Shown here piece after piece: positions 1 through 40,584 of a stretch of DNA of 40,584 nt. Below the pieces are notes generated by a model. The model saw only the letters and a program-made list of their open reading frames with translations. It was not told the DNA's origin and did no database searches. The position numbers were made by a program, and so were the translations under genes. Numbering within the stretch: the first letter of the stretch is position 1; each line of letters opens with the position of its first letter. This DNA is from Lentisphaeria bacterium (GTDB lineage: Bacteria > Verrucomicrobiota > Lentisphaeria > Victivallales > UBA1829), in assembly GCA_017503545.1 (NCBI GenBank), contig JAFVSW010000280.1:1-40584 (forward strand), written 5' to 3'.

Positions 1-1239
1 GGGGTTCGGGATATATCCGCTGTGATTGGTGTAAGTTCCGGTTCCGTTGGCAAGAGCTGTAATCATGCAGATCCGATCGGGGAAAATACCTTTTCTGACG
101 GTTAACCCGATTTCAGTGAATGGCTCGCTGGGCAAAGAGGCAAGCAGAAAAGAAGATCCGAATGAGATTCCAGTCAGATATAGCCGCATTTTTTCTTTTT
201 GAGCGGCTTTTTCCAATAATGCGGAAGCAAAATATTTCAGAACAGCCGGATCTCCTTTTGCAAGATCATTACTGTGAAGTGTTCCGGCATTGATGTCGGC
301 ATCCGGATATTTCGCAATAATTTCTTTGGCTTCTTCGATTTCTTCAGTGGAAATTTCCCGGGGCGATGTAACTGCCTCACCGAAAACTGTTTTCATGGAT
401 TCTCCGTCCACCGGAATCAAGGAAGCAAGAGCGTTCCAGACCGTTTCGGCGTAACCGGTTCCGATTCGTTCCGCCTCTTCATAAGAGTTTTGCTTATCCG
501 GATTTGTGATATCAACATGATTGATATTTCCTTCTGCCCCTGTCAAAGAGACGACCATGGAGTTTTCTCCCAGTTTCTGCTGGAGGAATCTTCTGTAAAA
601 TCCGGGCCAATCAGCGGAAACGCCATTTCCTCCGACTGTATCGGCATGATTGACAATACTTGTGATCAACAACTTGATTTTATCATTCTGTTTTACCGCG
701 AGGATGGGGATTTCCGGGTCGATTTCCCCTTCCGGGCGCAGAATTTCCGGATTAAACTTTCCGGGATTGGTCATAACGGTTCCGTTTTTCATCCAGTAAC
801 GGCGGTTGAAGATAAATCTGGAGTCGGAAGTCAACCCCTGAAAAAGTTCCCCCTGCTGTAATGTTCCGGCGGCTTCTTCGAGGGCTTCAGCAGCCTTTTC
901 TGCAAGAAACGGAACGTATTCGGGATTATGTCCCTGTCCGATCCGGACTTCCGGAGCAGTATGGGTATGAGTTGCACAAAGGGTGACATTTTTCCGGTTG
1001 AACTGGAACAGTCCCTTTTTTTGAATTGCCGTAAGGATCGCATCGCAGAGATAAAGCGGCATGCAGAGCAAATCAAAATGAAGAACAGCCGCATAATCCG
1101 GACCTTTTTTGAAGACAACAGCCCGAACTTCCAGATCATCTTTGACATGATCCCACATTCTGAGATTGAAATATCCTGCCAGAGAAATCGGCACTTTGGG
1201 ATTGATGATACGATGCGCTGTTCCAAATTCTATTTTCAT
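1..1239 (-). CDS. Neutral/alkaline ceramidase-like hydrolase, C-terminus cut by the window edge
   Basis: The reading frame starts at an ATG preceded by AGAAGGAG and runs 413 codons without a stop to the left edge, so the C-terminus is missing. An ATHTHTAPE motif (His91, His93) and a downstream VNHAD segment (around 197-200) match the zinc-binding histidine motifs of the neutral/alkaline non-lysosomal ceramidase family. The segment GAEGNINHVD (about 234-243) sits where classical ceramidases carry the GDVSPN-type motif with the nucleophilic serine; that serine is not obvious here. No signal peptide is visible, so the protein is probably cytoplasmic. In glycan-degrading PVC bacteria such proteins are often of unknown substrate, so lipid amidase activity should not be assumed. 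A sigma70-like promoter lies just upstream, and the preceding gene is closed by a terminator, so this is its own transcription unit. Confidence 0.75.
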   Translation of the reverse strand, partial: MKIEFGTAHRIINPKVPISLAGYFNLRMWDHVKDDLEVRAVVFKKGPDYAAVLHFDLLCMPLYLCDAILTAIQKKGLFQFNRKNVTLCATHTHTAPEVRIGQGHNPEYVPFLAEKAAEALEEAAGTLQQGELFQGLTSDSRFIFNRRYWMKNGTVMTNPGKFNPEILRPEGEIDPEIPILAVKQNDKIKLLITSIVNHADTVGGNGVSADWPGFYRRFLQQKLGENSMVVSLTGAEGNINHVDITNPDKQNSYEEAERIGTGYAETVWNALASLIPVDGESMKTVFGEAVTSPREISTEEIEEAKEIIAKYPDADINAGTLHSNDLAKGDPAVLKYFASALLEKAAQKEKMRLYLTGISFGSSFLLASLPSEPFTEIGLTVRKGIFPDRICMITALANGTGTYTNHSGYIPNP

Positions 1240-1271
1240 GATATTTGCTCCTTCTGTTCTTGCGATAACGT

Positions 1272-1299
1272 AATATAATTCTGGAATGTATTTTTTCAA
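1272..1299 (-). promoter_or_regulatory. Sigma70-like promoter of the ceramidase-like gene
   Basis: Read on the minus strand there is TTGAAA (1294-1299), a 16-bp spacer, and TATATT (1272-1277), about 30 bp ahead of the start codon at 1239. No experimental support. Confidence 0.45.
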
Positions 1300-1401
1300 G
1301 CAAAAAAAAAGTTGGGAGCCGGTACTCAACGGGGCTTTTTGCGGTCCAGTTTACTTTTTGACGATTATGATTTCTTTAATACACCGGAGCAGTGCCGGAA
1401 T

Positions 1402-1450
1402 AAAAAGCGGTCAAAAACCGGGGGAATGGATATCCGACCGGCTTTTGACC
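1402..1450 (-). terminator. Rho-independent terminator after the GntR-GH38 gene
   Basis: GGTCAAAAACCGG (1409-1421) pairs with CCGGCTTTTGACC (1438-1450). On the minus strand the stem is followed by a short T run (complement of 1402-1406). It lies 31 bp past the stop codon of the fusion gene. Confidence 0.7.
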
Positions 1451-1480
1451 GTTGCAATATTATACGCAGTTACAGGATGC

Positions 1481-4123
1481 TTATTTCAGTACAAATGTTC
1501 TGATTTCATACGGTTTGAAATTCAAATCTGCGGCATTTTCTTTTTCGCGGACCGTACCGTCGGCATCTGCGGCGTAAAGAGTCCGTCCGTCAAGCATGGA
1601 ACCGCTGATGGCTGCTGCCGTATAACGTCCCATTGTTTCATATACGCGGACAAGGATTCCGGCATCGCATTTACGGATGGCGGAGAATGCAATATTATCC
1701 CGTGAGAATGTAAGGACATTACCTTCCGGCACATTTTCTGCGATTACACGCGGCGGATGATTCAAAAGCTGTCCCAACTGTTCTGCATTGGCAAGATCCT
1801 GTGTGGGATGGGACTGGAAAGCGAATTCATATTCGCGCACACCATTTTCAAAACTACCGGGTTCCGGCATCAGATTACCGTCGAGGATTCGTGTACCGCT
1901 GCGGTTCAGTGCGACCAGGATGGAGCCGCTTTTGAGCTGATGGGAAGGTGTACCGATATTTGCGACTGTCAAACCGCCATTCATATCACTGTAATCGACC
2001 CAATTCAACGCGGGCCAATCGCCTTTTGCGGATTCATAATCTGAATCATGTGCAAGGAATTGAGCGGTATCAGTTTCATTTTCCGGGATTTCAAAATAAG
2101 GTTTACGTTCCATTGAACCGAACGGGACCTGATAGACGGGGTGTGCTGTATGGCAATCCACTGTTGTGGGGAAACAGATCATAGTTTTTGTATTGCGTCC
2201 GTGGAAATCGACAGAGATTTTGAGTTTGAAATGGTCTGTATGTTTCGGGAAAATGTATTCTTTCCGGAAAGAAAGACTTTCAAACCCGGGCCAATGATTC
2301 CCGGAGTTACCGTCTTCAGCCGGACCATCTTTGATATAACCTTCGGTCACGACCTTAAAGAACACGGGGCCTTCTTCGCAGGAAACGAGTTTTTCAGCGG
2401 TATCATTTCTGCGGACGACTTTACTTCCGGCATATCCTTCCTGCCACATGGTACCATATTCCGGACGCAAAACGATTTCTCCGAAATCATCTCCGAACAC
2501 ATTTTTACCGTTTTTGTTTTCGATACGTGCAATACCGCCAGTGAAGTCGGCTTTGTAATAATCGGTTTCAAACTTTGCAGCACATTTTTTTGCTGCGGCA
2601 GGGGCTTTCTTTGCGGTTTGGAATGTTTTGACAGAGAATGCACCGTCAAACTCAAAGAGATAGGAGTTCCCGTCTTTCTGCGAGGGAATACCGGCAGGGG
2701 GCACCGGTGCGGAAGCCAATTGGATTCCCTGTTTCTGATTCATGGCAAAGACAGAGAATTTGCCGGATTTGAGATTTGCCTTTGCGGGGGCAGTTTCTTT
2801 CAGGATATAATCCAATTTTTCCCGGACTTGTACGTTAGCGTGGTCGGTATGACATCCGCAGATTGCGTCATGGAAACCGACAAGGTAGAGTTGTTTCCAA
2901 ACGGGGGTAAAGTTCTTATGTTTACCTTTGCGGTAGAGGTCCAGCAATTCCGCTTCAAAGAGCTGATTTTCAGCTTTCCGGTTATTCAATTTGACACTGA
3001 TACGTGTGGTATAACATCCGGTAAGAGTGGGGTTGAATTCGCCGTAGATCTGGGGGACATTTTCTTTATCCGCGGCTTCAAAGAACGTTTTTGCGTTTTG
3101 ATAAGCGATTTTTCTTGCTGCTTTGCGGTTCAATGTTTCAATGATTTCAGAAAGATTTTCCAGAATCAATGCCTCTTCCGTGGTATAAATCATAATATAG
3201 TCAGAAGGATCTTTTTGTGCTTCCGCAAGCATCCGTGTCACACGGCTTACATTACTTTCATTCACAATACTGCCGCCTTCTCTGCCGATACCATGTCCGG
3301 TATAACGACCTTCACGCGCAGTTACATAAACAGGAGAACCATCCAATCCGATCCAGCGGAAAACGCCGTCCGCAGGGAAAGGCAATGCTTTCTGATCCCG
3401 GTTATTCAATCTGCCTGGGATCAGGTATTGGAAACCGGAAAGTTTTAAGATCTGGGGAATTTGTGAGCAAAGCCCGAACGCATCGGTCAAACTTGCCACA
3501 GGGGTATCACAGCCCCAAACTTCACGATAATATTTTTTACCATGCAGATGACACATCAATATTGCTTCCCCGGAAACCAGGTTCAAGTCCTGAATGGAGA
3601 ATGCGCCGCTTGGTTCCAATCTGCCTTCATTGATCAACTGTTGAATGTATTCGATATCGCCGGGTTCCTGTTCCACATACCGTTCCAGCACGGCAGATTG
3701 TTCGATCCCGAACGTAAAACGCGGATCTTTCCGGCTCATTTCCAATTCAAGTTTGATCTGTTTGCGGCGGATTTCATCATATTCATCGAAATTTCTGCGC
3801 CATACCAGGTCGTTATGATGAATGACGATAAAGGGCATGGGATTATTCTGTTCCCCGGCAGCGGCTGCAGCCTGTTCCGTTTCGGCTTTCTTCCGCACAT
3901 AATATCCGGAATGACCTTTGTTTTCAATGTATTTATCTTTGACCAGCGTCTGCAACGCATTCTGCACGACGGACAAAGAGGTATCAAACATTTTCTGCAT
4001 TTCTCTGACAGTGGTAAGACGATCACCTTCCTGTAACGTTCCATCCTCGATTTTTTTCTTGATTTCGGAAACGATCCGTTTTCCTTTCGGCATGTTTTTG
4101 TTCATTTTCATAAAATACCCCAT
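1481..4123 (-). CDS. GntR-type DNA-binding domain fused to a GH38 alpha-mannosidase-like domain
   Basis: Residues about 12-80 form a GntR winged helix (IKKKIEDGTL, LTTVREMQKMF, then SGYYVRKK). A short Ala-rich linker (84-90) leads into a glycoside hydrolase family 38 domain. GH38 landmarks are all present: IHHNDLVW (His103, Asp105, the HxD zinc ligands), LTDAFG (Asp214, position of the nucleophile in the DPFGHS motif), the TGCYTTR...LNNRKAE helix region (368-385), and FHDAICG (His418, the third zinc-ligand histidine). GntR proteins normally carry UTRA or FCD sensor domains, so a glycosidase in that position suggests a one-component regulator sensing an alpha-mannoside-like ligand, or a DNA-tethered enzyme. 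No signal peptide, so cytoplasmic. The first ATG has no ribosome site; an in-frame ATG at 4111 follows TGGGG and may be the real start (876 aa). The gene has its own terminator and a promoter overlapped by inverted repeats, suggesting autoregulation. Confidence 0.88.
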   Translation of the reverse strand: MGYFMKMNKNMPKGKRIVSEIKKKIEDGTLQEGDRLTTVREMQKMFDTSLSVVQNALQTLVKDKYIENKGHSGYYVRKKAETEQAAAAAGEQNNPMPFIVIHHNDLVWRRNFDEYDEIRRKQIKLELEMSRKDPRFTFGIEQSAVLERYVEQEPGDIEYIQQLINEGRLEPSGAFSIQDLNLVSGEAILMCHLHGKKYYREVWGCDTPVASLTDAFGLCSQIPQILKLSGFQYLIPGRLNNRDQKALPFPADGVFRWIGLDGSPVYVTAREGRYTGHGIGREGGSIVNESNVSRVTRMLAEAQKDPSDYIMIYTTEEALILENLSEIIETLNRKAARKIAYQNAKTFFEAADKENVPQIYGEFNPTLTGCYTTRISVKLNNRKAENQLFEAELLDLYRKGKHKNFTPVWKQLYLVGFHDAICGCHTDHANVQVREKLDYILKETAPAKANLKSGKFSVFAMNQKQGIQLASAPVPPAGIPSQKDGNSYLFEFDGAFSVKTFQTAKKAPAAAKKCAAKFETDYYKADFTGGIARIENKNGKNVFGDDFGEIVLRPEYGTMWQEGYAGSKVVRRNDTAEKLVSCEEGPVFFKVVTEGYIKDGPAEDGNSGNHWPGFESLSFRKEYIFPKHTDHFKLKISVDFHGRNTKTMICFPTTVDCHTAHPVYQVPFGSMERKPYFEIPENETDTAQFLAHDSDYESAKGDWPALNWVDYSDMNGGLTVANIGTPSHQLKSGSILVALNRSGTRILDGNLMPEPGSFENGVREYEFAFQSHPTQDLANAEQLGQLLNHPPRVIAENVPEGNVLTFSRDNIAFSAIRKCDAGILVRVYETMGRYTAAAISGSMLDGRTLYAADADGTVREKENAADLNFKPYEIRTFVLK

Positions 4124-4141
4124 TGTTTGGTTTGTAATAAT

Positions 4142-4153
4142 ACAATGTATTGT
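4142..4153. promoter_or_regulatory. Operator-like palindrome upstream of the GntR-GH38 gene
   Basis: ACAAT-GT-ATTGT, arms perfectly complementary around a 2-bp centre, in the untranslated leader between the predicted promoter and the start codon. The size and symmetry suit a winged-helix dimer site; binding by the downstream-encoded GntR domain is an inference. Confidence 0.4.
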
Positions 4154-4155
4154 GT

Positions 4156-4198
4156 TGTTCGGTTTTTTATACTATAATTGCCGAACATAAAAATACAA
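4156..4198 (-). promoter_or_regulatory. Promoter with overlapping inverted repeat, GntR-GH38 gene
   Basis: On the minus strand TTGTAT (4193-4198), a 16-bp spacer and TATAGT (4171-4176) form a sigma70-like promoter. The inverted repeat TGTTCGG (4156-4162) / CCGAACA (4181-4187) flanks the -10 box, one arm in the spacer and one near the expected start, a classic arrangement for repression. Confidence 0.45.
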
Positions 4199-4300
4199 GT
4201 CCGCAAAAATGATTTTTATGAAAAAAATTACAGTCCCGGTGCTTTTTTTGAAAATCTTATGCGATATTTGTGATAGCGTCAGGTGTTTGTTTAAAATGAA

Positions 4301-4348
4301 AAACCGGAATTGCCTGTTCCGGAGAGCAGGGGATTCCGGTTTGTTTTT
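4301..4348 (-). terminator. Rho-independent terminator after the FAD oxidoreductase gene
   Basis: AAACCGGAAT (4301-4310) pairs with ATTCCGGTTT (4333-4342), with a smaller inner stem CCTG/CAGG. T runs occur on both sides, so it could work in both directions; the minus-strand gene ending at 4376 is the obvious client. Confidence 0.65.
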
Positions 4349-4375
4349 TGTGTGTCAGGAAGAACGTGGAGTCAA

Positions 4376-5710
4376 TTAAAGCAATGCCCCCATTTTCACC
4401 AATTCCCGGCGGACATCTTTTCCATCCAGGGCAGAGACATCGGTTCCGGATTTTGCGCTCATTGCAGCAGCGGCACCGGCAGCTTGTCCGATTGAAACCA
4501 CAGTCGGCATAATCCGGCAGCTGGAATGGAGGGCATGATCAACAGAGATACAGCGTGAACCGACGGTCAGGTTCTTCACATTCTGCGGGACGATACAGCC
4601 GTATGGGATTTCATAGAAATCAGTGCGATCCATACGAATGATTTCGGTACCGGTTCCGAGAGGATTGTGAATATCGATTGTATAATTACAGCGAGCGATG
4701 GCATCATCAAATTTCGCAGCATTCATAAAATCGTTTTTTGTGATATAATTCAGACCGCGGATACGGCGGCTTTCCCGGATACCTACATGGGATGCAAAGG
4801 ATTGGAGGCTTGCATTTTCGTAACCGGGGATCGTATCACGGAACCATTTGAAAATTTCTTTGACCTGGCGATGCCCTTCCAGTTCTGCCTCGGAAAGTTC
4901 CATGCCGTTGACGGCAGATTTCATCACGATACGTGTGGTATTGAAATGGCGCGTATTTTTATCAAGGCTTTCAAAAATGAGCAGATTTTCTCTTGGACAC
5001 TTGATTTCGCCTTTTTCTTTTGCTTCCAGATACCGTTTCTGCAATTCCTCGTTGGGGGGGATACGGCTGATATCAATATCTTTGATTTTGAAACAGCTTG
5101 TCATCGGCTGACAATAACCGGATTCCCCGCCGAATTCACTGGGGGCACCAGCCAATACAGACAAATCACCGTCCCCTGTACTGTCAACAAAGGCTTTTGC
5201 GCGGATGGCAACGAATCCGGATTTGGAAAGGAAAATGGCTTCCGTGATATGTCCGTCATCATCCATTTTTACATCAGCCAGGGTATGATGATAAATGATT
5301 TTGACACCGGCTTCCAGACAAAGATCTTCGATGGCAAGGGAAGAGATTTCTTTTGAAACTTTGGCTACAACAGCTTCCACATTTTCTTCGCATACTTTCC
5401 GCAGTTCAGGCGGATAATATGTATTCATTTTGCTTACCCAATCTGTGTAAACGGGGCGGTCGAGCGTATAAAGTTTGTCTTTTCCTTCTTCATTTTTACG
5501 GGAGAGATGACTGGGCATAAACGGAGAGACTTCCCCTTGTGCGGACATGCCGCCGAGGATACCATAGCGTTCCACCAGAATGACTTTTGCGCCCATTCTG
5601 GCTGCCATTACGGAGGCACCCAAGCCGCCGGGACCACCGCCGATGACGAGGACATCTGCTTCTGCGATTACGGGAATATCTTTGTTCAACTGATATTGTA
5701 TTGTACTCAT
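4376..5710 (-). CDS. FAD-dependent oxidoreductase
   Basis: A 444-aa protein with an N-terminal dinucleotide-binding motif VLVIGGGPGGLGASVMAARM (residues 20-39) followed by an acidic LVER strand end, typical of the FAD_oxidored family. The LGGMSAQGEVSPF segment matches the substrate-side loop seen in many PVC and Bacteroidota members annotated only as FAD-dependent oxidoreductases. STGDGDLSVLAGAP (about 175-188) is the second conserved FAD-contact motif, and a C-terminal IGQAAGAAAAM helix completes the fold. No signal peptide. Ribosome site AAGG lies upstream of the ATG. Its substrate is unknown; its position behind a GntR-glycosidase suggests a sugar or polyol derivative, but each gene appears to have its own terminator, so co-regulation is not shown. 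Confidence 0.85.
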   Translation of the reverse strand: MSTIQYQLNKDIPVIAEADVLVIGGGPGGLGASVMAARMGAKVILVERYGILGGMSAQGEVSPFMPSHLSRKNEEGKDKLYTLDRPVYTDWVSKMNTYYPPELRKVCEENVEAVVAKVSKEISSLAIEDLCLEAGVKIIYHHTLADVKMDDDGHITEAIFLSKSGFVAIRAKAFVDSTGDGDLSVLAGAPSEFGGESGYCQPMTSCFKIKDIDISRIPPNEELQKRYLEAKEKGEIKCPRENLLIFESLDKNTRHFNTTRIVMKSAVNGMELSEAELEGHRQVKEIFKWFRDTIPGYENASLQSFASHVGIRESRRIRGLNYITKNDFMNAAKFDDAIARCNYTIDIHNPLGTGTEIIRMDRTDFYEIPYGCIVPQNVKNLTVGSRCISVDHALHSSCRIMPTVVSIGQAAGAAAAMSAKSGTDVSALDGKDVRRELVKMGALL

Positions 5711-5871
5711 GCTGAAAAACCTTATATTTTGTTTTAAGTTGTTGTACTCTTGCGTACTATATCATATGAAACAAACATTTTCAAGAATAAAAATCCATTT
5801 TTTTTTGAATATGTTCTGTCTTTTCAGCCAATTAATGAGTTACATAGAACAGAGAAGGAGATTGAAAAAGT

Positions 5872-6228
5872 ATGAGTATGGAAAATCTTATGTCAGGCAT
5901 GTTCGGTGCATTGCTTGTCACCGTGTTTGATTTTGTGCTGCTGCAGAAACAAACAAAAATGGAAAACCGGCTGAATGTGCTGGAAGATGAAAAACTGAGC
6001 AGTCTGGAACGGAAACTGGACAAACATGTGGAAGCGGACCGGAGTCAGGAGATTCTGACGGAACTGCGGAATCTGGGTGGCGCAGTGATGCGTCTTTCGG
6101 ATTCCACTGCCCGGTCATTGGAAAATATTGCGAGTCAGAATTCCCGGCTTGCTGCCCACGATTTGTATTTTCAGGAATTAAACGAAAACGTAAAAGAACA
6201 TATCAGGATCTATCATCATGGCAAGTAA
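5872..6228 (+). CDS. Small membrane-anchored coiled-coil protein of a Mu-like packaging cassette
   Basis: A 118-aa protein with one N-terminal hydrophobic stretch (GALLVTVFDFVLL, residues 11-23) followed by a charged coiled-coil region (about 28-60). This architecture matches the DUF2730 proteins encoded just ahead of the packaging genes in Mu-like phages (the Mu gp25 position), but that assignment rests on size, topology and order rather than clear sequence identity. AGAAGGAG lies 11 bp ahead of the ATG; a second ATG two codons in is possible. It is the first of five plus-strand genes surrounded by minus-strand genes, and its end overlaps the next gene by 11 bp. Confidence 0.75.
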   Translation: MSMENLMSGMFGALLVTVFDFVLLQKQTKMENRLNVLEDEKLSSLERKLDKHVEADRSQEILTELRNLGGAVMRLSDSTARSLENIASQNSRLAAHDLYFQELNENVKEHIRIYHHGK

Positions 6229-6514
6229 TAAACAATTCCGTATCCGGCGGGCGATTGTCCGCACGATTTATGACTATACCTGCGGGCAGGATCTGGAGAC
6301 CGTTTTGTGTTCCCCGGAACTGATGTTGGAAAATCCTTCCGCAGAAGCCGCCATGGCAGAGTGGCTTACGTTGATCGATGCCGGATTTCTTGTCCCTCTG
6401 CCCGGTTATGACCGTAAAGTTTGCAAACTGGCGGTATCCATCCGCCGGGGAATGGATGCATCCGGCGGTATCCTTCCCCGGCATCCGATATTGTTCGGAC
6501 ATCGGGTGATGTGA
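6218..6514 (+). CDS. Small winged-helix-like protein of the Mu-like cassette
   Basis: A 98-aa basic protein whose start overlaps the previous gene. The pattern RRAIVRTIYDYT...AAMAEWLTLIDAGFLVPLPG...KLAVSIRRGMD looks like a short winged helix: helix, recognition helix, then a wing ending in a strand. Mu-like phages carry a protein of similar size (gp26 position) between the DUF2730 gene and the small terminase, so it is probably the positional counterpart. I see no diagnostic catalytic motif. Its stop is followed 2 bp later by the next start, so translation is likely coupled. Confidence 0.65.
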   Translation: MASNKQFRIRRAIVRTIYDYTCGQDLETVLCSPELMLENPSAEAAMAEWLTLIDAGFLVPLPGYDRKVCKLAVSIRRGMDASGGILPRHPILFGHRVM

Positions 6515-6516
6515 TT

Positions 6517-7113
6517 ATGGCGCGGAATCCATATTACCGATTGAGTTGGAAAGTGCGGAGCCGTATTCTGGAATGTCTGAAAGAGGATTTGACGGTGGAG
6601 GATATGGTTGCCGATCCCGTTATTTCCGCCGCACTGCAGGAGAAAAAGATTCTATTGACGGATGATATTCTGGAAGGTATCCGCCGGAGCCGGGAATATC
6701 TCACCTACAAAGAACGGGCGGAAAAAGACGCGGAAAGCCGATCCGCGGAAATGATCGCTGCCGCCGTTTTGAATCATTCTTCCGCCCTGAAAAATGTCAC
6801 GGATAATGCAAAATATGAATTGGCATTGGTCGTGCGTGATCTTCTTTCCGATACCTCGGATTTGCCGGATGTGACGGAAAAGATTAAAGCGGTGCGTGCA
6901 TTGGCGCAATGTCTTGCTTCTCTTGGTACGGCGGCACTGGAACGGAAGATTGCGCGGCGTGACACATTGATCGCCGGCTTGAAACAGGAAAATCTCCGTC
7001 TGGAATCGGAAATACACCGTCTGGAAGCCGAATTGCAATTATGGAAAGAGCGTGCAGGCACAGCGGATGCCGCACGGATCGTTACGGAATTAAACAAACA
7101 GGTCGGCTTATGA
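6517..7113 (+). CDS. Mu gp27-like (DUF3486-like) small terminase subunit candidate
   Basis: The frame is open from 6421, but the start beginning MARNPYYRLSWKVRSRI at 6517 fits best: it follows the previous stop by 2 bp and has GGTGAT upstream, giving 198 aa. The N-terminus (basic, then a helical DNA-binding-like segment to about residue 60) and the long helical remainder resemble DUF3486 proteins such as Mu gp27, the small terminase subunit that recognises phage DNA. A strong coiled coil (about 150-185: LKQENLRLESEIHRLEAELQ split over heptads) would support oligomerisation. It overlaps the large terminase gene by an ATGA junction. Homology to gp27 is weaker than the gp28 match of the next gene and is partly argued from order. 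Confidence 0.65.
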   Translation: MARNPYYRLSWKVRSRILECLKEDLTVEDMVADPVISAALQEKKILLTDDILEGIRRSREYLTYKERAEKDAESRSAEMIAAAVLNHSSALKNVTDNAKYELALVVRDLLSDTSDLPDVTEKIKAVRALAQCLASLGTAALERKIARRDTLIAGLKQENLRLESEIHRLEAELQLWKERAGTADAARIVTELNKQVGL

Positions 7114-8558
7114 AATTTCTACCTTATCAGAAACGTTGGATCCTGGATGATTCTCCGTTGAAATTATATGAAAAGACCCGGCGTGGCGGCATTACCTTTG
7201 CCACCAGTTACCGGGCGGTGATCAAATGTTTGAAACGGGGAGACGGTTTCATCCAATGGGTTTCCAGCCGGGATGAAGTCACGGCAAAAGAATTCATTAC
7301 GGATTATGTGGCAAAATGGGCAAAACTCGCCAATACATCCGTCCGCGGACTGGATGGTTCCTGTGTGGAGATCGTGGATGAAAAGCACGGTATTTCTGCG
7401 CGTACCGTCAAATTCCGCAATGGGGCGCGAATCGTTTCCTTGAGTTCCAATCCGTTAGCGTTTGCGGGCAAAGGCGGCGATGTCCTTGTCGATGAATGGG
7501 ATCTGCACCCTGATCAGGCTGCCGTCTACGACATGGCGTTCCCGTGCATTACCTGGGGCGGACAATTGGAATTGGTTTCCGCGTACAGTGCATCCGGGTC
7601 TGATCAAACGGAATTTGCACGGCTTTGTACGGCTTGCCGGAACGGGGAACGCCCGGATATCAGTTTTCACCGGACGACGATTCTGGATGCCGTAGAAGAA
7701 GGGTTTGTAGAGACGGTGAACGAAGTCAAAGCGGAACGGGGAATGCCGCCTTTGACCAGAGAAGAATTTCTCGCCGGGTTGGAACAGGGCTGCCGTTCCC
7801 GGACAGCATACGAAAGTCAATATTTATGTATTCCCAACCGGACCGGGGGAGAACAATTGATTCCGCCCGGAGATTTACGCAATGCCATGTGTAATGAACG
7901 GAATTTTTTGCGTTTTCATAATGACGATTGTGACCGGATCCCAGCGGATTGGATGGATTATCGATTCTGGCAGGAACAGCTTCCGTATGAACAATATGTT
8001 TTTGGATATGATATTGCGCGAACCGGAGACTTATCGTCGATTTGGATTATTTCCGTGGAGGGTGATCTTCTTTATTCGGCGGCAGTAATCACGTTGAAAA
8101 ACTGTCCGTTCGGGATACAGAAGAATATCATACGTGCCATTCTGGATTCATCCTGTAATATCAGCGGTTGTGCAGATAAAACGGGTCTTGGCATGGCGGT
8201 TTGCGAAGAGTTGCAGGAACAATATCCGGACCGGTTCAGCGGGCTGAATTTTTCTGCTGAAAAATTTTCTCTTGCTATCGGCTTGAAAACGGCATTTGAA
8301 CAGAAATATATTCGAATACCGTCATCCGAACCGGAAATTGCGGCAGATCTTGCGGGAATCCGGAAAAGTGCTTCGCTGTCCGGCAAATTATGTTTTACGG
8401 AATCGAAAAATCTGCTGCTGCCATCCAGTCATTGTGATATTGCCTGGAGTTGCGCATTGGCAATCCGTGCTGCATCGGAACAGATTCCGGCTGCGGATGC
8501 CGCCTTTACCGATGAACTTGAATCAACCTCTACCTTTGAAAGACGTATTTTACGATGA
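7110..8558 (+). CDS. Mu gp28-like terminase large subunit
   Basis: Starting at the ATGA junction (7110) the product is 482 aa. The N-terminal YQKRWILDDSP and the deviant Walker A YEKTRRGGITFA (20-31) are characteristic of Mu gp28-type large terminases. Walker B is DVLVDEW (124-130, Asp128-Glu129), with a coupling-like SAYSASGS (157-164). The RNase H-like nuclease domain has YDIARTGDLSS (Asp301), ADKTGLG (Asp356) and HCDIAWS (Asp443), the expected three acidic residues, so the ATPase and nuclease both look intact. In phages this motor cuts and pumps DNA into a procapsid through a portal. Here no portal, capsid, protease, tail, integrase or transposase gene is present on either side, and the next gene is not a portal. 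Confidence 0.9.
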   Translation: MKFLPYQKRWILDDSPLKLYEKTRRGGITFATSYRAVIKCLKRGDGFIQWVSSRDEVTAKEFITDYVAKWAKLANTSVRGLDGSCVEIVDEKHGISARTVKFRNGARIVSLSSNPLAFAGKGGDVLVDEWDLHPDQAAVYDMAFPCITWGGQLELVSAYSASGSDQTEFARLCTACRNGERPDISFHRTTILDAVEEGFVETVNEVKAERGMPPLTREEFLAGLEQGCRSRTAYESQYLCIPNRTGGEQLIPPGDLRNAMCNERNFLRFHNDDCDRIPADWMDYRFWQEQLPYEQYVFGYDIARTGDLSSIWIISVEGDLLYSAAVITLKNCPFGIQKNIIRAILDSSCNISGCADKTGLGMAVCEELQEQYPDRFSGLNFSAEKFSLAIGLKTAFEQKYIRIPSSEPEIAADLAGIRKSASLSGKLCFTESKNLLLPSSHCDIAWSCALAIRAASEQIPAADAAFTDELESTSTFERRILR

Positions 8559-9238
8559 AACAGAAACTATCCAAACAACAGCTCCGGATCCTGGCAGATT
8601 CGGAAGATTTTCAGAAGATCATTGCGACCGATCCGGTTCTGGATTTTCTGGAATCCCTGCAATATAACGAGCGGAATGAAATTTTGAATTTACAGGAAAA
8701 TCTGGGATTTCCGATTGTCTTCGGTAAATTATCCACCCGTCCGCTGACTCCGGCTAAATGGGCTTTTCTCTGGTTGAAAAAAAGTCCATATACCAGAGTG
8801 ATGGATGTCTTGAAAAAGGATGCTGTATATTTTCTTGCCGTTCTTTCTGCAAAAACACTGTCAGAAATCCCCCCATTGGAAGAAATCCGCAAACGTGCGG
8901 CAATTCCTGTTACTGAACTGCATGAACAAATTACGGCTTACCTGCGTCGCTGTTTTTCCCCGCTTCAATTATTGCCTGCCTCCGGAAATAAAGAACAGCC
9001 AATCCGTTTTGATGCGGATTGGCTGTTCCGGATCTGCTCCATTGCGGCGCAGGAAAGTCATACCCCCATCCGGCAGGTCATGCACGGAATGTCGTTAAAT
9101 CAGGTCTGCTGGCTGTATATTGATTACCGCCGTAAATTTGACCGTCACAACGCCATCCGACGCCGTCACAGTGGAGAAATTGCAGCGCGGATGATGGATC
9201 GTGCGTTGGAATTGGGGGTTGAATTTTTTAAATCATGA
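8555..9238 (+). CDS. Uncharacterised 227-aa protein at the portal position of the Mu-like cassette
   Basis: It begins at an ATGA overlap with the terminase stop, so it belongs to the same translationally coupled unit. Mu-like phages encode a portal of about 500 aa (DUF935) here; this protein is less than half that length and shows no portal features. It is helical: LTPAKWAFLWLKKSPYT (about 64-80) and a C-terminal segment with FRICSIAAQESHTPIRQVM followed by a basic stretch with RRKFDRH and IRRRHS. The pattern of a Pro-containing helix followed by an aromatic-rich helix vaguely recalls phage tail-assembly chaperones, but I would not assign that function. The stop codon (9236-9238) directly abuts the stop codon of the convergent esterase gene. 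Confidence 0.7.
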   Translation: MKQKLSKQQLRILADSEDFQKIIATDPVLDFLESLQYNERNEILNLQENLGFPIVFGKLSTRPLTPAKWAFLWLKKSPYTRVMDVLKKDAVYFLAVLSAKTLSEIPPLEEIRKRAAIPVTELHEQITAYLRRCFSPLQLLPASGNKEQPIRFDADWLFRICSIAAQESHTPIRQVMHGMSLNQVCWLYIDYRRKFDRHNAIRRRHSGEIAARMMDRALELGVEFFKS

Positions 9239-10804
9239 TTACCAGTTATCCGTATGGAACGGAACCATGGGCAGACCGGCGGCGTTGTACATATTCACGC
9301 CGTCGGGATATGCCCGGTATGCGTAACGGACGGCAACCGGAGTTTTGACTTTATCGGAAGAAAGAATGACTTTTTCGCCTTCGATTTTTGCATCCGCCCA
9401 ATACCAGACTTTATCTGCACCGGCGATGGCAAAATGTGCCGGTTTGGCATCGGTTTTCACCGGTTTTTCCAAACCGGTCTTGTTCGCAGTCATCAAACCT
9501 TTTGCATAATCAAAGGTCAGGATGGCTTTTCCATCTTTGATTTCCATGGATTTGAAAAGCGGTCCGCTTACCACAATATCTTTTTTACCATATACATCCC
9601 GCAATGCCCAGAGAGCCAGACGTTCCCCGACATCATATTTATTTTTCGGGTGGATATCGTTCTGCATTCCAATATCAATCGTACAAGCCATACCGCTTTT
9701 GGGAATATCCATTGCTTTTCTCTGTGCTTCACGGAGCAAAGCATATCCGTTACCGCCTTTTGGATCGTTTGTTGCCTTCGTGTATGCTGCCAACTGGACA
9801 AAGTAGAACGGAAAGTCATCTTTCCAGGCGGCACGCCAACCATTAACAAGAGCGTGCATATAGTGATAATATTTCATACCATCACGCCAGTTGGAGCATC
9901 CCTGATACCAGAGCGCACCTTTGATTGGGAACCGGACGATCGGTGCCATCATAATATTATATCTGTAACCGGCGGGCGGATACGGTCTCAAACCGGGGGC
10001 AGCAGGCGCGGGCTCGCCATTTTTCAATGCTGCTTCGGCTTTAGCGACCCATGTATTAGCACGTTTGATCAAACCCTGAATGTGTTTTTTGTATTCCGGT
10101 GTACCGGGAACAAACGGCTTCACGTTCTGCCAATCTTTCTTCAGCGCAGGAATATCTTTATATGCGGTCGGAACAATGAACGGCTGGATCGGACTGCCGC
10201 TCCAGTTATCATCCAGAATACCGATCGGCACACCCGTTTCAATATGAATTCGGCGCGCAAAATAATATCCGGCAGCGGTATACGCTTTGACTGTAGCGGG
10301 GGAGCAGACTGACCATCTTGTTTGTACCAGGATGTTCTCAGCCGGGATGTCCGATGCAGTCCGCATGACTTTGATTCGGCGGATCTGGGAATATTTCTTT
10401 GCTTCTTTGATATGTTCATTGCCATTGATTACTTTCCAGGCGAACGACATTTCCATATTGGATTGTCCCGCACAAAGCCAAATATCACCTACCAGAATGT
10501 TTTTCAGCGTCACCGTATTTTTTCCCTTCAAAGTCATAGTCTGCCCTTTTGCATTGGCTTTCATCGGGGCAAGTGTGACTTCCCATTTTCCGTTTGCATC
10601 GGCTTTCGTTTTCAATGTTTGACCGCCGAATTTGACTTCGATCGCTTCTCCGGGATCGGCTTTGCCCCAGACAGGAACGGTTTTTTCCCGTTGAAGCACC
10701 ATGTTGGAATCGAAGATCGTTGCCGGTATTACATTGGCATAAGCAACGGAACAAAGTCCCATTGCGGCGGCTGTCAGACTGCATAAAGTACGAAACTGTC
10801 TCAT
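9239..10804 (-). CDS. Secreted sialate O-acetylesterase-like esterase
   Basis: A 521-aa protein starting at the ATG at 10804; a TTG codon at 10810 is also in frame. A signal peptide (RTLCSLTAAAMGLCSVAYA) predicts export. An immunoglobulin-like N-terminal region (TIFDSNMVLQRE, VPVWGKADPGE) precedes the SGNH-type domain with GQSNME (catalytic Ser) and a late DIHPKNK segment (Asp and His of the triad), as in sialate O-acetylesterases that remove acetyl groups from sugar hydroxyls. The usual WYQGESN motif reads WYQGCSN, a Glu-to-Cys change worth noting. AGGA upstream is the likely ribosome site. The gene converges with the phage-like cassette with no intergenic base and no visible terminator between them. 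Confidence 0.88.
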   Translation of the reverse strand: MRQFRTLCSLTAAAMGLCSVAYANVIPATIFDSNMVLQREKTVPVWGKADPGEAIEVKFGGQTLKTKADANGKWEVTLAPMKANAKGQTMTLKGKNTVTLKNILVGDIWLCAGQSNMEMSFAWKVINGNEHIKEAKKYSQIRRIKVMRTASDIPAENILVQTRWSVCSPATVKAYTAAGYYFARRIHIETGVPIGILDDNWSGSPIQPFIVPTAYKDIPALKKDWQNVKPFVPGTPEYKKHIQGLIKRANTWVAKAEAALKNGEPAPAAPGLRPYPPAGYRYNIMMAPIVRFPIKGALWYQGCSNWRDGMKYYHYMHALVNGWRAAWKDDFPFYFVQLAAYTKATNDPKGGNGYALLREAQRKAMDIPKSGMACTIDIGMQNDIHPKNKYDVGERLALWALRDVYGKKDIVVSGPLFKSMEIKDGKAILTFDYAKGLMTANKTGLEKPVKTDAKPAHFAIAGADKVWYWADAKIEGEKVILSSDKVKTPVAVRYAYRAYPDGVNMYNAAGLPMVPFHTDNW

Positions 10805-11201
10805 TTTCAATCTTTCCTGTTTATTTTAAGTTGATACGATAATATTTTTGATATAAAAATAACACAATTTTTCTGTTTTTCAAGTCTGCATCATAAAAAA
10901 CAGATGGCAACCCGGTTCTGTTTTTGCAAAATCAGAAATAATAACAGGTGCGGCGAAGAAGGCAGAGTTAAAATAATGACCTTTACCGTATTTATCAAAA
11001 ATACCGGATAAAAGCGAAATAAACAGGTAAAATCGGATGATAAAGCATAAAAAAGTGAAAAAAAAAGCTATAAACTTGCAGTTTTTACTTGCGAAAAGAA
11101 AAAACGGATGTAAATTACACAATACGTGTATTCTGTCATTGGCGGAAAAACGTGACCGGTTGATCAAAAAGAAGAAATAACACAACGAAAGGTTTTATAA
11201 A
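10805..11201. other. Divergent intergenic region between the esterase gene and yajC
   Basis: About 400 bp, AT-rich, presumably holding divergent promoters. An imperfect inverted repeat GTATTT/AAATAC lies near 10988-11004. A GTG-started 41-codon Lys-rich open frame (11055-11180) precedes yajC but has no convincing ribosome site. Nothing else recognised. Confidence 0.4.
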
Positions 11202-11618
11202 ATGAGCAACAACAATTTCATTCTGGCAGCAGGAAATGCGCCCGCTGTCACCAACGCAAAAGCCGCACCCGCAAAAGCAACGATGGAACAGCCTGCTGCT
11301 GCCGCCGGTGATAAACCGCAGCAGCCCGGATTGCTGGATGGTCTGGGATCCATGTTCCCCTTTATCCTGATCATTGTTGTCATGTTCTTCCTCATGAGCC
11401 GGAGCCAGAAAAAAGAACAGAGACGCCGTCAGGAAATGTTGGATGCTCTGAAAAAAGGCGATGAAGTGATCACAGCTGGTGGTATCCATGGTAAAATCGC
11501 TGAAATCAAAGAAGATGTAATCGTTCTCGAAATCGCAGAAAATGTGAAAATCTCTATCAATAAAGCTGCTGTTTCTGCTCCCAAAACCGCTCCCGCCGCA
11601 GAGGAACCCAAAAAATGA
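11202..11618 (+). CDS. yajC: YajC, Sec translocase accessory subunit
   Basis: A 138-aa protein with an Ala/Pro/Gln-rich N-terminal extension of about 45 residues, then a single membrane helix (FPFILIIVVMFFLMSR) and the cytoplasmic domain with RSQKKEQRRRQEML, LKKGDEVITAGGIHGKI and a VLEIAENVKISINKAAV strand pair, the hallmark of YajC. YajC associates with SecDF-YidC to aid protein export. The extension before the membrane helix is longer than in E. coli YajC (110 aa). GAAAGG lies ahead of the ATG. Its stop overlaps the secDF start by an ATGA junction, so the two are co-translated. Confidence 0.95.
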   Translation: MSNNNFILAAGNAPAVTNAKAAPAKATMEQPAAAAGDKPQQPGLLDGLGSMFPFILIIVVMFFLMSRSQKKEQRRRQEMLDALKKGDEVITAGGIHGKIAEIKEDVIVLEIAENVKISINKAAVSAPKTAPAAEEPKK

Positions 11619-14266
11619 ATAAAAGACCTGTCCTCCTCAGAACGCTGTTTGCCCTGATTTTTATCGGGGTACTGTTTGCGTCCATGTTCCCCTTCAAGGA
11701 AAAAGATTTCTTTGATACGCTGAAAACACTGTTGGAAAAACCGAATGACCCCCTCGTCACCGAACTGATCGCAAAATCCCGTCAGAAAATGGCGGAAGAC
11801 AAGATCAAATATCCTTATGCGTCTGCTGCTCTTGAAGCAACATGCAAAGAAATCCAGGTTCCCGGTCCCGATGGTCAGAAGTTCCCTGTTGACCTGACGA
11901 AACTTCTGAAACCGGTCATTCTCAAATCCCAGAAACTGCAGAACAATGGTGACGTGATTTCTCTGGTCCGTAAAAATGCCTCCAGCGCATTGCACCTGGG
12001 TATCGACCTGAACGGCGGTGCCGAATTCCTGCTGAAATTGGAAGCCGGTGATGATAACGCCAAGGCAAACTTTGACAAATATCGCGATAACGCTATTGAA
12101 ACATTGCGCAAACGTTTGGAAAGCAATAATATCTTTGAGTCTGAAATCTCCCCTGCCGGTCAGGATTATATTTCTGTCCGTGTCCCGGTCAGCAACAAAG
12201 ATGAAAAAGCCAGACTGGAAAAACTCATCCTCCGCAGCGCAAAATTGGAATTCCGCCTTGTCCATCCGGACAACAATACGGAAGTCCAGAAATTCGAACG
12301 TTATCTTGCGAATGGCGGCGATCCGGAAAATTACCCGGATACTCCCCCGGAATGTGAATTCCTCTCTATGGAAGAACGTGACAGCAACGGCAATCTGTTC
12401 CACCGCTGGACTCTTGTTGAAAACGAAGTCCAGATGGAAGGGGATCAGGTCGAAGATGCTGCTGTTCACCTGAATGAATTCAATATGCGTGAAATCTCCC
12501 TGACTTTCAAACCCCAGGGTGCAGTTGAATTCGGTAAAATTACAACCAAATGGGTCAATCATCGTCTTGCGATCGTGCTTGACGGACAGCTTTACAGTGC
12601 GCCGAATCTGAAAGAACCGATTCTCGGCGGCCGTGCATCCATCAGCGGTAACTTCTCTCAGGATGAAGCAAAGAGTGTTGCAGATGCGCTCGTCAGCGGT
12701 TCTCTGCCCTTCAATATTACCATTGCATCCCGTTCCGACATTGATGCAACGGTCGGTACAGACACCATCAAGCGCAGTTTGTACAGTGGTATTATCGGTA
12801 CGATCCTGGTTATGATCTTCATGATTGTGTATTACCGTTTCGCCGGTTTCATTGCCAATATTTCCCTGTTGATCAACGCATTGATCCTGATCGGTGCGAT
12901 GGCGGCATTTGATGTGGTTCTCACATTGCCCGGTATCGCCGGTATTGTTTTGACTGTCGGTATGGCTGTTGACGCCAACGTTCTGATTTATGAACGTATC
13001 CGTGAAGAACAGAATTCCGGAAAATCCCTGCGTCATGCGGTGGATCTCGGGTTCAATCGCGCCTTCTCTGCGATTTTCGACTCCAACTTGACGACCATGT
13101 TTATCGGTTTGATCCTGTTCTGGTTGGGTACCGGGGCAATCAAAGGGTTCGCAATCACACTGGTGATCGGTATCTTTACCACCCTGTTCACTGCTGTGTT
13201 CCTGACCCGTTTGCTGTTTGATCTTTTCCTGCGTATCCCGTTCCTGAAGATCTCCAAATTCAATATGATGATGTTCCTGCCGAATCCCGACTTTGACTTC
13301 ATCAAAATCGCCAGAAAAGTTGCCATTCCGTTGGCAGTTGTCCTGTTTATCGGCTCCTTTGTTCTGTTTGCAGTCAAAGGAAAAGATATGTTGGGAATCG
13401 ACTTCACCGGCGGTACACAGCTTTTGGTTCAGTATGTTCCCAAAGACAAATCTGCTGCTCAGATTCCTGTTTCTGAAATCGATAACTGGCTGAAAAATGC
13501 AGGTTATGACTCCAAGTCTGCTTACAAGAAAGTGACGGACGAAGCGAACAAAGATGGTGCCAATATGTTGGAAATCGTTGTCCGCAGCCGGGATGATCAT
13601 TCCAAAGTTTCTTCTGAAATCAGCGAAGACCTGATCCGGAAACTGGACGCAAAATATCCTGAAGTAAAATTCACCAAGGTATCTGAAAATACGCTCGGTG
13701 CTTTGATCGGGGGTGCCTTCCTCAAATCTGCGATCATCGCATTGGTCGTTTCTTTGATCGGTATGATCATTTACATGGTGATCCGCTTCCAGTTCTCCTA
13801 CTCTATTGCTGCAAATATCGCTTTGTTCCACGATATCGTGGTCTCCACCGGTATTTATGTAGCTTTGGGGGGTCAGATCTCCATGCAGGTTTTGGCTTCT
13901 CTGCTGACTTTGATCGGGTACTCTGTCAACGATACCATTGTTATCTTTGACCGTCAGCGCGAAAACCTCGGTTTGCTCCAGAATGGCAATATAACCTATA
14001 AAGGTATTGTCAATCTGAGTATTAATCAGACGCTTGCCCGTACCATCCTGACCTCTACATCCGTGTTGTTGATCCTGATTGCTCAGTTGATTTTCGGCGG
14101 GGATGGTATTCATGACTTCATTGCGGTCATGTTGATCGGCTGTCTTGCCGGTTGCTATTCTTCCATTTTCATTTCTCCGATTATTACTGCTTACTGGCAT
14201 AAATCTGCGAAGAATATAAGAGAAGAAAGCAAACAGCAGATTGCGGAAGAAGTCAAAGCAGACTGA
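11615..14266 (+). CDS. secDF: SecDF fusion, protein translocase proton-driven subunit
   Basis: An 883-aa single-chain SecD-SecF. The SecD half has an N-terminal helix (LFALIFIGVLFASMF), the GIDLNGGAEFLLKLE motif (about 128-142), a periplasmic P1 region, and five C-terminal helices including VDANVLIYERIREE. The SecF half begins near residue 560 with its own helix, GIDFTGGTQLLVQY, a smaller periplasmic region and helices containing GYSVNDTIVIFDRQRENL. It uses the proton gradient to pull exported proteins out of SecYEG. Fusion is usual in PVC bacteria and some Firmicutes, unlike the separate genes of E. coli. A strong terminator follows. Confidence 0.96.
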   Translation: MNKRPVLLRTLFALIFIGVLFASMFPFKEKDFFDTLKTLLEKPNDPLVTELIAKSRQKMAEDKIKYPYASAALEATCKEIQVPGPDGQKFPVDLTKLLKPVILKSQKLQNNGDVISLVRKNASSALHLGIDLNGGAEFLLKLEAGDDNAKANFDKYRDNAIETLRKRLESNNIFESEISPAGQDYISVRVPVSNKDEKARLEKLILRSAKLEFRLVHPDNNTEVQKFERYLANGGDPENYPDTPPECEFLSMEERDSNGNLFHRWTLVENEVQMEGDQVEDAAVHLNEFNMREISLTFKPQGAVEFGKITTKWVNHRLAIVLDGQLYSAPNLKEPILGGRASISGNFSQDEAKSVADALVSGSLPFNITIASRSDIDATVGTDTIKRSLYSGIIGTILVMIFMIVYYRFAGFIANISLLINALILIGAMAAFDVVLTLPGIAGIVLTVGMAVDANVLIYERIREEQNSGKSLRHAVDLGFNRAFSAIFDSNLTTMFIGLILFWLGTGAIKGFAITLVIGIFTTLFTAVFLTRLLFDLFLRIPFLKISKFNMMMFLPNPDFDFIKIARKVAIPLAVVLFIGSFVLFAVKGKDMLGIDFTGGTQLLVQYVPKDKSAAQIPVSEIDNWLKNAGYDSKSAYKKVTDEANKDGANMLEIVVRSRDDHSKVSSEISEDLIRKLDAKYPEVKFTKVSENTLGALIGGAFLKSAIIALVVSLIGMIIYMVIRFQFSYSIAANIALFHDIVVSTGIYVALGGQISMQVLASLLTLIGYSVNDTIVIFDRQRENLGLLQNGNITYKGIVNLSINQTLARTILTSTSVLLILIAQLIFGGDGIHDFIAVMLIGCLAGCYSSIFISPIITAYWHKSAKNIREESKQQIAEEVKAD

Positions 14267-14298
14267 TCGGTTCTGACACCGTACTTTGCAAAATAAAT

Positions 14299-14350
14299 TG
14301 CGGGCATGAAAAACAGTGAATTCTGTTTTTCATGCCCGCATTATTTTTAT
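14299..14350 (+). terminator. Strong bidirectional terminator after secDF
   Basis: An 18-bp perfect stem (14299-14316 with 14323-14340) around a TGAATT loop, followed by TTATTTTTATTT. The stem contains internal A5/T5 blocks, so it can also serve the convergent regulator gene ending at 14376. Confidence 0.9.
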
Positions 14351-14375
14351 TTCCGGCAGGGAGGATATGAGATGA

Positions 14376-15182
14376 TTACATCTGCAGATTTTTGCGTAGT
14401 TGTTTCAGTGTCATTCCGCTTCTTTTTCTGACAAAGGAATGCAGATGGGTAACATTATTCATTCCGACGGCATCGGCGATTTCTTTGAAGTTCAGTTCCG
14501 TTTTCAGTAATAATTCACGAATTCTGGCAAATCTGCGAATGGCACGATATTCTGCCGGATTTGTTTGATAATAGCGGAGAAAAAGCCGTCTCAAGTGCAT
14601 AGAGGAATAATCAAAATCCATCATAATATCTTCCAAATTCCGTTCAAAATTAACATCATTATCAATGGCATTTTTGAAGGCTTCGAGTTTTTCCGGTACA
14701 CACTCCCGGCTTTCTCCTTCCGAATATGTGATAAATTCTGCGAGTACGGACATCATAAGAAATTCTGCGGCCTTTTTATTTGCTGCTGTCGCAGATTTGA
14801 TCAGTTTTGATGTTCGATTGAAAATATCGGTCAGATACTTTGTTTGTACCGGAGTAAGTGGTACGCTCACGGGGAGTTTTATGCTCTGATTACAATCTGA
14901 AAATTCAAGTGTTCTGTTTTTTATATCCCAACGTAAACCGTCGATCCAACCGAGAGTAACATAATTGATCCGTTGTTCATCAAAAGCGAAATCAATGGTA
15001 AAACCGGGAGGGAGCAGAAAAAGAGACATATTGGAGGCATTGCCGATGAATTCGCCATCCGGAGCATAAAAATCCATGTGTTTTACACCGGAAATGATGA
15101 GCCCCAGAAACACACAGAATGCCTTTTGACGGCAGATCTGTTTTTCGGTATATAATTCCGTCATTGTAATATTGATGTTCAT
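14376..15182 (-). CDS. AraC-family transcriptional regulator
   Basis: A 268-aa protein with an N-terminal cupin-like sensor region (FYAPDGEFIGNASNMSLFLL, LPPGFTIDFAFDEQRINYVTLGW) and a C-terminal AraC double helix-turn-helix: a degenerate first half ending in SSMHLRRLFLRYYQTNPAEY, then the conserved second half FKEIADAVGMNNVTHLHSFVRKRSGMTLKQLRK. Such regulators usually activate an adjacent catabolic gene on sensing a sugar. It is divergent from the DUF4838 operon starting at 15546, its most likely target. No ribosome site is evident at the first ATG (15182) or at the second (15164), so the start is uncertain. Confidence 0.88.
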   Translation of the reverse strand: MNINITMTELYTEKQICRQKAFCVFLGLIISGVKHMDFYAPDGEFIGNASNMSLFLLPPGFTIDFAFDEQRINYVTLGWIDGLRWDIKNRTLEFSDCNQSIKLPVSVPLTPVQTKYLTDIFNRTSKLIKSATAANKKAAEFLMMSVLAEFITYSEGESRECVPEKLEAFKNAIDNDVNFERNLEDIMMDFDYSSMHLRRLFLRYYQTNPAEYRAIRRFARIRELLLKTELNFKEIADAVGMNNVTHLHSFVRKRSGMTLKQLRKNLQM

Positions 15183-15357
15183 AAGAAAAATGTTTGTTTT
15201 TTATAATTCTGTTTTTTATATGTACCATTTTAAAAATATATCAAAGATTTTCATATTTGCAAATTATAATTTCGGATAGTAAGGTATATTCAGAGAAATA
15301 AATCCGGTCTGATTCCTCAAACATTCTCCTGAGGAGTTGGAAAAACACGAAACAAAA
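15183..15357. promoter_or_regulatory. Divergent promoter region, AraC gene / DUF4838 operon
   Basis: AT-rich region between the regulator and repeat copy A. It contains the short palindrome CTCCT-G-AGGAG (15326-15336). No convincing -35/-10 pair could be chosen for either direction, and the repeat separates this region from the downstream operon. Confidence 0.3.
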
Positions 15358-15521
15358 GAGGTAATTTCAAAAGTCCGGCAAATTTTGACTGAAAAAAGAT
15401 TGTTGATGAGATGGAAATGGTAGTTTTTGGTAGCTATTCGTAGAATAACTACCGAAAACGCTCCGTTTTCAGATCGCAACAAGGTTTTTCAGGCATTTTT
15501 GAAGACTTTTGAAATTGCCTC
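15358..15521 (-). repeat. Interspersed repeat family 1, copy A (MITE-like)
   Basis: 164 bp with imperfect terminal inverted repeats GAGGTAATTTCAAAAGTC and GACTTTTGAAATTGCCTC. Its reverse complement matches copy C (40167-40387) over both arms. The centre is a hairpin GGTAG-C-TATTC-GTA-GAATA-A-CTACC that copy C lacks. No open frame. It lies immediately upstream of the DUF4838 gene's ribosome site and may affect its expression. Confidence 0.85.
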
Positions 15522-15545
15522 AAAAACTAAAGGAAAACGTACAAC

Positions 15546-18404
15546 ATGAAAAAGAAAAAACTATTCCTGACCAATCTGTTTTTTCTTGCCGCAGCGATGA
15601 TTTGTTATGCTATGCCGCAATATCTTGTCGTGGCTCCGGCACCATCGAAATTTGAACAGACCGCCGAAGTGGAACTGCAATATTTCTGGCAGCAGCTTTA
15701 TGGCAGGAAATTGGAAAAAATTTCTGCAAGTGAAGCAAAAAATAAATCGGTGATCTACCTTGGTCAGACCGATTTTGCAAAAGCCAACGGTATTGATTTT
15801 GAAAAATGCGGTAGAGAAGAATGGATCTTGAAATCTGTCGGTGACTCCCTGATCATTTCCGGCGGTCGTCCGGTCGGTTCCCTGTATGGTGTATATGAAA
15901 TGTTGGAAAGATTGGGCGTTGCGTTTCTGTCACCGGAAGAAACTTATATTCCTGCCAATAAACCGGCACTTCCAAAATTCAATGAAAAACGCAAACCTGA
16001 TTTTGACGGACGTTTGATTTTTGATGGGATTCCGCTTCTTCTTCATCGTACACAGGCAACACAGAAACCGCGGGACATGTATACTCTCTGGTTGCTGCGT
16101 GTCCGCCAGAATGGGGAAGCGAGCCGTCAAGTACCTTCCCGTTATATCGGGAAAGATTTTCTGATCTCACATCATCCCAATTTCCATTCTCTTTCTGTTT
16201 ATGTAAATCCTGACCTTTTTGACAAGCATCCGGAATATTTCCAGATGGATGCGCTGGGACGCCGCTGCAAACCGCGTGGATTTGCCTTTGGCGGCTCTCT
16301 CTGCATGTCAAACAAAGATGTACGTCGTATTACCCTGCAATCTCTCCGCAAGTTGATTCGTAATGACCGTAAAAAATATAAGAAAGATAATTGGCCGGTC
16401 ATTTATGATATTTCCATTCTGGATGATTCACCATATATCTGTTATTGTCCGGAATGTAAAAAAATCTCTGATGCTGACGGTTCCGAGACTGGATTGCTTC
16501 TGGATTATATCAATGAAATTGCCCGTAATATCCGCAAAGAATATCCGGAGGTCATTATCCGTACTTTCGGATATGGTGCGGCGAAAAAAGCACCCCGTAA
16601 AATCATGCCGGAAAAGAATGTTCTGATTCAATTGGCAGACGCATTTTCCTTCAGCAATCCGTTTCATCCGCTGGAAAGTAAAGCAAATAAAGAACAATAT
16701 AAATATTTTCAGGAATGGATCAACAGTGGTGCCAATATTATGATCTGGGATTATTGGAATCTTTCAGGAATCTATTTTGATCCGCCACGTATCGAAACCG
16801 TATTCAACAGTATTAAACCGGATTTGAATTTCTTCCATAAAAATAAGATGCGGTCTGTATTCATTCAAACGGAAATCGATGAAATCAGACCTCAAAACTT
16901 CCTGATGCTCAATTTCTATGTCGCAAGCCGTTTGCTCGTGGACCGCAAGACGGATGTGGAAGAAGCTGCATTGGTTTTCATCCGCAATTATTATGGCCCG
17001 GCGCATCATGTCATTGCAAAATATTTCAAGTTGATCCGCGAAGGTGTTGCGAAAGATTTTCAGCAGGCAAACTCAGCCACCGTCGGGCATTGGAAATATG
17101 TCACCAATGATTTTCTGTTCAATATGTATAACGATTTGACGACGGCGGCAAAAGCACTCCCGGCGGATAGTAAATATGCAAAACGTCTCCATCGTGAATT
17201 GATCGTTCCGCTGTGGTCAATTCTTATCAGTTGGGACAGCTGCAAGCCGTATTTTGCCAAAAAGGACATTACGAAAGAACAACTGATAAAGGAACTGACT
17301 CAGTATACCCGGGAATACAACCGTTCTTTTGACAATAAATATCCGCAATACAGCGATAAGATCTTTGAAGAAAAGATCAGCCCGTTGAAGTTGAATATCA
17401 AGCGTCCGGAAAAATTCAAAAACGTTCCGGAAAAGAATTTCAAAATGATCACCTGGCGCAACTTTAACGAAGTCGGCAGTATGGGAGCATCGGTCGTAAA
17501 GGATCCGGATTCCATTCACGGCTCTGCGCTGAAAACATCAGACAAACGCCCTGATCTGCATGGAATCAATCTGCCTTTGGATAAGAAGAAAACTTACTTT
17601 ACAACGCAGTTTGCGCTTGGCAATCACAAAGAACCGGGGAGAGTGGATACGATTCTCCGGAATATTCCTGCCGATGAAAAATATCATTGGTACCGCATCC
17701 CGGGAAAAATCGAACTCCGCAGAAATCCTTATTTCTGGGGACAGGGATGGGCAATTCAGGCGCGTGTGGCACATTGGTACTTCCTGACCGATGGAAATCC
17801 GCTGGATAACACTTGGGATCAGGTTTGGTTCCATGCAAAATTCACCGGTCCGGCATACGTGCCCGGCTCCCAAAAGGAAAATGCCGTCTATGTTGATATG
17901 GCGGTCATTACCCGTGGCGAAAAAGAGGAACAATTCATAAAGGCGGATGTGAATGCTGAATTTTCCGGTAAAGACAAAAACAATATGCCGAAAGGCTGGT
18001 ATGTTGCACCGATTTACAAAAATACGGGGACGGCATCTCTCGGCTGCAAAGACGGGAAACCGACGATCATTGTAAAAGCATCCCCCTCCGCCGGTACGGA
18101 TATCCGCCGTGCGCTCTCCATTGTTTGCGGTAATAATGCCGTTGTCCGGATGCAGATGCGTGCGGTTGGAGATGCCAAAACGTATGCTTGTCTGTATCTG
18201 TATTCCAAAAATAAATTTCTGGGAACATATGAGGTACGCATTCCGACATCCGGCAATCTGGAAGAAGCCATTTTTGATATCGGCAGACTCCATAAAGATG
18301 CTATCCGTTTTGTTCCATGTATCCGCGTCGGTGTTTCCGGTAAAACGGTTGAGATCGACCAGTTTGATGTTTCTTATGCGCCTGATTTCAACATTCACAA
18401 ATAA
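15546..18404 (+). CDS. Secreted DUF4838 glycosidase-like protein
   Basis: A 952-aa protein with a signal peptide (LFLTNLFFLAAAMICYA). An N-terminal GH20-type alpha/beta domain (VVAPAPSKFEQTAEVELQYF, SGGRPVGSLYGVYEMLERLG) precedes the DUF4838 core with DDSPYICYCPECKKIS and a following YINEIARNIRKEYPEVIIRTFGYG, diagnostic of that family, which is thought to be a TIM-barrel glycosidase. The last 300 residues form beta-rich, probably carbohydrate-binding domains. Enzymatic activity is not proven for the family as a whole. AAAGGAAAA serves as ribosome site just past repeat copy A. It heads a five-gene plus-strand operon and is probably controlled by the divergent AraC gene. Confidence 0.85.
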   Translation: MKKKKLFLTNLFFLAAAMICYAMPQYLVVAPAPSKFEQTAEVELQYFWQQLYGRKLEKISASEAKNKSVIYLGQTDFAKANGIDFEKCGREEWILKSVGDSLIISGGRPVGSLYGVYEMLERLGVAFLSPEETYIPANKPALPKFNEKRKPDFDGRLIFDGIPLLLHRTQATQKPRDMYTLWLLRVRQNGEASRQVPSRYIGKDFLISHHPNFHSLSVYVNPDLFDKHPEYFQMDALGRRCKPRGFAFGGSLCMSNKDVRRITLQSLRKLIRNDRKKYKKDNWPVIYDISILDDSPYICYCPECKKISDADGSETGLLLDYINEIARNIRKEYPEVIIRTFGYGAAKKAPRKIMPEKNVLIQLADAFSFSNPFHPLESKANKEQYKYFQEWINSGANIMIWDYWNLSGIYFDPPRIETVFNSIKPDLNFFHKNKMRSVFIQTEIDEIRPQNFLMLNFYVASRLLVDRKTDVEEAALVFIRNYYGPAHHVIAKYFKLIREGVAKDFQQANSATVGHWKYVTNDFLFNMYNDLTTAAKALPADSKYAKRLHRELIVPLWSILISWDSCKPYFAKKDITKEQLIKELTQYTREYNRSFDNKYPQYSDKIFEEKISPLKLNIKRPEKFKNVPEKNFKMITWRNFNEVGSMGASVVKDPDSIHGSALKTSDKRPDLHGINLPLDKKKTYFTTQFALGNHKEPGRVDTILRNIPADEKYHWYRIPGKIELRRNPYFWGQGWAIQARVAHWYFLTDGNPLDNTWDQVWFHAKFTGPAYVPGSQKENAVYVDMAVITRGEKEEQFIKADVNAEFSGKDKNNMPKGWYVAPIYKNTGTASLGCKDGKPTIIVKASPSAGTDIRRALSIVCGNNAVVRMQMRAVGDAKTYACLYLYSKNKFLGTYEVRIPTSGNLEEAIFDIGRLHKDAIRFVPCIRVGVSGKTVEIDQFDVSYAPDFNIHK

Positions 18405-18433
18405 AATAACCTGTTAAAAAAGAAAGGTGTGAT

Positions 18434-19159
18434 ATGATGAAAAAGAAATTTACTTTGATCGAGTTGCTGATTGTGATCGCCATTATCGCTATTCTGGCTG
18501 CCATGTTGCTGCCTGCGCTGGGGGCCGTACGGACAAAAGCAAAACAGGTCCCGTGTGCAGGCAATCTGAAACAGATTTCCATGTTGACTACGTTGTATGC
18601 CAATACGTTTGACAATTTGCTGATTGCGGATGCCGGTTTGACCAAACAATGTATTTTAGGGAATTACTGGAGCAATTCAATATGGTATATGCAGACAGGT
18701 CAGGAGCAGATTCCGACTTATGGAACAATGACAAAGCTCTATTACTGTCCTACGACAACCCAGAATGATTTTGTCAATGTGGGAAGGACAACTTACGGTT
18801 GGCGTACTTATATGGGCTGGTATGCCAGAGGCAATCCGAATAATGCAGAAAAAGTAGGCTATAAAGGCTGGGGCGGCAAATGTTCCTGCGGCATGGCATG
18901 TTTTATCAAAGTCGACTCCATTCACAAACCTGCCGGTGTGGGTGTATGCGGCGAATCGTATCAATATTTGTTGTGCGAGGATCAGGTACACGATGATCCG
19001 GCATATTCTTTTGCGCCCCGTTATGCCAAATATCCTCATAACCGGACAATGAACATGTTTTTTGTGGATGGTCATGTGGAAAACATGAAATATAATCAGG
19101 TTTGTGTGATCAGTAACGGTACGATTAAATTTTCAAAGCCTTGGTATGTATCAAAATAA
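18434..19159 (+). CDS. Prepilin-like secreted protein with H-X9-DG motif
   Basis: A 241-aa protein beginning with the type IV prepilin signature [20 protein letters not shown], cleaved and methylated at the Phe by a prepilin peptidase. The C-terminal [14 protein letters not shown] satisfies the H-X9-DG pattern defined for a large paralogous family in Lentisphaerae and Planctomycetes. Between them lie several Cys and Trp residues. The function of these pseudopilins is unknown; sitting 29 bp downstream of a secreted glycosidase-like gene, it may be part of a substrate-specific surface or secretion apparatus. AAAGG upstream of tandem ATGs (18434 and 18437). Confidence 0.92.
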
Positions 19160-19165
19160 GGTTGC

Positions 19166-19912
19166 ATGAGAATGAAAATAATTACTTTGGGAACCGGGCA
19201 CGGTGATGCAACTGTAAGTAATGCCTCCTCTGCTACTCTCATAGAATGTGGTGGAAAATATTATCTTATAGATTGTGCTGACGGAACGGAGCAGAGATTA
19301 CTTCAGGCAGGCGTTGAACCTGCGTCGATTTCCGCTGTGTTTCTGACGCATACCCATCTGGATCACAGTGCCGGACTGCCGAATTTATTGAAACGCTTCA
19401 TCAAATTCAAGCATTACGGGAGATTACCTGAGGCAGAAATGAAATGTTATCTGCCGGATATGCGTGCAGCACAGATTATCAAGGATTGGATCAAATTGAA
19501 TTTTTTTTGGGAATATCTGCAATTTTTTGACATCGCAAACGGCTTTTCCGATGGAACACTCTCGTTGCGTGCGTTCCCGAACCGGCATCTCGGCGAAAAC
19601 GGAAAAAGCTATTCTTATAAGGTATCGGCGGGAGGAAAGACCGTGTTTTTTACCGGTGACTTGAGCGATGATTTTTCGGATTTCGATCTTGCAGAAGCGA
19701 ATCATTGTGATATTGTTATCAGTGAAATGACTCATTTCCCTGTAGACAAAGCGCTGGATTTGCTGAAAGATTTGAAATGCGGCAAACTTGTATTCAATCA
19801 CATCGGAGATCCTTATCAGAACATTGCTGCGCAGGAAAAAGTTCTGCAGCAGCTTTCCGGGCTCCCCTGTCCGGTACAGTTTGCATTTGATGGTATGTCT
19901 TTTGAAATTTAA
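19166..19912 (+). CDS. Metallo-beta-lactamase-fold hydrolase, RNase Z-like
   Basis: A 248-aa protein with THTHLDHSAG (HxHxDH zinc motif, about residues 63-72), the NRHLG histidine, GDLSDD (bridging Asp) and a final NHIGD histidine, so the di-zinc site looks complete. The opening MKIITLGTGHGDA and SATLIECGGKYYLIDCADGTEQRL match the ribonuclease Z/phosphodiesterase branch. The inserted exosite arm typical of tRNase Z is not obvious, so it may be a phosphodiesterase or lactonase acting on small molecules. Only 6 bp after the preceding gene, in an operon with an oxidoreductase and an acetyltransferase, which favours a metabolic role. Confidence 0.85.
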   Translation: MRMKIITLGTGHGDATVSNASSATLIECGGKYYLIDCADGTEQRLLQAGVEPASISAVFLTHTHLDHSAGLPNLLKRFIKFKHYGRLPEAEMKCYLPDMRAAQIIKDWIKLNFFWEYLQFFDIANGFSDGTLSLRAFPNRHLGENGKSYSYKVSAGGKTVFFTGDLSDDFSDFDLAEANHCDIVISEMTHFPVDKALDLLKDLKCGKLVFNHIGDPYQNIAAQEKVLQQLSGLPCPVQFAFDGMSFEI

Positions 19913-19942
19913 CCTGATCACTAACAGAAGGATTTGTATATT

Positions 19943-20524
19943 ATGGAACAATTAAAAATGATTTTTAATGCGGTTAAGACCCCTATGCCTGCATTTGAAT
20001 TGGCTGAAGGTTTCAGCCTCCGCACCGTTCTTGATTCTGAACTGGAGCAGTACAATGAACTGAGATGTTCTGTTGAGTTTCCCCCGTGGGATGCTGATTA
20101 TTTGCAAAAATATCGTAAAAAAGTTCTTTCTGACGGTATGAAAATCGTCATTGAGAATGCTACCGGGCGGTTTGCTGCTTCTGCCGGCGCGGAAACCACT
20201 GACATGCCGGAATTTCCGGAATTGGGCGTGCTCGGCTGGGTTATGACGCACCCGGAAATGCGTGGTCATCATCTGGGGAAAGCCGTCAGCGTTGCCGCAA
20301 TGCATCGTCTTTATCAGGAAGGATATCGTGCCTTTTCCCTTTTGACCGACGATTTCCGCATTGCAGCATTAAAAACTTACCTTGACCTGGGTTGGCAGCC
20401 GTGGTTGTATCAGGATGATATGGAAGAAAGATGGCATGCAATTGCAGAGAAACTCGGGCGTAGTTTTGCGTCTTTGAAATGTTTGCCGCTTGAAAATGAG
20501 TTTCCGGAAATGGAAAGAAAATAA
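19943..20524 (+). CDS. GNAT-family N-acetyltransferase
   Basis: The frame opens at a TTG (19934), but the ATG at 19943 with AGAAGGA upstream is the better start, giving 193 aa. The acetyl-CoA pyrophosphate-binding motif appears as GWVMTHPEMRGHHLGKAV (motif A, R-x-x-x-G variant), followed by AALKTYLDLGWQPWL (motif B), typical of GNAT enzymes. Substrate unknown; in this operon an amino sugar or sugar amine is plausible but not shown. Confidence 0.82.
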   Translation: MEQLKMIFNAVKTPMPAFELAEGFSLRTVLDSELEQYNELRCSVEFPPWDADYLQKYRKKVLSDGMKIVIENATGRFAASAGAETTDMPEFPELGVLGWVMTHPEMRGHHLGKAVSVAAMHRLYQEGYRAFSLLTDDFRIAALKTYLDLGWQPWLYQDDMEERWHAIAEKLGRSFASLKCLPLENEFPEMERK

Positions 20525-20544
20525 TTGCAGTGTGGAGAACCATT

Positions 20545-22068
20545 ATGGAACCTATTTTGAAAACAGATAAACATCTCCGATTGGGAATTTGGGGACTGGG
20601 GCGCGGTGCGGCTTTTATCAAAGCGGCAAACGACTTGAATATCGACATCGTTGCCGGTTGTGATACGAACCCGATCATGCGGGAACAGTTCCGGAAAACC
20701 TGCCCGGATGCTTTTATTACTGCGGATGATACGGAATTCCTTGCATATAAAGACATGGATGCCGTTCTTGTTGCTACATATTTTCCATGTCATGCAGAAC
20801 ATTCCATCCGGGCATTGGAAGCAGGATTCCATGTGATGTGCGAAGTGACTTCGTTTACCTCCCCCGGGGAAGGAGTCCGTTTATTGGAAGCGGTGGAAAA
20901 AAGCGGGAAGGTATATAATCTTTTGGAAAATTACCCGTTTACCAAAGAAAATATGTATTTGGAAAAATTGTGGAAAGAAGGTTTTTTCGGCGAATTCCAA
21001 TATGGCGAATTTAATTATTTGCATAATTGCCGTATGTTCAGTTATAAATATTGTCTGCCACCGGATTTTCCCCCCATTGAACCGGGGTATACCGTTCACA
21101 GCTGGCGTTCCTGGTTTAATTTCCATTATTACAATACGCACTCTCTTGGCCCGATGATGAAGATCACCGGTTTGCGCCCGGAACGGGTTACCGCACCCCC
21201 AACCGGCGTTTCTTTACCCGGTTTTATTCCGGAAAGTGAAAATGCAAAAGTTGCCGTTGCTCTGATTCAGATGAGTAATGGTGGTATTATGCGGAATCTG
21301 ATTGGTAATTCCACCAGCGATAATCATACCGATAAGCGCATTTGGGGAACAAAAGCAGCAGCGGAATCCCTGGGACATGGACTTCATATCCGTCTTGGTT
21401 CAACTGGTTTCGGACCCAATGTGCATGTCGAACCGCAATGGCCATTTCTCGGTGATTTTGCAGATCAGGCGGGGCATGGCGGCGGTGATTTCTGGGAATT
21501 GTATTATTTCGCCCGGGAAGTGTTGGAGAATATTCCCGCTCCATGGAATATTTATGAAGCATGTGATGTTACTCTGGCAGGAATCATGGCGGTACGCAGT
21601 CAGGAGGCAAATGGTATGCCGATGGAAATCCCCGATTTCCGCAACAAAGACGTGCGGGAACAATTCAGAAATGATTTCAGGGGTATGACACGTTCGTTTG
21701 ATCCGCAAAAGATCTTCCCCGAAGGGCACGATACAGCGATTACTTCCAGATTCAATTTCCTGATGATCAATATTGAAACGTTGGCAATGGATCTGCGGAC
21801 GGCTTTGGATGGTGCTGTCATTTATGAACAGATACCGAATCCGGCAGATCGTTTGACCATTCTGGAAACATTGAAGAAGGCACGCCGTCAAGTGCCCGTA
21901 CTGACTCAGTATATGGAAGAAGCCAATGCAATCGTCGCCCGTTATCCGGGGTGTCTTGCCGCAGAAGCGTTGAAAAGTATGATGTCACTGGCAGATACCA
22001 ATGGCAGAGATCCGGCGGAATTGCTGGATGAAAAATTAGACTGGGCGCTTACGGTAAAGTGTAAGTAA
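20545..22068 (+). CDS. Gfo/Idh/MocA-family oxidoreductase lacking the usual EKP lysine
   Basis: The ATG at 20545 follows GGAG by 8 bp and gives 507 aa; an upstream GTG (20530) is less likely. The Rossmann motif GIWGLGRGAAFIKAA and AGCDTNP (Asp contacting NAD(P) ribose) open the N-terminal domain, with AVLVATYFPCHAEHSIRAL typical of the family. Where most members have EKP, this one reads CEVTSFTSP, so the lysine is absent. The C-terminal domain has LLENYPFTKENMYLEKLWKEG. The protein is longer than the 330-400 aa norm. It probably oxidises or epimerises a sugar. Last gene of the operon, closed by a terminator. Confidence 0.87.
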   Translation: MEPILKTDKHLRLGIWGLGRGAAFIKAANDLNIDIVAGCDTNPIMREQFRKTCPDAFITADDTEFLAYKDMDAVLVATYFPCHAEHSIRALEAGFHVMCEVTSFTSPGEGVRLLEAVEKSGKVYNLLENYPFTKENMYLEKLWKEGFFGEFQYGEFNYLHNCRMFSYKYCLPPDFPPIEPGYTVHSWRSWFNFHYYNTHSLGPMMKITGLRPERVTAPPTGVSLPGFIPESENAKVAVALIQMSNGGIMRNLIGNSTSDNHTDKRIWGTKAAAESLGHGLHIRLGSTGFGPNVHVEPQWPFLGDFADQAGHGGGDFWELYYFAREVLENIPAPWNIYEACDVTLAGIMAVRSQEANGMPMEIPDFRNKDVREQFRNDFRGMTRSFDPQKIFPEGHDTAITSRFNFLMINIETLAMDLRTALDGAVIYEQIPNPADRLTILETLKKARRQVPVLTQYMEEANAIVARYPGCLAAEALKSMMSLADTNGRDPAELLDEKLDWALTVKCK

Positions 22069-22088
22069 ATAGAACAGATATAAAAAAT

Positions 22089-22135
22089 CCCATTCCCGTT
22101 CATGGATTGTCATTCGGGAATGGGGCTTTTTTTTT
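22089..22135 (+). terminator. Rho-independent terminator ending the DUF4838 operon
   Basis: CCCATTCCCG (22089-22098) pairs with CGGGAATGGG (22115-22124) and is followed by a nine-T run (22127-22135). Confidence 0.92.
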
Positions 22136-22179
22136 GCCTCATCGACGGTTCATGCCATAAAATCAAATCTTATTTGAGG
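22136..22179 (+). repeat. Interspersed repeat family 2, copy E (short)
   Basis: Starts GCCTCATCGACGG directly after the terminator T run and ends ATTTGAGG. It matches the left end of copy D (32586 on), including CCATAAAATCAAATCTTA, in which TCAAAT-CTT-ATTTGA is self-complementary. The stop codon of the downstream minus-strand frame lies 3 bp past it. Confidence 0.75.
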
Positions 22180-22182
22180 TAA

Positions 22183-22740
22183 TTAATTCTCCAGAATAAC
22201 GGTTGCTGCCCGGTCAATAGTATGTACCGTGGAATGAGTGACAGCTGTAAAGATATCCAGATGAGACTTACTGTTAAAAAGTTTCGGATTGGTTACACGT
22301 GCCAGATTCATGTAGAACATATCGCCGGGAGTGACCGGCTTGTTCAACATAGTATCCAGCGGGAAAATATAACGTGCGCACCAATGATTTTTTGACCGGA
22401 TTGTTTTACATTTGATTCCATAATTTTTCAATCCGGAATCTGCGGAATCGACCCCCATACGCCAGTTGATTTCCCCAAATGAAGATCCGAAAATGCGTCC
22501 ATCAATACCGTTCATGATATGACGGTATGGCAACCCTTTTTGCAGTGCAATCACAAATTCCCAGACATCATAAGGAACAATAGAGGGAGAAATCACGAGT
22601 TTTGAAGGTGCGATATATTCAGTCAATTCCAGATAAAGATATTTTCCGGTATATTTTCTGATGTTCATTGAACAGCAGGAACTCAAATCTCCACTCATAT
22701 ACAAAGTCGATTGACAAGCGAAAGAAACGTCATCCGCCAT
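22183..22740 (-). CDS. Orphan CBM9-like domain protein, probably a gene remnant
   Basis: A 185-aa frame with an ATG start directly preceded in frame by a TGA, no clear ribosome site and no signal peptide. The C-terminal half (YIFPLDTMLNKPVTPGDMFYMNLARV) resembles the end of CBM9-like carbohydrate-binding domains, which in this genome type normally sit inside large secreted glycosidase-like proteins such as the 22837-26640 product. A free cytoplasmic CBM9 domain would be unusual, so I read it as the broken 3' part of a larger gene; its stop lies 3 bp from a repeat copy. The N-terminal half is not recognised. Confidence 0.5.
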   Translation of the reverse strand: MADDVSFACQSTLYMSGDLSSCCSMNIRKYTGKYLYLELTEYIAPSKLVISPSIVPYDVWEFVIALQKGLPYRHIMNGIDGRIFGSSFGEINWRMGVDSADSGLKNYGIKCKTIRSKNHWCARYIFPLDTMLNKPVTPGDMFYMNLARVTNPKLFNSKSHLDIFTAVTHSTVHTIDRAATVILEN

Positions 22741-22792
22741 TCAAGGGTACACGGCGTTTTCCGGGAACGGAATTCCCTTGCCGGACAGAATC

Positions 22793-22827
22793 GAAAAAAG
22801 TGATCCGGAATTTTTCTTCCCGGATCA
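22793..22827 (-). terminator. Rho-independent terminator of the lyase operon
   Basis: On the minus strand TGATCCGGGAA pairs with TTCCGGATCA around a short A-rich loop and is followed by CTTTTTTCG. It lies just past the stop codon of the DUF6067 gene. Confidence 0.8.
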
Positions 22828-22836
22828 CAGCAGGAT

Positions 22837-25800
22837 TTATTTCCCGTTGATGCCGATGTAGATGAAATGATGTCCCTTCAGCTCTTTCTCCTGCAGATCG
22901 GCAAGGGAAAGTTTTTTACGCGTGAAGAGATTGGTCAATTCTGCCTGATCTTTATCGATCCCCAGCTTTTTCCAATCGATATCCAATGCCAATTTCTGAC
23001 TTGCACGTTTCGAGTTGGCTGCAATCAATACCGCTTTATACGGCGATTTTCCCGTCCAGGAATATCGGGAACAGTAAACACCCGGCGTCCGCGACTTCAC
23101 CGCGCCATCCGTCCAATACGGGTGAAATACACCATTTGCCAGATCAGCAGCCTTTTTAACCTTTCTGTAATCGGCGATCAACGTACCGCCCCAGGAACCG
23201 GGCATGATCTCCACATTGTGCAGCAAAGCCGGCGCCATGGCACGGATTCCGTATTCGCGGCTGAGAATCGCCTTTTTCTGTTTGGCAAGGGCAGGCACCA
23301 GTGAAACAACACGGCACAGCTGGATGATTTCATAAATGCCTGCGCCTCGGATCTCTGCATTGTAGGCACATTGATATTCTTCCAACGGAATGCCTTCAAA
23401 ATAGAAATAAGCAGGGTTTTCAGAACATCCGGTAAAATACCGTTCGCCCGGGATCCAGTAATCGCTGAATCCATGCACAAAGGGATAGAAGAAGTTATGG
23501 GCATGGTTCAACAGCCCCATGTTATATTTCTTATGGAGCTTGTAGATCGCCATAAGATATTTGCGCTGCCCCAATGCGATAGATCTGCGGCTCTGTTTGC
23601 CGAAAGCATCCACATATCCGCAACCGTGCAGCGGATTCGTACAACTGCGGGCGTGGCAAATGTCATAATACAATCCACCCAGATCCGGGTGATTATTCAG
23701 GAACTTTGCAGTCCGCTGAATATAAAGATCTTTTACACGTGTCATGGGGCAGAACGGAACAAGGGAAATGCTTTTGCCTTCCGGATCCTTAAAGCTGTTC
23801 CAGAGAATCGGCGGAGTTAAGAGCCATTCCTGTTCCAGATACGGGAATTCTTTTTCACAGCTTGCCATGTGGACCGGCATGGTATAAATACACAACCGGG
23901 CATTTCTTGTCTTTTTCAGATTACGGATAAATGCGCTCATGTTTGCATCGCTGACCGGTTCCATCGTGGTCAGACAGCGGATTGCGCTGTCCGCTTTGGG
24001 GTTGGTTGCGTATTCGTAATTCACATGGTGATTCGTCCCGTAATGACCAAACCCGGTTTCCAGCGATTTCCAGTCCGCAGGCGGGCGTTTTGCCGGGGTT
24101 GCCTGGAACATCATGGTATAACGGGCCGTTTTCTTCAATTCCGCCGGACGGGAGATCATGTTGACGCGCACCGTAGTCTGCTGACTGTTCCGGGTGAGCA
24201 ATACCTGTTTTTCATCGGTTGCATTGACAAAATTTCCATCGGATTCGCACCACCAGGCAAGCCCGCATTCCGGTCCGGTGAGCCAGATCAAAGCACTGTC
24301 TTCATCGGGCGTATACCGCAAGCGCATGGAATTGCCTTTCCAGGCTTTGTAATAAGGCGTCATGAGATATTCCGCCTGTTTTGCAGGGACGCTCCAAGTC
24401 AGGTTGAAATTTTGGATCTTGCGTGTATTCTGCGGGATTAGATCCATATTCCAGGCGTACATGCCGTCAAACCACAATTCACCGCGGAATACAAGCCGGA
24501 CACCGGGAATATTGCCGTCTGCCGTCACAACAACATGATCCGGATATTTCTGTTTGATTTTCAAATCTTTCCACTGGAATTTCTTGCCGTCAAGCACCAG
24601 TTCCGGTGCGGCGGAAAGAACTTTTTTCCCACGGGATGTGATCTCCACCGGGAAGGGCGATGTCTTGAAAACGTAAGCCCGATCCAGCACATGGACCGTA
24701 TGATCTTTGACCGTGACCGGGCTCCATGGTGCCGGAATTGAATGATCGTTTTCCGAAAGCATCGGGATTTCAGCAAGATTCGGGATAAAGATCTCTCTTT
24801 CCGCCGTAAAGGGGGAATTGTCAAGGGTGACTTTCACCGTATAAGTCTTTCCGCCGGATAAAGTTTCTGGGAACGGAAGAGATACATTTGCGCGTCTTTT
24901 TCGAACGGTAAACACTTTTTTGACCAGGATCTTTTTCTGATCCATCAGCATTGCTTTACCGGTTTTGTATTCCGGCAGGAAAACACTGACTGCCAAATCG
25001 AACCGTTTTTTTGCAGGATAGGAAAGCAAATCAAAAGTCAGACTCTCTTTGACTTCGCCCGGGAAAGCATATTTATATACCGTTTTTCCGGAAACATCTT
25101 TGGCTTCCAACAGCATACCGAAACTGCCGGGTGAGAGTTTTTTCCGGAAGCGGGCAGTGGGACCGTCACATTTTTCCCGGATTTTTTTCTGAGCGGAATC
25201 GATATCCAGCGTAACAGCGAGTTTTTTACCGGCAGTAAGCTGAAGATCCAGATTCCCGGCTTCCAGAGGTTTGAGAGAAGTAAACCGGATCGCATCCTTT
25301 TTATCGCCGAGTATTACAGTACCCGCATGTTTTTTTGAAGAAAATTGAACAAATTGAGGCAGCCAACTCCAGGAATGGAAAAAGGGAGTTGTGCCTTTGT
25401 ACACCGTACAGCCGAAATTGGCTTTCAATGATGTGCCGGAAATCCCCTGTTCCGATAAGGGCAATTCCGCTTCCATACTCCAGAAATCCTTACCGCGGAA
25501 AGAGGAAGCACGGATGGAACTGTTCCATTGCACTTTACCGTCACATCCGTCATAAACGGCTCCGGAAGGTGTGATGATATACTGGCGGGATTTGCCGTCT
25601 TTGCCATGGATATGGATCTCCATGCCGTCATCCAGCCACAAATTGCCATCGCGTTTCACCCGTGAGAAACGGGTTGCAGGAGTTTTACACCGACCTGCAA
25701 CGAAGAGGGATCTGCCGTTGTGAGCAAGATAAAATTCCGCTCCGGTATCTTTCTGATCTTTGATCTGCGGGGGCTGATTCGTCACAGAAACAAGAGACGC

Positions 25801-26640
25801 ATTCTGCCATTCCTGTTTGCCCATTTTGCCGTCAAGAACGATCTTTGCATCCGTGTGCGGGATGGTAACAACAGGCACAGGCAGGGAACTCATTTTCTTT
25901 TTCGGCGGAATGACTTTTTCATAAGCGGCAAGGATCTCTGTGCCGGAAAGGATGCGGTCATATATTTTGACTTCATCATATGCGGTACGATCATTTTCTT
26001 TTGTACCCCACCATGCAAATTCATCCAGTGTAAAGCTGCCGTTTTTGAATGGGAGCGGCATTTTGAAATCGGCACCGAATTTGCGCCCCATGGTTTTGGC
26101 ATTGGATTTTCCATCCACATAGAAACGCATGGAAGAGGAATCCCATACGGCATCCAGTTTATGCCATTCCCCCGGCTTCCAGTTTGCAATATTTTTGTTG
26201 ATGCTATAAATCTTTTTACCACGCTGGATGAAAAAGGAAACATATTGCCCTTCCCGCGGTTTATAAATGAGAAATGTAAAACCCGGTTCCCGGATCTGGA
26301 AAAATACTTTGTAACTTTTAGTATCCGGATACCAGTTTTCCGGCTTCACCCACAGAGAAACGGTTCCGCAGGACGGATTGAAATTATCCTTCAGGGCATA
26401 GATCACCCGTTCCGTCTTATTTTCCAGAACGACTGCATTTCTGGATGCCGCACCATTGAACATTCTCAATTGAAGATCGGCAGGGATCCCGCCGGCTTTT
26501 TTCGAGCCTTTGGCAAATGAGGCATGAGTCAGATAAGAATCAAAATCAGCGTGGAACAACAGTCCTTCTTCTGCAGCAGAACAACAGAAGGAGAAAAGAC
26601 TGACCGTAATGAAAAAGAGTATAGGTTTCATTTGCTTCAT
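22837..26640 (-). CDS. Large secreted DUF6067/GH123-like glycosidase with LamG and CBM9-like domains
   Basis: A 1267-aa protein with a signal peptide (KPILFFITVSLFSFCCSA). Residues about 25-240 form a LamG/concanavalin-like domain (GTVSLWVKPENWY, WHKLDAVWDSSSMRFYVDGK). Residues about 260-450 form a CBM9-like domain (AKIVLDGKMGKQEWQNA, DDGMEIHIHG). The C-terminal half (about 620 on) matches the DUF6067 glycosidase-like family, with ALIWLTGPECGLAWWCESD, MMFQATPAKRPPADW and a TIM-barrel segment around GGLYYDICHARSCTN. It probably hydrolyses a complex exported glycan. The ATG at 26640 is very close to the AAGG site; the ATG at 26631 has better spacing. It starts 3 bp after the prepilin-like gene, as last gene of a five-gene operon. 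Confidence 0.82.
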   Translation of the reverse strand: MKQMKPILFFITVSLFSFCCSAAEEGLLFHADFDSYLTHASFAKGSKKAGGIPADLQLRMFNGAASRNAVVLENKTERVIYALKDNFNPSCGTVSLWVKPENWYPDTKSYKVFFQIREPGFTFLIYKPREGQYVSFFIQRGKKIYSINKNIANWKPGEWHKLDAVWDSSSMRFYVDGKSNAKTMGRKFGADFKMPLPFKNGSFTLDEFAWWGTKENDRTAYDEVKIYDRILSGTEILAAYEKVIPPKKKMSSLPVPVVTIPHTDAKIVLDGKMGKQEWQNASLVSVTNQPPQIKDQKDTGAEFYLAHNGRSLFVAGRCKTPATRFSRVKRDGNLWLDDGMEIHIHGKDGKSRQYIITPSGAVYDGCDGKVQWNSSIRASSFRGKDFWSMEAELPLSEQGISGTSLKANFGCTVYKGTTPFFHSWSWLPQFVQFSSKKHAGTVILGDKKDAIRFTSLKPLEAGNLDLQLTAGKKLAVTLDIDSAQKKIREKCDGPTARFRKKLSPGSFGMLLEAKDVSGKTVYKYAFPGEVKESLTFDLLSYPAKKRFDLAVSVFLPEYKTGKAMLMDQKKILVKKVFTVRKRRANVSLPFPETLSGGKTYTVKVTLDNSPFTAEREIFIPNLAEIPMLSENDHSIPAPWSPVTVKDHTVHVLDRAYVFKTSPFPVEITSRGKKVLSAAPELVLDGKKFQWKDLKIKQKYPDHVVVTADGNIPGVRLVFRGELWFDGMYAWNMDLIPQNTRKIQNFNLTWSVPAKQAEYLMTPYYKAWKGNSMRLRYTPDEDSALIWLTGPECGLAWWCESDGNFVNATDEKQVLLTRNSQQTTVRVNMISRPAELKKTARYTMMFQATPAKRPPADWKSLETGFGHYGTNHHVNYEYATNPKADSAIRCLTTMEPVSDANMSAFIRNLKKTRNARLCIYTMPVHMASCEKEFPYLEQEWLLTPPILWNSFKDPEGKSISLVPFCPMTRVKDLYIQRTAKFLNNHPDLGGLYYDICHARSCTNPLHGCGYVDAFGKQSRRSIALGQRKYLMAIYKLHKKYNMGLLNHAHNFFYPFVHGFSDYWIPGERYFTGCSENPAYFYFEGIPLEEYQCAYNAEIRGAGIYEIIQLCRVVSLVPALAKQKKAILSREYGIRAMAPALLHNVEIMPGSWGGTLIADYRKVKKAADLANGVFHPYWTDGAVKSRTPGVYCSRYSWTGKSPYKAVLIAANSKRASQKLALDIDWKKLGIDKDQAELTNLFTRKKLSLADLQEKELKGHHFIYIGINGK

Positions 26641-26643
26641 ACC

Positions 26644-27456
26644 TTATTTTTCAGGATGGAAATATTTGTATTCCAGTTTGTAGGAATAATCCGTATCCCC
26701 GAAACGGATATGGGGATTTTTCTCATTGCTGGCATGTCCGTCAGCCCACAGAACATTGCTGGAACCTGTCCAGTTCTGAGTCACTTTTCCGCCGCCGTGC
26801 GGGGAAGCAAGATAAACAATGTAACTGTCCTTCGGATAACGGTAGGGACAGAAATAGAAATATCCGCTCCGTTTTTTTGATACAACAGTAGTACCTTCGG
26901 AAAACATAATCTTGGTAGATGCTCTTTTGATCCGTGTCATATTGAAAAGCTGATATGCCTTGTTTTCATTGGGCGCATACCCGCCGAAATATGTTCCGTT
27001 GTAAGCATAACTCAAAAGATAGGAGTTGTTGCCGGAGGAAGCCGTCAGCGGAGTAAAAAAACCGCCGGCGGGATGAGCAAGAGTCTGGAGATAACTGCAC
27101 TGTGGGTAAGCCGTCGGGCAAGCAAACGTATTGCCTTTGATCTTATAAAGTTTGTAAAGTTGATTGATCCAGGTATTGGATGCGGAATCTGCAGAATTTT
27201 TAGTCATGGATGACTTTGAAAGCGGAATGGCATAATTCTGGAAATCAGAAGAATAGGAGATACTGCCCAGTCCGATCTGTTTCTGATTATTGAGACAGTT
27301 CGCAGTATTGGCAATATCTTTGGTCCTCTGCAATGCGGGGAGAAGCATGGATGCAAGAATTGCGATGATGGCAATCACAACCAGTAATTCGATCAATGTA
27401 AAACCGTACTTGTTTCCGACCGGTGACTGTAACTTACATACAAAAAACTTTTTCAT
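26644..27456 (-). CDS. Prepilin-like secreted protein of the lyase operon
   Basis: A 270-aa protein with a 17-residue basic leader, then [20 protein letters not shown], the type IV prepilin cleavage/methylation signature. The C-terminal half has SPHGGG followed 18 residues later by WADGHA, a spaced variant of the H-X9-DG ending. It shares architecture but little mid-sequence with the prepilin-like protein at 18434. GGAG is well placed ahead of the ATG. It lies between the lyase and the large hydrolase gene with 13-bp and 3-bp gaps, so it is made together with two exported polysaccharide-active proteins. Confidence 0.92.
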
Positions 27457-27469
27457 ACTACCAAACTCC

Positions 27470-29365
27470 TCATTTTGTTATTTTTTTGAAATCAAAATTC
27501 AGTTTCCAATTGCCGGATTTTTCAATTTCTCCGACAAGTTCAATACGCCACAATCTGCCCCAGGTCTTCTTCAATTTGGAATCCAGACGGACTTCTTCCG
27601 ATACTTCCGCGATCTTCAACCCGCTGACTTTCAAAGTGCCTTGTTTCCATTTGAGTTCAGACGCCGTGAAAGAATCCGGAGAAACGGCTGTATATAAGGA
27701 AATCTCCACTTTCTTTTTACCGGAAACTTCCGCCGTGTCAACGATCTCCACTGCTCCGGTCTGACGGTCAAGTGTAAGCACACGATTCAATTTTTTGACT
27801 CCGGCAGATACCGGATAGGCTTTACTCAGATCAACCGCAGCCGCAGAATCACCGGACAGGGTAAGAACGGATTTGTAGTTTTCCCCGAATTCCTGCGTGA
27901 CTCCGGAAAAACGCGGCGCATTATGCCCCTGCGCACCCAGATTCCAAATGTCATACCTTTGTGCACTGAAAGTCTGTGCCGTGTAAACACCTACACCCAC
28001 GTCTGCAAGCAGGGTCTTACCTTTGCGTACAAGTACAACATTACCCAGATCGTTGTGGTTGTGACTTTCTCCATTGTGACCGCCTTTGAGAGAAACAATG
28101 GTTCCTTTTTCCGGCGATTCCGTATTTTCCCGCAGGATGACAAGCCCCATATTCTGCCAGAAGTTTACCGCAGAAAAAACATCTTTGACCGGTTTTCCGG
28201 CATTCGCAGCGGCAAAAATATAAATCAGATAATAATCCAATTCACCGGACCGCCCCAATGCAGCACCTTCCATACGCCGTGCCATCGATATGAGCAAGGG
28301 ACTGTTGATCCGGCAGGATAGGTATTTCAGAAATTCAGAAGAGATTTTTACATTTTTGACGGAATCGCTGACACTCAAAAATTCCTTTCCGAAAAGGTTC
28401 ATTCCGGCAGGATATTCACACATCCGGCGCAATTTTTCATCCCGGAACATCTTTCCGCCAAGGTGAAGACGGTGATCGATCATATCCAGATGCTGAACAT
28501 ATTTACCGACAGAATGATTCCAGTAGCTGGGTCCTTCATTGCATCCGCCGTCCCCGGGATATTTTTCATAAAAACGACGGATAATGGTCAGATATTTATG
28601 AAGAAATTCCGCCTGACGTTTCGGCTGATCGTTCAGAAGATAAATCGCACAGCCGTTGAGGTTGGAAGCACACCAGGGAGTCCAATTGTTATAACCGCTG
28701 AACCACCAGGTATTTTTGTCATTGAGTTTTTCCGCCGGTTCAATAATGCGGCGCATGAGTTCCATTTTCAGACGTTTGACCAATGCAGGAGAGACCTTTG
28801 TCAATTCCGGCTCCAACAGCTCCAGAACATCCGTCAGAATCTTGCCTGTGGAAGCATTGAACAAGTCGACCTGGAAACGGGTAGGATCCGGCAGCGGATC
28901 ATCGGGCGGCAGCCATTCATGCGCAGGGAGACACCATGCAGGCTCGGAAAGGATCTGCCAGATACCTTCCACAATTTCATCTATGAAACGGCCGGAATAT
29001 TCGCAACATTCACCGATCACCATAGAAATCAATTTGTTACGTTTTAAGAAGTAAGGTTTTTCATAACTGCGTCTGTCCCCTTTGCGCTTGAATTCCATGT
29101 ACTGCCGTGCGGTCAGAAGAGGCCAGGGCTTTTTCATGTCACTTTCTGCCCTGGAAATCAATTCTTTGCGAATGGATTCCGGTAATTTATTCCACTCTTT
29201 ACGATTCGATGCAGGCGGAAAATACGGTTTGTAAGGATATTTTTTCAACCGGGAAAGAATTTCTTCCTGTGCGGGAAATTCCGTTTTCTGTACTTCCTGC
29301 TTTTCATAACCGCATACCATGGTCAAGACTCCTGTTAAAAATATGACTGATAATAATTTTTTCAT
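27470..29365 (-). CDS. Heparinase II/III-like polysaccharide lyase
   Basis: A 631-aa protein with an N-terminal export signal ([18 protein letters not shown]; the Cys is not in a canonical lipobox). An alpha-helical toroid (about 60-380; [33 protein letters not shown]) precedes the beta-sandwich with [19 protein letters not shown] and [11 protein letters not shown], the conserved histidine and substrate-site motifs of heparinase II/III-family lyases. It probably cleaves uronic-acid-containing glycans by beta-elimination. The start codon overlaps the LacI gene stop (TAATG), with GGAG inside the lacI 3' end. Confidence 0.88.
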
Positions 29366-30420
29366 TATTTTACTCCTTTTCTTATCACCTTGATCCGTTC
29401 TGCTACAGATTCCCGTACAAGTAACGATACCGGCAACAGATTTCCGGCAGCAGAACCGGTATTTTTTCCTTCTGCACTGTCAATCACAGAATCCGTCGTG
29501 ATCATACCCATTTTTTCAAAATCCTGTATAATCGTTGAAAGCATGGGAAAAGATGTTTCCGAAATCATGGAACCGCCAAATCCGATCAGAGAAAACCGAT
29601 TTGGTACCATACAGTTATTGTAAATGGCAACGTTATTCAATGCCACTGCCAGAGCGTCAGATTCACATATCACTCCATCGGCATTTTTTTTCAGCAATGA
29701 CCGGAGAATCGATGTCATATACTTCAAATCCTGTGCACGGGAATAATCAAAACACAAACTCAATGGTTTCTTCACTTCCGGATAATATTCCCGCACACCA
29801 TCTTCAAATCCCTGAAAACGACGGTGTTTGAACTCAATTTCTGATATTTTTACTTTCGAATCCGCATATACATACGCAACTTTCTTATGACCGCTTTCCC
29901 GGAGATGACGGACAGCTGAACGAACCCCGGCGGCATCATCTGTCGTAACACCGATCCCGCCCGGATTACTCAAATTCACGGTGCCGTACGGAATGTTTTC
30001 TTTTTCCAGCAATCGGACAAATGGAGTAAGCTGTTCCAACTGGAAAATATGGAAAATCACTCCGGCAACACGCCAGCCGAGAAGTTTATGGACCAGTTTT
30101 TCCGGCGAATCACCGATATGGTGAACTGTCAACGTATAACCGCGCGCATTGGCTGCTTTGATCACACCGTTCTGGATCCTTCCCATATATTCCACAGTAC
30201 CCATGTCCGAATGAACAAATGCCAGAACGTAACTGTGTTTTTTCCCGATTGATGCCGCCATCTGATTTTTATTATAGCCGAGACGTTTTGCAGCCGCCAG
30301 GATCTTCTCCCGCGTTTCCGGCCGCAGTGACTGCGCACGTGGATGATTGTTCAATACTTGGGAAACAGAACATAAATTGATCCCGGTTTCTCTGGATAAA
30401 TCTTTTAACGTTACAGCCAT
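29365..30420 (-). CDS. LacI-family transcriptional regulator
   Basis: A 351-aa protein with an N-terminal LacI helix-turn-helix (VTLKDLSRETGINLCSVSQVLNN) and hinge helix (IGKKHSYVLAF), followed by a periplasmic-binding-protein-like effector domain (AGVIFHIFQLEQL, TTDDAAGVRSAVRHLRESG, ICESDALAVALNN). AGAGGT lies ahead of the ATG. It is the second gene of the operon, so it probably represses its own promoter by binding the perfect palindrome at 32431-32450 until a degradation product of the glycan binds. This autoregulation is inferred from layout. Confidence 0.92.
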   Translation of the reverse strand: MAVTLKDLSRETGINLCSVSQVLNNHPRAQSLRPETREKILAAAKRLGYNKNQMAASIGKKHSYVLAFVHSDMGTVEYMGRIQNGVIKAANARGYTLTVHHIGDSPEKLVHKLLGWRVAGVIFHIFQLEQLTPFVRLLEKENIPYGTVNLSNPGGIGVTTDDAAGVRSAVRHLRESGHKKVAYVYADSKVKISEIEFKHRRFQGFEDGVREYYPEVKKPLSLCFDYSRAQDLKYMTSILRSLLKKNADGVICESDALAVALNNVAIYNNCMVPNRFSLIGFGGSMISETSFPMLSTIIQDFEKMGMITTDSVIDSAEGKNTGSAAGNLLPVSLLVRESVAERIKVIRKGVK

Positions 30421-30438
30421 GGAACAGACCTCTGTTAT

Positions 30439-32406
30439 TTATTCAAATTTGACAACTGCCAGACCATATCCGCAGATCCGCGGAACAGTAAAGAATACAT
30501 GATCACCTTCCTGCGTAAAAGGTATTTCTTCTTCCGCCGGTGCCATACAAACACGTTTGACTTTCTTTCCGTCAAGCCGCAAATCAAGTTTGATATTGCA
30601 TGTTTCAAACGCATCTTCCACAATCAGCATTTCTCCACGCTTTTCCGGCAGATAATTCAACAGGTGTACCATCCGGCGGTCCGCCTGATCCGAAACGATT
30701 GCACGGGCAAAAGAGGGAAATCCCGATTCCACTTTCAACAACGGATCCGCAAGCAGATGATCCATCATGGCTTTGCATACATTACGCAATTCGACCGATG
30801 CCGCTGTATTGTAGCCATCAAACAATTTCCCGGAACAATATGCCACTTGCTCCGTAAACGTGACAAACGGCAGAGTCGTCACTTTTTCCGGCGGTGTATA
30901 AAAATAGGAATATACCCCATCCCATTTCCGGTCATAATAAGGCGCAATAATCTTTCCCGCAACAACCGTATCCGGCAGAGCTGCCGTTTCCATACAATCC
31001 GAATTGACTGCCTGAGGTAATGCAGGAATGATTTTCTGCCAATCATCCGTCATAGTGAAATATGCCGGACAGAATGTTTTATCTTTTTTGAATTTGACGC
31101 CCCATTCTTTTTCAAAGCAGAATTCCGCTTTTGCGGGATCAAGTCCGGATTCGCCGGTGGCAAGGATCTTTCCGCCGGACCGGAGATGATCTTCCACTTT
31201 CTGCTGAAGTTTTCGAGTCAGAAGTATATCATCGGGAAGAACAATTACTTTGTATTTTGACCAGTCGGCTTCCGCATCGACACAATCAAACTGCATTTTC
31301 AATTCACAAAACATGCGGACAGCTGATTTTGTACTGGATGAACCGTACGGATTCGGTAAATATATTGCAAAATCAACCGGATTGACCGCATCACGATACC
31401 AGGGATCATATTGTTTCAAAGTATCATAGATTTTCTTGACCCGATCCTTGATCCCGATATAATAAATCCCGCTGGGATGGATGTGATCCCCGATATTGGG
31501 GCGCATTCCGTTGGCAAGTCCGTAGAAAAGGTCATATTCGATTGCGGCATCGGTCCGCAAAGTACCGAAATCACCCCAGGAATAAAATCTGCCGGTCATA
31601 TTGAATACAGGCTCATCTTTTACTACGGTCCGCAGATAACGTGCCTGAACAGGCAGAGCATCGTATCCCCAGGAGGGGTAAGTGGGGAGACATTCACATT
31701 CCAGATAAGAACCGTATTTCAAGTTTTCCCTGGGAGAAAGACCGAGAAAGTACAAAAGCAGATTATTTTTCCGCGGTTCCACGATTTTCGAAATATCCGA
31801 TGCCAGATCCAACGCGGAAAAACGGGCAAATTCCGCCGCATCCTGATCATTTTCCGGATCCATGCCACGCTTTCTCATTCCTTCGATACAGTGGCGGCAA
31901 TAACAGGGAAATGCGTTGAAACTGTCAAGCAGAAATCCGGAAACCGGATATTTTTCTTTGACTTCCCGGATCAGACTGAGAATATAATCACGGTATGGCG
32001 AATTGATGCACATGATCCGCGCATAAGGTGTGATCATCGATTCAAGTATTTCAGGGTGAAAAATATTGCCGTCTTTACCTATCTGACACCATTCCGGGTG
32101 GACCACACCATCTTCATTACTTAAACCACAATTCAGGTATGCAGTTACCTTGATTCCCTGCTTAATACATGCCGATACAAGATCGCCGAAATAGTCATGA
32201 CCCGGCTTGAGAGAAGGGTGGCGGATCCCGATTTTCGTATCATAATAGCAGAATCCCTGATTGCATTTTGCGTGAAAACCAACCAATTCCGCACCGGTAT
32301 CTTTTATTTGGTCAGCGAAGAAATCAGCATCGAAATTGTGACCGACATTATGGCATGCTTGCGCGGTATGATTATCGAAAAACAAAACATATTCGGGTTT
32401 TATCAT
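30439..32406 (-). CDS. Cytoplasmic GHL6/GH42-like glycoside hydrolase
   Basis: A 655-aa protein with no signal peptide. The N-terminal TIM barrel (AELVGFHAKCNQGFCYY, IKVTAYLNCGLSNEDG, VSGFLLDSFNAFPCYCRHC) fits the hypothetical glycosyl hydrolase 6 family, with the conserved C-x-C-x-x-C cluster after the LLDS strand. A beta-galactosidase trimerisation-type domain follows (YKVIVLPDDILLTRKLQQKVEDHLRSGGKILATGESG split over the flavodoxin-like fold). It probably hydrolyses oligosaccharides imported after lyase digestion; specificity cannot be read from the sequence. CAGGAG precedes the ATG. First gene of the operon and nearest to the operator. Confidence 0.82.
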   Translation of the reverse strand: MIKPEYVLFFDNHTAQACHNVGHNFDADFFADQIKDTGAELVGFHAKCNQGFCYYDTKIGIRHPSLKPGHDYFGDLVSACIKQGIKVTAYLNCGLSNEDGVVHPEWCQIGKDGNIFHPEILESMITPYARIMCINSPYRDYILSLIREVKEKYPVSGFLLDSFNAFPCYCRHCIEGMRKRGMDPENDQDAAEFARFSALDLASDISKIVEPRKNNLLLYFLGLSPRENLKYGSYLECECLPTYPSWGYDALPVQARYLRTVVKDEPVFNMTGRFYSWGDFGTLRTDAAIEYDLFYGLANGMRPNIGDHIHPSGIYYIGIKDRVKKIYDTLKQYDPWYRDAVNPVDFAIYLPNPYGSSSTKSAVRMFCELKMQFDCVDAEADWSKYKVIVLPDDILLTRKLQQKVEDHLRSGGKILATGESGLDPAKAEFCFEKEWGVKFKKDKTFCPAYFTMTDDWQKIIPALPQAVNSDCMETAALPDTVVAGKIIAPYYDRKWDGVYSYFYTPPEKVTTLPFVTFTEQVAYCSGKLFDGYNTAASVELRNVCKAMMDHLLADPLLKVESGFPSFARAIVSDQADRRMVHLLNYLPEKRGEMLIVEDAFETCNIKLDLRLDGKKVKRVCMAPAEEEIPFTQEGDHVFFTVPRICGYGLAVVKFE

Positions 32407-32430
32407 TGAAATCTCCTGAATTCAGTATTA

Positions 32431-32450
32431 ATAGCTAAACGTTTAGCTAT
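32431..32450. promoter_or_regulatory. Perfect 20-bp LacI-type operator
   Basis: ATAGCTAAACGTTTAGCTAT is an exact palindrome with the central CG typical of LacI-family sites. It begins 5 bp downstream of the predicted -10 box, so it covers the transcription start of the operon that includes the LacI gene. Confidence 0.85.
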
Positions 32451-32454
32451 GTTT

Positions 32455-32483
32455 AAAATACTGCATGGAAGATAAAAAGTCAA
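32455..32483 (-). promoter_or_regulatory. Sigma70-like promoter of the lyase operon
   Basis: Minus-strand TTGACT (complement of 32478-32483), a 17-bp spacer, and TATTTT (complement of 32455-32460), immediately upstream of the palindromic operator. Confidence 0.75.
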
Positions 32484-32585
32484 ATTTTTTTTTCAATAAA
32501 AAATAGAATTAATCGGGTACTTCGGTATAATTTTTGCAAAAAACGCCTGTAAGAGTGCCGCAGATTGAAAAAATTATGAATTATT

Positions 32586-32875
32586 GCCTCTTCGACGTTT
32601 TGTTCCATAAAATCAAATCTTATTTGAGTTTAATATTCTCTGAAGTTTATGCCTTTTCGATTTTAAATACTCTCGGATTTATATACGAAAAGAGCGCAAC
32701 GTCCGAATAAGCAACGATGAATCTGAAACCAGTGCCGTGCCGTTGGCACTGTTTTTAGATTTATCTCTGCATTTACGGAAAGATTAGTTTTATGTGCGCC
32801 ATCGGACTTTTTCAAATCCGTCTTTCAATTTTCTTCTATTTTCTGTTCAGTTCTGGCACAAACCGTCGAAGAACC
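32586..32875 (+). repeat. Interspersed repeat family 2, copy D (long)
   Basis: About 290 bp bounded by GCCTCTTCGACGTTTTGTTCC and, inverted, by GGCACAAACCGTCGAAGAACC, which agree at most positions. The interior has no open frame of note but includes a hairpin AGTGCC/GGCACT followed by TTTTT (around 32732-32756). The left 43 bp match copies E and B. Confidence 0.75.
32731..32758 (+). terminator. Terminator-like hairpin inside repeat copy D
   Basis: CAGTGCC and GGCACTG pair around an 8-nt loop and are followed by TTTTTAG. No plus-strand gene ends nearby, so it may simply be part of the repeat. Confidence 0.45.
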
Positions 32876-32906
32876 TTTTTTTTATGATGGCGGTGATTTG
32901 TTTCTA

Positions 32907-33047
32907 TCACTTCCGGTTGAAAGTCAGCGTTTCCAGCAATACCGGTCCGGCGGCGCTGAGAACATCATAAACTTTGATCGTGATCGCTTGATCGCTTACC
33001 GCACATTGCAGGACCGTTCGGATAATATACTGGTGATACCATAGCAT
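32907..33047 (-). pseudogene. Gene remnant: C-terminal piece of a beta-rich domain
   Basis: A 46-codon minus-strand frame with protein-like composition (CAVSDQAITIKVYDVLSAAG, then a segment ending LTFNRK) and a TGA stop. It reads like the last strands of a beta-sandwich or carbohydrate-binding domain rather than a complete protein. There is no ribosome site, and its upstream part is missing. It lies about 30 bp beyond repeat copy D. The 33048-33250 stretch beyond it is AT-rich and holds nothing else I can name. Confidence 0.35.
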
Positions 33048-33251
33048 TGATTTGCTTAAAAGAAATAAAATATCAGAAATATTCCATAATTTTCAAAAAT
33101 AGAGCATTTGAAAGACCATAATCAAGTATGTTGCCTTGTCCGGCAAAGGGAATCCGCCAGAGGAATATATCAGAGTATGATTCTTATTTTGAGGGGGTGA
33201 AGAAGTGACTTATTTTATATATTTTTCGTCTTTTTTTATATTAAAAAAATC

Positions 33252-33279
33252 TTGCAAAACAATATAGAATCATTATATT
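33252..33279 (+). promoter_or_regulatory. Sigma70-like promoter of the GH113-like operon
   Basis: TTGCAA (33252-33257), a 16-bp spacer and TATATT (33274-33279), about 38 bp ahead of the start codon at 33317. Confidence 0.45.
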
Positions 33280-33316
33280 AATGTTGCAGTTACTTTACAA
33301 AACAAGGAGTATTGTT

Positions 33317-34378
33317 ATGGATCATAAAATTTCAGCCCCGGAACGGTTCGCTGCAAATCCGCTTTTTACAGGATTGCAATGCGGCATGAACTTCGGTGCC
33401 GGTGCCGGACGCGGATATTATTCCCATCCCGACGTTTTACAGCAGCCGGAATTGATGAAGCAATTGGGTGTCAATCTGGTTGTGCTTGATACAACGATTT
33501 GCCAGGAAAACTATTATTCCCGCAAAATGTTTCTGGATTTCACCCGTACTCCGGGCGAAGTCGAACTGGCAGATATCATCAAAAAATTTCATGCACAGGG
33601 GATCCGCGTGATCCTGCGTCCGAACTTGATCTCCCTTGACGGTATCTGGAAAAGCCGGATCTTTTTCCGTGAAGACCATCAGATCCAGGAAGTGAACAGC
33701 ACGTTTCAGAACGAATGGATCCAGTCTTATTTTGCATGTTTGAGCTATTATGCTGATTTTGCGGAAGCACAGAAAGTCGATGCGTTGCTGCTGGGGTCTA
33801 CAACATTTTATCTGGAAATCAAAGATGATCCCTGGATCAATGCCATCCGCGCCGTGCGGGAACGGTATTCCGGTCCGATTTCTTATGAATTGTTCCCGGA
33901 TTCCTTTTTCCATTTGCTGAACTGGTATAAAGAACTGGATTTCCTTTCCGTCAGTTTCTTCCCTTTCATGCCGCAGGAAAATGCGGTAACAACGGAACAG
34001 ATGATTGCGGCGTTTCAACCGGGCGTGGAAAGTATTCAGAAACTTTCCACTCAATTGGGGGGAAAGCCGCTCCTTCTGACCTCCACCGGCGCACCATCGC
34101 TCCGCAATCATATCCATTGTCCTTATTCCTTTTCCAATGGTGTTTATTACGATAAAGACTGGCGCACATACCGTTATGTTCCCGGAACAGAAGCCGATCC
34201 TGCGGAACAGGCGCAATACCTGGATGCTATGCTCCGTTCTTTCTCCAAAGTGCCGCAATGGATGGGATTATGTTGGTGGAAATGGGATGAAACATCCTCG
34301 TTTTCTCTTGCCGGGAAAACGGCAGAAAAGATTTATGTTGATTGGGCTGAAAATGCAACGAATAAAGGAGATAATTGA
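33317..34378 (+). CDS. GH113-like TIM-barrel protein lacking both predicted catalytic glutamates
   Basis: The frame opens at 33281, but the ATG at 33317 with AAGGAG upstream is the real start (353 aa). It shares the full-length pattern of the next gene: GMNFG...RGYYS near the N-terminus, RVILRPNLISLDGIW, a strand ending LLLGSTTF, RYSGPISYE, LDFLSVSFFP and WWKWDET near the C-terminus, which resembles GH113 beta-mannanase-type barrels. At the positions where the neighbour has GAEY and TEIG (Glu163, Glu268), this protein has GSTT (Thr162) and TSTG (Ser256), so both predicted catalytic acids are gone. It may bind substrate or partner the active paralogue. No signal peptide, so cytoplasmic. Confidence 0.8.
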   Translation: MDHKISAPERFAANPLFTGLQCGMNFGAGAGRGYYSHPDVLQQPELMKQLGVNLVVLDTTICQENYYSRKMFLDFTRTPGEVELADIIKKFHAQGIRVILRPNLISLDGIWKSRIFFREDHQIQEVNSTFQNEWIQSYFACLSYYADFAEAQKVDALLLGSTTFYLEIKDDPWINAIRAVRERYSGPISYELFPDSFFHLLNWYKELDFLSVSFFPFMPQENAVTTEQMIAAFQPGVESIQKLSTQLGGKPLLLTSTGAPSLRNHIHCPYSFSNGVYYDKDWRTYRYVPGTEADPAEQAQYLDAMLRSFSKVPQWMGLCWWKWDETSSFSLAGKTAEKIYVDWAENATNKGDN

Positions 34379-34380
34379 TC

Positions 34381-35454
34381 ATGCTGGATAAAAATTCTTG
34401 TAATATTCCGGAACGTTTCCGGGATAATCCTTTATTCAATGAATTTCACCGCGGTATGAATTTCGGTTTTATGTCAAGACGCGGTTATTACAGCCAGCCG
34501 GAAGTGAAAAAACAGCCGGAACTGATGCAGAAGATCGGGGTCAATTGGGTCACTCTGAACGCCAATTTGTGTCAGGATACTTTCTTCTCGTCACACGTCT
34601 ATCTGGATCCGGATTTTTCTTCCGGAGAAGTGGAATTGAGCGAAATGGCGAAGAATCTTCACGATCACGGCATCCGTATTCTGCTGAAACCCTGCCTGAC
34701 ATCTCTGGACAGTGCGTGGATGGGAGCGGTGAATTTTCCCACTGCCACATTGGATGGGACACCGGTCGATTTCTGGAGCAAATGGTTTGAATCCTTCCGG
34801 GAAGCATTAAAATATTATGCGGATTTTTCGGAACGGAATCACATTGAGGGATTGATCATCGGGGCAGAATATTTCGGCACGGAAACTCAGGATGAACAAT
34901 GGCGAAAATGTATTGAAACAGTGCGGCAGCATTATTCCGGACCTGTCACTTATGAAACTACTCAAACTGCCTTGAAACGGCAGGTCAAATGGTTGAATGA
35001 ACTTGATTTTCTCTCCATGAGTTTTTATCCGTCGGGAACGGAAATCGCATTCCGCAATGATGATCAATTCCATCAGGTTCCCCATATTTCTCTGGAAGAA
35101 ATGATTGCCGCTCTTTCCAAACATCTGGAATTTACGCAATCGTTCAGCGATGGTTTCGGCAAAAAGCCCATTGCTTTTACGGAAATCGGGACAAGATCGG
35201 CACATGGCAACGTGATCCTGCCCTTCAATTATACTGCGGATTCTTATTACGACGGGGAAGAACAGGCGAATTATATGGAAGCCGTCTTTTCCACTTTCAG
35301 CAAATTGCCCTGCTGGCTGGGATCCTATTGGTGGAAATGGGATGAAACACAATATCGTCCGCAATACAACGGCGACCCGGCAGGAGATCGCGGTTTCACG
35401 ATTCAGGGGAAACCGGCAGAAAAAGTCCTCCGCAAATGGTTTGCGAATTTATAA
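34381..35454 (+). CDS. GH113-like cytoplasmic glycoside hydrolase, predicted active
   Basis: A TTG at 34375 opens the frame, but the ATG at 34381 has AAGGAG, which lies within the end of the preceding gene (357 aa, gap 2 bp). The fold is a TIM barrel of GH113 type (beta-1,4-mannanase family): RGMNFGFMSRRGYYS, RILLKPCLTSLDSAW, LIIGAEYFG (Glu163, predicted acid/base after strand 4), YSGPVTYET, LDFLSMSFYP, IAFTEIGTRS (Glu268, predicted nucleophile after strand 7) and LGSYWWKWDET. No signal peptide. It probably hydrolyses an imported oligosaccharide. The family assignment rests on motif pattern and could be a sister family. Confidence 0.8.
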   Translation: MLDKNSCNIPERFRDNPLFNEFHRGMNFGFMSRRGYYSQPEVKKQPELMQKIGVNWVTLNANLCQDTFFSSHVYLDPDFSSGEVELSEMAKNLHDHGIRILLKPCLTSLDSAWMGAVNFPTATLDGTPVDFWSKWFESFREALKYYADFSERNHIEGLIIGAEYFGTETQDEQWRKCIETVRQHYSGPVTYETTQTALKRQVKWLNELDFLSMSFYPSGTEIAFRNDDQFHQVPHISLEEMIAALSKHLEFTQSFSDGFGKKPIAFTEIGTRSAHGNVILPFNYTADSYYDGEEQANYMEAVFSTFSKLPCWLGSYWWKWDETQYRPQYNGDPAGDRGFTIQGKPAEKVLRKWFANL

Positions 35455-35472
35455 ATTGAAAGAATTATCAAT

Positions 35473-36297
35473 ATGTTTACAAAACAGGATTTGATCCATG
35501 ATTTCATCCGTATGGGCTTGAAGCCTGAAGATACGGTTCTTATCCATTCTTCCTATAAACACATTGCCGGAGAAAAGGGCGTGGAAGGCGGTGCTGATAC
35601 CGTGGTGGATGCCTTTATGGAATATTTCGGAGAGAAAGGACTTGTGGTATTTCCGGCGTTGACCTGGAGACTGGGATTCCTTGTCAACGATGACGGTGTT
35701 ATCCGGAGTCCTCTGTTGGGACCTGCTCCCGGATATCGGGAATATGGCACAACATTTGATGTGCGGAATACGCCCGGCTGTGTGGGGTGTATCCCGGAGA
35801 TTTTCCGGAAACGTCCGGGTGTTATCCGGTCTTTGAGTGCCACACATTCTGTTACGGCATACGGAAAAGATGCAGAAGAATTTTGTGCCGGTCATGAAGA
35901 TGCACCCACGCAATTGCATTGGCATTCCCCGTGGGGCAAATTGTATTACCGTAATGCCAAAACCTTATTTATCGGGACAGGTATGGGATGCAATACCTTT
36001 ATGCACGTTTTGGAAGAATATTCCGGTGTCGTGCCCGGGTTGCTTCCGGATCATGAGTGGCATTATGATATTATCGGCTATGACAATGTGACGCGGCATA
36101 TTTCCTGTAAACGGCATGATTCGGGACACAGTCATTATTTCGGGAAAGTGGAAGACGAATTGATCGAACAGAAGATCGTTTCCATTGAACAGTTCGGAGC
36201 TGCGGAAGTCCGTCTGGTGGATATGCGCAAAGAAACCGATTACATGCTGAAATGGTTGAAAAAAGAGCCCCGGTTGTTCTGTCCGGCTGAAAAATAA
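35473..36297 (+). CDS. AAC(3)-family acetyltransferase-like protein
   Basis: A 274-aa protein of the antibiotic N-acetyltransferase fold. LKPEDTVLIHSSYKHIAG, a GLVVFPALTW strand, SLSATHSVTAYG (conserved His of the HPTHSVAA-type motif) and a following HWHSPWGKLYY match the family, which transfers acetyl from acetyl-CoA to an amino group. Many members outside resistance islands have unrelated substrates. Here it sits 18 bp after two sugar-hydrolase-like genes, so acetylation of an amino sugar is more likely than drug resistance. The ribosome site is weak. No terminator is visible before repeat copy B. Confidence 0.85.
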   Translation: MFTKQDLIHDFIRMGLKPEDTVLIHSSYKHIAGEKGVEGGADTVVDAFMEYFGEKGLVVFPALTWRLGFLVNDDGVIRSPLLGPAPGYREYGTTFDVRNTPGCVGCIPEIFRKRPGVIRSLSATHSVTAYGKDAEEFCAGHEDAPTQLHWHSPWGKLYYRNAKTLFIGTGMGCNTFMHVLEEYSGVVPGLLPDHEWHYDIIGYDNVTRHISCKRHDSGHSHYFGKVEDELIEQKIVSIEQFGAAEVRLVDMRKETDYMLKWLKKEPRLFCPAEK

Positions 36298-36328
36298 AAA
36301 GACGCTTGCGGAAAAACATTTTTCTTCA

Positions 36329-36457
36329 GAGGCAATTTCAAAAAGTCTTCAAAAATGCCTGAAAACTCTTGTTGAGTTCTGATTGAAAATCCAGCAGTTC
36401 CTGGAATTTTCAAGCGCAAAGGAGATCTGATTCTATGGCATAAAACGTCGAAGAGGC
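36329..36457 (+). repeat. Chimeric repeat, copy B (family 1 left end, family 2 right end)
   Basis: The left 55 bp (GAGGCAATTTCAAAA..., AAAATGCCTGAAAACTCTTG) match family 1 copies A and C. The right end (GCATAAAACGTCGAAGAGGC) matches, inverted, the family 2 ends of copies D and E. The middle contains a small CCAG/CTGG hairpin. No open frame. It fills the gap between convergent operons. Confidence 0.75.
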
Positions 36458-36527
36458 TTATTTATTATTCCCGTGTATTTCTGTCTCAAACTGCAGGCAG
36501 AGGAGAACGGGAGGTTTGGAATCAATA

Positions 36528-37679
36528 TTATAACGTATCACCGTGTAATGCCATCAGACAGAAATAACGGATTCCGTGTTCCAGTAATCCATCATCAAAG
36601 TCATAGAAATTGGAGTGGAGCGGGGCGGACTCGCTGGCACCGAGATGGCAGAAAACGCCCGGATATTTTTGCAGATACCAGGAAAAATCCTCACTGCTCA
36701 TAACATGAGTCGGTAATTCCACAAAGGAATCATTGCCAATATGTTCCGTAATTACACGTTTGACTTTCTCAAAATCATCTCTGCTATGGTTGACCGGCAG
36801 ATACGGCACCGGACAGGTAAAATCGCAACCGATTCTGCGCCGTTCCGTGATTTGTTTGACGACGGATTCAAAATCATGCAGCAGCTTTTTTCCTTTTTCC
36901 TGATCCAGAAAACGGATTGTGCCAAGCAATTCTGCCGTTTCCGGAATGACGATATTGCAATTTCCTCCATTGCAGCTGCAAAATGTCAATACACAATCTT
37001 CCGGAACGATTTGTTTGCATGATTGCATGATTTCTGCCGCACAATCCAACGGATTATTTGCCAGTTGCGGTAAACTGCCGTGACCGCCTTTCCCATGCAG
37101 CACGATCCGGAAAAATCCGGCTGCCGCCATCAGAATGCCAGGCTTTGTATTGATTTTGCCGTAGGGCAGTTTCGGCCAGTTATGCAAGCCGGTGATAAAA
37201 TCCGGTTCCGGCGCACATAAGGCTTCCGTTTCCATTAAATTACGGGCAAGACTTGCCATTTCTTCCCCCGGCTGAAACAGAAAACGGACGGAGCATGGAA
37301 CATCCTGCCGGATGCCGGAAAGAATTTTTGCCGCTCCGTACAGCATGGCAGTATGTCCGTCATGACCGCATGCATGCATCATGCCGGGGTGAATGGATTT
37401 ATAAGGAAGATTGTTTGATTCCTCAACCGGCAACGCATCGATATCGGCTCTCAACGTCAGATTTTTTGTCTTGTCACGGTTCATGAGAGCGACAACATCC
37501 GTTTCCAGAAACGGAGTTTTGACATCAAGTGCCAACTCACCCAGCCGTTTCCGTATCAAAGCGGAAGTTTTGTATTCTTTTCCGGCGATTTCCGGAATCC
37601 GGTGCAATTCGTGCCGGAACTCTCTTACTTCCGGTAAAATACTTGTGATCCGTGTATTTAATTCCTGAAGAGAAATCAT
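36528..37679 (-). CDS. M20-family amidohydrolase
   Basis: A 383-aa metallopeptidase-type enzyme of the M20D group (hippurate/N-acyl-amino-acid hydrolases). HELHRIPE at the N-terminus, LRADIDALPVEE (conserved Asp), MMHACGHDGHTAML (Cys and His metal ligands), FLFQPGEEMASLA (Glu-Glu, catalytic base and ligand), ITGLHNWP and HVMSSEDFSWYL (final His ligand region) are all present, so the binuclear site looks intact. Cytoplasmic. It removes an acyl group from an amino compound, perhaps an N-acetylated sugar derivative given its operon. It lies 18 bp after the DapA-like gene. Confidence 0.92.
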   Translation of the reverse strand: MISLQELNTRITSILPEVREFRHELHRIPEIAGKEYKTSALIRKRLGELALDVKTPFLETDVVALMNRDKTKNLTLRADIDALPVEESNNLPYKSIHPGMMHACGHDGHTAMLYGAAKILSGIRQDVPCSVRFLFQPGEEMASLARNLMETEALCAPEPDFITGLHNWPKLPYGKINTKPGILMAAAGFFRIVLHGKGGHGSLPQLANNPLDCAAEIMQSCKQIVPEDCVLTFCSCNGGNCNIVIPETAELLGTIRFLDQEKGKKLLHDFESVVKQITERRRIGCDFTCPVPYLPVNHSRDDFEKVKRVITEHIGNDSFVELPTHVMSSEDFSWYLQKYPGVFCHLGASESAPLHSNFYDFDDGLLEHGIRYFCLMALHGDTL

Positions 37680-37697
37680 AATAATCCCATCCTGTCT

Positions 37698-38759
37698 TTA
37701 ATCCGCAAGCCATTTTGCCAGATTTTCACGTACAAAATCGTCGTCATGCAAATGGGGATACGCATCATGGACCCGGGTGATTTCCTCCGCCTGACCGGGA
37801 GAAAGTGTTTCTGCCGGATTCAGACACCAGATACCGGGGAGCAGCCCTTGACGGTGCAGAACTTCATGGATTCCGGGAATACAACCGGCAAATCCGTTAC
37901 GCGGGTCAAAAAATGCGGCATTGGAATCTGTGATTTCCACTGCCCGGGTCAACAGTTCCGGGGGAATGGGGGAATTATTGTCCGTGAGTGCATGAATCTC
38001 CCGGAGCAATTCCACTGCCTTCTGCGTCCAGCAGCACCAATGTCCGAGCAGTCCGCCATGGATACGGATTTTCCGGTCACCAAACCGGTATTCTGTAAGC
38101 AAATCGATTGCAATATTATCATCGTTCCCGGTGTAAAGCGTGATATTACGTCCGGATTCCGCCACGGCGCGCACCACATCCAGTGTGCAATACCGGTTGA
38201 ACGGTGCCATCTTAATGGCGATTACATTATCCATTTTTGCAAATTCCTGCCAGAACTCATACGGCAGAATTCTTCCGCCGACAGACGGCTGCAGATAGAA
38301 TCCGATCACGGGAATGACTTTTGCGATTTTCCGGCAATGTTCCAGCATATTTTCCACACTGTCACCGGCAAATGCACTCAAACTGAGCAAGCCGGCATCA
38401 TATCCGTTTGCCGCTTCAAATTCGGCTTCATACAATGCCTGTTCGGTTTTACCGCAAATACCTCCGACTTTCAGAATCGGACGGTTTGTACGGATGCTCC
38501 ATTCATCAATGAATTGAGAGGTCTGCCGCAATACCGATTCAAAAAGACCAATCTCTTTTTTCCGGATCTCAAATTGCGTGGAATGTACTCCCACTGCGAT
38601 ACCTCCCACCCCGGCATCCATATAATAACGGCAAAGCGCACGTTGATGTACCGGAGAAAAGTTACGGTTCGCATCCAAGGCAAGAGGTTGTGCCGGAATT
38701 ACGGTCCCACGGCGGAATTCCGCTAATACCGAAGGGGTGATATCTGCAATTGTTTTCAT
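37698..38759 (-). CDS. Dihydrodipicolinate synthase-family aldolase/lyase
   Basis: A 353-aa TIM-barrel protein. YMDAGVGGIAVGVHSTQFEI is the first-strand motif of the DapA superfamily, VIGFYLQPSVGG carries the Tyr-containing YxxP-type motif, and NVIAIKMAPFNRY places the Schiff-base lysine on strand 6. It is about 60 residues longer than E. coli DapA, mainly at the C-terminus. Members next to sugar epimerases usually act on keto-sugar acids rather than lysine precursors. The start is 3 bp after the epimerase stop. Confidence 0.87.
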   Translation of the reverse strand: MKTIADITPSVLAEFRRGTVIPAQPLALDANRNFSPVHQRALCRYYMDAGVGGIAVGVHSTQFEIRKKEIGLFESVLRQTSQFIDEWSIRTNRPILKVGGICGKTEQALYEAEFEAANGYDAGLLSLSAFAGDSVENMLEHCRKIAKVIPVIGFYLQPSVGGRILPYEFWQEFAKMDNVIAIKMAPFNRYCTLDVVRAVAESGRNITLYTGNDDNIAIDLLTEYRFGDRKIRIHGGLLGHWCCWTQKAVELLREIHALTDNNSPIPPELLTRAVEITDSNAAFFDPRNGFAGCIPGIHEVLHRQGLLPGIWCLNPAETLSPGQAEEITRVHDAYPHLHDDDFVRENLAKWLAD

Positions 38760-38762
38760 GAT

Positions 38763-39797
38763 TCAAAACTTTCCATTGTTGACTTCAAAGTGTGTGGGTT
38801 TGCCGATGGATTCGCCGCCATTGACGATCCAGTCCGCCTGCCAGCGGATCATTTGTTCCAGCGGGACGGATGGATAACCGAAGCAGCGGAACATTTTTGC
38901 CGCGTCGTTCAAATAACAACTGTCCCCGGGCGTTGCCTTGAAAATCACTTCTTTTCCCATCAATTTTCCGAGCATAAGGGCTGTTTTTTCCACCGATGCC
39001 GTTTCCGGTCCGGTCACGTTGAGGATCGCAGCCGGAGATTCTGTCAATTCCAGTGCCCGCAATGCGGCGGCATTGGCATCCCCCTGCCAGATCACGTTGA
39101 AGTAGCCCACCGTATTATCCACCGGTTTTCCCTCCCAGATATTTCGGGCAATGTCATGCAGAACACCGTAACGCAAGTCGATTGAATAATTCAGACGGAA
39201 AAGCAATACCGGCGTTTTGTTGCAGTCGGAATAATATTGAAAAATCCGCTCTCTGCCGAGACAGGATTGGGAATATTCTCCCACCGGTGACGGCAATACA
39301 TCTTCCTGACAGCCCCCCGTTTTGATACTGACCAGCGGGTAAACACAACCCGTGGAAAAGGCAACGATCCGGCTGTCACAGAAATGTTCTGCAACAATTG
39401 CAGGAACCAGTACATTCATTGCCCAGGTCTGCGCTTCACTGCCATCGGTACCGAACTTGCGTCCCGCCATGAAAATGATGTTTTTGACTTTGGGCAGCTT
39501 TGCAACAGAGGCGCGGTCAAGCAGATCACAGGTAATGGTTTCCACTCCCCAGCTCTGCAATTTTTCCCGTTCTGCTGGATTGGAGAAACGGGCAACACCA
39601 TATACTTTTTTTGTTACTCCGGCTTCCTGGATAGCACGAACTGCCTGACGCCCCATAGTAACGCCCATTTTTCCGGCGATACCAAGGATCATGATATCAC
39701 CGTCCAAACGTTTCATCATTTCAATAACACCGGCAGCGGGAATGGAAAGCAAATCTTCCAGTTCCGCAGTATTTGCAATATGATTTGGATAATTCAT
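38763..39797 (-). CDS. NAD-dependent epimerase/dehydratase-family protein with YxxxC in place of YxxxK
   Basis: A 344-aa extended short-chain dehydrogenase fold. IMILGIAGKMGVTMGRQAV is the GxxGxxG nucleotide-binding motif (about residues 34-52, after an unusual 33-residue lead), ITCDLLD contacts the adenine region, NIIFMAGRKFG and VAFSTGCVYP supply the active-site Ser/Thr, and GEYSQSCLGRE holds the catalytic Tyr but with Cys where Lys is normal. The rest of the chain (YFNVIWQGDANAAALRALEL) fits sugar epimerases. CAGGAG precedes the ATG. First gene of a three-gene operon with aldolase and amidohydrolase. Confidence 0.85.
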   Translation of the reverse strand: MNYPNHIANTAELEDLLSIPAAGVIEMMKRLDGDIMILGIAGKMGVTMGRQAVRAIQEAGVTKKVYGVARFSNPAEREKLQSWGVETITCDLLDRASVAKLPKVKNIIFMAGRKFGTDGSEAQTWAMNVLVPAIVAEHFCDSRIVAFSTGCVYPLVSIKTGGCQEDVLPSPVGEYSQSCLGRERIFQYYSDCNKTPVLLFRLNYSIDLRYGVLHDIARNIWEGKPVDNTVGYFNVIWQGDANAAALRALELTESPAAILNVTGPETASVEKTALMLGKLMGKEVIFKATPGDSCYLNDAAKMFRCFGYPSVPLEQMIRWQADWIVNGGESIGKPTHFEVNNGKF

Positions 39798-39815
39798 TTT
39801 TATTGATCTCCTGAT

Positions 39816-39841
39816 ATAAATGATTTATATGTATCATTTAT
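39816..39841. promoter_or_regulatory. Inverted-repeat operator upstream of the epimerase operon
   Basis: ATAAATGAT (39816-39824) and ATCATTTAT (39833-39841), perfectly complementary with an 8-bp spacer, located between the AT-rich promoter area and the ribosome site of the epimerase gene. The regulator is not encoded in the window. Confidence 0.55.
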
Positions 39842-40166
39842 AATATAACTCAGTAAATCGTAAAAATCAAGCCGCAGAAAACCTTTTTTTCTGAAATCTG
39901 TACAATTTATTGAAAATAAATAAGGTGATATAATTGATAACCTTGCAATGTAATCGCTATTTCACCTTGCTTTCCATATCATTCTCAAGATAGATTCATA
40001 TATATGAATTAAGCAGAAAGGGGAACATCAGAAAAACATTTTCCCTCAATACAAGTCATCCGGCGTAATACTGTGTTTTTCTTTCCCGCTGTGTTCGATG
40101 GTCCCGGTCAAATTCCAGCACATCTGCCGTCCTCGGAGGTAAGGACTTGAAATTTTTTATATAGAA
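39842..40166. other. Noncoding stretch with a possible gene remnant
   Basis: AT-rich upstream region of the epimerase operon. A spaced inverted repeat AAGGTGA (39922-39928) / TCACCTT (39962-39968) is present. Nothing else recognised apart from the remnant at 40046-40155. Confidence 0.35.
40046..40155 (-). pseudogene. Gene remnant: C-terminal piece abutting repeat copy C
   Basis: A minus-strand frame of about 35 codons with protein-like composition (YLRGRQMCWNLTGTIEHSG then ITPDDLY) ending in TGA. There is an in-frame stop just upstream and no start or ribosome site, so it reads as the 3' end of a lost gene. Its broken end lies about 12 bp from repeat copy C. Confidence 0.35.
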
Positions 40167-40387
40167 GAGGCAATTTCAAAAGTCTTCAAAAATGCCTGAA
40201 AACTCTTGTTGAGATCTGAAAACGGAGCGTTTGAGGCTTGTCCCGCCGTAGCCTTGGCGAAGGTGGATGGTTATTTTCCACGCCTTGTCACGGCATAGCC
40301 GTATGGCGACGCCGGAACAAACTACCATTTCCATCTCATCAACAATCCTTTTTCAGTCAAATTTTGCCGGACTTTTGAAATTACCTC
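40167..40387 (+). repeat. Interspersed repeat family 1, copy C, with inserted palindromic modules
   Basis: 221 bp with terminal inverted repeats GAGGCAATTTCAAAAGTC and GACTTTTGAAATTACCTC. The outer arms match copy A inverted at nearly every base. The central hairpin of copy A is replaced by two related self-complementary units (40237-40267 and 40284-40316), both starting CTTGTC and containing TAGCC...GGCGA. No open frame of note. Confidence 0.85.
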
Positions 40388-40480
40388 AGAAAAGTTGTTT
40401 TTTTCCCGATAAAATGAAGTCGAAATTCTGATTTCCCTCTGATCCCGGTACTGCAAATAAAAAATAGGTGAATTGAAAAG

Positions 40481-40578
40481 GTAAACGCTTACTTCATCAA
40501 AAATGAGCGAGAGTTGTAAGCGTTTACTTTTACAAACATAAAATTACAATTTTCAATGCAAGATTTTTAAGCGTTTAC
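40481..40578. promoter_or_regulatory. Cluster of three LacI-type operator sites
   Basis: GTAAACGCTTAC (40481-40492), its exact reverse complement GTAAGCGTTTAC (40516-40527), and TTAAGCGTTTAC (40567-40578). Centres are 35 and 51 bp apart. The AAGCGTTT core is typical of LacI/CcpA-type sites and differs from the TAAACGTTTA core at 32431. The controlled gene must lie beyond the right edge. Confidence 0.65.
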
Positions 40579-40584
40579 TACTAC

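Follow-up and report, generated by a model that had tools for sequence, protein, structure and literature searches.

PBSX of Bacillus subtilis is a domesticated phage that packages host DNA. It is encoded by one contiguous prophage-like block, and its particles kill and do not transfer DNA. Gene transfer agents (GTAs) are particles by which a bacterium passes pieces of its own DNA to other cells. Only a few have a known genetic basis, those of Alphaproteobacteria and Brachyspira; those of Desulfovibrio and Methanococcus are less defined. The genes for a GTA frequently occupy more than one locus, and a locus may have just one or two of them. In particular, BhGTA of Brachyspira has a lone conserved terL outside its structural cluster (PMC9662315). 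GTAs are defined by six features (Kogay et al. 2022, PMC9662315): tailed-virion-like particles built from caudoviricete-derived proteins, a fully endogenized genome that often occupies multiple loci, mostly vertical inheritance with co-diversification with the host, packaging of mostly random host DNA, a genome of their own that cannot be packaged in full, and delivery of the packaged DNA to other cells. The definition allows the caudoviricete origin of the particle proteins to be shown by homology, one of two ways (PMC9662315).

Here we analyse a window of 40,584 nucleotides, the whole of contig C294 of a Lentisphaeria metagenome-assembled genome (MAG), G000 (4.06 Mb, 353 contigs, 5.57% contamination). 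The genomes compared are MAGs of Victivallales/Lentisphaeria from rumen and gut. G001 is the second species of the window's genus, g1; genus and family codes (g1, g6, f1) are those of the search tool. The window contains a five-gene cassette that we read, with a probability of about 0.72, as the packaging locus of a domesticated, dispersed GTA-like element derived from a B3/Mu-like transposable siphophage.

The system resembles BhGTA/VSH-1 in having a structural cluster, a lone conserved terL elsewhere, and, as far as relatives of the window's genus show, vertical inheritance (PMC9662315). It differs in its Mu/B3-type head genes and its Lentisphaeria host, and its particles are putative. With RcGTA of Rhodobacter capsulatus and its relatives, it shares several loci, TerL/TerS, purifying selection, and, in genus g6, co-divergence with the host, but its head genes are of the Mu type (Portal_Mu/gpT). 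With B3-like siphophages and Mu, it shares the families of TerL (33% identity to B3), portal, protease, capsid, and gp36, as well as the order A-B-C-TerL, but a MuA gene was not found in its genome, the clusters that were located lack gpF, and the genes lie at three scattered loci. A related TerL lineage in other genera (type-2, below) resembles the PBSX terminase family, but PBSX is contiguous, whereas the window's system is dispersed.

Packaging cassette of the window

As the initial annotation proposed, five coupled genes lie on the plus strand, and all five open reading frames (ORFs) and their junctions are borne out by the sequence (Table 1). Genes A and B overlap by 11 bp, B and C are separated by a 2-bp gap, and the C/TerL and TerL/E junctions are ATGA each. 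ORF calling relied on a simple script, which makes starts of genes and the small genes approximate. TerL starts at 7110, the position 7041 of the ORF list being just an upstream in-frame ATG. A divergent host gene for a FAD-dependent oxidoreductase lies beyond the upstream intergenic region, and the stop codon of gene E abuts a convergent host gene at 9239. The flanks are host genes, and no integrase or transposase is recognised among the neighbours of the cassette.

Table 1 Features of the cassette, in window positions
Feature	Position	Strand	Length (aa)	Description
Intergenic region upstream of operon	5711..5871	+		Shine-Dalgarno-like AGAAGGAGA stretch ahead of gene A
Gene A	5872..6228	+	118	First gene of the operon; small phage gene with hydrophobic N-terminal stretch
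Gene B	6218..6514	+	98	Phage gene at the gp26 position
Gene C	6517..7113	+	198	gp27-like candidate small terminase (TerS)
Large terminase TerL	7110..8558	+	482	ATPase and RNase H-like nuclease, motif residues intact
Gene E	8555..9238	+	227	Tail-assembly-chaperone-like

The order A-B-C-TerL recurs in many Mu-like prophages and in the sister species G001. Because homologues occur in this order in so many places, chance is excluded as its cause. The fifth gene is a tail gene and not a gene of the Mu gp29 region. Homologues of gene A occupy the same place upstream of TerL in Mu-like prophages (61% identity for the G001 copy), and gene B likewise keeps its position in these prophages (65% identity to the G001 copy). 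For the products of A, B, C, and E, searches of Pfam, PHROG, and NCBIfam gave no family match that convinces. The names gp26, gp27, and DUF2730 for these small proteins are thus taken from the gene order and from homologues in Mu-like prophages.

TerL matches Terminase_6C (PF17289; E=1.7e-8) and the PHROG terminase family phrog_2 (E=5.7e-25). In an alignment of 16 relatives, residues K17/R23..G26-I27, D127-E128, D300, D355, and D442 are invariant or nearly so. We take K17/R23..G26-I27 to be a deviant Walker A motif, D127-E128 to be Walker B, and D300, D355, and D442 to be RNase H-type nuclease residues. The TerL of the cassette is an intact Mu/B3-type large terminase. Its closest homologue in a named phage is that of Pseudomonas phage B3, its closest genome homologue is in G001 (65%), and it is single-copy in G000. 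The earlier argument that preserved ATPase and nuclease residues indicate selection gains from purifying selection, from the G001 copy, and from the rest of the particle being encoded elsewhere in the genome.

Gene C directly precedes TerL, at the position of Mu gp27. Its predicted structure (mean pLDDT 82.7) comprises an N-terminal helical, HTH-like bundle and a long coiled coil, and a fold search gave no match in the PDB. Position and predicted build make it a candidate small terminase. In genus g6, C and portal have stayed together. A loss of the DNA-binding domain, known from GTA small terminases, is not seen in gene C, where the predicted N-terminal helices are still present. The net charge of gene C fails to separate domesticated from phage copies.

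Complete Mu-like prophages in related bacteria have the gene order A-B-C-TerL-portal-(gpF)-protease-decoration-capsid-gp36-..-MTP-position gene-E-tape measure, where the MTP-position gene is named by its place only. In full phages, homologues of gene E thus follow the MTP-position gene and precede the tape measure, ~6 kb further downstream, whereas in the window E directly follows the packaging genes. Tail-assembly chaperones of siphophages sit just ahead of the tape measure. The predicted structure of gene E (pLDDT 84) has weak viral matches, tail assembly proteins among them, and no PDB match in a fold search. Taken by homology and place, gene E is tail-assembly-chaperone-like. Among 160 terminase loci from viral contigs and other genomes, TerL is adjacent to E in the sister species only.

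Head and tail loci at other sites

Profile searches find one intact portal gene (4.4e-153) and one intact capsid gene (1.2e-120) in G000, both on contig C178. The C178 locus holds portal, protease, decoration, capsid, gp36, and the MTP-position gene in a row, with host genes on both sides and a divergent HTH regulator. Family matches are to Portal_Mu (2.3e-73), Mu-like_Pro (3.4e-29), gpT (1.9e-44), and Gp36 (3.2e-6). At the end of contig C214, a 231-aa gene is followed by the start of a gene of the tail257 family, the tail locus being cut by the contig end. The cassette had been described as an orphan lacking portal, head, and tail genes; this is right for the window and wrong for the genome, which encodes them at other loci. 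No lysis gene was identified, and no confident tape-measure gene was found in the window's genus.

G001, in which a search for further copies recovered the five-gene cassette, holds the same three gene sets between host genes: the cassette on C31, the head genes on C107, and the tail genes on C200. The five-gene content is identical in the two cassettes. The flanks of the cassettes differ, the genes that flank it in the window being on three separate G001 contigs, a layout that offers no readable empty site. The head loci of both species have a nearby gene that is presumably RsmE-like. A search of G000 for MuA at E<=1e-5 gave no match, compared with 19 of 149 searched genomes that have one; G001 has one Mu-like transposase, alone on a separate 3.3-kb contig. 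In G000, then, no MuA was found, and there is no contiguous A-B-C-TerL-portal-head-tail block as in a Mu/B3-like phage, the portal, head, and tail genes being on other contigs. A promoter motif common to the three loci was sought upstream of them in G000 and G001 and rejected, the best matches being no better than those in shuffled sequence.

Eleven head and packaging genes are intact in both g1 species. Between G000 and G001, pN/pS ranges from 0.20 for capsid to 0.59 for E, with 0.33 for TerL and 0.34 for portal; synonymous sites are saturated, nonsynonymous change lies far below that, and omega of gene B is 0.115. Identity between the two species is 65% for TerL and 75% for capsid, compared with 76% for the core gene SecDF. 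The GC content of the cassette is 48.6% in a 45% host, and that of the G001 contigs is 55.5-57.5%, so that the composition is host-like in each species. Limited nonsynonymous change, SecDF-like identity, and host-like GC point to a long residence of the cassette under constraint in both lineages. In the genus, neither a pseudogene copy nor a larger, decayed prophage with the cassette at its edge was found; either would have spoken against the initial annotation.

Related elements in Victivallales

In genus g6, TerL is present in 12 of 13 species, on a contig other than that of the portal gene; the contigs that enclose these loci reach ~290 kb. In the species examined, one locus holds TerL followed by protease, decoration, capsid, gp36, and tail genes, and the other holds C and portal; species G006 retains the C-portal locus alone. 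The neighbourhoods are conserved (G027 compared with G028). The dN/dS ratio is 0.055 for TerL, 0.06 for capsid, and 0.11-0.17 for portal, with dS equal to that of neighbouring host genes. Across six species, all six genes compared co-vary with those of the host (Mantel r 0.72-0.86, p 0.024-0.053).

Most of the family's other genera have a second, more remote lineage (type-2) with a lone TerL of ~437 aa, which occurs in g2, g3, g4, g5, g8, and g9 and in family f7. Its head cluster, portal-protease-(decoration)-capsid(-gp36), lies between host genes, and the lone TerL is at another place. In G041, portal and capsid are on different contigs. A third locus in g3 contains the MTP-position gene, E, the tape measure, and tail genes. 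In g10, three species have a version without transposase at a single site; it is contiguous over the extent of the contigs, and G026 of this genus has lost most of the element. A portal was found in 29 genomes of family f1, and by hand count, 23 of these have no MuA match.

In the portal tree, the type-2 clade (SH-aLRT 100), the g1 pair (100), and g6 (99) are each recovered, with g1 and g6 lying among phages; g1 and g6 are also apart in the capsid tree. A single domestication for g1 and g6 is unsupported by these trees, though the portal AU test (p=0.075) does not firmly reject it. The simplest reading of the trees is that several independent domestications took place in the family, though one element may instead have been replaced by another.

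GTA-like reading and its alternatives

Two of the six GTA features are found in the sequences themselves. The particle proteins are caudoviricete-derived by homology (TerL, portal, protease, capsid, and gp36 families), and the element is fully endogenized at multiple loci, with three each in G000, G001, and g3 and two in g6. The third, vertical inheritance with co-diversification, is seen in relatives only, namely within g6 and within the type-2 clade, which groups by genus; g1 comprises two species with rearranged flanks, and across genera there are several lineages, not one. Therefore, we call the element GTA-like and not a proven GTA. Given the dispersal over separate loci, whole packaging of its own genome is implausible. 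The gene-transfer-agent component that the initial annotation listed among its options agrees with the purifying selection, the sister copy, and the rest of a particle encoded elsewhere in the genome. In the mechanism we propose, some condition would induce the packaging, head, and tail loci jointly. C and TerL would attach to the portal of a capsid formed from the head-locus products, headful packaging would fill this capsid with host DNA, and gene E would help tail assembly. Cell lysis would follow, and the particles would inject host DNA into relatives.

The most serious competitor, which we still consider unlikely, is a domesticated phage-derived particle with another job, either a PBSX-like killer or a structure that is filled with DNA but plays no part in gene transfer. 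Its gene content and selection would look alike, neither lysis genes nor uptake genes were identified, and the type-2 TerLs match the PBSX-family terminase model TIGR01547 (9.4e-25, below the model cut-off). However, the genes are dispersed here, in contrast to the contiguous PBSX block, and an intact motor with tail genes suits DNA delivery at least equally well. Slightly less probable again is a decaying prophage broken by rearrangement and under no selection as a unit. The differing flanks in G000 and G001 would fit this, and the g10 element, contiguous in three species and mostly lost in G026, indicates that decay occurs in the family, but it accounts poorly for 11 intact genes in both g1 species with saturated synonymous and constrained nonsynonymous sites, for the identical five-gene content of the pair, and for the low dN/dS in g6.

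The remaining explanations are far less probable. The different sites of the cassette in the two g1 species are what a mobile cassette, or a phage satellite travelling with helper phages, would produce, but there is no adjoining integrase or transposase, the cassette is single-copy with host-like base composition, the TerL and capsid identities roughly track that of SecDF, and the TerL-E adjacency extends beyond the sister species in none of the 160 loci. The satellite and mobile-cassette options raised at the outset are thus disfavoured by the missing integrase or transposase, the single-copy TerL, and an adjacency confined to sister species. The least probable is an ordinary active prophage split by errors of assembly or binning: the MAG is fragmented, but the cassette and the head locus are each flanked by host genes within one contig, the g6 loci lie well inside long contigs, and the split repeats in 12 species. 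The suggestion of a defence module found little in a PADLOC scan, which gave one weak match, to gene C only (E 0.005).

We see roughly even odds for a broader claim, that Victivallales have domesticated Mu/B3-like phages repeatedly (g1, g6, type-2, perhaps g10 and g32), dropping the transposase and gpF and mostly scattering the genes, and that functional dispersed-locus GTAs are regular there, the first from Lentisphaeria and from a transposable-phage ancestor. Titles and abstracts of the open-licence literature gave no report of a GTA from Lentisphaeria or Victivallis, a scope on which priority is not claimable, and the names Lentisphaer and Victivallis are absent from a 2026 gut survey of capsid-packaged DNA.

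If the GTA-like reading is true, it would add a new origin for GTAs, a transposable phage, and a new host group, a rumen and gut family of Lentisphaeria. Genes dispersed in this way would escape prophage finders that require a contiguous block. The family would then display a series of stages: full Mu-like phages, a cluster that is contiguous but has no transposase, two-locus and three-locus systems, and a solo TerL. With these stages at hand, comparison could directly test how phages turn into scattered host genes, and why.

Clusters of genera g10 and g32

A Mu-like cluster lacking both a transposase and gpF, a minor head protein of full Mu-like prophages, occupies a single chromosomal site in three g10 species. 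In G026, genes A to E (from the small upstream genes through the large terminase, TerL, to the tail-assembly-chaperone-like gene) are lost, and a tail remnant remains. In G017, genes A, B and C and the first TerL residues occupy an end of contig C98, and the remainder of TerL is found at an end of C21. Because TerL itself is divided between two contig ends, this cluster was split by assembly, in contrast to the loci of g1 (the window's genus) and g6.

Three g32 species carry closely similar A-B-C-TerL-portal-protease-decoration-capsid-gp36 clusters, in which neither gpF nor the transposase MuA was seen. The g32 cluster may be another domesticated form.

Loci and genes of the related clusters
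Feature	Locus	Genome or contig	Domain
g10 cluster	L064, L065, L216, L221	G017, G023, G026	
g10 genes A, B, C	L221:7542-8991	contig end of G017:C98	
g32 cluster	L032, L033, L034	G119, G096, G062	
gpF-like minor head protein	L047:7744-9030	G073 prophage	PF03496

Puniceicoccales clusters and the G073 prophage

TerL-portal-protease clusters are present in many Puniceicoccales MAGs (L111-L137), several with an upstream gene of ~700 aa, possibly a transposase. No portal was found near TerL in L116, L119, and L128, despite 6-10 kb of sequence beyond TerL. The gpF-like protein of the G073 prophage contains an ADP-ribosyltransferase-like domain (3.8e-14).

Lone TerL in other genera

Most other genera of the family (g2, g3, g4, g5, g8, and g9, plus family f7) combine a lone TerL with a separate portal-protease-capsid cluster. 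This TerL (~437 aa, PBSX-family-like) is flanked by host genes (L195-L204, L164), and the head genes are located at L156-L168. Together they form a second GTA-like lineage.
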